Part shown: one piece after another, positions 1 through 48,702 of the stretch
Layout of the letters: each line of letters opens with the position of its first letter
How positions within the stretch are numbered: position 1 is the first letter of the stretch
Source: Bacteroidales bacterium
GTDB lineage: Bacteria; Bacteroidota; Bacteroidia; Bacteroidales; UBA932
NCBI GenBank assembly: GCA_017558775.1
Contig: JAFYTP010000032.1
Span: 1 to 48,702 of the forward strand
Length of the DNA: 48,702 nt
Direction of reading: 5' to 3'
Notes under the pieces: generated by a model
What the model was told of the DNA's origin: nothing
The model's input: only the letters and a program-made list of their open reading frames with translations
The model's database searches: none
Translations under genes and position numbers: made by a program

Positions 1-1
1 C

Positions 2-2005
2 CGGGATAAGATCATGATCATCATTGACAAGACGGAGAACGTCGTCTGGAACAATGTCTGGATGGTGCAGCAGTATCTGGACAAGCCCGACAGTCTGGAA
101 CTTGTGTGCAGACACATCGTGGAGGGCAACCCTACGGTAAGCGGTTCCACGGTGGCGCTTGTCCCCGGTTATAACCGTTCCCATAAGCTGTTTGCTCCTT
201 ATGTCTTCGAAAGCCGGGACAGTCTGGTGTTGCTTTCCCTCGCTACGGAAGAATATGACTATCCCTCGCAGGAATGGTTCGTCAAACCTCTCGAACTGGG
301 GGGAAAATACTGGTCGGAGCCCTATCTGGATACAGGTGGCGGTAACATCCTGATGACCACGTTGTCCGTCCCCGTCATGGACCGCAAGGGTAGGCCCGCG
401 GCCGTACTCACGGCGGATGTCTCGCTGGATTGGCTTACCGCGGAGGTGGGCAGCATCAAGACGTATCCGGATGCATTCAGTATGATTGTCAGCCGCTCGG
501 GCCGGATCATGGTATGTCCGGATGAGTCCTTCGTGATGAATAAGACAATCTGGGACCTGGCAGAGCAAATGGAAGATCCTGAGCCGTTTCTGGAACTGAA
601 CAGGCAGATGCTATCCTACCAGACCGGGAGTATGGTTGTCGATTTCAACCAGGACAAGCACTTTGTATTTTACGCCCCCGTGAAACGGACGGGATGGGCG
701 ATGAGCATCGTAGTACCTAAGAATACCGTTTACAGCGGCGTCCGAACCATCGGCCTGGTGACCCAGCTTATGCAGCTGCTCGGCTTGGCGATGCTTATCC
801 TGATTCTCCGATCTTTCGTCAAAAGCCTGTTGAAGAACAGGGATCTCAACGAGAAGAAGGAACGGATGGACCAGGAGCTCCATATCGCCAGTGAAATCCA
901 GTTGTCGATGGTTCCCAAGGTCTTCCCTCCCTTCCCGGAGCGCCACGACCTGGATATGGCGGCGACCATCGTCCCGGCCAAGGAGGTGGGCGGCGACCTG
1001 TATGATTTCTTCATCCGGGACGAGAAGTTGTTCTTCTGCATCGGCGATGTGAGCGGGAAGGGCGTGCCGGCCTCGTTGGTGATGGCCGTCACCCGTTCTT
1101 CCTTCCGCAACGCCGCAGGCAAGGAAGACAGCCCTGGAAGCATCGTGACGTCGATGAACGACAGCTTGGCCGCTATGAACGAAAACAATATGTTTGTCAC
1201 GTTCTTCTGCGGCGTGCTGGACCTCGCCAGCGGGCGGCTGCGCTACTGCAACGCCGGTCACAATCCGCCGAAGACGCTCACCGACGAAATCCGGACCTTG
1301 CCGGTCCAACCCAATCTTCCCCTTGGCGTTATCCCGGGAATGCAATACGTCGAACAGGAAACCGTTTTCCACTATGACGACGCCCTGTTCCTCTATACTG
1401 ACGGTCTCACCGAGGCCGAAAACACCCAGCACGAGCAGTTCGGCGATGAACGGATGCTAACGGCCCTGCATACAAGGGAATCCGCTGACAAGCATCTGGA
1501 GAATATCAAACAGAAAGTGAAAGGATTCGTGGGTGAAGCGTCTCAGAGCGACGACCTGACGATGCTGTTCATCCATTATCTGGGCGGAAGCCAGCCGGAG
1601 GTCCGGCACCTCACCCTGCACAATGACATCCGACAGATTTCCCTGCTGCCCGGATTCCTTGAGGAGGCTACCCGTGATATGGACATCGCCCCGAGCGTCA
1701 CGAGCCAGCTGAACCTGGCCCTGGAGGAGGCCGTTGCCAATGTCATCAGCTACGCCTATCCGGAAGGGACCGATGGGACCGTGGACATCGACGCAAAACG
1801 GGATGGGAACAGCATTTCCTTCGTCATCTCCGACAGCGGAACGGCTTTCGACCCTACTGCCCGGGAAAGTGTCGATATTTCCGCGGGTGTGGACGAGCGT
1901 CCGGTCGGCGGGCTCGGCATCCACCTCATCCGGGAAATCATGGACACGGTGAGCTATGAACGCCGGGACGGCAAGAACATATTGACAATAACCAAAAACA
2001 TTTAA
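2..2005 (+). CDS. Membrane sensor / PP2C (SpoIIE-RsbU) phosphatase with RsbW-like ATPase domain, 5' partial
   Basis: This is a signalling protein of the partner-switching type. The reading frame is open to the left edge, so the N-terminus lies outside the window; residue numbers here count from the ATG at 14. Residues 1-240 look like the outer part of a Cache sensor domain, followed by a membrane helix at about 245-268 and a charged linker. The PP2C domain (about 290-520) has the metal-binding stretches GGDLYDF and GDVSGKG and a late SDDLT. The last 120 residues form a histidine-kinase-type ATPase fold with an N-box (LALEEAVANVISYAYP) and a G-box (VGGLGIHLI). Having the phosphatase and the anti-sigma-kinase-like domain in one chain is known in RsbU/RsbW fusions. 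The STAS gene four bases downstream is the expected substrate. The input signal and target sigma factor are not visible. Confidence 0.9.
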   Translation, partial: RDKIMIIIDKTENVVWNNVWMVQQYLDKPDSLELVCRHIVEGNPTVSGSTVALVPGYNRSHKLFAPYVFESRDSLVLLSLATEEYDYPSQEWFVKPLELGGKYWSEPYLDTGGGNILMTTLSVPVMDRKGRPAAVLTADVSLDWLTAEVGSIKTYPDAFSMIVSRSGRIMVCPDESFVMNKTIWDLAEQMEDPEPFLELNRQMLSYQTGSMVVDFNQDKHFVFYAPVKRTGWAMSIVVPKNTVYSGVRTIGLVTQLMQLLGLAMLILILRSFVKSLLKNRDLNEKKERMDQELHIASEIQLSMVPKVFPPFPERHDLDMAATIVPAKEVGGDLYDFFIRDEKLFFCIGDVSGKGVPASLVMAVTRSSFRNAAGKEDSPGSIVTSMNDSLAAMNENNMFVTFFCGVLDLASGRLRYCNAGHNPPKTLTDEIRTLPVQPNLPLGVIPGMQYVEQETVFHYDDALFLYTDGLTEAENTQHEQFGDERMLTALHTRESADKHLENIKQKVKGFVGEASQSDDLTMLFIHYLGGSQPEVRHLTLHNDIRQISLLPGFLEEATRDMDIAPSVTSQLNLALEEAVANVISYAYPEGTDGTVDIDAKRDGNSISFVISDSGTAFDPTARESVDISAGVDERPVGGLGIHLIREIMDTVSYERRDGKNILTITKNI

Positions 2006-2009
2006 CCAT

Positions 2010-2312
2010 ATGGAAATTGACATTACACGCGAAAACGAGGAAGTGATTGTCCGCCTGTCCGGACGGCTGGACACTCCCGGTGCGCAGGAGATTGCACCCA
2101 AGATCAACGATCTGCTGGAAGAGACCGGCAAGACCGTCATCCTGGATTGCTCGGATATGTCATATATCTCCAGCTCGGGCCTGCGTATTTTCCTGACCCT
2201 GCGCAAGTCTGCCGCCGACAAGGGCGGCCGGATCATCGTCCGCAACATCTGCAACGACGTCAGGAACGTATTCATGATGACCGGTTTCCTGAACCTCTTC
2301 GAGATTGAATGA
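2010..2312 (+). CDS. STAS-domain anti-sigma factor antagonist
   Basis: This 100-residue single-domain STAS protein resembles SpoIIAA/RsbV. The phosphorylation loop reads SYISSSGLRI at residues 51-60; by alignment with the DSSGL motif of SpoIIAA, Ser55 is the likely phosphosite. The Asp that normally precedes it is a Ser here. It begins four bases after the phosphatase/ATPase gene and its stop overlaps the next start (ATGA), so the three genes are probably one transcript. The expected job is to be dephosphorylated by the upstream PP2C domain and to bind an anti-sigma ATPase domain. The ORF is full-length for the family. Confidence 0.92.
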   Translation: MEIDITRENEEVIVRLSGRLDTPGAQEIAPKINDLLEETGKTVILDCSDMSYISSSGLRIFLTLRKSAADKGGRIIVRNICNDVRNVFMMTGFLNLFEIE

Positions 2313-3769
2313 TCCTGACGGTCAATCTGCTGTCCGATAACCTGCTTCTGCTGGCGTCTCTGCTGGTCATCGCGGCCGTGCTGGTCACGAAGGTCGGCAC
2401 CAGGTTCGGCGTGCCGGCCCTGCTGCTGTTCCTCCTGCTGGGAATGGGCGTCGGCGAGGACGGGCTCGGACTCTCGTTCGACAATTATGAACTGGCGGAG
2501 TCCATCGGCCATTTCGCGATGGTCATCATCCTGTTCTCCGCCGGTCTGGAAACGTCGATGCGGGAGACGAAACCCGTGTTCAGGCAGGGAGTCCTGCTTT
2601 CCAGCCTGGGGGTTTTTCTGACAGCACTGCTGACCGGTCTTTTCATCTGGCTGATTACCAGAAAGACGGCGGGACTACCCCTCCTGGGCTGTTTCCTGCT
2701 GGCTTCGGTGATGGGCTCCACGGATTCCGCATCGGTGTTCTCCGTCCTCAGAAGCAAGAGACTGCACCTGAGAGAGAATCTGGCGTCGATGCTGGAATTG
2801 GAATCCGGTAGTAACGACCCGATGGCTTACGCCCTCACCATCATTCTGGTCAGTATCTTGTCCTCGCAGGCACGCGGCTGGGAAGCCTTGGGGAGCGGTT
2901 TTTCGATTCTTTTGCTGCAGGTCATCGTAGGACTGGCCATCGGTATTGCAGTCGGTCACGCGGCCCAATGGATGCTGGAACGGATCAAACTCGCCAGCTT
3001 CGCCCTCACGTCCATCCTGATGCTCGGTGTGGGCTGTTTCGCCAGTGGTCTCGCTACCCTCCTGTACGGAAACGGTCTGCTGGCGCTTTATTGCACGGCG
3101 ATCATCCTTGGCAACAAGGCAAAATTGACACAAAGGAAGGATATCCTCCATTTCTTCGACGGCTTCACCTGGCTGATGCAGCTGGTGATGTTCCTGATGC
3201 TAGGATTGCTCGCCCGGCCTTCCCAGATGCTGCCGGTGTTGCTGCCGGCCATCCTCATTGGCCTGTTCATGATGCTGGTCGCCCGGCCCGCCGGTGTGTT
3301 CGCCTGCCTGCTGCCGTTCAAAGGCCTGTCCACACGAGCCAAGACCTTTGTCTCTTGGGTGGGGCTCAAGGGTGCCGGTCCCATCCTCTTCGCCCTGTGC
3401 CCTGTGGTCGCCGGTCTTCCGTATGCCACGGAAATGTTCAACATCGTCTATATTATTACTCTGTTCTCCCTGCTCGTTCAGGGCGGAACGCTGGTCAGGG
3501 CGGCCGATATCCTTCACTTGAGCTATGACGAGGATCCCGTCGCCGAGACCTTCGGGATGGAAATTCCGGAAGAAATGGGCATGCTCCGGGACCATATCGT
3601 CACGGAAGAGGACCTGGCCGGCGGCGCGACACTCCGCGACCTGAACCTCCCCCACGGCATCCGCGTGATGATGGTCCGGCGGGACGACCGTTTCCTGGTC
3701 CCGCATGGCAGTATGCCGCTGGAACCCGGAGACCGCCTCGTCATCATCATGGGCGATTCGGACGATTAA
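2309..3769 (+). CDS. Potassium (or sodium)/proton antiporter, CPA1 type with RCK_C domain
   Basis: This 486-residue inner-membrane antiporter has about twelve hydrophobic segments. Residues 1-390 match the Na+/H+ exchanger fold of the CvrA/NhaP2 group, including the GSTDSASVFSVLR and ELESGSNDPMAYALT stretches expected in the transport core. Residues about 405-480 form an RCK_C (TrkA_C-like) ligand-binding domain. It is shorter than NhaP2 and I see no third domain after RCK_C. Its ATG overlaps the STAS stop codon by four bases, so it is translationally coupled to a partner-switching module, which is an unusual partner for this family. The ion (K+ versus Na+) cannot be decided from sequence. 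It converges on the mechanosensitive channel gene, overlapping it by four bases. Confidence 0.87.
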   Translation: MILTVNLLSDNLLLLASLLVIAAVLVTKVGTRFGVPALLLFLLLGMGVGEDGLGLSFDNYELAESIGHFAMVIILFSAGLETSMRETKPVFRQGVLLSSLGVFLTALLTGLFIWLITRKTAGLPLLGCFLLASVMGSTDSASVFSVLRSKRLHLRENLASMLELESGSNDPMAYALTIILVSILSSQARGWEALGSGFSILLLQVIVGLAIGIAVGHAAQWMLERIKLASFALTSILMLGVGCFASGLATLLYGNGLLALYCTAIILGNKAKLTQRKDILHFFDGFTWLMQLVMFLMLGLLARPSQMLPVLLPAILIGLFMMLVARPAGVFACLLPFKGLSTRAKTFVSWVGLKGAGPILFALCPVVAGLPYATEMFNIVYIITLFSLLVQGGTLVRAADILHLSYDEDPVAETFGMEIPEEMGMLRDHIVTEEDLAGGATLRDLNLPHGIRVMMVRRDDRFLVPHGSMPLEPGDRLVIIMGDSDD

Positions 3770-6312
3770 TCCTTCGGCACTGACTTTACATATAGATCCC
3801 GCTGCGGGAACGGAATCTCGATGCCGTTCTCGTAGAAGGCGTTGTAGATGGCTTCCTTTGCGCGGGACGGGAAGGTATAGTGCGTCTCCACCGTGGAATA
3901 CAGCGCGACGATGAGGTTCACGCTGCTGTCCCCGAAACTGTCGAAACGGACATCGACCGGGAAGGTCGGGTCAACGATGTCACGGCCGGTCTGATCCTTC
4001 GTCATGAGGGGCTCCAGGGCCTCCAGGATGACTTTCCGGGCGAAAGCGATATCGGTGCCGTACTTGACGCTGACGGGTATCTTGAGAAACTCGTAGTTCC
4101 GGCCGGTGTTCAGGTTCCGGAATTTCTTGGTGAACAGTTCCGTGTTGGTGAATGCGATCAGCGAACCGTCCTCATCTTCCACCTGCGTAGTCTGGTAGCT
4201 CAAGCGCTTGACGATGCCGCGCACACCGTCGCAGGAAATCTTGTCCCCCACGCGGATACGTCCGGCCATCAGCTGGATACCGTAGAAGAAGTTGTTGATC
4301 AGGTCCTTGAGGGCGAAACCGACACCGGCGGCGAGACCGGCGGAAATGGCGGTGAGCGTCGTTGTCGGAACGTGCAGGATGGAGAATGCAAGTATCAGGT
4401 AAAGCAACCATCCCGTCAGGGTGATGAGCGTGTTGGACAGGCTCAGATTCACGTCAGATTCCTTGAGCGGGACAGCCGAGTCTCCCCTCTTCTCGATGAT
4501 GCTGCGCAGCCTGAATACGCGGAACAGGCCCTTTACCAGATAGATCAGATACCGGAATATGAAATAAAGGCCGATGACCAGCAGCAGGTTGGACAGGGTA
4601 AGGAAACCGTATCCTTCCCGCTGAACCAGGGGCTGCCGCAACAGGTCCGCTCCTGTCAATGACAACTGATAGGCGCGGGAAGTGAGCAGGATGCTCAAAG
4701 GGAAGGAAACGAGCGTGGTGAGCGGGACGACGACCATCCGCAGCAGATCGTACAGCCAAGTGACTTCGATGAACGCGTTCTTGTCATCCTGCGGCAGGTA
4801 AGGGTTCTTCTCGTGGTAACGCATTTTCCTCTGGATCACCTTGTCCTCGTAGTAGCGCTTCATCAGGTAGAAAAGCGTGGTGATGGTGTGCAGGAGTGCC
4901 AGCTGGAAGGTCCAGAAAGTGAGCAGGAGCACGCCGATCATCGAATAGCCCGCCAGGGACAGGATGCCCGCGACGGCCATCACGCCCACGGACACCCACA
5001 TATAGCGGAGGTCCGCCGGACACACTTTCGACTTGCAGCGGACGTTTACGATACCCTGCCAGATGATGAAAAGCAGGAGAGCCGGCGGAAGAATGAGCGG
5101 CACCGAGCTGGCCGGCAGGAAGATGGCACGCATCAGGATGCAGGCGAAAGCCAGCAGCAGAGTCGGGAGATAGATGATCAGGGAAGCCTTGGCCTGATCC
5201 CCCCGGATCCGGATGAGCAGGGAAACGAAGATGGCAATGGTCAGCCACGAGAAGCGGCTCAGCAGCTGGTAGGCCATCCGCCAGTACGGGTTGCCGCGGT
5301 CCGACTTGATGAGCAGCATTGCCACGATGAAAAGCAGGATGGCGAGGATCGCCGCGAGGATGGGACGGAACGGACGGGCTCTCTCCAACCGCTTCCATTT
5401 GAAGACGAGGGAACTGATGACTGTTGCCGCCAGGACAGACAGCAGGAGCAGGAGCAGGGACAGCCCCGCATAGGTGAGGACATAACGTCCGCTCCAAGCG
5501 CCCACGACGGGAGAAATGTCCTTCACCGGTTCGGTGTGATAACGCGTGCGCAAATCGTCCTTGACGAGCCGGATGAACGACTTCCAGGTCTTGACCATAT
5601 GGCCGACGTTCACGTTGCCGCCGATGTAGCGGTTCTTCTGGGTCTCGGCATAGTTCTCCTGGGCGTAGGCATAGGCCTGCTGGAGCCGATGTTCGGTTTC
5701 CGCGATCCGGACGCTGTCCTGCATGGCCATCGTGACGGATTCCCCGTACAAGGCGGCCAGGGCGCCGGTATAATGGACACAACTGTCCAGGAGGGTCTTT
5801 CTTTCAGGGTCTTCATCGTCCAGAAATGCGTGCAGAGATTCCTGCGTGCGCAAGGAATCGGCCTGGGCCAGGGAATCCGCTGGCTGCGTCCGGTACATCT
5901 CCTGCAGGGTCTCGTTGAGCAGGGTGTAGCGGAGGAGGCCCGAACGGGCCGCGATCCGGTATTTATCGGAAAGGCGGGTCTGCTCCTGGAGTGAATTATG
6001 GATCCGCTCCACGTTTTCCAGGGCGAACGCCATGTCGAACGTCAGTTCCGGCCGCTGGGTGTAGAGCATGATCGTCACCTCGTCGGCGGAATGGAGCATC
6101 TCGGCGAACTGCTCCCGCCGCATCGGATTGTTCACCAGGAGTGAATCCGATTCGAGGGCGCCGGCATAGGACTGGCGCAGTTCCGCCAGGAGGTTCGAGA
6201 GGGTGACCCGGTAATCCTTGTCCGGGTCTGCGGAGCGGGCCGGCAACGCCAGCGTCAAGGCCGACGCTGCAACGGCGAGATATCGGAAGAATAATCGCAT
6301 TTTCACAGTCAT
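3766..6312 (-). CDS. Large MscS-family mechanosensitive ion channel
   Basis: This 848-residue protein begins with a signal peptide (about residues 1-27), followed by a long alpha-helical periplasmic region of about 220 residues. Multiple membrane helices follow (from about 270) and then the MscS core. The pore-lining helix region reads AISAGLAAGVGFALKDLINNF and the cytoplasmic beta domain GRIRVGDKISCDGVRGIV. This layout (periplasmic head, extra helices, C-terminal MscS unit) is that of MscK/MscM-like proteins, though shorter. It should open under membrane tension and relieve osmotic downshock. Its ATG shares one base with the stop of the upstream patatin gene (TAATG), so coupled translation is likely. 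An alternative start four codons in, at 6300, is possible. Confidence 0.9.
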   Translation of the reverse strand: MTVKMRLFFRYLAVAASALTLALPARSADPDKDYRVTLSNLLAELRQSYAGALESDSLLVNNPMRREQFAEMLHSADEVTIMLYTQRPELTFDMAFALENVERIHNSLQEQTRLSDKYRIAARSGLLRYTLLNETLQEMYRTQPADSLAQADSLRTQESLHAFLDDEDPERKTLLDSCVHYTGALAALYGESVTMAMQDSVRIAETEHRLQQAYAYAQENYAETQKNRYIGGNVNVGHMVKTWKSFIRLVKDDLRTRYHTEPVKDISPVVGAWSGRYVLTYAGLSLLLLLLSVLAATVISSLVFKWKRLERARPFRPILAAILAILLFIVAMLLIKSDRGNPYWRMAYQLLSRFSWLTIAIFVSLLIRIRGDQAKASLIIYLPTLLLAFACILMRAIFLPASSVPLILPPALLLFIIWQGIVNVRCKSKVCPADLRYMWVSVGVMAVAGILSLAGYSMIGVLLLTFWTFQLALLHTITTLFYLMKRYYEDKVIQRKMRYHEKNPYLPQDDKNAFIEVTWLYDLLRMVVVPLTTLVSFPLSILLTSRAYQLSLTGADLLRQPLVQREGYGFLTLSNLLLVIGLYFIFRYLIYLVKGLFRVFRLRSIIEKRGDSAVPLKESDVNLSLSNTLITLTGWLLYLILAFSILHVPTTTLTAISAGLAAGVGFALKDLINNFFYGIQLMAGRIRVGDKISCDGVRGIVKRLSYQTTQVEDEDGSLIAFTNTELFTKKFRNLNTGRNYEFLKIPVSVKYGTDIAFARKVILEALEPLMTKDQTGRDIVDPTFPVDVRFDSFGDSSVNLIVALYSTVETHYTFPSRAKEAIYNAFYENGIEIPFPQRDLYVKSVPKD

Positions 6313-8813
6313 TAGAAGTCAAAGCCGATGGAGGCGTAGGCGGTGAGTCCGGTAATGTCGCACCACTGGACGGCTACCCGGAGAGGCCCTACGATCGACT
6401 GGCGTGAATACTCCGCGCCGAAAGCGTAGATCGGGGTGACCCGGTAAACTCCTTCGAGCGAATCATCCCGTTTGAACATGCCGGCCCTGGCTGTGACATA
6501 ATTCTTGCGGAGGAAACGGTATCTCAGGTCCAGTTGGGGTACGACCGTAATCATGCTGGTAGAGCGGAATCCGGTGGAGAAGCCGAAGAACGGGATCTGC
6601 CGTTCGGTATAACGGTTTGGCATGAAACCGCCGACGACAACGGGGTGCCGGGGGTTCATCTCATCCGTATCGTTGCTAGAATTCCAGCCCAGATAGACCG
6701 TGGGGAGGATGGTAAAGTTCTCTCCGATGGTGAAAGCCGCTTCGAAACTGGCCATGGCGCTGCCGTAAGGCTTGATGGGATTGGTGGAATAAAATTCGTC
6801 CGGCACTTCCGGACCGTAACCGTCGCTGTCAGAGTCTTCGCTGCGGGTCCAGGCGATCGGGGTTTCATCCTCCATCTCTGCATTATCCCGGAAGCCCTGA
6901 AACAGTTTCCGTCCGTAGAAAACATAGCGGCCGTTCAGGGAGAGGCGGACACCCCGCGTGGGGAAATATCCGTCGTCGAAGGTATCGTACTTCATGTTCG
7001 CGAAACCGGACAACCAGTGGCTCCTCCAATCCCACGTACCCGGGCGTAGTTCCCTGACACTCAGGTAGTGTTCGTAAGGGGTCATCTCGGCCGTAAGGCC
7101 CACTCGCATCAACCCGTTCCGCATCTGGGTGTCTTCCAGATAGCCGTCCACGGCGGTACTGAGCAGTTTGTAATCAGTATCGCCCATCCAGCCGAGCAAT
7201 GTGTTCATCAGGCTGGCGCGCGCAATGATGCCGTAGGAAGGAAGGCCGATCCGGGATTTCGTGCCCCAGTCCACCGAAAAGGCCGGATTCGTACCTAACT
7301 TGAGGTCCGCCATCAACCGGATTCCGGTAAGATGGCGCGTGCCCAGGCCATAGTGCAGGGTGGCCGCCACGGTTTCGTCCGTATCAGCCCGGAGACCCAG
7401 CGCAAAATCGTTCGTCTGGCCTTTCTGGCACTCGAAGACCAGCGTGTAAGGCTCCTCCCCTTCCAGGTGGTAAGTGACGGCCTCGAAGGCATTGGTGCCA
7501 TAAATGTCGTTCAGAAGCCGCTCTATGATGGCCCGGTCATACATCCCGTCTTTGGGGATATCGGCCTTATAATGAATGCGTTCCTGTTCCCGTTCTCCGA
7601 TACCGTCGAAGCGGAGCTCGCGCACCCGGACCTTCCCCAGCGCAATGTTCACCGCCGGCGCGTGATGGGCGATATCGGGTTCCGGCTTGCCGGCCACACA
7701 GGATGCGATGGACTCGAACAGCTCCTTCTGCGCGATGGCGTTCTGATAGCCTTGCTCGATGATGTCATCGACACTCGCGTCATCGAAGGAGAGCATGGTA
7801 TACCCCTTCAGCTCGTGATGGACGCCGAGGTCCAGCATCGCGCGGGCCGGGCCGTTGGCGGAGGATGCCAGGAGGGTGATGGTCTGCAGGAGGAAGTCCA
7901 CCGGGGTGTTGAGCTCGTTCAGCTCGCGGTGGATGGACATGTCCGAGCCGATGATGATGTCCGCGCCCATGGCCTTGGCGATGTCCACGGGATAGTTATT
8001 CCGCATGCCGCCGTCCAGGAGCACTTCTCCGTCCTTGCGCACGGCCCTGAAATAGAATGGAATGGCCATTGTCGATCGCAGGGCGTCGGTGATGCTGCCC
8101 GAGGTCCAGTACTTGGGCGTCATCGCGTAAAGGTCCGTCGCGACGCAGGCATAAGGGATGGGCAGGTCGGCGAAACTGATGCTGTCCTGGTAGCCCACGC
8201 TCACGGAGCTGAGCATATTCCTCACATTAAGGCCGTACAGGAAACCATCCGGCAATCCAAGCCCCATCCGGGCGATGGACTCATTGAGCATGTCGGCCGA
8301 ATTGTGGCCGGATTCCGCCGCCATCTTGTCGGCGATCCGTTCCCGCTTGAGACGCTCGGTAAGGTCCTCATTGTCATAGTGATGCGGGATGCGGATGACG
8401 TATTTATCGCGGTATTTCCGGAGTTTATAGTCGATGTATTCGTTCGGGATGTTGTCCGACATCATGATGGGCCATTCGATGGCGCGCACCAGCGAATCCA
8501 GCTGGTCATGCTTGTAGCCCAGGGCGTACAAACCGCCCACGAGGCCACCCATACTGGTTCCCGTCACGACATCGACAGGGATGCCCAATTCTTCCATGTA
8601 TTTGATGACACCCAGATGCGCAAGGCCGCGGGCACCGCCGCCGGCCAAAACGAGGCCCACCGTGGGCCGGTACTGCCGGATGGAGTCCATGCGTGCGCGG
8701 ACCTTGGCAAAGGCGATGGAATCGGCCTCCGGAGTGGCGCTGGAGAGAATTTGTGCACTGGCCCCGAAACTGCAGGTCAAGGAAAACAGAAGGACTGCTA
8801 TCAGTTTTTTCAT
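6312..8813 (-). CDS. Patatin-like phospholipase with POTRA-like segment and C-terminal beta-barrel
   Basis: This 833-residue exported protein has a signal peptide ending at about residue 20 (FGASA-Q). The patatin domain (about 50-320) has the oxyanion motif AGGGARG, the nucleophile motif GTSMG (Ser87) and the catalytic DGG. A POTRA-like region follows (VRVRELRFDGI), then about 370 residues of alternating amphipathic strands typical of an Omp85-like barrel. The whole resembles the patatin-POTRA-barrel order of PlpD (type Vd secretion). It probably acts on phospholipids at the outer membrane. I chose the ATG at 8813 because it starts the signal peptide and lies about 30 bases below a perfect -7 box; earlier in-frame codons lie upstream of or inside that box. 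It is followed by and coupled to the MscS gene. Confidence 0.9.
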   Translation of the reverse strand: MKKLIAVLLFSLTCSFGASAQILSSATPEADSIAFAKVRARMDSIRQYRPTVGLVLAGGGARGLAHLGVIKYMEELGIPVDVVTGTSMGGLVGGLYALGYKHDQLDSLVRAIEWPIMMSDNIPNEYIDYKLRKYRDKYVIRIPHHYDNEDLTERLKRERIADKMAAESGHNSADMLNESIARMGLGLPDGFLYGLNVRNMLSSVSVGYQDSISFADLPIPYACVATDLYAMTPKYWTSGSITDALRSTMAIPFYFRAVRKDGEVLLDGGMRNNYPVDIAKAMGADIIIGSDMSIHRELNELNTPVDFLLQTITLLASSANGPARAMLDLGVHHELKGYTMLSFDDASVDDIIEQGYQNAIAQKELFESIASCVAGKPEPDIAHHAPAVNIALGKVRVRELRFDGIGEREQERIHYKADIPKDGMYDRAIIERLLNDIYGTNAFEAVTYHLEGEEPYTLVFECQKGQTNDFALGLRADTDETVAATLHYGLGTRHLTGIRLMADLKLGTNPAFSVDWGTKSRIGLPSYGIIARASLMNTLLGWMGDTDYKLLSTAVDGYLEDTQMRNGLMRVGLTAEMTPYEHYLSVRELRPGTWDWRSHWLSGFANMKYDTFDDGYFPTRGVRLSLNGRYVFYGRKLFQGFRDNAEMEDETPIAWTRSEDSDSDGYGPEVPDEFYSTNPIKPYGSAMASFEAAFTIGENFTILPTVYLGWNSSNDTDEMNPRHPVVVGGFMPNRYTERQIPFFGFSTGFRSTSMITVVPQLDLRYRFLRKNYVTARAGMFKRDDSLEGVYRVTPIYAFGAEYSRQSIVGPLRVAVQWCDITGLTAYASIGFDF

Positions 8814-8843
8814 CGTTGTCAGGTTATGTGGCTGTTCAATCTT

Positions 8844-8851
8844 CAAATATA
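8844..8851 (-). promoter_or_regulatory. -7 box of the patatin-MscS operon promoter
   Basis: The reverse strand reads TATATTTG, an exact match to the Bacteroidota -7 consensus TAnnTTTG, about 30 bases before the patatin ATG. The -33 region is imperfect. It is half of an inverted pair with the box at 8883-8890. Confidence 0.65.
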
Positions 8852-8882
8852 CGAAATGTTTAGACATCTCGTTGAAAAAGTG

Positions 8883-8890
8883 TATATTTG
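8883..8890 (+). promoter_or_regulatory. -7 box for the secreted hypothetical gene
   Basis: The sequence TATATTTG is an exact TAnnTTTG match. TTTA at 8859-8862 sits 20 bases upstream as a possible -33 box. The predicted transcript start lies about 15-20 bases before the ATG at 8912, which argues against the earlier ATG at 8891. Confidence 0.65.
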
Positions 8891-8911
8891 ATGCCAACTA
8901 AACTTGACCAC

Positions 8912-9454
8912 ATGATGAAAAGAATTGCCACCACCCTTCTCGTCCTTGTCTGGACGGTTGTCGCGTTTGCTCAGGGTTCTGTCTTGAAACAGACCCTTGA
9001 GATTGCCGAAGTGGAGATCAATGACGGCGAAGTAAGCCTTTCCGTTTTTGACATGCCCGAATTGGAGAAGCACCAGTATTTCCTCTGTGTCGGAACGCTG
9101 GGAATCGGTGATGATTTCGTTCAATTGCAGTTTGACCCGGTCTTCCAACTGTTCCTGCCTCTTGGTGAAACGTTAGAAGAAGCCCAGGCCAAGCTGGAAG
9201 AATTCAAGGATATCGCGAAAGAACCGTCCGGAACAGAGATAGAGACCGTTGGCACCCTGGCATTGGCCAATCCTTCCACGGGAGATCTCGAACCGGTCTA
9301 CCTGACTTCCCGCCGTTTCCTTTTCCAGCGCATCATTGAATTCAGCGTCAAGCGTAACGGCTACGTGCGTGCAACGCACATTGGCAGAAGCGACTTAGGG
9401 TCTCTGATTACCGCCGTCAAGCTCTATCGGAAGATTCACCCGAACGAGGAGTAG
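8912..9454 (+). CDS. Secreted protein of unknown function
   Basis: I do not recognise this 180-residue protein. It starts with a clear signal peptide (MMKRIATTLLVLVWTVVAFAQ, cut after about residue 20). The mature part is mixed alpha/beta with few charged clusters and ends in VKLYRKIHPNEE. No catalytic motif, repeat or lipobox is visible. ATG codons at 8912 and 8915 are both possible; the promoter at 8883 places the 5' end just before them. It is a single-gene unit, diverging from the patatin operon and converging with the alpha/beta hydrolase seven bases away. The export signal is the only firm statement on its role. Confidence 0.7.
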   Translation: MMKRIATTLLVLVWTVVAFAQGSVLKQTLEIAEVEINDGEVSLSVFDMPELEKHQYFLCVGTLGIGDDFVQLQFDPVFQLFLPLGETLEEAQAKLEEFKDIAKEPSGTEIETVGTLALANPSTGDLEPVYLTSRRFLFQRIIEFSVKRNGYVRATHIGRSDLGSLITAVKLYRKIHPNEE

Positions 9455-9461
9455 GTGTCAT

Positions 9462-10274
9462 TTAATTGATTCCTCGAAGGAAATCAAGAAGAATATCGCG
9501 TACTTGCCGACGATGGAGCAGGAAGAGATGTCCTGTCCCCTGCACCCGGTGGAACTCGCTGTCTTGATACAACTTGTCGTAGGACTCGCTGCAAGAAATA
9601 GGAATGATTCCGTCCCAGGTACCATGGATTAGGCATACGGGGCCTGTGAACCACGATGATTCCTCTTCGATCGGTAATGTCTGGGCTGTGGTGATATAAT
9701 CACGGCCCATTTTAAAACCATAGACGGATATCTTCTCCGGCGGATTCTCCGGATCACAATGGGCGGAGAAAAAACGCCCTCTCTGCGCATATTCTTTCAA
9801 GACGGACGCCGGAGCCAGCTGGATCAATGCCACCGGCGGCGTTCCGGCCTTTTCCAGTCTCCCTGCCAGCATCCCGGCCACTACCCCGCCCTGGGAATGC
9901 CCGAGAATCACGATCCGATCGACATAAGGAAGGCTGGAGGCATAGTCCCATACCGCCTTCGCATCATCGATCATCTTCGGTACCGTATTCTCTTCCTCGG
10001 CGCCGTCACTGTCGCCATAGCCGTCGAAATCGAACCGCAGGACAGCATACCCTGCTTTCTGGAGTTCCCGGCTCAGAAACTGCATCGGCACTTTCTTTTT
10101 GGATCCCAGAAAGCCGTGCATCATGATCACGAGCGTGCAATGGTCCTTTTCACAATCGAATCCCTTCGGGAGCAAGACCTCCGCGGCAAGATTGCCCGAA
10201 GGCGCTTTGATTTGGGTGCCCTGGCTGATGAGCATTGCCGGGATGCCGATGAGGCAGTATAAGAGTTTAAACAT
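9462..10274 (-). CDS. Alpha/beta hydrolase with export signal
   Basis: This 270-residue serine hydrolase has an N-terminal hydrophobic stretch (about residues 1-18) that looks like a signal peptide. The oxyanion region reads MMHGFLGSKK, the nucleophile elbow GHSQGG (Ser127), and a late GTGH supplies the catalytic His. The family includes dienelactone-hydrolase-like and acyl esterases, and the substrate cannot be predicted. I chose the ATG at 10274 because the -7 box TATCTTTG lies about 25 bases upstream; the open frame before it is non-coding in character. It forms its own transcription unit downstream of DUF2490. Confidence 0.85.
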   Translation of the reverse strand: MFKLLYCLIGIPAMLISQGTQIKAPSGNLAAEVLLPKGFDCEKDHCTLVIMMHGFLGSKKKVPMQFLSRELQKAGYAVLRFDFDGYGDSDGAEEENTVPKMIDDAKAVWDYASSLPYVDRIVILGHSQGGVVAGMLAGRLEKAGTPPVALIQLAPASVLKEYAQRGRFFSAHCDPENPPEKISVYGFKMGRDYITTAQTLPIEEESSWFTGPVCLIHGTWDGIIPISCSESYDKLYQDSEFHRVQGTGHLFLLHRRQVRDILLDFLRGIN

Positions 10275-10299
10275 GATGGAACAGTTACATCTGATAAAG

Positions 10300-10307
10300 C
10301 AAAGATA
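10300..10307 (-). promoter_or_regulatory. -7 box of the alpha/beta hydrolase promoter
   Basis: The reverse strand reads TATCTTTG, with TTTC 20 bases upstream as a weaker -33 box. The start codon follows after about 25 bases. The 10275-10375 gap also has an imperfect hairpin at 10317-10344 without a T-tract. Confidence 0.6.
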
Positions 10308-10375
10308 CGAATTATTTACGGCCCCCAGAAATCTGAGAGCCGTAATGATGTTGTGTATGTGCAGATGAATGACCT

Positions 10376-11020
10376 CTAGAAGACGAAGGTGTAGCCCAGG
10401 CCTATAAGGTGACAGGCGCCGGTCTGGCCGGCCTTGTCGTAGAGGTGGTACATATAGAAGAGGTCCAGGGAATGGCCGTCTCCGAGGCTGATTTCCGTGC
10501 CGGCGTAGTGCAGCGAGCGGACCCATCCTTTACCGTCCATGCTGCCGAAGATTTCATACATCACATAGGGGGTGAAGGCGCTTTCCGGAGCCCTGTATTG
10601 GCCACGGAGACGGGTTCTGAGCGTGTTGCTGAATGATTCGGCTGCCGGGTTGTAGGCCAATTCCCATTTCTCGCGAAGGGAGACGGCAAGACCCTCGCGC
10701 TTCATCGTTTCCGTGAAGCACAAGACAGCCTTGTGCTGGATCATGTTTCCTGCGGAAGGGATGCTCCAATATTCATAGCTCAGGTCTCCCTTGAGCCACT
10801 TGTTGAAGTTATATCCACCGCCAACCATCGTGAACCAGCATTCTGTACTTTGGATATTGTCAAACGAGCGATGCTCGACGCGTGCCATTGCGTAAGGTGC
10901 TCCGAAGGATTTCACGAGCTGGATGCTGCTCCAGGTTCCCAGGTCAGAGCTGGACTGCGCACTTGCTTGCAGGGAGAAGATCAGCAGTGCGGATATAATG
11001 GAGATAATGCTTTTTTTCAT
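10376..11020 (-). CDS. DUF2490 family outer-membrane-type protein
   Basis: This 214-residue protein has a signal peptide (about residues 1-21, ending QASA-Q) and a mature part made of short amphipathic strands with a terminal aromatic residue (LGYTFVF). That is the pattern of a small outer-membrane beta-barrel. Stretches such as VEHRSFDN, GGGYNFNKWLKGDLSYEYW and REKWELAYN fit DUF2490. The molecular function of the family is unknown. It starts 14 bases after the sodium:solute symporter stop, so the two are probably cotranscribed. Confidence 0.8.
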   Translation of the reverse strand: MKKSIISIISALLIFSLQASAQSSSDLGTWSSIQLVKSFGAPYAMARVEHRSFDNIQSTECWFTMVGGGYNFNKWLKGDLSYEYWSIPSAGNMIQHKAVLCFTETMKREGLAVSLREKWELAYNPAAESFSNTLRTRLRGQYRAPESAFTPYVMYEIFGSMDGKGWVRSLHYAGTEISLGDGHSLDLFYMYHLYDKAGQTGACHLIGLGYTFVF

Positions 11021-11034
11021 AGGTGGAAATTCTA

Positions 11035-12618
11035 CTATTCCTGTTCGTCAACGAGGGAGGTGGTAACGCGGACCGTGACTTTAGTGTCGTAGCAGTTGAA
11101 CATCTTATCCACTTCCTCTTTCCGGCGGATTTTGGTGAAGAGGCTGACCACAGGCACGATCACGAGGCCAAGGACCATGGCCAGCACACCGGCGTTAATC
11201 GGAGAGGTGAAATACGGGCTGATGAAAGTCTTGCCCGTGAAGGTGCAGTACATACATCCGCACATCACGATAACGCCTGCCGCGAAAGAGGCCCAGACCG
11301 ATGCCGGAGTCGTGCGTTTCCAGTAAAGACCGTACAGGAACGGGGCGAGGAATGCTCCTGCCAATGCACCCCAGGAAATACCCATCAGCTGGGCGATGAA
11401 CGTCACAGAACTCTTCGCCTGGACGATGGCCAGGACCGATGAGACGACGATGAAGAACAGCACCAACAGGCGGATCCAGAGCAACTTAGTGTGCTCCTTC
11501 AGATGTTTTCCTTTGCGAAGCTTGGCCATCGCTGGGTTGATGATGTCCAGCGTAAGGGTCGATCCGGAAGTGAGGACCAGCGAGGACAAGGTGGACATGG
11601 AGGCCGACAGGACCAGAATGATAACGACACCGATCATCAAGTCGGGGAGCGACGCAAGCATCGACGGGACAATGCTGTCGTAGATCGGAGTTCCCGCCGC
11701 GGAATACTCGATGCTATCTCCATAGAGACGACCGAATCCACCGAGGAAATAGCAGCCGCCGGCCACGATGATGGCGAAGAAAGTCGATATAACCGTACCC
11801 TTGCGGATGGCGGCCTCGCTGCGGATGGCGTAGAATTTACCGACCATCTGCGGGAGTCCCCAGGTACCAAGGGAAGTCAGCAGCACGACACCCAGCAGAT
11901 AAATGGGCTGCGGCCCCAGGAACGACACGAACGCACCGCTCAGTCCCGGAGCCGATTCGGAAGGGATCTGCGAAAGACTCTCCACTGCTGCAGTAAAGCC
12001 ACCATTGCCCAGCAGGACGGCCGCAATCACGGCGCAAATGCCCACCAGCATGATCATTCCCTGGATGAAATCGTTCACCGCCGTGGCCATATAACCTCCC
12101 ACCAGCACGTAAATACCGGTCAGCACTGCCATTCCCAACACGCACCACAGGTAATCGACGTTGAAGGCCATGCTGAAAAGCCGGGAAAGACCGTTGTAAA
12201 GGGATGCGGTATATGGAATCAGGAAGATGAACACGATAACCGATGCGGCAACCTTGAGCGTTCCGCTGAAGAAACGCTTCCCGAAGAAATCAGGCATCGT
12301 CGCGCTCTGCAGATGCTGCGTCATCAGGCGGGTACGACGTCCCAAGATGCGCCACGCCAGCAACGAACCAATCAGTGCGTTGCCGATACCGATCCAGGTA
12401 GCGGCCATTCCATACTTCCAACCGAACTGTCCGGCGTATCCGACAAAGATAACCGCCGAAAAGTAAGAAGTACCGAAGGCAAAAGCGGTCAGCCAGGAAC
12501 CGACGTTGCGGCCACCCAGAACAAAACCCACGACATCAGAAGCGGTCCTGCGGCAATACACGCCGACACCGATCATCACGGCAAAGAAGAGGACCAGGAG
12601 AATACACTTTACTAACAT
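11035..12618 (-). CDS. Sodium:solute symporter family protein (SSS)
   Basis: This 527-residue membrane protein has about thirteen hydrophobic helices and the N-terminal pattern of the SSS family (GGRNVGSWLTAFAFGTSYFSAVIFVGYAGQ). The helix reading ASMSTLSSLVLTSGS corresponds to the conserved Na+-site helix 8. Proline, pantothenate and sialic-acid carriers all belong here; I cannot tell the solute. Two weak -7-like boxes lie upstream: TATCTTTA at 12623-12630, almost touching the ATG, and TAACTTTG at 12700-12707. The next gene, DUF2490, follows by 14 bases. Confidence 0.9.
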   Translation of the reverse strand: MLVKCILLVLFFAVMIGVGVYCRRTASDVVGFVLGGRNVGSWLTAFAFGTSYFSAVIFVGYAGQFGWKYGMAATWIGIGNALIGSLLAWRILGRRTRLMTQHLQSATMPDFFGKRFFSGTLKVAASVIVFIFLIPYTASLYNGLSRLFSMAFNVDYLWCVLGMAVLTGIYVLVGGYMATAVNDFIQGMIMLVGICAVIAAVLLGNGGFTAAVESLSQIPSESAPGLSGAFVSFLGPQPIYLLGVVLLTSLGTWGLPQMVGKFYAIRSEAAIRKGTVISTFFAIIVAGGCYFLGGFGRLYGDSIEYSAAGTPIYDSIVPSMLASLPDLMIGVVIILVLSASMSTLSSLVLTSGSTLTLDIINPAMAKLRKGKHLKEHTKLLWIRLLVLFFIVVSSVLAIVQAKSSVTFIAQLMGISWGALAGAFLAPFLYGLYWKRTTPASVWASFAAGVIVMCGCMYCTFTGKTFISPYFTSPINAGVLAMVLGLVIVPVVSLFTKIRRKEEVDKMFNCYDTKVTVRVTTSLVDEQE

Positions 12619-12704
12619 GCAGTAAAGATAATAAAAAATCTCAATATCCCACCCTTTCGGCCGGATAATATTCTGAATTATTGAAAGATGCGCTTAAATC
12701 AAAG

Positions 12705-13280
12705 TTACACCAGCCTGCCGAAATCGTCCCAGCCGGGCTGCATTTTACCAGCGTTGCAATCCCGAATAAAGCGCTTCAGGGCCATCTGGGCCTCTTCTTC
12801 GCGGCCGCTTTGCCGATAGTGCTGGATAAAATCCACCCGGATGCGTCGATAGGTCTCCGGAAAATCATTGTAGTTAACCCAGGCCTTTTTATCGGCCTTG
12901 ATGGCATCTAAAACCCAATCTTCAAAAACGAAACGGGAAGGGTCGAGGTCTGGAGCCGCCGCAAGCCCTGCTGGCGTCATTTCCCCGAGCTGAACCAGCC
13001 GGCGGCATCGAATCAGATTCCGTTCGCACCAGCTGCTCCGCTTGCGTCGGGGCGTGAAATGCTGGACGGGTTTGCCATCATCAATCTTTTTCTGTGTACT
13101 GTCAATCCAGCCGAAACACAGAGCAACCTCCACCGCATCGACATACCGCACCACCCCGGGACAGTCCGCGGCAGCTCGGTTCACACGCAGCCAAAAATCA
13201 CTGACTTTGTCGTGATTCTCCAGGTACCATTGGTACAATTCCGCGCGGGTGTGTATGTCAAGCAAATGGGTGACTTCCAT
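12705..13280 (-). CDS. YdeI/OmpD-associated (OmdA) family protein
   Basis: This 191-residue soluble protein begins LLDIHTRAELYQWYLENH and has EVALCFGWIDSTQKKID and FTPRRKRSSWCERN, the signature of YdeI-type proteins sometimes named bacteriocin-protection proteins. The biochemical activity is not established. The frame is open twelve codons further up, to 13316, but that start would overlap the upstream regulator's stop. I prefer ATG 13280, which leaves a 22-base gap and the usual family N-terminus. It is probably cotranscribed with the HTH regulator. Confidence 0.85.
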   Translation of the reverse strand: MEVTHLLDIHTRAELYQWYLENHDKVSDFWLRVNRAAADCPGVVRYVDAVEVALCFGWIDSTQKKIDDGKPVQHFTPRRKRSSWCERNLIRCRRLVQLGEMTPAGLAAAPDLDPSRFVFEDWVLDAIKADKKAWVNYNDFPETYRRIRVDFIQHYRQSGREEEAQMALKRFIRDCNAGKMQPGWDDFGRLV

Positions 13281-13302
13281 GAGAAATAAGGGCTTACGCC
13301 TG

Positions 13303-14160
13303 TCAATCAAAGACAAGCGTAAGCTCAGACTTAATGCCGTTCAGTTCGATAATATCTTCCGCATCGGGGTTGATCAGTTCCGAACGGTCGCAGAGGATGC
13401 GCGTACGGATGCCGTGGGTGCGGGTTGCGACGGTCTTCCCGGAAGGAATGTGCATCGTGGAGACAGCAGCGACCTGGTTCAGGGACAGTTTGCCGGCGAA
13501 GGAATCGGCCTTGATGACCACATCGGAATTCACATCGAGCTCGGTCTCCCCTTTTATTTCGGAAAGATGGATCTCCTCCGCCTTGCCGCCGAATTCAAAG
13601 TTGTCGTACTCCAGGTGCCGGAGGGAGAACTTCCCGGTGCGGGCGGCGATTTCAACCTTGTGCACATACCGCTGCGGGAGGAATATGTCGATGTGAAGGG
13701 CTTCGCGGCAGAGGGTTTCCGTGATGCCGTCGCGGAGTTTCAGGTCCACATCCGCGCTTCTGCCTTCGTCATCGACCTTAATCTTAATAAGACCGGATAC
13801 ATCGGCGATGTCGTTGGAGGAACAGACGACTTCCAGTTTTTCGCCCTCGTTGCCGCTCACGGTAATCTCCGCAGCGCAGCCGAGATGGATATCATAGTCC
13901 CGGAGGTCTTCAATGTCGTACGTTACCCGGCTTTCATAGAGGAAAAGCTTCTCCGCCAGGGCCTTTTCTTCAGAGAGGAGATCATCGACACTGATCTTGA
14001 ACATGCGCGAGAGCACCAGGAGGTTGCCGATATCCGGCAGCCCTTCGCCGCTTTCCCATTTGGTGATGGCCTGACGGGAAACATTGAGCCTTGCCCCGAA
14101 CTCTTCCTGGGACAGTCCTGCTCCTTTGCGGAGCGATTTGATTTTTTCTGACAGTTTCAT
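13303..14160 (-). CDS. XRE-family HTH regulator with C-terminal DUF4097-like beta domain
   Basis: This 285-residue protein has two parts. Residues 1-60 are a classical Cro/CI-type HTH (LSQEEFGARLNVSRQAITKWESGEGLPD). Residues about 85-285 are repetitive short strands without a membrane segment (GKFSLRHLEYDNFEFGGKAEEIHLSEIKG), resembling the putative adhesin (DUF4097) beta-solenoid. No signal peptide or transmembrane helix is seen, so it should be cytosolic. The start at 14160 is fixed by the promoter: an earlier in-frame ATG at 14181 falls inside the -7 box. The YdeI-like gene follows after 22 bases. Targets are unknown and autoregulation is a reasonable guess only. Confidence 0.83.
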   Translation of the reverse strand: MKLSEKIKSLRKGAGLSQEEFGARLNVSRQAITKWESGEGLPDIGNLLVLSRMFKISVDDLLSEEKALAEKLFLYESRVTYDIEDLRDYDIHLGCAAEITVSGNEGEKLEVVCSSNDIADVSGLIKIKVDDEGRSADVDLKLRDGITETLCREALHIDIFLPQRYVHKVEIAARTGKFSLRHLEYDNFEFGGKAEEIHLSEIKGETELDVNSDVVIKADSFAGKLSLNQVAAVSTMHIPSGKTVATRTHGIRTRILCDRSELINPDAEDIIELNGIKSELTLVFD

Positions 14161-14178
14161 AATCTTGCGTTTTTTCGG

Positions 14179-14210
14179 CAAAGGTACCGCCAGAGGCCCT
14201 TCCCGTCAAG
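14179..14210 (-). promoter_or_regulatory. Promoter of the HTH regulator operon
   Basis: On the reverse strand CTTG (14207-14210), 20 bases, then TACCTTTG (14179-14186): both Bacteroidota boxes at normal spacing. The ATG at 14160 lies about 19 bases below. Confidence 0.72.
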
Positions 14211-14311
14211 CATCAGCGCTTTACATCCCCTATCGGCAATGCTACTTTTCGTGGCATTTGCCCTCCAAACGCAAAATTACGTCAATTCTTTCTGATATCA
14301 AACGACCATCC

Positions 14312-15289
14312 TCAATGCCTGATCGCGATATATCCGCTCTCATCGATCATATCCGCACCTTCGTCGGTGAAAAGGAATTGGTAGAGTTTGTAGGCCGTGC
14401 TCGCGTGGTCTTGTTTCTTGCGGACGGCCGCGTAGATACTGGAAACAAACGGATATTTGTTATTCCTCAGGGATTCTTTGCTGGGAGTCACGCCGTCGAT
14501 GGAGAGCATATCCACTCTCAGCAAGTCACGGACCATCGCGGTGCAGTAGAAGAAAGGCGTATACCCGATGCCGTATTCATCGCCCTCCAGTTGAAGATAA
14601 GGAGAGGCCATCTGCGAGCCGATGATTTCCGGCATATAGGATCCGTCAATCATAGTCAGCCCATTCATCACCAGCGTTTCCATCTTTTCCTGGCTGCCGG
14701 AATCCGCATCCCGGATATACGGGGTGATCTTATGGTCGACGCCTCCGACTTCCTTCCAGTTGGTGATCTCGCCGGTATAGATTTTCCGGACCTGGTCCGA
14801 AGTCAGATTCTTGACAGGATTCTTGGGATTGACGATAAAAACAAGTGCGTCAATGGCCAATGGCGCCGTTTCCAACTCAACTCTAGCTTTCTCTGCCGAT
14901 GCCTTTTCATTCCTGGAGATATCCCGGCTCGCGATAATTACGTCCGCATTACCCTCGATGAGATTCATGTAGGCGCCGTGTGTTCCGTTGCAGGGATTCT
15001 TGGCGAGGTAATCCTGATACTTAAAGGGTATGGTGCCCTTGGAGAAGTCCGGATTGATGATATAGGTCGTTCCGCTCATCCAGTCGATTTCCCAGTTGTA
15101 CGGCATTCCGAGCAGCTTATAGGCAATTAGATCCCTTACGGGTCGCGTGCTTGTGGAACAGTCCGTGAGGGGCCAGTCCTGCAGAGAGACCTGCTCCCAA
15201 TTGGATTCCGTGTTCTGCATCCGTTCACATCCGCTCAGCCCCGCCACCAGCAGGGCCATACTTAGCGCAATCTTTAAAATCTTTTCCAT
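14312..15289 (-). CDS. PstS-like phosphate-binding lipoprotein
   Basis: This 325-residue lipoprotein has the lipobox LSGC (Cys21) and a PBP-like fold. Family-typical stretches include DCSTSTRPVRDLIAYKLL near the N-terminus, the segment NADVIIASRDIS, LAIDALVFIVNPKNPVKNLT and YTGEITNWKEVGG. In other bacteria such proteins deliver phosphate to PstCA. No ABC permease or ATPase gene is present here. Instead the gene diverges from a Na+/phosphate symporter with a 118-base spacer. It may capture phosphate at the envelope or act as a sensor; both are inference. Confidence 0.85.
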   Translation of the reverse strand: MEKILKIALSMALLVAGLSGCERMQNTESNWEQVSLQDWPLTDCSTSTRPVRDLIAYKLLGMPYNWEIDWMSGTTYIINPDFSKGTIPFKYQDYLAKNPCNGTHGAYMNLIEGNADVIIASRDISRNEKASAEKARVELETAPLAIDALVFIVNPKNPVKNLTSDQVRKIYTGEITNWKEVGGVDHKITPYIRDADSGSQEKMETLVMNGLTMIDGSYMPEIIGSQMASPYLQLEGDEYGIGYTPFFYCTAMVRDLLRVDMLSIDGVTPSKESLRNNKYPFVSSIYAAVRKKQDHASTAYKLYQFLFTDEGADMIDESGYIAIRH

Positions 15290-15349
15290 ACCCCTATAAC
15301 TCCCTCCTTCTTTAAATACTGCACATTCATCGAAAATAGTTCACAGTTG

Positions 15350-15380
15350 ATTGTCATATCAGAAAAAACAAGTAAATTCG
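15350..15380 (+). promoter_or_regulatory. Promoter of the Na+/phosphate symporter operon
   Basis: ATTG at 15350-15353, 19 bases, then TAAATTCG at 15373-15380, one base off the TAnnTTTG consensus. The ATG follows after 27 bases. The same -7 variant occurs before the fimbrillin-like operon. A similar box, TATTTTCG, on the reverse strand at 15331-15338 may serve the PstS-like gene. Confidence 0.6.
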
Positions 15381-15407
15381 TGAACGGATACTAATAACCG
15401 AACTTAG

Positions 15408-17135
15408 ATGCTCCTACAGATCCTTACTCTGCTCGGCTCGCTGGCGATGTTCCTGTATGGTATGTCCCTGATGAGCGGCGGTCTGCAAAAAATGGCTGGA
15501 AACCGACTCCGGGTTTTCATGGCCAAAATGACATCCAACACCTTTAAATGCATATTGACCGGTATCGTGGTGACCGCCATGGTGCAGAGTTCGACGGCGA
15601 CCACCCTGTTGATCGTGAGTTTTGTCAATGCCGGTTTGCTGGCGCTGGGAAGCGCTATCGCCGTGATCATGGGCGCTAACATCGGTACGACGGTGACCGC
15701 TTGGATCTTCGCCCTGAGTTTCGGAGGAGGCAGCTGGAGCATCGCCACCATCGCCATTCCGCTGATGTTCTTCGCCTTCCTGGGCCTGAACTCCAAGAAA
15801 TACGCGAATCTGGGTGAGTTCCTGATGGGTTTCGCCCTCCTGTTCCTGGGCTTGTCGATTTTGAAGGAAACATCGACAGTACTCCTTGATAATGAAGGCG
15901 TTCGTTCCTTCCTCTCTACCCTCTCGGGCTACGGAATCTGGAGTATTTTCCTGTTCATGCTGGCGGGCGCTATCATCACCCTGATGCTGCAGAGTTCCGC
16001 CACCGCAACGGCCATTACGATGGTGCTGGTGGCCCAGGGATATATACCCTTCACGATGGCAACGGCCATGGTACTGGGCAGCAACCTCGGTACCACGGTG
16101 ACGTCCAACATCGCAGCCTCGGTGGCGAACCAGAGCGCGAAACGGACGGCGCGGGCCCACTTCCTGTTCAACCTGTTTGGTGTGATCCTCGCGCTGATCT
16201 TCTTCAAGCCGTTCATCAAGCTCGTGGGTTTGACCGTGGAAGCGCTAGGCTTCCCCAACCCTGTCACGGTCGATTTTGCCGGGGCCGATGCTGCCACGCA
16301 GGAATCCCTCATCGCATCGCTGCCGTATAGTGTCGCCGTTCTCCACTCTGTGTTCAATATCATCACGACGCTCATCCTGGTCTGGTTCATTCCTCAGCTT
16401 GTCAAGATGGTGACAATGATGGTCCCGAACAAGGGTGAGGAGAAGGAAACCTACCGGCTGAAGTATATCGGTATCGGCAATATCGCTACCGGTGACCTGG
16501 CCCTGAACAGCGCTAAGATGGAAGTCGTTGAATTCGGCCATCTTTGCCAACGGGATCTCGCCTATATCCGGAGTGCTATCAATGCTACCACGCAGGGGGA
16601 ATTTGACGAGGCCGACAAGAAACTGATCCACTACGAGGAAGTCACCGACAACGTGGAACGGGAAATCGCGACCTACCTCCGCGAAGTCTCCAAGAACGAG
16701 CTGAGTATCAGCGGTCTCGCGCGTATCCGCGAGTTCTACCGCATCATCGGCGAGATGGAATCCTTGGGCGACAGCGGAGAAACCATCGGCAAAATCCTTT
16801 CGCGCGTTTGGGAGCACAAGTGCCGGTTCACGGACCACATGCTCCAGCAGCTGAACCAATTGCTCGATCTGCTGGATAAGGCCTATGTCGCCATGGACCA
16901 TAATCTCTCCACTCCCCTGATTGAGCTTACGGACATCCATAATGCGGAAGAAGCGGAAGCGGCCATTAACGAGTATCGGGATTGCCTCCGTAACGAACAC
17001 CTCACCAACATCGAGAAGTCGTCCTATCCATACGAGACGGGCTCTTTCTACATGGATGTGGTGAACTGTATCGAGAAGATGGGAGACTTCATCATCAACA
17101 TCTCCCAGAGTGTCTACGGCGCCAAGACGGTTTGA
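15408..17135 (+). CDS. Na+/phosphate cotransporter with PhoU-like C-terminal domain
   Basis: This 575-residue protein carries the two inverted Na/Pi repeats, each with its QSS signature: MVQSSTATTLL in the first and MLQSSATATAI in the second. Residues 1-330 hold about nine membrane helices; residues about 350-565 form a cytosolic helical PhoU-like domain. The family (NptA, YjbB) moves phosphate with sodium. Its stop overlaps the ATG of the next gene by one base (TGATG), indicating coupled translation with a PagL-like enzyme. It diverges from the PstS-like lipoprotein, so phosphate handling is the clear local theme. Confidence 0.93.
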   Translation: MLLQILTLLGSLAMFLYGMSLMSGGLQKMAGNRLRVFMAKMTSNTFKCILTGIVVTAMVQSSTATTLLIVSFVNAGLLALGSAIAVIMGANIGTTVTAWIFALSFGGGSWSIATIAIPLMFFAFLGLNSKKYANLGEFLMGFALLFLGLSILKETSTVLLDNEGVRSFLSTLSGYGIWSIFLFMLAGAIITLMLQSSATATAITMVLVAQGYIPFTMATAMVLGSNLGTTVTSNIAASVANQSAKRTARAHFLFNLFGVILALIFFKPFIKLVGLTVEALGFPNPVTVDFAGADAATQESLIASLPYSVAVLHSVFNIITTLILVWFIPQLVKMVTMMVPNKGEEKETYRLKYIGIGNIATGDLALNSAKMEVVEFGHLCQRDLAYIRSAINATTQGEFDEADKKLIHYEEVTDNVEREIATYLREVSKNELSISGLARIREFYRIIGEMESLGDSGETIGKILSRVWEHKCRFTDHMLQQLNQLLDLLDKAYVAMDHNLSTPLIELTDIHNAEEAEAAINEYRDCLRNEHLTNIEKSSYPYETGSFYMDVVNCIEKMGDFIINISQSVYGAKTV

Positions 17136-18286
17136 TGAAATTCCAACACTTCATACTGAGTCTGTCGTTACTTCTTGCCGGAATGGCTGGAAACGTGGCG
17201 GCACAGGATTTCTCGTTCTTCGCAGGCCGGAGCAAGACCCTGTACGACGGCCGGTATTATCCGGACATTTTCGGGGAGGGTGTCGCCCCTAAGTTCAACA
17301 CGTTCGATTTTAGGGTGGGATGGACTGACTACAGTTCCTCCCCTTTCGCATCGATCTGCAACCATCCTGAAATGGGTGTAGGTTTCCAGTTGGATGGACT
17401 CTCTTCTATCCAAGCGGTCAATGGCCCCGGCATGGGCAATATCTACAGTCTCTACGGATATATCGACAGGCCCCTGCTAGTTCTGGGCGATTTCAGCTTC
17501 GGGTACAGCGGTGAGTTCGGGCTAGGGTTCATGTTCCGGAATCGCTACGATCCGGTCGTCAACCCCTGGAATGTGATCATATCGACACCTGTCAATGCTC
17601 ATATCTCCATCGGGGTCCAGGCGCAATATGCGTTATCATCGCGGTATGACGCCGGCATCGGCTTTTTCTTCAACCACCATTCGAACGGTGCCGTCAGCTT
17701 CCCGAACTATGGATTGAACGCCTTCGAGCTAGCGCTGCGCCTCGGAATGAAAGCTCCCCGCACTGAAGCGGAACTGCACCGCAAACCGGAAGACGACGGA
17801 TTCAAATCCGGGTTCCAGTTCGCAGTGCAGGTTTCCAGCGGCATCATGAGCAATGAGGCCAACTATTGGTACAGCATTGAAAATGAAGGTGTCTGGGTCA
17901 ATAAGCGCTACTTCAAGTATTCTTTGGAGGTCAACGCCCTCTACAGATACTGCCGCACGCATGCCACGGGTTTAGGTGTCGATCTGTTCGTCACCCCGTT
18001 CTGTGACAAGGTCGCGGAATACGACGGCCGAGGGGAGACCTATGATCCCTACTCCTACGGCATCGCCGTCCTGCACGAGCTGAGCTATCGTAATTTCTCG
18101 ACGATGGTCGGTTTAGGCCGATATCTGCATCACCACGACGGCCTGTCCCGAAAGAACCTCTACCAGCTGGTGACGGTCAAGTACTACTTCCCGCAGTATG
18201 CCGATGTGTACGCCGGAATTGTCCTGAAGGCCCACAAGTTCAAGGCGGCGGAATCCATCCAGTTCTGCATCGGCAAGCGGTTCTAA
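17135..18286 (+). CDS. PagL-like acyloxyacyl hydrolase family outer-membrane protein
   Basis: This 383-residue exported protein has a signal peptide ending at about residue 24 (NVAA-Q). Most of the mature part has the strand pattern of a beta-barrel. The segment FFFNHHSNGAVSFPNYGLN (from residue 177) matches the PagL active-site signature, with His181 and Ser183 as the candidate catalytic pair and Glu198 a possible third residue. PagL removes the 3-O-acyl chain from lipid A; this protein is about twice as long as PagL, as is common in Bacteroidota members. The ATG at 17135 overlaps the symporter stop by one base; a TTG three bases earlier is not needed. Confidence 0.78.
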   Translation: MKFQHFILSLSLLLAGMAGNVAAQDFSFFAGRSKTLYDGRYYPDIFGEGVAPKFNTFDFRVGWTDYSSSPFASICNHPEMGVGFQLDGLSSIQAVNGPGMGNIYSLYGYIDRPLLVLGDFSFGYSGEFGLGFMFRNRYDPVVNPWNVIISTPVNAHISIGVQAQYALSSRYDAGIGFFFNHHSNGAVSFPNYGLNAFELALRLGMKAPRTEAELHRKPEDDGFKSGFQFAVQVSSGIMSNEANYWYSIENEGVWVNKRYFKYSLEVNALYRYCRTHATGLGVDLFVTPFCDKVAEYDGRGETYDPYSYGIAVLHELSYRNFSTMVGLGRYLHHHDGLSRKNLYQLVTVKYYFPQYADVYAGIVLKAHKFKAAESIQFCIGKRF

Positions 18287-18288
18287 GT

Positions 18289-19206
<918 letters not shown>

Positions 19207-19231
19207 AACTAATTGATTTAAGTAAATTAAT

Positions 19232-19264
19232 AAAAACCCCTGCGCAATCCGGGATTGGCAGGGG
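19232..19264 (-). terminator. Intrinsic terminator (attenuator) in the cysK leader
   Basis: On the reverse strand CCCCTGC and CAATC pair with GATTG and GCAGGGG (one bulged C, loop of three), followed by five T. It lies 25 bases before the cysK ATG and about 40 bases after the leader-peptide stop. The 5' arm contains CCAATCC (19258 to 19252), which is perfectly complementary to GGATTGG inside the leader ORF (19332 to 19326), a candidate antiterminator. Confidence 0.85.
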
Positions 19265-19304
19265 CATGTTCATATTTGCTAAGTTGAAATATCCGCTAGA
19301 ATAC

Positions 19305-19370
19305 TCAGGCAAACAAAGCTCCGTACCAATCCAAAAGACCGGCACAGCAGCAACAAGTATTTGCCTTCAT
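19305..19370 (-). CDS. Cysteine-rich leader peptide upstream of cysK
   Basis: This 21-codon ORF begins MKANTCCCCAG, has the four Cys codons TGT TGC TGC TGT at positions 6-9, and ends at a TGA ten residues later. It sits about 12 bases below the predicted transcript start and ahead of the terminator that precedes cysK. Four consecutive codons for the product of the controlled gene are the hallmark of an attenuation leader: ribosomes short of Cys-tRNA would stall here. An in-frame ATG at 19379 could add three residues, but it would be nearly leaderless. Confidence 0.8.
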   Translation of the reverse strand: MKANTCCCCAGLLDWYGALFA

Positions 19371-19385
19371 CGTAAACATCTGATG

Positions 19386-19416
19386 CAAATGTAAGTAAAG
19401 ATTTTTAAAAAGCAAA
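19386..19416 (-). promoter_or_regulatory. Promoter of the cysK leader transcript
   Basis: On the reverse strand TTTG (19413-19416), 19 bases, then TACATTTG (19386-19393): a perfect Bacteroidota promoter. Transcription should start near 19382 and run through the leader peptide and attenuator before cysK. Confidence 0.82.
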
Positions 19417-19472
19417 TGTTTTCAGGAAGTTTTGTAACTTTACCCAGAATCTGAACGATAACGGAACCATCT

Positions 19473-19925
19473 ATGAAACTCGCAGAAGCATTGAACCAGC
19501 GGGCGGACCTTCAAAAGCGGATCGCCCAACTCCGAGAACGGCTCGCCAACAACGTGAAGGTGCAAGAGGGGGACCAGCCGGCCGAGAAGCCGGAAGACCT
19601 CTTCAAAGAGCTTGAAAGCGCCCTCAAGCAGCTGAAGGACATGATTGTCAGCATCAACCGGACCAATCAGGAAACCGTCTGGGAAGGAAAGACCCTGACT
19701 GAGATGATTGCCGAAAAAGATGTCCTGTCGATGCATCTTTCCGCCCTGCGCTCCACCCTCGATTCCGCCAATGTGCGCAGCGACCGGTATTCCCGGAACG
19801 AAATCAAGTTCGTCCGGACCATCGACGTGAACAAACTTCAGAAGGAAGTCGACAACCTATCCCGGGATCTACGGGAACTGGATTCCAAGCTGCAGCAGGC
19901 GAACTGGACAACGGACCTCAAGTAA
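19473..19925 (+). CDS. DIP1984 family protein
   Basis: This 150-residue, strongly helical and charged cytosolic protein (KLAEALNQRADLQKRIAQLRERL, later EVDNLSRDLRELDSKLQQANW) matches the DIP1984 family, sometimes annotated as septicolysin. The function is not established. Heptad-like spacing at both ends suggests coiled coils. No signal peptide or enzyme motif is visible. A weak -7-like box TAACTTTA lies at 19435-19442. It is a single-gene unit. Confidence 0.85.
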   Translation: MKLAEALNQRADLQKRIAQLRERLANNVKVQEGDQPAEKPEDLFKELESALKQLKDMIVSINRTNQETVWEGKTLTEMIAEKDVLSMHLSALRSTLDSANVRSDRYSRNEIKFVRTIDVNKLQKEVDNLSRDLRELDSKLQQANWTTDLK

Positions 19926-20128
19926 CAGCCGAGGCAGGGCGGGCACACCTCCGGACGGGAGGTTAAAACGTCCAATTTTTCCGGAATATCGGGAAACGGA
20001 GCCTGTCCCAAGCGGTATCGTACGGCTCAGTATTTCGTACAGGCGCACAGTTTATAGCGTACACTTTACTACCGCGTGCCGACTGCCAAAGCAAACCTCC
20101 CCCGTTTTTGGGGGAGGTTTTTTGTGCA
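19926..20128. other. Intergenic region with inverted repeats, no recognised gene
   Basis: This 203-base gap lies between two convergent genes. It contains a short hairpin ACCTCC/GGAGGT just after the DIP1984 stop and a longer-range inverted repeat GCGGTA (20012-20017) with TACCGC (20070-20075). Inside that span CGTAC occurs three times. The strong terminator at 20094-20124 follows. I recognise no known RNA family and no convincing promoter. Confidence 0.4.
20094..20124 (+). terminator. Rho-independent terminator
   Basis: AACCTCCCCC, a short TTTTT-containing loop, then GGGGGAGGTTTTTTG: a stem of about nine base pairs with a six-T tail on the plus strand. It ends transcription coming from the DIP1984 side; on the other strand the T-tract is poor. 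Confidence 0.85.
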
Positions 20129-20491
20129 TTACTTGAACTCTCTAACGAAGCGGATGCCTCTTCTTTCGAGCGAGATTAGGATCTTGGTGAAGGAATTATG
20201 CGGCTCCTTCAGTGCGAATCTCTTGCCAAGCGCCTTGAGGAGAGAGTCAGACTGCTTGACCTTGAGGCTGTCTTTGAGCTTGGCGGTATACAGCTGGGAA
20301 ACAGTGACGACATCCATCTTTTCCGGGTCATCATCCCAACCATCGCGCGTGATGATAAACTGTCCGTTCTCCACTTTCGCCACGATGATGTAGCCATTGC
20401 GGTTGAAATACGTGGCTTCAGGAACATTGTCCTTCCAGACGATCTCAATCTCCGGAGATCTCTTTTTCTTGACGTCGGATTTTGCTGCCAT
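20129..20491 (-). CDS. Small cytosolic protein of unknown function
   Basis: I do not recognise this 120-residue protein. It has a Lys-rich N-terminus (AAKSDVKKKR), a central beta-rich part (IEIVWKDNVPEATYFNRNGYIIVAKVENGQFIITRDGWDDD) and a basic C-terminus. There is no signal peptide, membrane helix or metal site. The ATG at 20491 has a good promoter 30 bases above it. It stands alone, diverging from the TonB-dependent receptor gene. Confidence 0.65.
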   Translation of the reverse strand: MAAKSDVKKKRSPEIEIVWKDNVPEATYFNRNGYIIVAKVENGQFIITRDGWDDDPEKMDVVTVSQLYTAKLKDSLKVKQSDSLLKALGKRFALKEPHNSFTKILISLERRGIRFVREFK

Positions 20492-20520
20492 AGTATACAG
20501 ATTTAAGTGTTATCTATTTG

Positions 20521-20550
20521 TAAAGATAGGAAAAAACGATGAAGAATCAA
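20521..20550 (-). promoter_or_regulatory. Promoter of the 120-residue hypothetical gene
   Basis: On the reverse strand TTG (20548-20550), 19 bases, then TATCTTTA (20521-20528), one base off the -7 consensus. The ATG at 20491 lies about 30 bases below. Confidence 0.55.
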
Positions 20551-20562
20551 CGATGTTTTCAC

Positions 20563-20570
20563 TAACTTTG
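20563..20570 (+). promoter_or_regulatory. -7 box of the TonB-dependent receptor gene
   Basis: TAACTTTG is an exact TAnnTTTG match only nine bases before the ATG at 20580, so the leader would be very short. No clear -33 box is seen. The box settles the start: codons upstream of it cannot be translated from this transcript. Confidence 0.6.
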
Positions 20571-20579
20571 CGCTCCGAA

Positions 20580-22490
20580 ATGAAGAGAATCGCCATTTTA
20601 AGCATTATAGGCCTGCTGGCGGGGGTGTCCGGAACAGCATTCGCGCAGTCCCCTTCCGAGGCCATCGACAGTATCACAGTCACCGCGACACGCGTTCCCG
20701 TCGCCCTTCACAGCAGCGCTCGTATTGTGACGCTCCTGGACAGCATGACCATCGCATCGGCCCCCGCCGAGACGGTCAATGACCTCCTGAAATATGCCCT
20801 GGGTGTCGATGTGCGCCAGCGCGGCGCCATGGGCATGCAGACTGATATCAGCATCCGCGGCGGCACCTACAACCAGGTCGCGGTCCTGCTGGACGGTGTC
20901 AATATCACCGATCCGCAGACGGGACACAACTCCTTCGATTTCCCGGTGAACCTGTGCGACATCGAACGGATTGAGGTGCTCGAAGGTCCTGCTGCTCGGG
21001 TTTATGGCACTTCGTCGCTGCTGGGTGCTGTCAATATCGTCACGCGTAAAGCTGCGGAAAATGCAGTGAATGCTAGCCTGGAAGGCGGTTCTTTCCGTTC
21101 CTTTGGAGCGACTGCTTCTGCATCGGTTAAGCATCGTAGCGGATTCAACAGCGTCTCCGTTGGGTATCAGCGCAGCGACGGTTTCAGCCACAATGCTGCT
21201 GGCGGATTGAACAATGATTTCGGTGCATTCAAGGCCTTTTGGCATGGAGAGCACGACTTCGGTCGACGCAATCTCAGTTGGCAAGCCGGTATCAGCAACA
21301 AAGATTTCGGGTCAAGTACCTTTTATAGTGCGGCTTACGACGATCAGTTTGAGCACACGTTGAAGACATTCACTTCCATCAAGTCGGAAGGAAAAGGTAT
21401 CCTGCACTTCACCCCTGCCTTGTATTGGAACCACGGCGAAGACCGCTTTGAACTGTTCCGTAACGCGCCGGATAAGTATCCGTTTAACTATCACAAGACC
21501 GATGTCGCTGGTGCTACGCTGAACTTCAGGATTGAATCTCTCCTGGGACAAACGGCTTTCGGCACCGAGGCTCGGCACGAACGGATTATCAGCACGAACC
21601 TTGGAGAGCCCTTAAAGAACCCTAACGGTGTCTACATTTGTGGCTTGTCCCGCACTGCCTTCAATCTCTTTCTTGAACATCATGTCACGGTAGGACGACT
21701 CTCCGCATCGGCAGGTCTTACGACGGTCTATAATACTGGTAATCAGGAAGGAATCCGCCTTTTCCCCGGCATCGATGCCAACCTCCGGATTACCGACGCC
21801 TTACGGGTTTATGCCTCGTACAACACGTCCTATCGGATGCCCACATTCACTGATTTGTACTATTCCGTGGGTGGCCACAAGGCCGATCCCAACCTGAAAG
21901 CCGAGAAACTGCATGCCCTGGAAAGCGGTGTGAAATATCTCGGCCGGGGCATCCGAGCCGTCGCCACCGTGTACTCTAACCAGGGCTACGATATGATTGA
22001 CTGGATCAAGGACACTTCCGTAGGAGATGATGCCCCTTGGACCTCCGTTAACCACACACGGTTGAACACGCTTGGACAGGAAGTCACGCTCCGCCTGACG
22101 CTTTCGGATATGCTGGGCAATCCCGGCTTCTTCTTCCACTCCCTCAGCTTGGGATACACCCACCAGTCACAGGATAAACCGCTGGAACCCCATCTGCGAT
22201 CCATCTATTCCCTGGAATACATCCGTCACAAGGTGGTCGCCCAGGCGGATTTCCGCTTCGGCAAAAACCTGGCCTTGGACTTCTCCTGGCGCTATATTGA
22301 CAGAAATACGGCCTCGGAACTCCTGACCCCCTACTCCCTGCTGGATGCCAAGCTCAGCTACGACTTTCCTCGGCTGAACCTGTATCTGCGTGCCAATAAT
22401 CTGCAGAACCGCACTTGGTACGACTTCGGGGATATCCCCCAGCCCGGCCTTTGGCTAATGGCCGGCGTCGCCTGCAAGCTGCCTTACTGA
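20580..22490 (+). CDS. TonB-dependent outer-membrane receptor (BtuB/siderophore type)
   Basis: This 636-residue protein has a signal peptide (about residues 1-21, TAFA-Q) and then a TonB box-like ITVTATR. The plug domain (about 45-150) contains RGAMGMQTDISIRGGTYNQVAVLLDGVNI and IERIEVLEGPAARVYG. The C-terminal 480 residues form the 22-strand barrel, with YASYNTSYRMPTFTDLYY as the usual receptor signature. It lacks the N-terminal carboxypeptidase-like domain of SusC proteins and has no SusD neighbour, so a small ligand such as a metal chelate or cobalamin is more likely than a glycan. The ligand is not visible. The gene converges with the SGNH esterase, one base apart. Confidence 0.9.
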   Translation: MKRIAILSIIGLLAGVSGTAFAQSPSEAIDSITVTATRVPVALHSSARIVTLLDSMTIASAPAETVNDLLKYALGVDVRQRGAMGMQTDISIRGGTYNQVAVLLDGVNITDPQTGHNSFDFPVNLCDIERIEVLEGPAARVYGTSSLLGAVNIVTRKAAENAVNASLEGGSFRSFGATASASVKHRSGFNSVSVGYQRSDGFSHNAAGGLNNDFGAFKAFWHGEHDFGRRNLSWQAGISNKDFGSSTFYSAAYDDQFEHTLKTFTSIKSEGKGILHFTPALYWNHGEDRFELFRNAPDKYPFNYHKTDVAGATLNFRIESLLGQTAFGTEARHERIISTNLGEPLKNPNGVYICGLSRTAFNLFLEHHVTVGRLSASAGLTTVYNTGNQEGIRLFPGIDANLRITDALRVYASYNTSYRMPTFTDLYYSVGGHKADPNLKAEKLHALESGVKYLGRGIRAVATVYSNQGYDMIDWIKDTSVGDDAPWTSVNHTRLNTLGQEVTLRLTLSDMLGNPGFFFHSLSLGYTHQSQDKPLEPHLRSIYSLEYIRHKVVAQADFRFGKNLALDFSWRYIDRNTASELLTPYSLLDAKLSYDFPRLNLYLRANNLQNRTWYDFGDIPQPGLWLMAGVACKLPY

Positions 22491-22491
22491 A

Positions 22492-23076
22492 TTAAGCGCC
22501 CCACACCTTCGACCAGATAGCCTCCGCCAGCATCCGGGCACCGGTGCGCTGGGGATGGACGCCGTCGCGGCAGAATTCACTGTCGACAAAAAGATCTTGA
22601 AGGTCAATAAGTTCGAGACCCATTTGCGAGGCGATTTCGCGGATAGCGGGCCGGACACCTTCCTCCATCGTTTCCGGATGGACGCCCAGCCAGGGAATGC
22701 CCATGATCGTGAAGATCCGAATGGGAGCAATCAAGATGACGCGCGGATGGGAAGGAAGGGCCTGATAAGATTCGACAATCCGCCGATAGTCCCGCCGGAA
22801 GATTTCCGGATCCCAGTTTCTCGCCTTGGTGTCGTTGGTTCCCAGCATCAAGAGGACGATATCCGGATTCCATTCCAAACTCTCCCGATACACTTTCTTC
22901 TTGACATAGGGTGTATCGGCGTCGAACCGGGCCGAGGCGTCGTTGTATCCGAAATTGCGCACCTCATACTCCTTCCCCAGTTTCTCCTGAAGCAGGGCCG
23001 GATAACTCTGTTTCCAGGGATTCAGCAGCGTGAAGCCCCAGGTAATGCTGTCTCCTATGCAAGCAACGCGGGTCAT
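22492..23076 (-). CDS. SGNH/GDSL-type esterase
   Basis: This 194-residue hydrolase has all SGNH blocks: GDSITWG (Ser10), the glycine in NFGYNDAS, GTND (Asn81) and DGVHP (Asp171, His174). No signal peptide is visible, so it is probably cytosolic or exported by an unseen route. Relatives remove acetyl groups from polysaccharides or hydrolyse lysophospholipids. It starts seven bases after the GH5 stop, so deacetylation of the same glycan is plausible but unproven. Confidence 0.88.
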   Translation of the reverse strand: MTRVACIGDSITWGFTLLNPWKQSYPALLQEKLGKEYEVRNFGYNDASARFDADTPYVKKKVYRESLEWNPDIVLLMLGTNDTKARNWDPEIFRRDYRRIVESYQALPSHPRVILIAPIRIFTIMGIPWLGVHPETMEEGVRPAIREIASQMGLELIDLQDLFVDSEFCRDGVHPQRTGARMLAEAIWSKVWGA

Positions 23077-23083
23077 ATCGCGT

Positions 23084-24082
23084 CTACTTAGCCTTGCTTT
23101 GTAAGTAGGCTTTGAAGAACCGGCCCTGCGTGGTGGGCGTGAAATCCCAGTCGCTGATCAGCATCGGCGCCCAGCTGGTGTCGAAGCACCAGACCGTAAA
23201 GGAGATTCCCTTCTGCTCGAAGTATTTGGTGATGTGCTCGCCATAGACATCCGTCGACATCACGGGAATATGGGCACCCGGCTCGTCTTCCAGGCAGAAG
23301 CCGATTTCTGTGCAGATAACAGGGTAAGTATCGGCCACATATCCGAAATCCTTTTCCCACTGCTCTTCCCAAGGCTCAGACCGCTTCATCGGGTACGGAT
23401 GCGACACATAGGCCACGTTCGGACGGGCGATAGGCTCCGTCGCCACCGGCGTAAGGTCATACGCCCAGTTGAATCCCGCGCATAAGCAGATGGCGTTCGG
23501 GTTGTATTGACGGATCATGTCGATGAGTTCCTCCTGCAGCGCCTTCCACTCGGTCCAAGAGCAAGAACCGACGCCCGGAGCCGTCACCGTGGGCTCGTTA
23601 AAAAGCTCATACAAAGCCACCGTAGGCTCATCCTTGTAGCGCTGCGCGACGGTGCTCCAGAACTTGAAGGTCTCAGCCTTGGTGGTGTTGTACATTGGCG
23701 AGGTGTACTTTTCCTCCTTGAGATTGCCGATGGAATGCCAGTCCATGATGACATACATTCCGTATTTCTTCGCCCAGGCGATGCCCTGGTCCATCGCCTC
23801 GAAGGTCTCGTCCCAACCCATGGAATTCAGATTGGTGGGATGGACGGCGAAACGGACCACATTGGCGCCCCATTCGGCGGCCTCCGCGAAGTAGCGCTCG
23901 TTCCATTGACCTTCCCGGACCAGCTTGACCGGATCCGAGAAGCAGAGGCCGCGGAATATCAGTTCGTTGCCCTGCGGGTCGATGAATTTGTTGCCTTCCA
24001 CTTTCACCCAGCCTTCCCGGGCCGAGCAGGATACAGCCAGCATAAAAGCGATGGCGATGACGGAGATGAGATGCTTTTTCAT
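23084..24082 (-). CDS. Glycoside hydrolase family 5 (cellulase-like), putative lipoprotein
   Basis: This 332-residue enzyme has a (beta/alpha)8 fold of the GH5 type. The acid/base is Glu163 in YELFNEPTV and the nucleophile is Glu259 in VICTEIGF; HSIGN and SHPY are further active-site stretches. The N-terminus is a signal peptide ending AVSC (Cys19), a relaxed lipobox, so surface or periplasmic anchoring is likely. GH5 covers endoglucanases, mannanases and others, so the substrate is open. I used ATG 24082, where the signal peptide starts; an in-frame ATG at 24106 would add eight hydrophilic residues. It is followed by the SGNH esterase. Confidence 0.87.
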   Translation of the reverse strand: MKKHLISVIAIAFMLAVSCSAREGWVKVEGNKFIDPQGNELIFRGLCFSDPVKLVREGQWNERYFAEAAEWGANVVRFAVHPTNLNSMGWDETFEAMDQGIAWAKKYGMYVIMDWHSIGNLKEEKYTSPMYNTTKAETFKFWSTVAQRYKDEPTVALYELFNEPTVTAPGVGSCSWTEWKALQEELIDMIRQYNPNAICLCAGFNWAYDLTPVATEPIARPNVAYVSHPYPMKRSEPWEEQWEKDFGYVADTYPVICTEIGFCLEDEPGAHIPVMSTDVYGEHITKYFEQKGISFTVWCFDTSWAPMLISDWDFTPTTQGRFFKAYLQSKAK

Positions 24083-24156
24083 ATTCGCAAGATAATCATT
24101 TTTCATAGGATTCTGATATTATTTGTATTTTTACAAGGAAATAGAAACGAAAAGAC

Positions 24157-24828
24157 ATGACAATACTGGAAGCCATCGAGGCAAGACACTCGGTAAGAAA
24201 ATACAAAGACCAACCCATTCCGGACGGAGTCCTGGAGATTCTCCGGGACAAAATCCGTGAAATCAATGAAATAGGCAAGCTGCACGTCCAACTCGTGACG
24301 GAAGAGCCTAAGGCATACAAAGGCATCATGGCCTATGGCCAGTTCTCCGGCGTGAGGAATTACTTCATCATGGCCGGGAAAAAGGCCGATGACCTGGACG
24401 AACGCATTGGCTATTACGGTGAGCAGCTCGTCCTGCTGGCCCAGACGCTGGGGCTCAACACCTGCTGGACAGGCGTAAGTTACAGCAAGATTTCCGGCAC
24501 ATATGAACTCGCTAAGGACGAGAAAATCGGCTGCTACATCGCGCTCGGCTTCGGCGAGACGCAGGGTGTCAGCCATAAGATCAAGTCCGCTGCCGATGTC
24601 AGCAACGCGAGCGACCTGACACCGCAGTGGTTCAACAAGGGCATCAAAGCGGCCCTGCTGGCCCCTACGGCCGTCAACCAGCAGAAGTTCCGCATCGAAT
24701 ATGTGGGTTCGAACAAAGTCACGGCCAAGCCCACATTCACGATGATCGGCTACGGCAAGATGGATCTGGGTATCGTCAAGTACCATTTCGAGCTCGGCGC
24801 CGGGAAAGAGAACTTTGAATGGGTCTGA
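24157..24828 (+). CDS. Nitroreductase family protein
   Basis: This 223-residue flavoprotein begins ILEAIEARHSVRKYKDQPI, the FMN-contacting N-terminus of the family, and has YYGEQLVLLAQTLGLNTCWTG and a repeat-like second half (LLAPTAVNQQKFRIEYV). The organisation resembles the TM1586-type nitroreductases. The physiological substrate is unknown. Its last ten bases overlap the start of the Memo/AMMECR1 fusion gene, so it belongs to the AmmeMemoRadiSam operon. Confidence 0.88.
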   Translation: MTILEAIEARHSVRKYKDQPIPDGVLEILRDKIREINEIGKLHVQLVTEEPKAYKGIMAYGQFSGVRNYFIMAGKKADDLDERIGYYGEQLVLLAQTLGLNTCWTGVSYSKISGTYELAKDEKIGCYIALGFGETQGVSHKIKSAADVSNASDLTPQWFNKGIKAALLAPTAVNQQKFRIEYVGSNKVTAKPTFTMIGYGKMDLGIVKYHFELGAGKENFEWV

Positions 24829-26321
24829 GTCTTACTCATATCGGAATTGCTTTTTTATTAGCTGCGCTGCCTATGTCCCGTTATCCTGAATCCCAGCAAG
24901 TGAGAAAGGCCGCCGTCGCCGGTTCTTTCTATCCTTCTTCCGCGAAGGAGATCCTGTCGATGACACAAGGATGGCTGCATCCTACCGAGGAGGGCAAGGC
25001 CCCGCAGGCGGTCATCGTCCCCCACGCCGGATATGTTTTCAGCGGAGAAGTGGCCGCATCGGCCTTTAATCGCATTCCGAAAGGACACGCTTACAAGCGC
25101 ATCTTCCTGCTCGGCCCGAGCCACAGAGTTGGCTTTTCCGGAGCGAGCGTGGATACGCTGTATTCCTATGCGGAGACCCCGTTGGGGAAGGTCCCCATCG
25201 ACACAACCGTCGGCAAGGAACTTGCCCGGAAGGGAGGCTTCACTTTCCGGAACGATGCCCACGACCGGGAGCATTGCCTGGAAGTCCAGCTGCCGTTCCT
25301 GCAGATGATATATGAAGAGGTTCCGCCGATTGTGCCCATCGTGATCGGCACGCAGCGGCTGGAGATTCTGGAGGAAATCGCGGAGGGTTTGATGCCGTAT
25401 TTCAACGAGGAGAATCTCTTCATTATCAGTTCGGACTTTTCCCATTATCCTTCCTACGAGGACGCGAAAGCCTCTGACATTTATCTGGCAGAAGCCATTA
25501 CCAAATGCGACCTGGAGGAGTTCCTGAAGGCACTTTCGTATATCCGGAAGATGGATTATGTCGGCCAGGATACCGCGGCGTGCGGGGCCTGCGCCATCGC
25601 AGTTTTACTGTCGATGATAGACGCCCAGGGCCGGAACAAGTTCTCGGCGGAGCATGTGATGTACCGGAACTCGGGAGATTCCCCGTACGGCGAAAAGGAC
25701 CGTGTCGTGGGGTATAATTCCATCGTATTCACTCGGCAAGAAGTGCACAAGACAACTGAAACAGACCACCTTTTCAACTTCACCGACGAGGAAAAGCGGG
25801 CCATGATCGCCACAGCCCGTTCGTCCATCTATTCGGCCCTCAGACTGCAATATGATGGGGATGACTCCACCATCGGCATCCTGAAAGAGAAAGGTTATGG
25901 CGTGTTCGTCACGCTGCATATCGACGGCCGTCTGCGGGGATGCATCGGCAGATTCACCTCTTCCGACAGCCTGCACGACACGATCTGGGAGATGGCGCAA
26001 AGCGCCGCATTCTCCGACCCGCGCTTCCCGTCCCTTTCCCGGAGCGAAGCCCCGCGCATTGACATCGAGGTTTCCGTGCTCTCCCCGCTCAAAAAGATCA
26101 ATTCTGTCGATGAGTTTAAGCTCGGCCGGGACGGCATCTATATGATCAAGGGCTCCCACCACGGGACCTTCCTCCCCCAGGTTGCCGATGAAACCGGTTG
26201 GACCACGGAAGAGTTCCTGGGCCACTGCGCCCGCGATAAGGCCGGCATCGGCTATTACGGCTGGAAAGACGCTGACCTCTATACCTATCAGACCGAAATC
26301 GTGAACGAATCCGAGCTGTGA
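24819..26321 (+). CDS. AmmeMemoRadiSam system proteins B and A fused (Memo + AMMECR1)
   Basis: This 500-residue protein joins two families that are usually separate. Residues about 27-295 are Memo-like, with the metal-site histidines in VPHAGYVFSG (His69), GPSHRVGF (His102), HCLEVQLPFL and SSDFSHYPSYEDA. Residues about 312-500 are AMMECR1, with the invariant LRGCIGRF and AFSDPRFPSL. The radical SAM partner follows one base after the stop. The pathway served by this trio is not firmly known. The first 18 residues are hydrophobic; if they are not a membrane anchor, the true start is Met19 at 24873, which gives the usual family N-terminus. Confidence 0.9.
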   Translation: MGLSLTHIGIAFLLAALPMSRYPESQQVRKAAVAGSFYPSSAKEILSMTQGWLHPTEEGKAPQAVIVPHAGYVFSGEVAASAFNRIPKGHAYKRIFLLGPSHRVGFSGASVDTLYSYAETPLGKVPIDTTVGKELARKGGFTFRNDAHDREHCLEVQLPFLQMIYEEVPPIVPIVIGTQRLEILEEIAEGLMPYFNEENLFIISSDFSHYPSYEDAKASDIYLAEAITKCDLEEFLKALSYIRKMDYVGQDTAACGACAIAVLLSMIDAQGRNKFSAEHVMYRNSGDSPYGEKDRVVGYNSIVFTRQEVHKTTETDHLFNFTDEEKRAMIATARSSIYSALRLQYDGDDSTIGILKEKGYGVFVTLHIDGRLRGCIGRFTSSDSLHDTIWEMAQSAAFSDPRFPSLSRSEAPRIDIEVSVLSPLKKINSVDEFKLGRDGIYMIKGSHHGTFLPQVADETGWTTEEFLGHCARDKAGIGYYGWKDADLYTYQTEIVNESEL

Positions 26322-26322
26322 C

Positions 26323-27186
26323 ATGCGCGAGGCCCGGTTCTATATTCCGTCCAATGAGGGAGTTCAGTGCTTGCTCTGCCCCCACCATTGCCGGATCAAG
26401 GAAGGCGGACGAGGTCTCTGCCGCAGCCGTGAATGCCGCGACGGCAAGCTCTACGCCCTTTCCTACGGAATCCCCTGCGCCATTGCCGATGACCCCGTCG
26501 AAAAAAAGCCCTTGAACCAGTTCCTCCCCGGTACCCGCTGCCTCTCTCTGAGCTGCACGGGCTGCAACCTTTCCTGTCGATGGTGCCAGAACAGCGACAT
26601 CTCCCAGGTCGCGCCGGAAGAAGCGGATTTCACACCGGTATCTCCTGACGAACTCGTCGACATCTGCTTGAAACGCCACATCCCGTCGATGGCATACACT
26701 TATACAGAGCCATTTACATGGTTTGAATACATGTACGACATCGCCGTCCTTGCCCACGAGAAAGGCTTGAAGAACATCCTTGTATCGGCCGGATATGTAG
26801 AGAAGGTACCCTTGCAGGAGTTGTTGCCGTATATTGACGCAGCCAATATCGACATTAAGGCGATGGACGACGCTATCTACCGCAGATACTGTGGTGCCAC
26901 GCTGGCGCCGGTGTTGGAGAACATCCTGTCGATGAAGGCCGCTGGAGTGCACATCGAGATAACCAACCTCCTTGTCACCGGCCTGAATGACTCGGAGGAA
27001 CAGGTGCGGAATCTCTGTCAATGGATGGTTGATAATGGCCTCCAGGACGTACCTTTGCATCTGAGCCGCTATTTCCCTCGGTATCGGTTCAGGGACGCTG
27101 TCCCGACCCCGAAAGCCACGATGCTAAAAGCCCGGGAAGTGGCTCACTCCTCGGGCATTCAGAACGTTTATCTAGGTAATATCTGA
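26323..27186 (+). CDS. amrS: AmmeMemoRadiSam system radical SAM enzyme
   Basis: This 287-residue radical SAM protein has the cluster motif CNLSCRWC (Cys81, Cys85, Cys88). A Cys-rich N-terminal segment (CLLCPHHCRIKEGGRGLCRSRECRDG) is characteristic of AmrS and PflA-like relatives. TYTEPFTW, the NIDIKAMDD stretch and HLSRYFPRYRF are family motifs. It ends at YLGNI, where longer relatives carry some 40 more residues with a CxxC pair, so this form looks short at the C-terminus. The stop is followed at once by the converging hydrolase-GNAT gene, which leaves no room for a lost tail in frame. Confidence 0.9.
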   Translation: MREARFYIPSNEGVQCLLCPHHCRIKEGGRGLCRSRECRDGKLYALSYGIPCAIADDPVEKKPLNQFLPGTRCLSLSCTGCNLSCRWCQNSDISQVAPEEADFTPVSPDELVDICLKRHIPSMAYTYTEPFTWFEYMYDIAVLAHEKGLKNILVSAGYVEKVPLQELLPYIDAANIDIKAMDDAIYRRYCGATLAPVLENILSMKAAGVHIEITNLLVTGLNDSEEQVRNLCQWMVDNGLQDVPLHLSRYFPRYRFRDAVPTPKATMLKAREVAHSSGIQNVYLGNI

Positions 27187-28443
27187 TTACAGTTCCAGCC
27201 GGAGCACCCGGATCGGATGGTCCTTGCCATTGTATTGGTCCTCGTCGATGCAGGTTTCTCCCGTCGGGATGAAGCCGCATTTCTCCATCACGCGCCCGCT
27301 GGCGGGATTGTCGATGTAATGGCCGCTGATCAGCGACTTGATGTTCGTCGTTGCCCGAATGTGGTCTAACATCAGTTGCAGTGCTTCCGTGCAAATACCT
27401 TGGTTCCAATAGGGCTTGGCCACCCAGTAGCCAGTGATAGGTTCGTTTTCGCGGGCGGGCAACTTGCAATCGCAGGAAGGGCCGTAGCCCATCGCACCGA
27501 TCGCCTCCCCCGTTTCCTTGAGTTCGATGGCCCAGGTGTTCGTGATGTCATTGAACACCGTCCGGATGACCTCCAGGCTTTCATCCACGCTCTTATGTGG
27601 CGGCCAGCCCGCGCGAGGGCCAACATCCGGGTCAGAGGCGTATTTATAGAGTGATTCAGCGTCACTGTCGCGCCAGGGGCGCAGGAGGATCCTTTCGTTT
27701 TCCAGCATATTCATAAAATCCATAATTCTTTGGGCGACTTCGTCCGGATGATCCACCAGGAACTGTCCGTGGTTCATTTTCGGGAATACCTCGATATGAG
27801 CCTCCGGACAGAGGGATAGCAAATGTTCGACCTGAGGTTTTGCCACAAAGGCCTCCTTCGTTCCATACCAGAAGTGGATATCAGGGCCGGAAATGGATTC
27901 TAACTTGTGCGTATAGACATCCTTGTATCCATCCAGGACGGACTGTCCGCCGCCGTAAGGATAGACCTTCTTGCACTCGTCCAGCAGAACATCAAAATAG
28001 TGGGAATGGAACACCCAGCGCCAGAATCCGGTCCAATGGTAGCAGGTCCAGACATTGGCGCACTGATAATACCGCAGCGGGTCTACCGACCATTTGGGCA
28101 GTGGTAGCAGCGGGGCTGCATCCAGAACGGCATGGTCGATGACAATTTCGTTGCGTTCCAGCATCCGGGACAGGATCTTTCCGCCGAGGGAAAGGCCGTA
28201 GGCGACATCCAGACGGCCGCCCAGGTTCTCCTGTACATACCGGTTGGCCTGGGCCGCTTGGTCATCGACAGAAGTGTATTTAGTGGTCTCTCCGAGCACG
28301 AAGCCATCGACACCGGCCGCAATTATGTTGAAGCGGTCTTTCAGCCGCTCGATGAGCGGCAGGAATATCTCGTGCGAGACGCCGAGGCCCGGCAACAGGA
28401 AGAGCGTCGGCCGGTCCTTCTTTCCGTAAATGTTGAATTTCAT
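27187..28443 (-). CDS. Alpha/beta hydrolase fused to GNAT acetyltransferase
   Basis: This 418-residue protein has two enzymatic halves. Residues 1-240 are an alpha/beta hydrolase: oxyanion strand TLFLLPGLGVSHEIF, nucleophile elbow GLSLGG (Ser85) and His225 in PKMNHGQFL. Residues about 248-418 are a GNAT domain of the RimJ/RimL type: ILLRPWRDSDAESLYKYASDPDV, GYWVAKPYWNQGICTEAL and SGRVMEKCGF. No signal peptide is seen, so it is cytosolic. The pairing suggests sequential removal and addition of an acyl group, but no substrate can be named. It precedes none of its neighbours closely except the ICMT-like gene, whose stop is two bases upstream. Confidence 0.87.
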   Translation of the reverse strand: MKFNIYGKKDRPTLFLLPGLGVSHEIFLPLIERLKDRFNIIAAGVDGFVLGETTKYTSVDDQAAQANRYVQENLGGRLDVAYGLSLGGKILSRMLERNEIVIDHAVLDAAPLLPLPKWSVDPLRYYQCANVWTCYHWTGFWRWVFHSHYFDVLLDECKKVYPYGGGQSVLDGYKDVYTHKLESISGPDIHFWYGTKEAFVAKPQVEHLLSLCPEAHIEVFPKMNHGQFLVDHPDEVAQRIMDFMNMLENERILLRPWRDSDAESLYKYASDPDVGPRAGWPPHKSVDESLEVIRTVFNDITNTWAIELKETGEAIGAMGYGPSCDCKLPARENEPITGYWVAKPYWNQGICTEALQLMLDHIRATTNIKSLISGHYIDNPASGRVMEKCGFIPTGETCIDEDQYNGKDHPIRVLRLEL

Positions 28444-28445
28444 CG

Positions 28446-28925
28446 TTACAAGGTAATGAATCTGCCCGTCTTTTTCTTGTAGGCCGCGTACTCCTCGCCG
28501 AAGTCCGCTTCCAGCCGCTTCTCTTCGGAGCGCACCTGCAGCATCATCAGCACGAAGACGGCCAGGAACACCAGCAACGCCCGCCAGTCCCAGAAGATGA
28601 TCAGAAAGCCGATGTAGTAGAGATAAGTTCCCGACAGCATCGGATTGCGGCTGTACTTATAGGGACCGTACGTCATCAGGTGCTTGGTCCGCGGGGCCAC
28701 TTCGTGTCCCATCGCATCGAACGGATTCCCCTTCCCGACACGTTTCATATACACGATGCTCCAAACGCTGATGGCAAGACCGGCTAGGGCCACCAGAGCG
28801 CCCAGAATAAGCCTCATAAAAGGGATGCTGCAAAACGAGGGCATTCCCGACACCCACCACATCAAAGCGGGAATGCCGGCGATAAAGATGGCAAAACCGA
28901 GAATGTATCCTAGAAACTGTCTCAT
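28446..28925 (-). CDS. Isoprenylcysteine methyltransferase-like (ICMT/PEMT) membrane protein
   Basis: This 159-residue protein has four or five hydrophobic helices and the C-terminal SAM-site signature of the ICMT group: TYGPYKYSRNPMLSGTYLYYIG and RSEEKRLEADFGEEYAAYKKKTGRFI. Bacterial members methylate small lipids or unknown substrates. The ATG at 28925 comes two bases after the stop of the DUF3667 gene; an open stretch above it overlaps that gene and lacks family likeness. It is probably the middle gene of a three-gene unit ending in the hydrolase-GNAT fusion. Confidence 0.85.
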   Translation of the reverse strand: MRQFLGYILGFAIFIAGIPALMWWVSGMPSFCSIPFMRLILGALVALAGLAISVWSIVYMKRVGKGNPFDAMGHEVAPRTKHLMTYGPYKYSRNPMLSGTYLYYIGFLIIFWDWRALLVFLAVFVLMMLQVRSEEKRLEADFGEEYAAYKKKTGRFITL

Positions 28926-28927
28926 AT

Positions 28928-29824
28928 CTAAATCTGGGTATATGCGTAGTATAAAAGGCCACCGCCGAAAAGGAGAGCAAACAAGCAAAAGATCAGCACA
29001 TAAACGAAGCCGGTCTTGATGGTCAGTTTAAATGCCTGACGGTTGCTGAGAGCGAGCATCTGCCGATAGTCGATGAACAGCAGAATACCAATCAGGAGAA
29101 GGCCCAGTTCGGTACTTTCTCCGAAGGACAACAGCAAAGCGAGGAACTCAAAAATGCAATATTGACAAAGGACATAGGCCGCGGCGGCTGCGGCGCCGGA
29201 GACACTGATCCCCCACTTCCTCAGCAGGAAGGACATCGATATCCACAGCAACAGGAAACTCCCGATGAACAGGTGAAAGCCTTTTCCGCGCAGATCGCCC
29301 TCGACGGCCGCCAGAGACGCTTTCCAAGGGGTGTCGACCGCATCCGGATGCTGGTCCAGATTGAGGAGGACGGTCGCGTCGCGGCATGCCAATATAAATG
29401 TTTTAAGCAAGTTCTCCGTCCGAGGAGAATCGGTGCTGTCCGAATGGATATTTATCTCAATGTCGTCAGAGATATTTATGCCTGCATTCTTCTCCGTCTT
29501 GGGCTGAACCACCGCCACGATGAGTGTGAAGACTGAATAAAAGACCAGGAGCGCGGTAATGGGCGAAAGATAGCGCTCATGCTGGCCGCGGAGGATGTAG
29601 TCCCGCATCATGTATCCGGGGCGGAGGAACAGATGGGAGATGGTGCGCTTGGCGTCGTCGTTCATGAACGGGATGGCCTCGCGGGCACCCATATAGACCC
29701 CGCCATCCTTCTTTCTACGCTTCCGCTCCTTCTTTACCTTGGGTTTTTTCCAGGGGATGTAACCCAATTCATTGTAAATGGCCCAGAGACGGAGCCGGGG
29801 ACGTAACCATTCGGAAATACGCAT
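28928..29824 (-). CDS. DUF3667-like integral membrane protein
   Basis: This 298-residue protein has a basic N-terminal region, then AKRTISHLFLRPGYMMRDYILRGQHERYLSPITALLVFYSVF, which fits the DUF3667 pattern, then four or five membrane helices in the C-terminal half. The Cys-type zinc motif that often begins this family is absent. Function unknown. I place the start at ATG 29824; a GTG at 29842 lies within the -7 box. It heads the unit with the ICMT-like gene and the hydrolase-GNAT fusion. Confidence 0.75.
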   Translation of the reverse strand: MRISEWLRPRLRLWAIYNELGYIPWKKPKVKKERKRRKKDGGVYMGAREAIPFMNDDAKRTISHLFLRPGYMMRDYILRGQHERYLSPITALLVFYSVFTLIVAVVQPKTEKNAGINISDDIEINIHSDSTDSPRTENLLKTFILACRDATVLLNLDQHPDAVDTPWKASLAAVEGDLRGKGFHLFIGSFLLLWISMSFLLRKWGISVSGAAAAAAYVLCQYCIFEFLALLLSFGESTELGLLLIGILLFIDYRQMLALSNRQAFKLTIKTGFVYVLIFCLFALLFGGGLLYYAYTQI

Positions 29825-29841
29825 CAGAATCTTCGTTTTCA

Positions 29842-29849
29842 CAAAGATA
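29842..29849 (-). promoter_or_regulatory. -7 box of the DUF3667 operon
   Basis: The reverse strand reads TATCTTTG, 17 bases above the ATG at 29824. A good -33 box is not seen. It lies back to back with the acyltransferase promoter only 23 bases away. Confidence 0.55.
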
Positions 29850-29872
29850 GCAAATTATCACCGCTTTTTGAT

Positions 29873-29880
29873 TATCTTTG
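29873..29880 (+). promoter_or_regulatory. -7 box of the acyltransferase gene
   Basis: TATCTTTG is an exact match five bases before the ATG at 29886, so the mRNA would be almost leaderless. No clear -33 box is visible. Confidence 0.55.
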
Positions 29881-29885
29881 TTGAT

Positions 29886-31073
29886 ATGGCAAAAGAGAAC
29901 GTTTACCTCTCGTCCAAACCTCGTTACGAAATCCTGGACGGACTCCGCGGCGTCGCCGCCCTGATGGTGGTCATTTTCCACTGCTTTGAAACCTATGTTC
30001 CCGTCTTCAAGACGCAAATCGTCAATCACGGCTATCTGGCGGTGGATTTCTTCTTCGTCCTGTCCGGTTTCGTGATCGGTTACGCCTATGACGACCGCTG
30101 GGACAAGATGACGACCTGGGGCTTCTTCAAGCGTCGTCTTACGCGCCTGCATCCGATGGTGATTGCTGGTACGCTGGTGGGCGCTGCACTGTTCTTCTTT
30201 TCCGGCTCTGCTTTCCCGCAGACGCTCCAAGTGGAGCCCTGGAAGTTCGTTCTCTGCTTGGTCATGGGCCTGCTGATCCTTCCCTGCCCCAACAGCCTGG
30301 ACATCCGCGGCTGGGGTGAGCTCAACTCCTTCAACGGCCCGCAGTGGACATTGACTTTCGAATACATCGGCAATATCCTATACGCCTTTGTTTTCCGGCA
30401 TCTACCGAAGATTGCGCTTGCTATCCTCTGCGTCTGTTGCGCCTTTTTTACCCTGGACCTTACCATGGGTTGGGATGTTTTCGGGTTGTTCCCGGACGGC
30501 CCGCAGTACACGGTCATCGGCGGTTGGAGTCTGACCGCCCAGCAGATTTATGTAGGCTTTTCCCGACTGCTGTATCCGTTCCTTTGCGGCCTGCTGATTT
30601 CCCGCATACTGCCTGGACGGCGTTCGGAGAATAATCCCAGCGGCTCCCCTATCCATCTCCGGGGCGGTTTCTGGTGGTGCAGCCTGGCGCTGGTGGTCAT
30701 CTTCTCCATCCCTTGCATCGGCGGTCATACGGGCGTTCCTGACGGCCTTTATCAGGCTTTCTGCATCCTGTGCTTATTCCCGATCATCGTGCTTACGGGC
30801 GCTGGCAGCGTGACCACGGACAAGAAGAGCACGGCTGTCTGCAAATGGCTGGGAGACATTTCCTATCCCATCTACATCACACACTATCCTATCATGTACA
30901 TGCAGATGGGCTGGGTGGCCGCCAATCCGAAAGCGCCGGTCTGGATGCACGTGATGGTGAATCTGGGCGTCATCTTCATGTCCATCGTCCTGGCCTACGG
31001 TCTCCTGAAGATCTACGACCTGCCGGTCCGCGCGTGGCTCACGGAACATTGGCTTAAGCGGAAATCAAAATAA
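29886..31073 (+). CDS. Acyltransferase family 3 (OatA/NodX-like) membrane protein
   Basis: This 395-residue integral membrane protein has about ten helices and the family start YEILDGLRGVAALMVVIFHCFE, where the His after the first helix is the expected catalytic residue. DFFFVLSGFVIGYAYD and FFKRRLTRLHPM are further family motifs. Such enzymes transfer acetyl or other acyl groups to sugars of the cell surface. No glycan locus adjoins, so the acceptor is unknown. The start at 29886 follows directly from the promoter position. It converges with a nitroreductase gene. Confidence 0.9.
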   Translation: MAKENVYLSSKPRYEILDGLRGVAALMVVIFHCFETYVPVFKTQIVNHGYLAVDFFFVLSGFVIGYAYDDRWDKMTTWGFFKRRLTRLHPMVIAGTLVGAALFFFSGSAFPQTLQVEPWKFVLCLVMGLLILPCPNSLDIRGWGELNSFNGPQWTLTFEYIGNILYAFVFRHLPKIALAILCVCCAFFTLDLTMGWDVFGLFPDGPQYTVIGGWSLTAQQIYVGFSRLLYPFLCGLLISRILPGRRSENNPSGSPIHLRGGFWWCSLALVVIFSIPCIGGHTGVPDGLYQAFCILCLFPIIVLTGAGSVTTDKKSTAVCKWLGDISYPIYITHYPIMYMQMGWVAANPKAPVWMHVMVNLGVIFMSIVLAYGLLKIYDLPVRAWLTEHWLKRKSK

Positions 31074-31077
31074 ACGC

Positions 31078-31707
31078 TTAGACGAGCAGGTCTTCCACCT
31101 GCAGCTTGGGGACAAAATGGACCCCGTCCTTCCGGTAATAATCGAGGGAATCCCCCTCGTGGCAAGGCATCAGGAAAACCCTTTCTGAAGGCTTGCCGAT
31201 GCCGAAGACGGCCAAAGGTTTCAAAGGAAGGGAAAGGGCCTCCTGCAGGGCTTCAGCCTTGAAATTCAGGATAAAAATGCCGCCAAGGCCCATCTCGGTG
31301 GCCTTGAGCAGGATGCTTTGTCCGGCAATGCCCAGGTCCATATCGACCACCCGATTCTCCGGCTGGACGGAGCAGGCAATGATATAGGCCGATGGTTCCT
31401 CGCCGGGATGCGGCAGATGCTCTTCCGGAAGGGCCGCGCCGAGCTTGACGAGCGGATGGACCTTAGCCGCATCCTCACCCGTCACAAGGCGGAAGCGCAG
31501 GGGCTGGGCGTTCATTCCGGATGCCGTCCAGGTAACCGTCCGGACCATTTCCACAAGGTCTTCCTCCGTCACGACGCGGGAGCGGTCATACCCCCTGTAA
31601 CTCCGGTTCCGCTTGAGGAGCGTCTCCAACGAGGCGTTCTTGCGAACCACCACGGGACGCTTCTCCCGCAGCTCCGCTTCTTTCTTTTCCAGATAATTGT
31701 CTGCCAT
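31078..31707 (-). CDS. Nitroreductase family protein
   Basis: This 209-residue FMN oxidoreductase has LLKRNRSYRGYDRSRVV (FMN phosphate contacts) and SGMNAQPLRFRLVTG near the N-terminus, and MDLGIAGQSILLKATEMGLGGIFILNF in the middle. It is only distantly similar to the nitroreductase at 24157. No partner gene is linked. The promoter is strong by consensus and the start codon lies five bases below the -7 box. Confidence 0.88.
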   Translation of the reverse strand: MADNYLEKKEAELREKRPVVVRKNASLETLLKRNRSYRGYDRSRVVTEEDLVEMVRTVTWTASGMNAQPLRFRLVTGEDAAKVHPLVKLGAALPEEHLPHPGEEPSAYIIACSVQPENRVVDMDLGIAGQSILLKATEMGLGGIFILNFKAEALQEALSLPLKPLAVFGIGKPSERVFLMPCHEGDSLDYYRKDGVHFVPKLQVEDLLV

Positions 31708-31712
31708 ATCTA

Positions 31713-31743
31713 CAAAGATAAACTATTTCTTTGCGCCGACAAA
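31713..31743 (-). promoter_or_regulatory. Promoter of the nitroreductase gene
   Basis: On the reverse strand TTTG (31740-31743), 19 bases, then TATCTTTG (31713-31720): a perfect match in both boxes and spacing. Only five bases separate the -7 box from the ATG, so the transcript is probably leaderless or nearly so. Confidence 0.78.
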
Positions 31744-31777
31744 GAAGGGACCGGCTCTTTTTTGAGCCAGCCCCTTC
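31744..31777 (-). terminator. Terminator of the fimbrillin-like operon
   Basis: Arms 31764-31777 and 31744-31757 pair over 14 base pairs (two G-U) around a six-A loop. On the reverse strand the stem is followed by TTTG, which is itself the -33 box of the nitroreductase promoter. The T-tract is short. Confidence 0.6.
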
Positions 31778-31803
31778 GAATAAAAGGATTGATGTCGAAA
31801 TAA

Positions 31804-33267
31804 TTATTCCGTTGCCACAAGACGGATAGCAAGTTTGCATCTTCTGTTTACTTCGCCGGATTTGTCTTGACTCAAAGGTGAAGCAGGGTTGGAAGCATTA
31901 TTGTCATCAAAGGAGAAGACATCATAACTTTTCGTCCAATAATATGAACGACTTGTATTTTTGAAATCTCCATTCTCGTCTTGATAGCCTATTCCGCGGG
32001 GAAAATACAGTTTTGTGAGGCCATCGGGAGCGACAATTTCCCAACGTCTGAAATTGTCGCTATTCTCATAATATTTCCGGAATACGCATTTTTTTCCTAA
32101 TTCACTCGAAATAAGACTGTTCCATTCCTCTGTCGTCGGCAAGCGCCAGTCCTTCCCCCAATAGTTGAAACTGTTCTCACTGAGGACTAAATCATAGACA
32201 TCTTCCCAATTTAACAGGAAACCAACGGCATTCAGAGCGTCATCAAACGCATCAGCACCGACGTTCATGGTTGCCCATTTGACGCCGTTAACCTCCACCC
32301 ATTCATGGTCATTAGTGAAACCGTGTTTGCCGACCGTATTCCATCTCTCGTCGTCAAGAGAAGGAAGAGCGATAGCGTCCCTGCCGTTCAGCGTTGTGGT
32401 AACGGTCATCGATCGGACATAATCGTCCGTTTCGATTTCAGTGCCGTTATTGTCGATGATTTGGAAATAATATTGGATGCTCTTCCCCCTTGCGCTCGAA
32501 TGCAAGGAAGCGCAGAAATAGGCGCCGTCCTGGCAGGCGGTTGCCGGGATGGTCCGGTCGAAATAGTCAGGATGATTTACCGCAGGGGCTCTGTAGTTTT
32601 CATCGCTAGGCCAGTGAGAAGTCATAAAATAGGAACACGCTATGTATCCAAGAAAATCACATTTGAGCGAGTACCGACCGCTGTCCGTCGAGGATATGCC
32701 GGGAATGAAGAAATGAACGACCGTATTGTCGATGGACATATTCAAGGTTGCGGTCAATTTCCCGTCTGTGACGGAATAATCTACATTCTGGGCATACAAA
32801 AACATTCCGGGAGTAGCAGATTTGCTGGTGGGAATCAAACGAGCGATCTTAACGTTACCGATAGACCCGCTTTCATACTTGAAATCCGTTGCCTGCCACG
32901 CTGTGCTATAGGCCGCTGCCAATTGGCCGGAAGCATGTTCCGGATCCAACAAATACTCCTCCAGAGCACGGTCGGAGAAAGAACTATTCCAAGAGGAGCC
33001 GTTGTATGTCAGCGTCAAGTAATATGCTGTCTCGGAGGTGCCCACAGTCAGGTCATCCGTGAAATATGAGTCGAATACCACATAGATCTTGTCCCCCGTT
33101 TCCCATCCGGTCTTGACGGAACGGGTTTCGCCCTCGTATCCGACTTTGATATCGACGGTCAGATGACCGGGTGTTTCCTCCTGTCTTGATTTTTCCTCAG
33201 TCTCGACCTTGTTGCAGCCTGACGCCAGAAGGGCCAGGCTGCTCAGAATGAGAATCGTTTTTCTCAT
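31804..33267 (-). CDS. Fimbrillin-like lipoprotein with C-terminal FISUMP-type domain
   Basis: This 487-residue lipoprotein has the signal peptide MRKTILILSSLALLASGC (Cys18). The N-terminal half (to about 330) is paralogous to the next gene upstream: GWETGDKIYV, YLTLTYNGSSWNSSFSD and SGQLAAAY recur almost word for word. The C-terminal 160 residues resemble the FISUMP domain (VNGVKWATMNVG, WRLPTTEEWNSL, YYWTKS, RRCKLAIRLV). It is likely surface-exposed after lipidation. The frame is open three codons further to 33276, overlapping the upstream stop. It is the last gene of the operon. Confidence 0.8.
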   Translation of the reverse strand: MRKTILILSSLALLASGCNKVETEEKSRQEETPGHLTVDIKVGYEGETRSVKTGWETGDKIYVVFDSYFTDDLTVGTSETAYYLTLTYNGSSWNSSFSDRALEEYLLDPEHASGQLAAAYSTAWQATDFKYESGSIGNVKIARLIPTSKSATPGMFLYAQNVDYSVTDGKLTATLNMSIDNTVVHFFIPGISSTDSGRYSLKCDFLGYIACSYFMTSHWPSDENYRAPAVNHPDYFDRTIPATACQDGAYFCASLHSSARGKSIQYYFQIIDNNGTEIETDDYVRSMTVTTTLNGRDAIALPSLDDERWNTVGKHGFTNDHEWVEVNGVKWATMNVGADAFDDALNAVGFLLNWEDVYDLVLSENSFNYWGKDWRLPTTEEWNSLISSELGKKCVFRKYYENSDNFRRWEIVAPDGLTKLYFPRGIGYQDENGDFKNTSRSYYWTKSYDVFSFDDNNASNPASPLSQDKSGEVNRRCKLAIRLVATE

Positions 33268-33269
33268 GT

Positions 33270-34250
33270 CTACCATGCTACCTCGTTATTGTAGCCGTTG
33301 AACTCGGGATTGATGTCCGAAGGAGTGAGGACTTCCCATTCGCCGGAATATTCAAGGCTGGGGAATCTAATGGCATCTTTACCCCAGAATGTGGCCGTCT
33401 TGGTCAAAGAATAAGTAATGTCATCCGACGTATCCTCAGGGGTGCCGTTATTGTTGACAAGATAGAAGATGAATTCCTTCTCGCTGCCGATGCCTTCCGA
33501 TTCCAGATAGCAGTTGAACTCGAGGCCGCCGTAATAATACGATGCAAGAATGGGGTCTCCGGGCATTCCGAGAGCAAAATCCGACCAAGGTCCTAATTCC
33601 AGATGATAAGCGTCAGGAATATCTATCATCACATAAGTGAAACGGCTGAAATGCATAGGCGTGAGCTTATCACATCTGAGCGTGTAGTTTCCTGCCAGGT
33701 CCGGAGAAATGCCATCCAGGGAAAAATGGACCAAATTGTCCATTCTCAATCCCATGTTCAGTTCTGCGGTCAATGTTCCGGATTCAACGGTGTAGGGAAT
33801 ATTATCTGCGGATAGATACATTCCCGTAAGGCCCTTGCTGTTCGTCATATAAATATTGAGGTTATACGGACTCGCCTCCGTGGCGGGCTCGTACTGGAAC
33901 ACCGGTTTCCTGTCCGACGCGATATAAGCCGCGGCCAGATTTCCGGATTCCCTATCCAGCAGGAGTTCCTCCAAGACATCGTCAGAGAACTCGCTGGTCC
34001 AGGATGATCCGGTATAGGTCAGGGTCAGATAGGAAGAAATCTCCTCCTGGAAACAAACGTCAAAGGAAACATAAATCTTGTCTCCGGCCGTCCATCCGGT
34101 CCTGACCGCACGGGTTTCGGCGTTGTTCACTTTGATGTTCACTTTCAGATGACGGGGGGAATCCTGAACAGGTTCTTCCACAGTCTCAATTTTGTTGCAG
34201 CTGGCGACAAACAGGGCGATGCAGCCCAAGAATAAAACAGTCTTTTTCAT
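33270..34250 (-). CDS. Fimbrillin-like lipoprotein
   Basis: This 326-residue lipoprotein has the signal peptide MKKTVLFLGCIALFVASC (Cys18). The body is beta-rich: RHLKVNIKVNNAETRAVRTGW, GDKIYVSFD, YLTLTYTGSSWTSEFSDDVLEELLLD. It is a tandem paralogue of the next gene but lacks the FISUMP-like domain. It ends PEFNGYNNEVAW, resembling the last residues of the gene before it. Fimbrillin-like proteins form or decorate surface fibres, but no usher or anchor gene is present. Two bases separate it from each neighbour. Confidence 0.75.
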   Translation of the reverse strand: MKKTVLFLGCIALFVASCNKIETVEEPVQDSPRHLKVNIKVNNAETRAVRTGWTAGDKIYVSFDVCFQEEISSYLTLTYTGSSWTSEFSDDVLEELLLDRESGNLAAAYIASDRKPVFQYEPATEASPYNLNIYMTNSKGLTGMYLSADNIPYTVESGTLTAELNMGLRMDNLVHFSLDGISPDLAGNYTLRCDKLTPMHFSRFTYVMIDIPDAYHLELGPWSDFALGMPGDPILASYYYGGLEFNCYLESEGIGSEKEFIFYLVNNNGTPEDTSDDITYSLTKTATFWGKDAIRFPSLEYSGEWEVLTPSDINPEFNGYNNEVAW

Positions 34251-34252
34251 AT

Positions 34253-35752
34253 CTAAAAATCTTTTTCTTCGTTATATCCATTAAAAGTAACATCCATCTC
34301 GTTGGAAACACCTTGTCCTTTCAGACAGACTTCTAAGTCTTTCTGCAGTTTGTGCTTTCCGTCAGAAGCCGTAACGGTGAACAGTTCGGTATAGTCTTCC
34401 AATTCCTCATTTCTTTCTTTGGGAATGAGGGTCCAACCATAAAGCCAAAATCGGGAATCAGTTCCTTTCGAAGACTCAACGGTCACATCGACGACGCAAT
34501 CAAACTTCCGGATGACGAATTCAACCTCCTTTACATAATCATTTGATCCGAAAATGATGGGGGAAGTGACATAAAGGTGAGGAACATAGACATGGGAGAA
34601 ATGGTACGCATACCATACCGTTGCATTTCCATCCGTCGTTTCGCCTCTCTTACCGATTAACGTAATTTCGTCTCCGTCTTCAAAATAGAAGCGGCTGTAG
34701 CCAGTGTACTCCGGGTCGCGAACAGAATCGACATAGATGGAACCGGTTCCATCGTTAAGATAGAAACTTCCTTTGTCCAGATCAGCGCGCTCTACCTTTC
34801 CGGTCAGTTTATACCAGTCATCACCGACTTCTTTTTCGACGAACTGGGCTACCGTAAGCGGTTCAATGGCATTGGGATCGTCCGTCCAGTTCAATCCATC
34901 CTTTACAATCTTATTGAGTTTACCGGCGACGAAGGACTTACCCTTGGTGTTGCGAATGGTTGTGATCTTGGAGTCCGTGGTGACCGTAAGTGTCAACGAG
35001 GTCGCCTCGACCGGGATGATGTTGTACCAGAGCTGGAAGTCCCGGGCGCTGGGAGCCTTGCCTTTCGGGAAGGTGATGACAATGGAATTGTAAGTGCGGC
35101 CTCTCGTTTCAATGGCCCCGTCATAAAAATCGACCTCGTCCGAAGCAATATCTCCTCCCTCCACGGTCAAGGTCGCGGACGTGAGGGGCTCATCAAGGTC
35201 GCTGGTCAGGTGAAAATAGACGATGGAAGTAAGACGGTCCATCGGAATGACAATGTCTCCTCCGTCCGGATTCTCGCCGAAAAGCACGTTCTCATACGTC
35301 ACGTGACCGATCATCAGGTCGTAGAGGGAATTGTATTCATTACCGACTTGGTTCCTGTATTGTTGGAATTCGTGATTCCCACCTCCGGGATACAATCCGC
35401 GATAATGATATACCCCCGGAATATCTCCACCATAAGCGTATTCCTTCGGAGTAACGAAGGCACTTCCATTCCAATCGGCATCCGAATTAAAATCATAATC
35501 GGGAACATCTTCTCCTTCTTTGGTTGCCGTTACCCAGATTCTGTCCCCTATCTCCCAATTGGCATAGAAGGATTTATCATCCTTGGTTGTGAAAGTGGCT
35601 TTCGTTTCATCGTCCTGGACAAAGGCAGAGAAACGGAGGGCCTTCATTTCGGGAGCATTTTCCGTTACCAGGGTCTTGGCCTCCCTGTTACAAGCAGTGA
35701 ATGCCATCGCCGCTACGGCGATAAGCATCAAAGAATTGACAGTCTTTTTCAT
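34253..35752 (-). CDS. Fimbrillin-like lipoprotein with OB-fold-like segment
   Basis: This 499-residue lipoprotein has a signal peptide ending AFTAC (Cys21). Residues about 35-290 look like a fimbrillin domain: LRFSAFVQDDETKATFTTKDDK, WEIGDRIWV, PMDRLTSIVYFHLTS and the KGKSFVAGKLNKI stretch. Residues about 300-400 (WYKLTGKVERADLDKGSFYLNDGTGSIYVDSV) resemble a bacterial OB-fold as seen in other Bacteroidales surface proteins. It ends TFNGYNEEKDF, a motif shared in part with its neighbour. It is the first lipoprotein of the operon and follows the small peptide gene by 13 bases. Confidence 0.78.
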   Translation of the reverse strand: MKKTVNSLMLIAVAAMAFTACNREAKTLVTENAPEMKALRFSAFVQDDETKATFTTKDDKSFYANWEIGDRIWVTATKEGEDVPDYDFNSDADWNGSAFVTPKEYAYGGDIPGVYHYRGLYPGGGNHEFQQYRNQVGNEYNSLYDLMIGHVTYENVLFGENPDGGDIVIPMDRLTSIVYFHLTSDLDEPLTSATLTVEGGDIASDEVDFYDGAIETRGRTYNSIVITFPKGKAPSARDFQLWYNIIPVEATSLTLTVTTDSKITTIRNTKGKSFVAGKLNKIVKDGLNWTDDPNAIEPLTVAQFVEKEVGDDWYKLTGKVERADLDKGSFYLNDGTGSIYVDSVRDPEYTGYSRFYFEDGDEITLIGKRGETTDGNATVWYAYHFSHVYVPHLYVTSPIIFGSNDYVKEVEFVIRKFDCVVDVTVESSKGTDSRFWLYGWTLIPKERNEELEDYTELFTVTASDGKHKLQKDLEVCLKGQGVSNEMDVTFNGYNEEKDF

Positions 35753-35765
35753 AGCTTGGAACTAG

Positions 35766-35909
35766 TTAAGACCAGTCATCAGAATCATCCTCGACATCAT
35801 CTCCTTTGATGTCTTGGAGTCCTCCTACTCCTCCACTGAGGATTGTCTCTTCGATACACACGAAGAGGAGCTCCGTCTCCGGAGCTTCATAGACTAATTT
35901 TTTTATCAT
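35766..35909 (-). CDS. 47-residue peptide heading the fimbrillin-like operon
   Basis: This small ORF begins MIKKLVYEAPETELL, has a Gly-rich centre (SGGVGG) and ends in an acidic tail (DDVEDDSDDWS). There is no signal peptide. The layout (basic start, E-T-E-L core, small-residue patch, acidic end) is one I associate with short peptides before surface-lipoprotein operons in Bacteroidales; that is a recollection of pattern, not a match. It lies 40 bases below a promoter and 13 bases before the first lipoprotein gene, so it should be translated from the same mRNA. Its role is unknown. Confidence 0.65.
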   Translation of the reverse strand: MIKKLVYEAPETELLFVCIEETILSGGVGGLQDIKGDDVEDDSDDWS

Positions 35910-35948
35910 AAAAGAAATAGGTTTAGTCTTAGTTTTAATTATTTTAAA

Positions 35949-35980
35949 CGAATTTAAAATGCTTTCATGAATAAAACAAG
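35949..35980 (-). promoter_or_regulatory. Promoter of the fimbrillin-like operon
   Basis: On the reverse strand CTTG (35977-35980), 20 bases, then TAAATTCG (35949-35956), one base off consensus. The 47-residue ORF starts 40 bases below. Confidence 0.6.
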
Positions 35981-35985
35981 AATAA

Positions 35986-36009
35986 TATGTAAATGGTACA
36001 ATTTACATA
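35986..36009. repeat. Perfect 9-bp inverted repeat, possible operator
   Basis: TATGTAAAT (35986-35994), six-base spacer, ATTTACATA (36001-36009). It sits five bases upstream of the -33 box of the fimbrillin-like operon and just past the purine-operon terminator, which suits a regulator site. No T-tract follows, so it is not itself a terminator. Confidence 0.5.
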
Positions 36010-36010
36010 C

Positions 36011-36059
36011 AAAAAATCCGGGTACCCATCCTCTTCCAATGAAGATTAGGGGCACCCGG
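36011..36059 (-). terminator. Terminator of the purine operon
   Basis: On the reverse strand CCGGGT (from 36059) pairs with ACCCGG (to 36018), with further imperfect pairing inside, then six T (36016 to 36011). It lies about 40 bases after the folD stop. Confidence 0.82.
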
Positions 36060-36095
36060 CCTATTTAAGTGAATGTAACTAGTGCGTTTCGAGGG

Positions 36096-36950
36096 CTATG
36101 CTTTCTGCCGCGCGAGGAAGCAGGCGATGGTGTTTTTCATCAGCATTGCGATGGTCATCGGACCTACGCCGCCCGGAACGGGCGTGATCCAGGATGCGAC
36201 CGGCTCGGCGGAAGCGTAATCTACGTCGCCACAGAGTTTACCTTCCGCGTTGCGGTTCATACCAACGTCGATGACGATGGCGCCCGGCTTGACCATGTCG
36301 CCGGTCACGAGGCCGGCCTTGCCCACGGCCACGACCAGCACATCGGCAGTCCGGCAGACGGCGCCGAGATCGGCGGTGCGGGAATGGGCGATGGTCACCG
36401 TGGCGTTGCGGTCCAGGAGGAGCTTCGCCATCGGCTTGCCCACGATGTTGCTGCGGCCCACGACAACGGCGTTCTTGCCTTTCAGGTCGACACCTACCGT
36501 GTCCAGCATCCGCATGACGCCGGCCGGCGTACACGGGACGATGCAGTCCTTGCCCAACCAGAGGTTGGCCACGTTGCCCGGGTGGAAACCGTCCACGTCC
36601 TTTTCACGGACGATGGTGTCGATGACCATCTCCTCATTGATGTGTTTCGGCAGCGGCAGCTGGACAAGAATGCCGTCCACGGCGGGATCCTCGTTCAGTG
36701 CCCGGATTTTGCCCAGGAGCTCTTCCTCGGCGATATCGGCGGGCAGTTCCACCAGCTGGGACTCCATGCCGGTGTAGGCGGCCGCCTTCACCTTGTTGCG
36801 GACATAAACCTGGCTGGCGGGGTTCTCCCCCACGATGATGACCACAAGGCAGGGCTTGCGACCGTATTTCGCTTCCAGAGCGACGACTTCGTCGCGGACC
36901 TCGTCTTTCACGGCCGCGCTCAGCGCTTTTCCGTCAATGATTTTTCCCAT
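36096..36950 (-). CDS. folD: Bifunctional methylene-THF dehydrogenase / methenyl-THF cyclohydrolase
   Basis: This 284-residue cytosolic enzyme converts 5,10-methylene-THF to 10-formyl-THF with NADP+. The substrate motif YVRNKVKAA (catalytic Lys) and [13 protein letters not shown] are present, and the dinucleotide loop reads [13 protein letters not shown]. The C-terminal [13 protein letters not shown] is the family signature. It is the last gene of the pur operon, three bases after purD, and supplies the one-carbon donor for PurN and PurH. Confidence 0.96.
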
Positions 36951-36953
36951 AGT

Positions 36954-38201
36954 CTATTCAAATGCGCAGTGCGCGATATCGTGTCGATAAAACAGGTTGT
37001 CACAGTCAATCTTCGCCACCTCGCGGTACACTTTCTCGCGGGCCTGGGCGATGGAGGGGCCTTCGGCGATGACCATCAAGACGCGGCCGCCGTTGGTGAC
37101 GAGCTGGCCGTCCTTGAAGGCGGTGCCCATGTGGGCGATGTGCGCATCGACCTGATCCAGGTTCTTGATGGCGAAGCCCTTCTGGTAGGAGCCCGGGTAA
37201 CCCTTGGAGGCCAGGACGACGCCCAGGGAGAAGCCGGTGCGCCAGACGGGGTCGTCGATTTCGCGTCCGGTGGCGACCGCCTCGAAGATGTCGTAAATGT
37301 CGCTTTCGAGCAGCGGGAGAACCACTTCCGTCTCCGGATCCCCGAAGCGGGCGTTGAACTCGATGACCTTGATACCCTGCGGGGTCTTCATCAGACCGCC
37401 GTACAGGACACCGGAAAGCGGGCAGCCTTCAGCCACCATCGCTTCCGCGGCCTTGCACATGATCTCCTTGTAGGCGAATTCCTTGTCGGCGGGCGTAATG
37501 AACGGCAGGCCGGTATACGCACCCATACCGCCGGTATTCGGGCCCTTGTCGCCGTCAAAGGCGCGCTTGTGGTCCTGGGACAGCGGCATCGGATAGACGC
37601 GCTTTCCATCGACAAAGCAGAGGAAGGAGAATTCCGGTCCGGTCAGGAAATCCTCGACCACCACACGGCCCTGGCCAAAAGTATGGTCCAGGAGCATGTC
37701 GGCAAGCGCTTTCTTCGCCTCCTCGAGGTCCTGCGCGATCACCACGCCCTTTCCGGCAGCCAGACCGTCGTACTTGAGCACGGCCGGGAACGGACGGGCG
37801 GAGACATAGGCCAAGGCCTCGTCATAGTCGGAGAAAGCCTTGTAGGACGCCGTAGGAATGCCGTATTTTTCCATGAGCCGCTTGGCGAACTCCTTGGAAC
37901 TCTCGATGGCGGTGGCGGCCTTCGTGTGGCCGAACACCTTCAGGCCCGCGGCGCGGAAAACGTCGGTGATGCCGACGGCGAGCGCCGCTTCCGGCCCCAC
38001 GACCGTGAGGTCCACCCCGTTCTCCAGGGCGAAGGCCTTCAGTCCTTCGACATCCGTGTCCTTGAGCGGTACGTTCTCCGCCGTAAGGCCGATGCCGGCG
38101 TTGCCGGGGGCGCAGTAGATCTTTTCAACCTGCGGGCTGCGGCTCAGGGCATCCACGATGGCATGCTCGCGGCCGCCTCCCCCTATAACCAAGACTTTCA
38201 T
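36954..38201 (-). CDS. purD: Phosphoribosylamine-glycine ligase (GARS)
   Basis: This 415-residue ATP-grasp enzyme joins glycine to phosphoribosylamine. The N-terminal domain starts MKVLVIGGGGREHAI and the ATP-grasp region has PAVLKYDGLAAGKGVVIA and VVEDFLTGPEFSFLCFVDG. NTGGMGAYTG and EFNARFGDPETEVVLP are further signature stretches. Length and domains are complete. It lies three bases from both purH and folD. Confidence 0.97.
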   Translation of the reverse strand: MKVLVIGGGGREHAIVDALSRSPQVEKIYCAPGNAGIGLTAENVPLKDTDVEGLKAFALENGVDLTVVGPEAALAVGITDVFRAAGLKVFGHTKAATAIESSKEFAKRLMEKYGIPTASYKAFSDYDEALAYVSARPFPAVLKYDGLAAGKGVVIAQDLEEAKKALADMLLDHTFGQGRVVVEDFLTGPEFSFLCFVDGKRVYPMPLSQDHKRAFDGDKGPNTGGMGAYTGLPFITPADKEFAYKEIMCKAAEAMVAEGCPLSGVLYGGLMKTPQGIKVIEFNARFGDPETEVVLPLLESDIYDIFEAVATGREIDDPVWRTGFSLGVVLASKGYPGSYQKGFAIKNLDQVDAHIAHMGTAFKDGQLVTNGGRVLMVIAEGPSIAQAREKVYREVAKIDCDNLFYRHDIAHCAFE

Positions 38202-38204
38202 ATT

Positions 38205-39730
<1,526 letters not shown>

Positions 39731-39734
<4 letters not shown>

Positions 39735-40294
39735 TTTATCAATTTTGCTATGGTTTCAATATACAGTGCGTGTTCGATTTTCTGGCCGATGCGGTGCACT
39801 TCGGCGGGGTCGTTCCCGTCGTAGTCGAAGGCCCGCTGGGCGATGATCTTACCCCCGTCCAGGTCGGCATTGACCCAATGGATGGTGATGCCGTATACTT
39901 TGACGCCGTAGGCGACGGCGTCTTCCACGGCGTGGGCGCCCTTGAAGGAAGGGAGCAGGGACGGATGGATATTGATGATGCGGCCTTCATAGGCCTTGAG
40001 GAGCGTGTCCCCGACGATGCGCATATAGCCCGCCAGGCACACCAGGTCGATGTTTTTGGCGTCCAGCACCTTTACGATCTCCGCCTCGAAGGCCGCCTTG
40101 TTGGCATAAGCCTTGGGCGAGAAGACGAAGGTCTCGATCCCGTAACGGGCCGCCTTTTCGATGACGGCCGCACCGGGCTTGTCGCACACCATCACGGCCA
40201 CCTCGGCATCCAGGACACCGTCGGCGCAAGCGCGGGCGATGGCCTCGAAGTTCGTGCCGGTCCCGCTCGCGAAAACCGCTAACTGCTTTTTCAT
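39731..40294 (-). CDS. purN: Phosphoribosylglycinamide formyltransferase (GART)
   Basis: This 187-residue enzyme transfers formyl from 10-formyl-THF to GAR. It opens [14 protein letters not shown] and has the catalytic stretch [19 protein letters not shown] (Asn and His) followed by [14 protein letters not shown] with the catalytic Asp. It is the folate-dependent type; no formate-dependent PurT is seen. It overlaps both purM and purH by four bases. Confidence 0.96.
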
Positions 40295-41322
40295 TTCAGG
40301 ACGATGTTAACCCCGGGAACATCCGTGACCTTGCCGATAACGGCGGCCTTCTCCCCGCAGCTTTCCAGGATGGCGATGGCCTTGTCCGCCTCGGAAGCGT
40401 CCACGACGGCGACCATGCCGATGCCCATGTTGAAGATGTTGAACATCTCCCGGTGCGGGACATTCCCCCACTTCTCCAGCATCTGGAAGACCGGGAGGAT
40501 CTCCCAGGTACCCTCGTAGATTTCGAGGCCCTGGCCTTCGTGCAGGACGCGCGGAATGTTCTCGTCGAAACCGCCGCCGGTGATGTGGCAGATACCGTGG
40601 ACATCGCACTGGCGGATCACCTGCAGCATCTGCTTGACATAAATCTTGGTCGGGGTGAGCAGCACCTCACCGAGCTTCCGGCAACCGAACTCCGGAATGG
40701 AATCCTCATAGTTCAGGCCCGCGTCTGCCACGATCTTACGCACGAGGCTGAAGCCGTTGGAGTGCACACCGCTGGAGGCCACGCCCACCAGGACGTCGCC
40801 CGCCTTGACCTTGGAACCGTCGATGAGTTTGGACTTCTCCACGACGCCCGTGGTGTAACCGGCGATGTCGTATTCACCGTCGGAATACATGCCCGGCATC
40901 TCGGCGGTTTCGCCGCCCACGAGGGCGCAACCCGCCTGCCGGCAGCCTTCCGCCACACCCGCGACGATCGCCTCGATCTTGGCCGGAATATTGTGTCCGA
41001 CGGCCACATAGTCGAGGAAAATCAGGGGTTCGGCGCCCTGGGCGAGGACATCGTTGACGCACATCGCCACGGCGTCGATGCCGATGGTGTCGTGCTTGTC
41101 CATCGCGAAGGCGATCTTGAGCTTGGTGCCCACGCCGTCGGTACCGCTCACGAGGACCGGTTCCTTGACGTTCAGGGCGGAGAGGTCGAACATGCCGCCG
41201 AAGGAGCCGATGTTTCCCATCGATCCGATCCGGCTGGTGGAAGCGACGTGCTGTTTGATGCGGCGGACCACTTCGTAGCCCGCTTCCAGGTTCACGCCTG
41301 CCTTTTCATAAGTCTTGGCCAT
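40291..41322 (-). CDS. purM: Phosphoribosylformylglycinamidine cyclo-ligase (AIRS)
   Basis: This 343-residue enzyme closes the imidazole ring to give AIR. The N-terminal motif [15 protein letters not shown], the ATP-site [14 protein letters not shown] and [11 protein letters not shown] are all present, as is [15 protein letters not shown]. It is complete. Five bases separate it from purF and its stop overlaps the purN start. Confidence 0.97.
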
Positions 41323-41326
41323 ATTG

Positions 41327-42682
41327 CTAGTCGTTGATTTCTTCGTCGTACAAAAGCGTGGGATACTCGCCGGTGAAACAGGCCTGGCAAGGGTCGGCGC
41401 AGCCGAAGGCGGAATCGCGCGTGGATTCCGGGCTCAGGTAGCCCAGGGAATCGGCGCCGATCGCCTGACGCGCCTCTTCCAGGGTGCGGTGCGAGCAGAG
41501 CAGTTCTTCGGGCGTAGAGGTGTCTACACCGTAGTGGCAAGTGAAACGCATCATCGGGCTGGCGATACGCACGTGGACCTCCGTCGCGCCCGCTTCGCGG
41601 AGCAGGCGGACAATCTTGAGGGAGGTGGTGCCGCGGACGATGGAGTCGTCCACCAGCACGATGCGCTTGCCCTTCACGATGCTGTACACCGGGGACAGTT
41701 TCATCTTCACGCCCAGTTCACGCATCGATTGGACCGGTTCGATGAAGGTACGGCCCACGTATTTGTGCTTCACGAGACCCATCTCGTACGGGATGCCGCT
41801 TTCCTCGGCATAACCCATCGCAGCGCTGAGGCTGGATTCAGGGACACCCACGACGATATCGGCCTCCACCGGGCACTCCCGATACAGGCGGCGGCCCGCT
41901 TCCTTGCGGTAAGCGTGGACGTTGCAACCGTCGATGTCACTGTCGGGACGGGCGAAATAGATGTATTCCATGCCGCACATCCGGTGCTTGCAGTATTTGG
42001 AGAAGATGGTGCTGCGGATGCCGTGATGGTCGAGGGAAACGATCTCGCCCGGACGGACGTCACGGACGAACTCGGCGCCCATGATGCCGAAGGCGCAGGA
42101 CTCGCTGCTCACCACATAACCGTCACCGATCTTGCCGATGCACAAGGGCTTGATGCCGTATTTGTCGCGGCAGGCGTAGATGCGGTTCTTGGTCATGATC
42201 ACGAAGGTGAAACCGCCTTCCATCATATTGAGGGCCTTCACGATGTTCTGGATACGGTCCTCGCTCGCGCTCTTCTTGATCAGGTGCGCCAGGAGTTCTG
42301 CGTCGGTATCGGTCTGGAAGATGGTACCACGCTTCTCGAGATACTGGGCAATCTGCTTGGAGTTCACGAGGTTACCGTCGCTCGCCACGGCGAAATCGCC
42401 GGTGCAGTGGCGGAAGAAGAAGGGACCGACGTTGTCCAGGCCGGAACGGGAGGCATTGGCATACTTGACGCAGCCGATGCCCAGGCTGCCTTTCAGCTTG
42501 CCCACCTGGCCATTGTTGAAGACCTCGTTCAGCAGGCCCAGACCGCGATAGCGGTGGGATTCGCCCTTCTCGTCGAAGGTGGCGATACCGCCGCCTTCCT
42601 GGCCGCGGTGCTGGAGGTTATGCAGTCCGTAATAGAGATATGTCGAGGCGTCCGGGACGCCGTAAACAGCAAGTACACCCAT
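41327..42682 (-). CDS. purF: Amidophosphoribosyltransferase with degenerate glutaminase site
   Basis: This 451-residue protein starts the purine pathway by aminating PRPP. The C-terminal phosphoribosyltransferase domain is intact ([19 protein letters not shown]) and the Cys cluster typical of the Fe-S form is present ([14 protein letters not shown]). The N-terminal Ntn glutaminase is odd. It starts MGVLAVYG where the family has (M)CGV-G-YG, so the nucleophile Cys is missing; the first Cys is residue 71. The conserved Arg in GHxRY is Lys73 and the Asn in HNGNLVN is Asp102. No alternative upstream start restores Cys: an in-frame stop lies 18 bases up. Ammonia-dependent activity or a second PurF elsewhere are both possible. 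Confidence 0.9.
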
Positions 42683-42686
42683 CTTC

Positions 42687-43412
42687 TTATTCCACTCCTA
42701 AAGCTTGTTTCAACCTATTCAGGACGGTCTTGTAGGAATCCGTCACATCGCCGAGATCCAGACGGAAACGGTCCTTGTCCAGCCGCTCCCCCGTCGCCTC
42801 GTCCCACATCCGGCAGGTATCCGGGCTGATCTCATCGGAAATGATGATCTCGCCGCTGTCAGCCGCCCGGCCGAACTCGAACTTGATGTCCACCAGTTCG
42901 ATGCCCGCCTTGTGCAGAAGATCCGTCAGCAGCTTGCCCGCGCGACGGACGGTATCGTACATCGCGTCCAGTTCCTGATACGTGGCGATGCCCAGCGCGA
43001 CGGCCTGGTCCCGGTTGATGAGCGGGTCGCCGAGCTCGTCGTTGTTGTAGACCAGGTCCAGGATGGAGTTCGCCGGCTTGAAACCGTCCTCCACGCCCAG
43101 CTTCAGGGCGAGGGAGCCGGAAATCCGGTTGTGGAACACCACCTCCAGGGGGATGATCTCGATCTTGCGGCACAGCTGCTCGCGCTCTCCCAGGAAGCGG
43201 ACGAAGTGGGTTTCCACTCCGTTGTCGTTGAGATAGCCCAGCAGCAGGGCGGAGATTTCGTTGTCCAGGATGCCCTTTCCGGCGAAGCGGGCCCGCTTGA
43301 CGCCGTGGAAGGCGGTGGTCACATCCTTATATCGGAAGATGACCATACAAGGATCGTCGGTGGAGAAGACTTGTTTCTCGTTACCGTTGAAGAGGAGCTT
43401 GTCCTTGATCAT
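42687..43412 (-). CDS. purC: SAICAR synthetase
   Basis: This 241-residue enzyme ligates aspartate to CAIR using ATP. The N-terminus KLLFNGNEKQVFSTDDP is the phosphate-binding strand pair; PLEVVFHNRISGSLA, LVDIKFEFGR and DEISPDTCRMWD are signature motifs. Length matches the compact bacterial form. It abuts purL directly and is four bases from purF. Confidence 0.96.
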   Translation of the reverse strand: MIKDKLLFNGNEKQVFSTDDPCMVIFRYKDVTTAFHGVKRARFAGKGILDNEISALLLGYLNDNGVETHFVRFLGEREQLCRKIEIIPLEVVFHNRISGSLALKLGVEDGFKPANSILDLVYNNDELGDPLINRDQAVALGIATYQELDAMYDTVRRAGKLLTDLLHKAGIELVDIKFEFGRAADSGEIIISDEISPDTCRMWDEATGERLDKDRFRLDLGDVTDSYKTVLNRLKQALGVE

Positions 43413-46400
43413 TTATCGTATTTTCTTGAAGTAATTGACTGCGTTTTCGAAGAGGGGCTGGCGGCGGTTGCCGGCGATGTTCTTGAACAGCTGGTCCTCG
43501 TAGCGCTCGCTGTGGCCCATCTTACCCAGGATATGTCCGTCCGGGCTCACGATGCCCTCGATGTCGTAATAGGAGCCGTTGGGGTTGTCCACATAACGGA
43601 AGGCTACCTGGCCCTTCGCGAACAGCTCGCGGGCCAGCGCGGGCTCGACCACGAACTTACCCTCGCCATGGCTGAACGCGATACTGTGGCGTTCGCCTTT
43701 GGCGAATCCGGCGAGCCAGGGAGAGTTCACGGTGGCGACCTCGGTGGTGGCCATCAGGGAGACGTGGCGGTTGATATCGTTGCGGAACAGCGTGGGCGAA
43801 TCCGGCGTCACGCAGCCCAGCTTCCCGTAAGGGAGCAGGCCGCTCTTGACCAGCGCCTGGAAGCCGTTGCAGATGCCAAGGATAAGGCCGCCGCGCTTCA
43901 GCAAAGCGGTGATAGCGGCGCCAACCGTCGCATTATTGATGACATCGGCAATGAACTTACCGCTGCCGTCCGGCTCGTCACCGGAGGAGAATCCACCGCA
44001 GAACGCGAGGATATGGCTCTCGGAAATGCGTTGCGAGAGTTCGTCGATGGAACTGAGAACGTCTTCCGGGGTCAGGTTCCGGAACACGAAGGGACGGACC
44101 TCCGCACCGGCCACCTTGAAGGCCTTCTCCGTGTCAAAGTCGCAGTTGGACCCCGGGAACACCGGGATGCAGACCACGGGATGCTCGACGGGAGCGCCGG
44201 GATAGACGAGATTGGCCTGGTCGAAGGGGACGCTCTCCACTTCGGGGACGGGCTCGTCGAACGCGGGCTTCACCCGCGGCGGGAAAATCTTGAAATAGCG
44301 GCCTTCGTAGACCTTTTCGAGTTCTGCCAGGGACAGCTCGGTACCATTGACTTTGATGCCGGAAGCGGTCACGACGCCGAGTTCGATGGCGGCAGGATTC
44401 GAGAGCGCGACCTTGGATTCCACCACAGCGGAACCATAGCCCAGGGAGAAGAGCTCCGCCTCGGGCATATTGACATCGACACCCAGGGAGTTACCCATGG
44501 CCATCTTAACCAGCGCTTCAGCTACGCCGCCATAGGAAAGCGACCAGGCGGAAACGATGTCGCCCTTGCCGATTTCATCGTACAGGCAGTTCCAGTTGGC
44601 TTTAAGCTGGGCCGTATCGGGCATCCGGTTCGCAAGCGGGGTGTGCTTGATTAGGTAGATGCGGTTGCCGGCCTCCTTGAATTCCGGGGAGATCACCCGG
44701 CGGGCGTCCACGGTGGTGACACCGAAGGCGACGAGGGTCGGCGGAACATGGATGTGTTCGAAGGTACCGCTCATGGAGTCTTTACCGCCGATGGACGGAA
44801 GCTCCAGTTCCTTCTGCATCTTGAGGGCGCCGAGCAGGGCGCTGAGGGGCTTGCCCCAGGTGTGCGGATCCTTGGTCATCCGCTCGAAGTATTCCTGATA
44901 GGAGAAGCGCATGCCGCTGTAATCGGCACCGGCGCAGGCCACCTTCGAGCAAGCCTCGACGACTGCGTATGCGGCGCTGTGGTACGGGCTCCAGAGGGCG
45001 AGATCGGGATTGTAGCCGAAGGCCATGATGCTGGCGGTATCGGTGTAACCCGTGGTCGGGAGCTTCTGGACGGAGACCTGCGTCTCAGTCGTTTGCCGTT
45101 TGCCACCGTAAGGCATCAGGACGGTGCTGCGGCCGATGGTGGAGTCGAACGTCTCCACAAGTCCCTTTTGGGAAGCCACATTTGCGGATCCCATCACGGA
45201 TACCATCTTCTGGCCGAGGGTCTCCCCTTCCGGATTCCGCCGGAACGGATCGACATCCTCGACGGGCAGGATGGCCGCCTTCGCATAGTGCTTCGCACCG
45301 GCGCTGTCGATGAACACGCGTGTAAGGTCGCAGACCTTCTGATCGCCGTAGAACATCCGCATCCGACCGGTGTCGGTGACATTGGCCACGTGGGTGACTT
45401 CGATGTTGTCCAGGGCGCACAGGTCCATCATTTTCTGCTTGTCAGCGGCTTCGACAACCACGGCCATGCGCTCCTGGGACTCGCTGATGGCGAGTTCCGT
45501 CGCGTTGAGACCGGCGTATTTCGCGGGCACGCGGTCCAGCCAGATGTCCAGTCCGTCGGCCAGTTCGCCGATGGCGACGCTGACGCCGCCGGCACCGAAG
45601 TCGTTGGATTTCTTGATCAGTTTCGTCACTTCCGGACGGCGGAAGAGACGCTGCAGCTGGCGCTCCTCGGGCGGATTACCCTTCTGGACTTCGCTGCCGC
45701 AGGTTTCGAGGGAGGCCTCGGTGTGCTCCTTGGAGGAACCGGTGGCACCGCCGATACCGTCACGGCCGGTGCGGCCTCCGAGCAGGAGGATCACGTCACC
45801 GGGAGCGGGGCTCTCACGCCGGACGGCGGAAGCGCGGACGGCACCCACGACGGCGCCGATTTCCATGCGCTTGGCGGTGTAGCCTTCCGAATAAATTTCG
45901 CGTACGTGCGTGGTCGCGAGGCCGATCTGGTTGCCATAGCTGGAATAGCCGGCGGCGGCCTTGCGGCTGATCATCCGCTGGGGCAGCTTGCCCGGGATGG
46001 TCTCCGCGACGCTGGCGTTCACGTTGCCGGCGCCGGTCACACGCATGGCCTGATACACATAGGCACGGCCGGAAAGAGGGTCACGGATGGCACCACCCAG
46101 GCAGGTGGCGGCACCGCCGAACGGCTCGATTTCGGTCGGGTGGTTATGGGTTTCGTTCTTGAACTGGAGAAGCCACTTCTCGGGCTTTCCGTCCACATCG
46201 ACATTGACAAAGATGCTGCAGGCGTTGTTCTCTTCGCTGACCTCGAGGTCTTCCAGCTTGCCCTGCTTGCGGAGCCAGCGGGCGCCGATGGTCGCGAGTT
46301 CCATCAGGCAGCGGGGCTTGTTGCCACGGCCGAGGTCCGCGCGCATCTGCTCGAAGAGGTCGAGGGAGGATTCGAGTTCGGCCTTCATGAAGGACTCGTC

Positions 46401-47102
46401 GACCGTGATCTCTTCCAGGACGGAAGTGAAGGTGGTGTGACGGCAGTGGTCGCTCCAGTAGGTGTCCAGGATGCGGAGTTCCGTCTCGGAAGGATTGCGA
46501 CCTTCGGCCGTGAAATACTTGACCACCTCGCCGAGGTCGTCGGCGTTCATCGCGAGGCCGTGTCCCTTGCAGAAAGCGGCGTATTCTTCGGGCTTGAGGG
46601 CGGTGAAGCCGGAGAGGTCCTCCAGGGGCTTCACGGCCGCCTTCTCGCTGAGGGAAAGGACGGAGAGATCCTTCTCGCGGCATTCCACCGGGTTGATGAA
46701 ATAGTGCCGGATCTTGGCGAGGGTTTCCTCGGAGACCGTGTCCTCGAACACGACGAGGCGGGAGCTCTTGATCTCGATCTCGGCTTCCGGGTCGATCAGA
46801 TGGACGCAGTCCACGGCGGAGGAGGCCCGCTGGTCGAACTGGCCGGGAATGTATTCCACGGCGATGTATTTCTTCCCTTCGAGGGAAAGGCCGTCGGTGA
46901 CCGTATCCGTCACCACTTCCCCGAACACGCTGTAGCGGCTCTTCTCCAGGAGGTCGTCGGAGAAGCCGAACAGGTCATACACGTTGATGAGCCGGAGGGA
47001 GCCCAGGCTCAGGGAAAGGTTCTCGTTGAACTCCGAGAGGAGGCTGGCAGCCTCGACGCGGAACTGTTCCTTTTTTTCTACGAAGATTCGTCTGCTCTGC
47101 AT
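43413..47102 (-). CDS. purL: Phosphoribosylformylglycinamidine synthase, large single-chain form
   Basis: This 1229-residue enzyme converts FGAR to FGAM. It contains the PurS-like N-terminus (to about 150), the two AIRS-like halves (KNETHNHPTEIEPFGGAATCLGGAIRD; later PSIGGKDSMSGTF) and a C-terminal class I glutaminase (from about 965). In the glutaminase the nucleophile is in GICNGFQAL and the catalytic His in FSHGEGKF, so unlike PurF here this glutaminase looks intact. This large form explains why no separate purS or purQ is present. Fifty bases containing a hairpin separate it from purE. Confidence 0.97.
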   Translation of the reverse strand: MQSRRIFVEKKEQFRVEAASLLSEFNENLSLSLGSLRLINVYDLFGFSDDLLEKSRYSVFGEVVTDTVTDGLSLEGKKYIAVEYIPGQFDQRASSAVDCVHLIDPEAEIEIKSSRLVVFEDTVSEETLAKIRHYFINPVECREKDLSVLSLSEKAAVKPLEDLSGFTALKPEEYAAFCKGHGLAMNADDLGEVVKYFTAEGRNPSETELRILDTYWSDHCRHTTFTSVLEEITVDESFMKAELESSLDLFEQMRADLGRGNKPRCLMELATIGARWLRKQGKLEDLEVSEENNACSIFVNVDVDGKPEKWLLQFKNETHNHPTEIEPFGGAATCLGGAIRDPLSGRAYVYQAMRVTGAGNVNASVAETIPGKLPQRMISRKAAAGYSSYGNQIGLATTHVREIYSEGYTAKRMEIGAVVGAVRASAVRRESPAPGDVILLLGGRTGRDGIGGATGSSKEHTEASLETCGSEVQKGNPPEERQLQRLFRRPEVTKLIKKSNDFGAGGVSVAIGELADGLDIWLDRVPAKYAGLNATELAISESQERMAVVVEAADKQKMMDLCALDNIEVTHVANVTDTGRMRMFYGDQKVCDLTRVFIDSAGAKHYAKAAILPVEDVDPFRRNPEGETLGQKMVSVMGSANVASQKGLVETFDSTIGRSTVLMPYGGKRQTTETQVSVQKLPTTGYTDTASIMAFGYNPDLALWSPYHSAAYAVVEACSKVACAGADYSGMRFSYQEYFERMTKDPHTWGKPLSALLGALKMQKELELPSIGGKDSMSGTFEHIHVPPTLVAFGVTTVDARRVISPEFKEAGNRIYLIKHTPLANRMPDTAQLKANWNCLYDEIGKGDIVSAWSLSYGGVAEALVKMAMGNSLGVDVNMPEAELFSLGYGSAVVESKVALSNPAAIELGVVTASGIKVNGTELSLAELEKVYEGRYFKIFPPRVKPAFDEPVPEVESVPFDQANLVYPGAPVEHPVVCIPVFPGSNCDFDTEKAFKVAGAEVRPFVFRNLTPEDVLSSIDELSQRISESHILAFCGGFSSGDEPDGSGKFIADVINNATVGAAITALLKRGGLILGICNGFQALVKSGLLPYGKLGCVTPDSPTLFRNDINRHVSLMATTEVATVNSPWLAGFAKGERHSIAFSHGEGKFVVEPALARELFAKGQVAFRYVDNPNGSYYDIEGIVSPDGHILGKMGHSERYEDQLFKNIAGNRRQPLFENAVNYFKKIR

Positions 47103-47116
47103 GGAAATGAAATGAT

Positions 47117-47146
47117 ATGCCCACCGGCGCAGTGCGGGGTGGGCAT
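47117..47146 (-). other. Hairpin between purE and purL
   Basis: ATGCCCACC pairs with GGTGGGCAT over nine base pairs around a 12-base loop. On the reverse strand the stem is followed by ATCATTTCATTTCC, not a true T-tract. It may be a partial terminator, an mRNA-stability element or a site shielding the purL start 15 bases away. Confidence 0.5.
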
Positions 47147-47152
47147 GGAGTT

Positions 47153-47623
47153 TCAGATTACGGTATTAAGCACTTTGTCGCTCTGCTGCTGGCGGAATTC
47201 CGCCAGCTTTTTCCGCAGGGCATCGTCCTGGAGGGCAAGGATGGCTACGGCGTAGAGTGCGGCATTCTTCGCCCCGTCGATGGCCATCGTCGCGACGGGG
47301 ATGCCCGAAGGCATCTGGACGATGGACAGGAGGGAGTCCAGGCCGTTCAGGGCCTTGGACTTCACCGGGACGCCGATGACCGGGAGTGTGGTCAGGGCGG
47401 CGATGACCCCCGGAAGGTGGGCGGCTCCGCCGGCGCCGGCGATGATGATGTCGAACCCGTTGTCCCGGGCTGCGCGGACATAATCGGCCAGAGGACCGGG
47501 ATTACGGTGCGCACTGAGTACTTTCTTGTCGTAGGAAATGCCGAATTCTTCGAGGGTGGTGCAGGCCGGGGACATGACGTCCCAATCGCTGGCGCTGCCC
47601 ATGATGATGGCTACCTTGCTCAT
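47153..47623 (-). CDS. purE: N5-carboxyaminoimidazole ribonucleotide mutase
   Basis: This 156-residue enzyme is the class I Pur[21 protein letters not shown] and [12 protein letters not shown] are the substrate-binding motifs. Class I enzymes need N5-CAIR made by PurK, which is not in this window. It is the first gene of the operon, about 30 bases below a consensus promoter, so the operon begins at a mid-pathway step. Confidence 0.97.
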
Positions 47624-47654
47624 TCAGTAAAGACTTATTCTACTAACGGAGTTG

Positions 47655-47686
47655 CAAAGTTAAAACGAATATCCGGATGGCGCAAA
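47655..47686 (-). promoter_or_regulatory. Promoter of the purine operon
   Basis: On the reverse strand TTTG (47683-47686), 20 bases, then TAACTTTG (47655-47662). The leader to the purE ATG is about 28 bases, too short for a purine riboswitch; no operator is obvious. Confidence 0.78.
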
Positions 47687-47727
47687 TCCTTTCCGCTATT
47701 TTTTTAACATCTTTTTCAACATTCCGC

Positions 47728-48702
47728 TTACTTCAGCGTAGGCCGCTCTCCGGAGAAGTCCCAGACGTCGGCGGACCACCCATAGGTGTTTTGCGTCAGA
47801 TCCGTCAAAGCCATCGAAGTCCTTCTGCCGTGATAGCAGTAAATGTACTGATGAGCTCCTTGGGCAATGGTGCCGTTGTTCAGCCAGCTGATGCCGGAAT
47901 TGGATGCCGGAAGCACATTCTCACTGTTTCCCGGGCACTCCACGAAAGTCATTCCCGCTTTGTGGTAGCTGGTATTGACGGTCAGCTTCTTCTCCTTGGC
48001 AAACGCAACGATGGCCCCACTGCTGTAATGAGGGCTATCATCAGCGATGGTGGCCTTGATGGAGGAGTTGAAAATCGCGCACTTCTGGATGTCCAGGCCA
48101 TCAGCATTCACCTGACCGACGATACCGCTGGCGCCGAAACCGGCGGAAACGGCTCCCGTCGTGTAGCAGTTGTAAATTTGGGTGATTCCCTTGTTGTGGT
48201 CACCGAGGATACCTCCGGCCCAGCCGCTGGCTGCATTGACATCACCATTCACATAGCAATCCTGGATGAGCAGCGTTCCGGCTCCATTCGTATGTCCGAC
48301 GATGCCGCCCGCATAGCGATAGGAAGCGGTGACCGTCTGCTGGTCATAGTAGCACTGGGAGATGGTGACGGTCATGTCCGCGGGAGCCTCGGCAAAACCG
48401 ACGACGCCACCCACATAGGCCCGGGCATTGACAAGCGCCGTCGAATGGCATTTCTCCAGCGTGGCGGCGCATTTGATGTAAGCGATCATGCCGCCGATGG
48501 TCTTATTTTCGCTGTTGTTACCATAGACAGATGTGCTTTCCACCGTCACATTGGTCAGCTTCGTGCCGTCCTTCTGGATCTGACCGGCCACGCCGCCGAC
48601 ATAGTTAGTCGCGCGGTTGTCCGCCGAGCCCACCGTGGAGTTCGTGATATGAACATTGGTGACCTCGGGAACGACTTCGCTGCCGGAACTTCCGATATAA
48701 CC
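47728..48702 (-). CDS. GLUG-like repeat surface protein, 5' partial
   Basis: This is the C-terminal 324 residues of a larger protein: the frame runs open to the right edge, beginning GYIGSSGSEVVPEV. It consists of degenerate repeats of about 40 residues, each with a [YW]xGG[IV][VL]G core (YVGGVAGQI, YVGGVVGFAE, YAGGIVGHTN, WAGGILGDHNKG) and a following CYx stretch. That pattern is like GLUG-motif or right-handed beta-helix adhesins. It ends WDFSGERPTLK with no sorting domain visible. The signal peptide would be outside the window. It is a cell-surface or secreted protein by analogy only. Confidence 0.72.
   Translation of the reverse strand, partial: GYIGSSGSEVVPEVTNVHITNSTVGSADNRATNYVGGVAGQIQKDGTKLTNVTVESTSVYGNNSENKTIGGMIAYIKCAATLEKCHSTALVNARAYVGGVVGFAEAPADMTVTISQCYYDQQTVTASYRYAGGIVGHTNGAGTLLIQDCYVNGDVNAASGWAGGILGDHNKGITQIYNCYTTGAVSAGFGASGIVGQVNADGLDIQKCAIFNSSIKATIADDSPHYSSGAIVAFAKEKKLTVNTSYHKAGMTFVECPGNSENVLPASNSGISWLNNGTIAQGAHQYIYCYHGRRTSMALTDLTQNTYGWSADVWDFSGERPTLK

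Follow-up and report, generated by a model that had tools for sequence, protein, structure and literature searches.

The window, by which we mean the whole stretch of 48,702 nucleotides that was analysed, belongs to a Bacteroidales bacterium (contig JAFYTP010000032.1) and carries cysK on its minus strand. As checked on the letters, cysK is preceded on the same strand by a Bacteroidota-type promoter, a leader ORF and an intrinsic terminator, in that order. The promoter, the Cys codons, the GGATTGG and CCAATCC letters and the terminator claimed in a preliminary description of this DNA were all found on the minus strand where it had placed them. The features are the following.

19413..19416, minus strand: −33 box, TTTG
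19386..19393, minus strand: −7 box, TAcaTTTG, ending 6 nt upstream of the leader ATG
19305..19379, minus strand: leader ORF, probably 24 codons plus stop, MFTMKANTCCCCAGLLDWYGALFA; ATG at 19379, stop at 19307-19305
19344..19355, minus strand: candidate control codons TGT TGC TGC TGT, Cys 9-12 (from letters, shuffles and relatives)
19337..19347, minus strand: strand 1, CTGTGCCGGTC, overlapping the last Cys codon and pairing with strand 2; putative protector or pause hairpin
19321..19332, minus strand: strand 2, GGATTGGTACGG, candidate antiterminator strand within the leader ORF
19252..19263, minus strand: strand 3, CCCTGCCAATCC, able to pair with strand 2 and forming the 5′ arm of the terminator
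19236..19265, minus strand: terminator hairpin 3:4, −20.1 kcal/mol (from folding)
19232..19236, minus strand: T-run of the terminator (from letters)
18289..19206, minus strand: cysK, cysteine synthase A, the putatively regulated gene (TIGR01139, 433.3 bits, cut-off 350.95)

The two promoter boxes are separated by 19 nt (TTTG at 19416-19413, TAcaTTTG at 19393-19386) and fit the consensus TTTG / TAnnTTTG given in the accessible part of PMC7366714. The assignment of cysK rests on a TIGR01139 score above the cut-off, and the gene thus makes the amino acid that the leader is proposed to sense, as in trp-type attenuators. Downstream of it lies a convergent ORF of 384 aa (17132-18286, plus strand), while the divergent neighbour on the other side (19473-19922 of the window, plus strand) encodes a DIP1984 family protein (NF038048). 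A cysE-like gene found in the genome scores 151.5 bits, under its cut-off of 210.65.

The ORF with four consecutive Cys codons was present as described, with a length that is more likely 24 than 21 codons. The longer form, which starts at the ATG at 19379, is preferred because it makes the first Cys codon 9, the position found in 35 of 48 leaders from relatives. Such an ORF is not expected by chance: among 5000 dinucleotide shuffles of the 210-nt leader, an ATG ORF with CCCC never occurred, and one with CCC occurred in 14.

GGATTGG at 19332-19326 indeed begins 11 nt past the last Cys codon. Its complement CCAATCC (19258-19252) is present in the 5′ arm of the terminator as had been proposed, the 7 nt given for this pairing being too short, as strand 2 and strand 3 are complementary at 11 of 12 positions (19332-19321 with 19263-19252), which takes up most of that arm. 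Among 500 single-letter shuffles of the sequence that follows the Cys codons, only 1 was as complementary to the terminator arm. The terminator 3:4 and the antiterminator 2:3 share strand 3, as trp-type attenuators require. A further pairing, missed in the preliminary description, joins 19347-19337 to 19331-19321 and forms the 1:2 hairpin, which is supported three ways, by pattern listing, by folding and by covariation. The 1:2, 2:3 and 3:4 helices together are, by analogy, a complete trp-attenuator arrangement. A simple scan for sigma-70 promoter and terminator patterns, which is ill-suited to Bacteroidota, reported the 1:2 hairpin but not the real, bulged terminator, which was identified by folding.

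Conservation and covariation among relatives

A scan with the cysK protein of named genomes yielded 80 loci, mostly from Bacteroidales MAGs with some from other phyla, and two of them belong to Candidatus Cryptobacteroides. A search of the genus added 29 loci besides the window's own, six of which duplicate named loci. An ATG ORF with a poly-Cys pattern was found in 23 of 103 distinct cysK upstream regions, the window included, where shuffles would give 0.5. From these data, 25 leaders chosen by the presence of a poly-Cys ORF and a terminator were aligned with MAFFT (alignment A1), and a covariance model, R1, was built from A1 with helices 1:2 and 3:4 only. A second alignment, A2, holds 50 leaders fitted to 1:2 and 3:4 and not to 2:3.

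The Cys codons are conserved in relatives, a point on which the preliminary description had made its reading depend. The run holds at least three Cys in 46 of 48 leaders if one interposed codon is permitted, and just two codons in the other 2. In 28 of the 48, strand 2 follows the last Cys codon at a distance of 12 nt. The stop codon lies 10-20 nt past strand 2 in 38 leaders, 0-7 nt past it in 5, and before or inside it in 5.

The spacing at the 5′ end was compared in the same set. With a relaxed pattern, 24 of 48 leaders have a −7-like box whose end is 5-9 nt upstream of the leader ATG, and 12 have the strict TAnnTTTG, ending 6-8 nt upstream; in the remaining leaders the −7 box is further off or none was found by the pattern scan. 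At the usual spacing, the 5′ UTR in the window is predicted to be a few nt at most, which would be leaderless-like. This would be unusual, since short 5′ UTRs are rare in B. thetaiotaomicron, where only about 3.7% are below 10 nt according to the accessible sections of PMC7366714. In one locus (L009) ARAGORN places a tRNA-His gene at 1749-1824, directly ahead of the Cys leader, and the pattern scan found no −7 box there; this leader may be co-transcribed with the tRNA.

Compensatory changes were found on alignment of the relatives in both the antiterminator and the terminator stems. For helix 2:3, 81.7% of 542 cells of A2 are paired compared to 74.2% in shuffles, and 54 cells are altered on both sides compared to 22.8. 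When the helix is slid out of register, the pairing falls to 43.2% or less. The number of pairs with a two-sided change (7) and the number of pair types (19) are not above the shuffles, and two of the 11 positions are mostly unpaired (column 59 in 38 of 50 rows, column 61 in 32 of 50). For helices 1:2 and 3:4 taken together, 90.6% of 788 cells are paired (79.4% in shuffles) and 97 are altered on both sides (30.9 in shuffles). Helix 1:2, which corresponds to columns 19-31 with 51-59 of A2, covaries with 85.2-88.7% of its cells paired. A1 gives a similar picture for all three helices.

The match between strand 2 and strand 3 was also assessed by permuting the partners. The mean score of strand 2 against its own strand 3 is 19.3, while permuted partners give 15.7 (sd 0.49, maximum 17.8), and the own-partner score was equalled in none of 20000 permutations of the 41 distinct pairs obtained from the 50 leaders. 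The own strand 3 is the single best partner in only 2 of the 41 (median rank 8), and in L140 and L148 it scores below the average of the other leaders' strand 3. The scores of single rows are modest because many leaders share letters, and the argument rests on the aggregate permutation and the covariation counts rather than on single rows. As the permutation and shuffle controls ignore relatedness, a cysK tree was used to show that the changes are spread over lineages. This tree, built for 47 rows by a quick method with 19 of 44 inner branches open, gives at least 11 switches between standard pairs for columns 53/142 of helix 2:3.

The compensatory pairs can also be followed by eye. The window has GATTGG/CCAATC, L128 has GACTGG/CCAGTC, L120 has GATCGG/CCGGTC, L119 has GGATGGTGCA/TGCATCATCC, and L007 and L117 have GACCGATA/TGTCGGTC, this last row being off register in A2. 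By the counts given above, all three helices covary.

These results bear on a different reading of the locus, in which stalling would act on translation by changing access to the cysK start, or on the loading of Rho, and the hairpin would constitutively terminate a part of the transcripts. Leaders of this kind have parallels, as a conserved terminator hairpin is lacking from the poly-Cys leaders of mycobacteria in the portion of PMC1262725 available, and these are termed translation attenuation in that of PMC13236596; four poly-Cys leaders ahead of cysK in another class, described below, likewise come without a clear separate terminator. In the window, however, the leader is separated from cysK by an intrinsic terminator with a T-run, and the arm of this terminator covaries with strand 2, a feature that neither a Rho nor a translational scheme would need. 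We consider control through translation or Rho unlikely here.

The reading phase of strand 2 distinguishes the RNA from the peptide. Relative to the Cys codons, strand 2 occurs in all three frames, in 34, 11 and 3 of the 48 leaders (counted by hand, with L149 and L152 corrected since their first strand-2 columns are gaps). The letters GGTTGGTACGG thus read Trp-Tyr-Gly in L112 and Val-Gly-Thr-Val in L137. The occupation of three frames indicates that it is the RNA, not the peptide, that is conserved. A functional Cys-rich micropeptide, for instance a metal or redox sensor whose ORF is unrelated to the terminator, could draw on the possible binding of a metal by four adjacent cysteines and on the recurrence of the Trp-Tyr-Gly motif in many leaders; however, the letters behind that motif occupy three frames while the RNA stays conserved, the residues outside the Cys run are variable by eye, and the helices covary. 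Such a peptide function is very unlikely.

Letters like GCGTGTATAG recur near the leader stop in many leaders of A2, and possibly form part of the inner stem of the antiterminator or a pause signal.

Folding states and the proposed mechanism

The states of the leader were modelled by minimum-energy folding of 48 leaders, in which strands were hidden to mimic the ribosome. For the whole leader with no ribosome, 3:4 forms in 42 of 48, 1:2 in 34 and 2:3 in 6; before strand 4 is synthesized, 1:2 forms in 28 and 2:3 in 14. If strand 1 is hidden, as by a stalled ribosome, before strand 4 is made, 44 of 48 leaders form 2:3, compared to 158 of 960 foldings with the letters of strand 2 shuffled. With strand 2 hidden, as by a ribosome at the stop codon, 3:4 forms in all 48. 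With strand 1 hidden in the full RNA, 3:4 forms in 29 and 2:3 in 16 of the 48, and the leader of the window prefers 3:4. Since the terminator is favoured in the full RNA even when strand 1 is hidden, the switch must be set during transcription.

A ribosome covers about 12-13 nt ahead of its A-site codon. Strand 2 should stay accessible whichever of the four Cys codons the ribosome stalls on, and should be covered once the ribosome is at the stop codon.

The element is very probably a trp-type ribosome-mediated transcription attenuator that reads charged tRNA-Cys and controls cysK. In the proposed mechanism, RNA polymerase would start a few nt before the leader AUG, as suggested by the −7 box, and a ribosome would translate the leader. 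When Cys-tRNA is ample, the ribosome would proceed to the stop codon, located 13 nt past strand 2, and would cover that strand; 3:4 would then pair and transcription would end upstream of cysK. When Cys-tRNA is scarce, the ribosome would stall on the Cys codons and cover strand 1, strand 2 would pair with strand 3 once the latter is made, no terminator would form and cysK would be transcribed. With no ribosome, 1:2 and 3:4 would form together and transcription would end. The stalling, the time course and the dependence on cysteine are what we infer in this scheme. The attenuation reading put forward in the preliminary description is thus supported at the level of the sequence as the best account of the locus, given the parts, their order, their conservation and the three covarying helices, all of which emerge from the letters and their comparison with relatives.

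Distribution and relation to known systems

The R1 model was run over genomes at increasing taxonomic distance. Matches were obtained in 41 of 400 genomes of the genus. A sample of 149 genomes from the family gave 6, namely the own genome and five that belong to a single other genus. In the order, the own genome was the single match among 393, and in the phylum there were 2 among 296, one of them again the own genome and the other from a different class. Of 10 genomes behind named loci, 5 matched. Of 47 matches that were examined, 44 lie directly upstream of a cysK homologue, in Bacteroidales. Among the three matches with no cysK directly following, L142 is cut off by the contig end, and L143 is apparently rearranged, the terminator letters being gone and a 25-residue cysK fragment present. 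At the third, L150, leader and terminator look complete but are followed by a convergent ORF and no cysK; this is possibly a remnant or an assembly error. At L002, where cysK is 91% identical, a terminator-like hairpin (CCCTGCCAATCTCCGG...) is kept and a poly-Cys leader was not found upstream, which possibly reflects a recent loss of the sensor half.

The sole distant match, L159, is from another class and lies directly upstream of a cysK of 52% identity. Its leader encodes MTPAHFMANCCCCCKTCQSEREACI and has its own terminator and complementary strand. More generally in the phylum, a poly-Cys ORF was found within the tested 360 nt in 7 of 89 cysK upstream regions, with 0.5 expected; these regions comprise 29 automatic loci and 60 stretches hand-picked among the matches listed, and the automatic ones were cut at a fixed offset, so that at least one of them (L172, near a contig start) partly covers the gene. 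L226 and L230 also have a terminator, the 5′ arm of which is complementary to leader sequence that follows the Cys codons. The observed complementarity was reached by 1 of 500 single-letter shuffles for L159, 10 of 500 for L226 and 0 of 500 for L230. In the same stretch as the Cys leader of L230, on the strand opposite to cysK, there is a SAM riboswitch (RF00162, 81 bits, 383-498, plus strand).

Four loci of one family in another class (L200, L203, L210 and L212) have poly-Cys ORFs (e.g., MKQHILSVSLFCLCCCCGLPSPII in L210) that stop 116-209 nt short of the cysK end of the fetched stretch. The scan listed no clear separate terminator for them: in L200 there was only a hairpin of −10.6 kcal/mol that overlaps the leader, and in the other three nothing was listed. 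These leaders may act by another route. Three candidates were set aside as attenuators, namely the doubtful L205, counted among the 7 of 89, where the Cys run stands at the end of a 44-codon ORF and the scan listed no terminator, and L193 and L233, where the poly-Cys matches are far upstream.

Poly-Cys leaders ahead of cysK are thus seen in several families outside the window's class. The RNA letters of these poly-Cys ORFs differ from those of the window's family. This has a bearing on whether the leader could be a riboswitch that senses a metabolite directly, the Cys codons being incidental. The leader is conserved and structured, its hairpins exclude one another and a biosynthetic gene lies downstream, all of which would be compatible with a riboswitch. 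The recurrence of poly-Cys ORFs on different RNA letters argues against it, as does the lack of any conserved loop or junction discernible by eye beyond the pairing strands, save the letters near the leader stop. The Rfam 15 covariance models likewise gave no family at the gathering score within the window, the sub-threshold matches in 19100-19600 having E values of 0.79 to 8.2. Direct sensing by a riboswitch is extremely unlikely.

Attenuation of cysK by Cys codons, to return to the favoured reading, stands about an even chance of being old or repeatedly invented across the phylum, with a near-leaderless uORF that couples translation closely to transcription.

In the trp, his and leu attenuators of Enterobacteria, a leader with consecutive codons for the product amino acid is followed by the alternative hairpins 1:2, 2:3 and 3:4 and a terminator. 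The present element resembles them in its control codons, its three alternative hairpins, the overlap of strand 1 with the control codons and the intrinsic terminator before the gene, and differs in the amino acid (cysteine), the gene (cysK), the phylum (Bacteroidota) and the predicted near-zero 5′ UTR. Poly-Cys leaderless short ORFs of mycobacteria were reportedly the subject of work by Canestrari in 2020; the predicted 5′ UTR of a few nt at most would make the window's leader ORF leaderless-like. Poly-Cys leaders of mycobacterial cys operons appear in Seliverstov 2005 (PMC1262725). As far as the accessible part of that paper goes, they resemble the present element in having consecutive Cys codons within a small ORF upstream of genes for cysteine, but they have their Cys codons near the stop and no conserved terminator hairpin, whereas the window has a terminator. 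The uORFC-8-2 motif of Rhodobacterales cysS, for which ribosome-mediated attenuation was proposed (PMC8632094, as available in part), is also a uORF with tandem Cys codons and an intrinsic terminator; it differs in the gene, which is that of the cysteinyl-tRNA synthetase, in having two Cys codons, which mostly occupy positions 14 and 15, and in its occurrence in Rhodobacterales.

Within the phylum itself, leader-peptide candidates, with attenuation suggested, come from Bacteroides thetaiotaomicron and Flavobacterium psychrophilum (PMC7366714, PMC9723704). These too are short ORFs, located within long 5′ UTRs or upstream of amino-acid operons, and the portions of the two papers at hand note no cysteine or cysK case among them. 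The preliminary description knew of no cysK example in Bacteroidota, and our literature search recognised none, although an earlier mention is possible (e.g., in Lopatovskaya 2010, cited in PMC4833913, or in Canestrari 2020). As judged from the sequences, this is a known mechanism on a new gene and in a new phylum, a predicted Cys attenuator supported by covariation.

The element would be an instance of classical attenuation in Bacteroidota that is backed by covariation. In this phylum, short ORFs within 5′ UTRs were suspected of such a role, in the literature as partly accessible to us, with no worked example. The mRNAs of this phylum do without Shine-Dalgarno sequences. Since classical attenuation needs a ribosome close behind the RNA polymerase, the element could serve to probe the coupling of transcription and translation in such a phylum. 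It also predicts a tuning of cysteine synthesis in uncultured rumen and gut Bacteroidales, and it would provide a native cysteine sensor for reporters.
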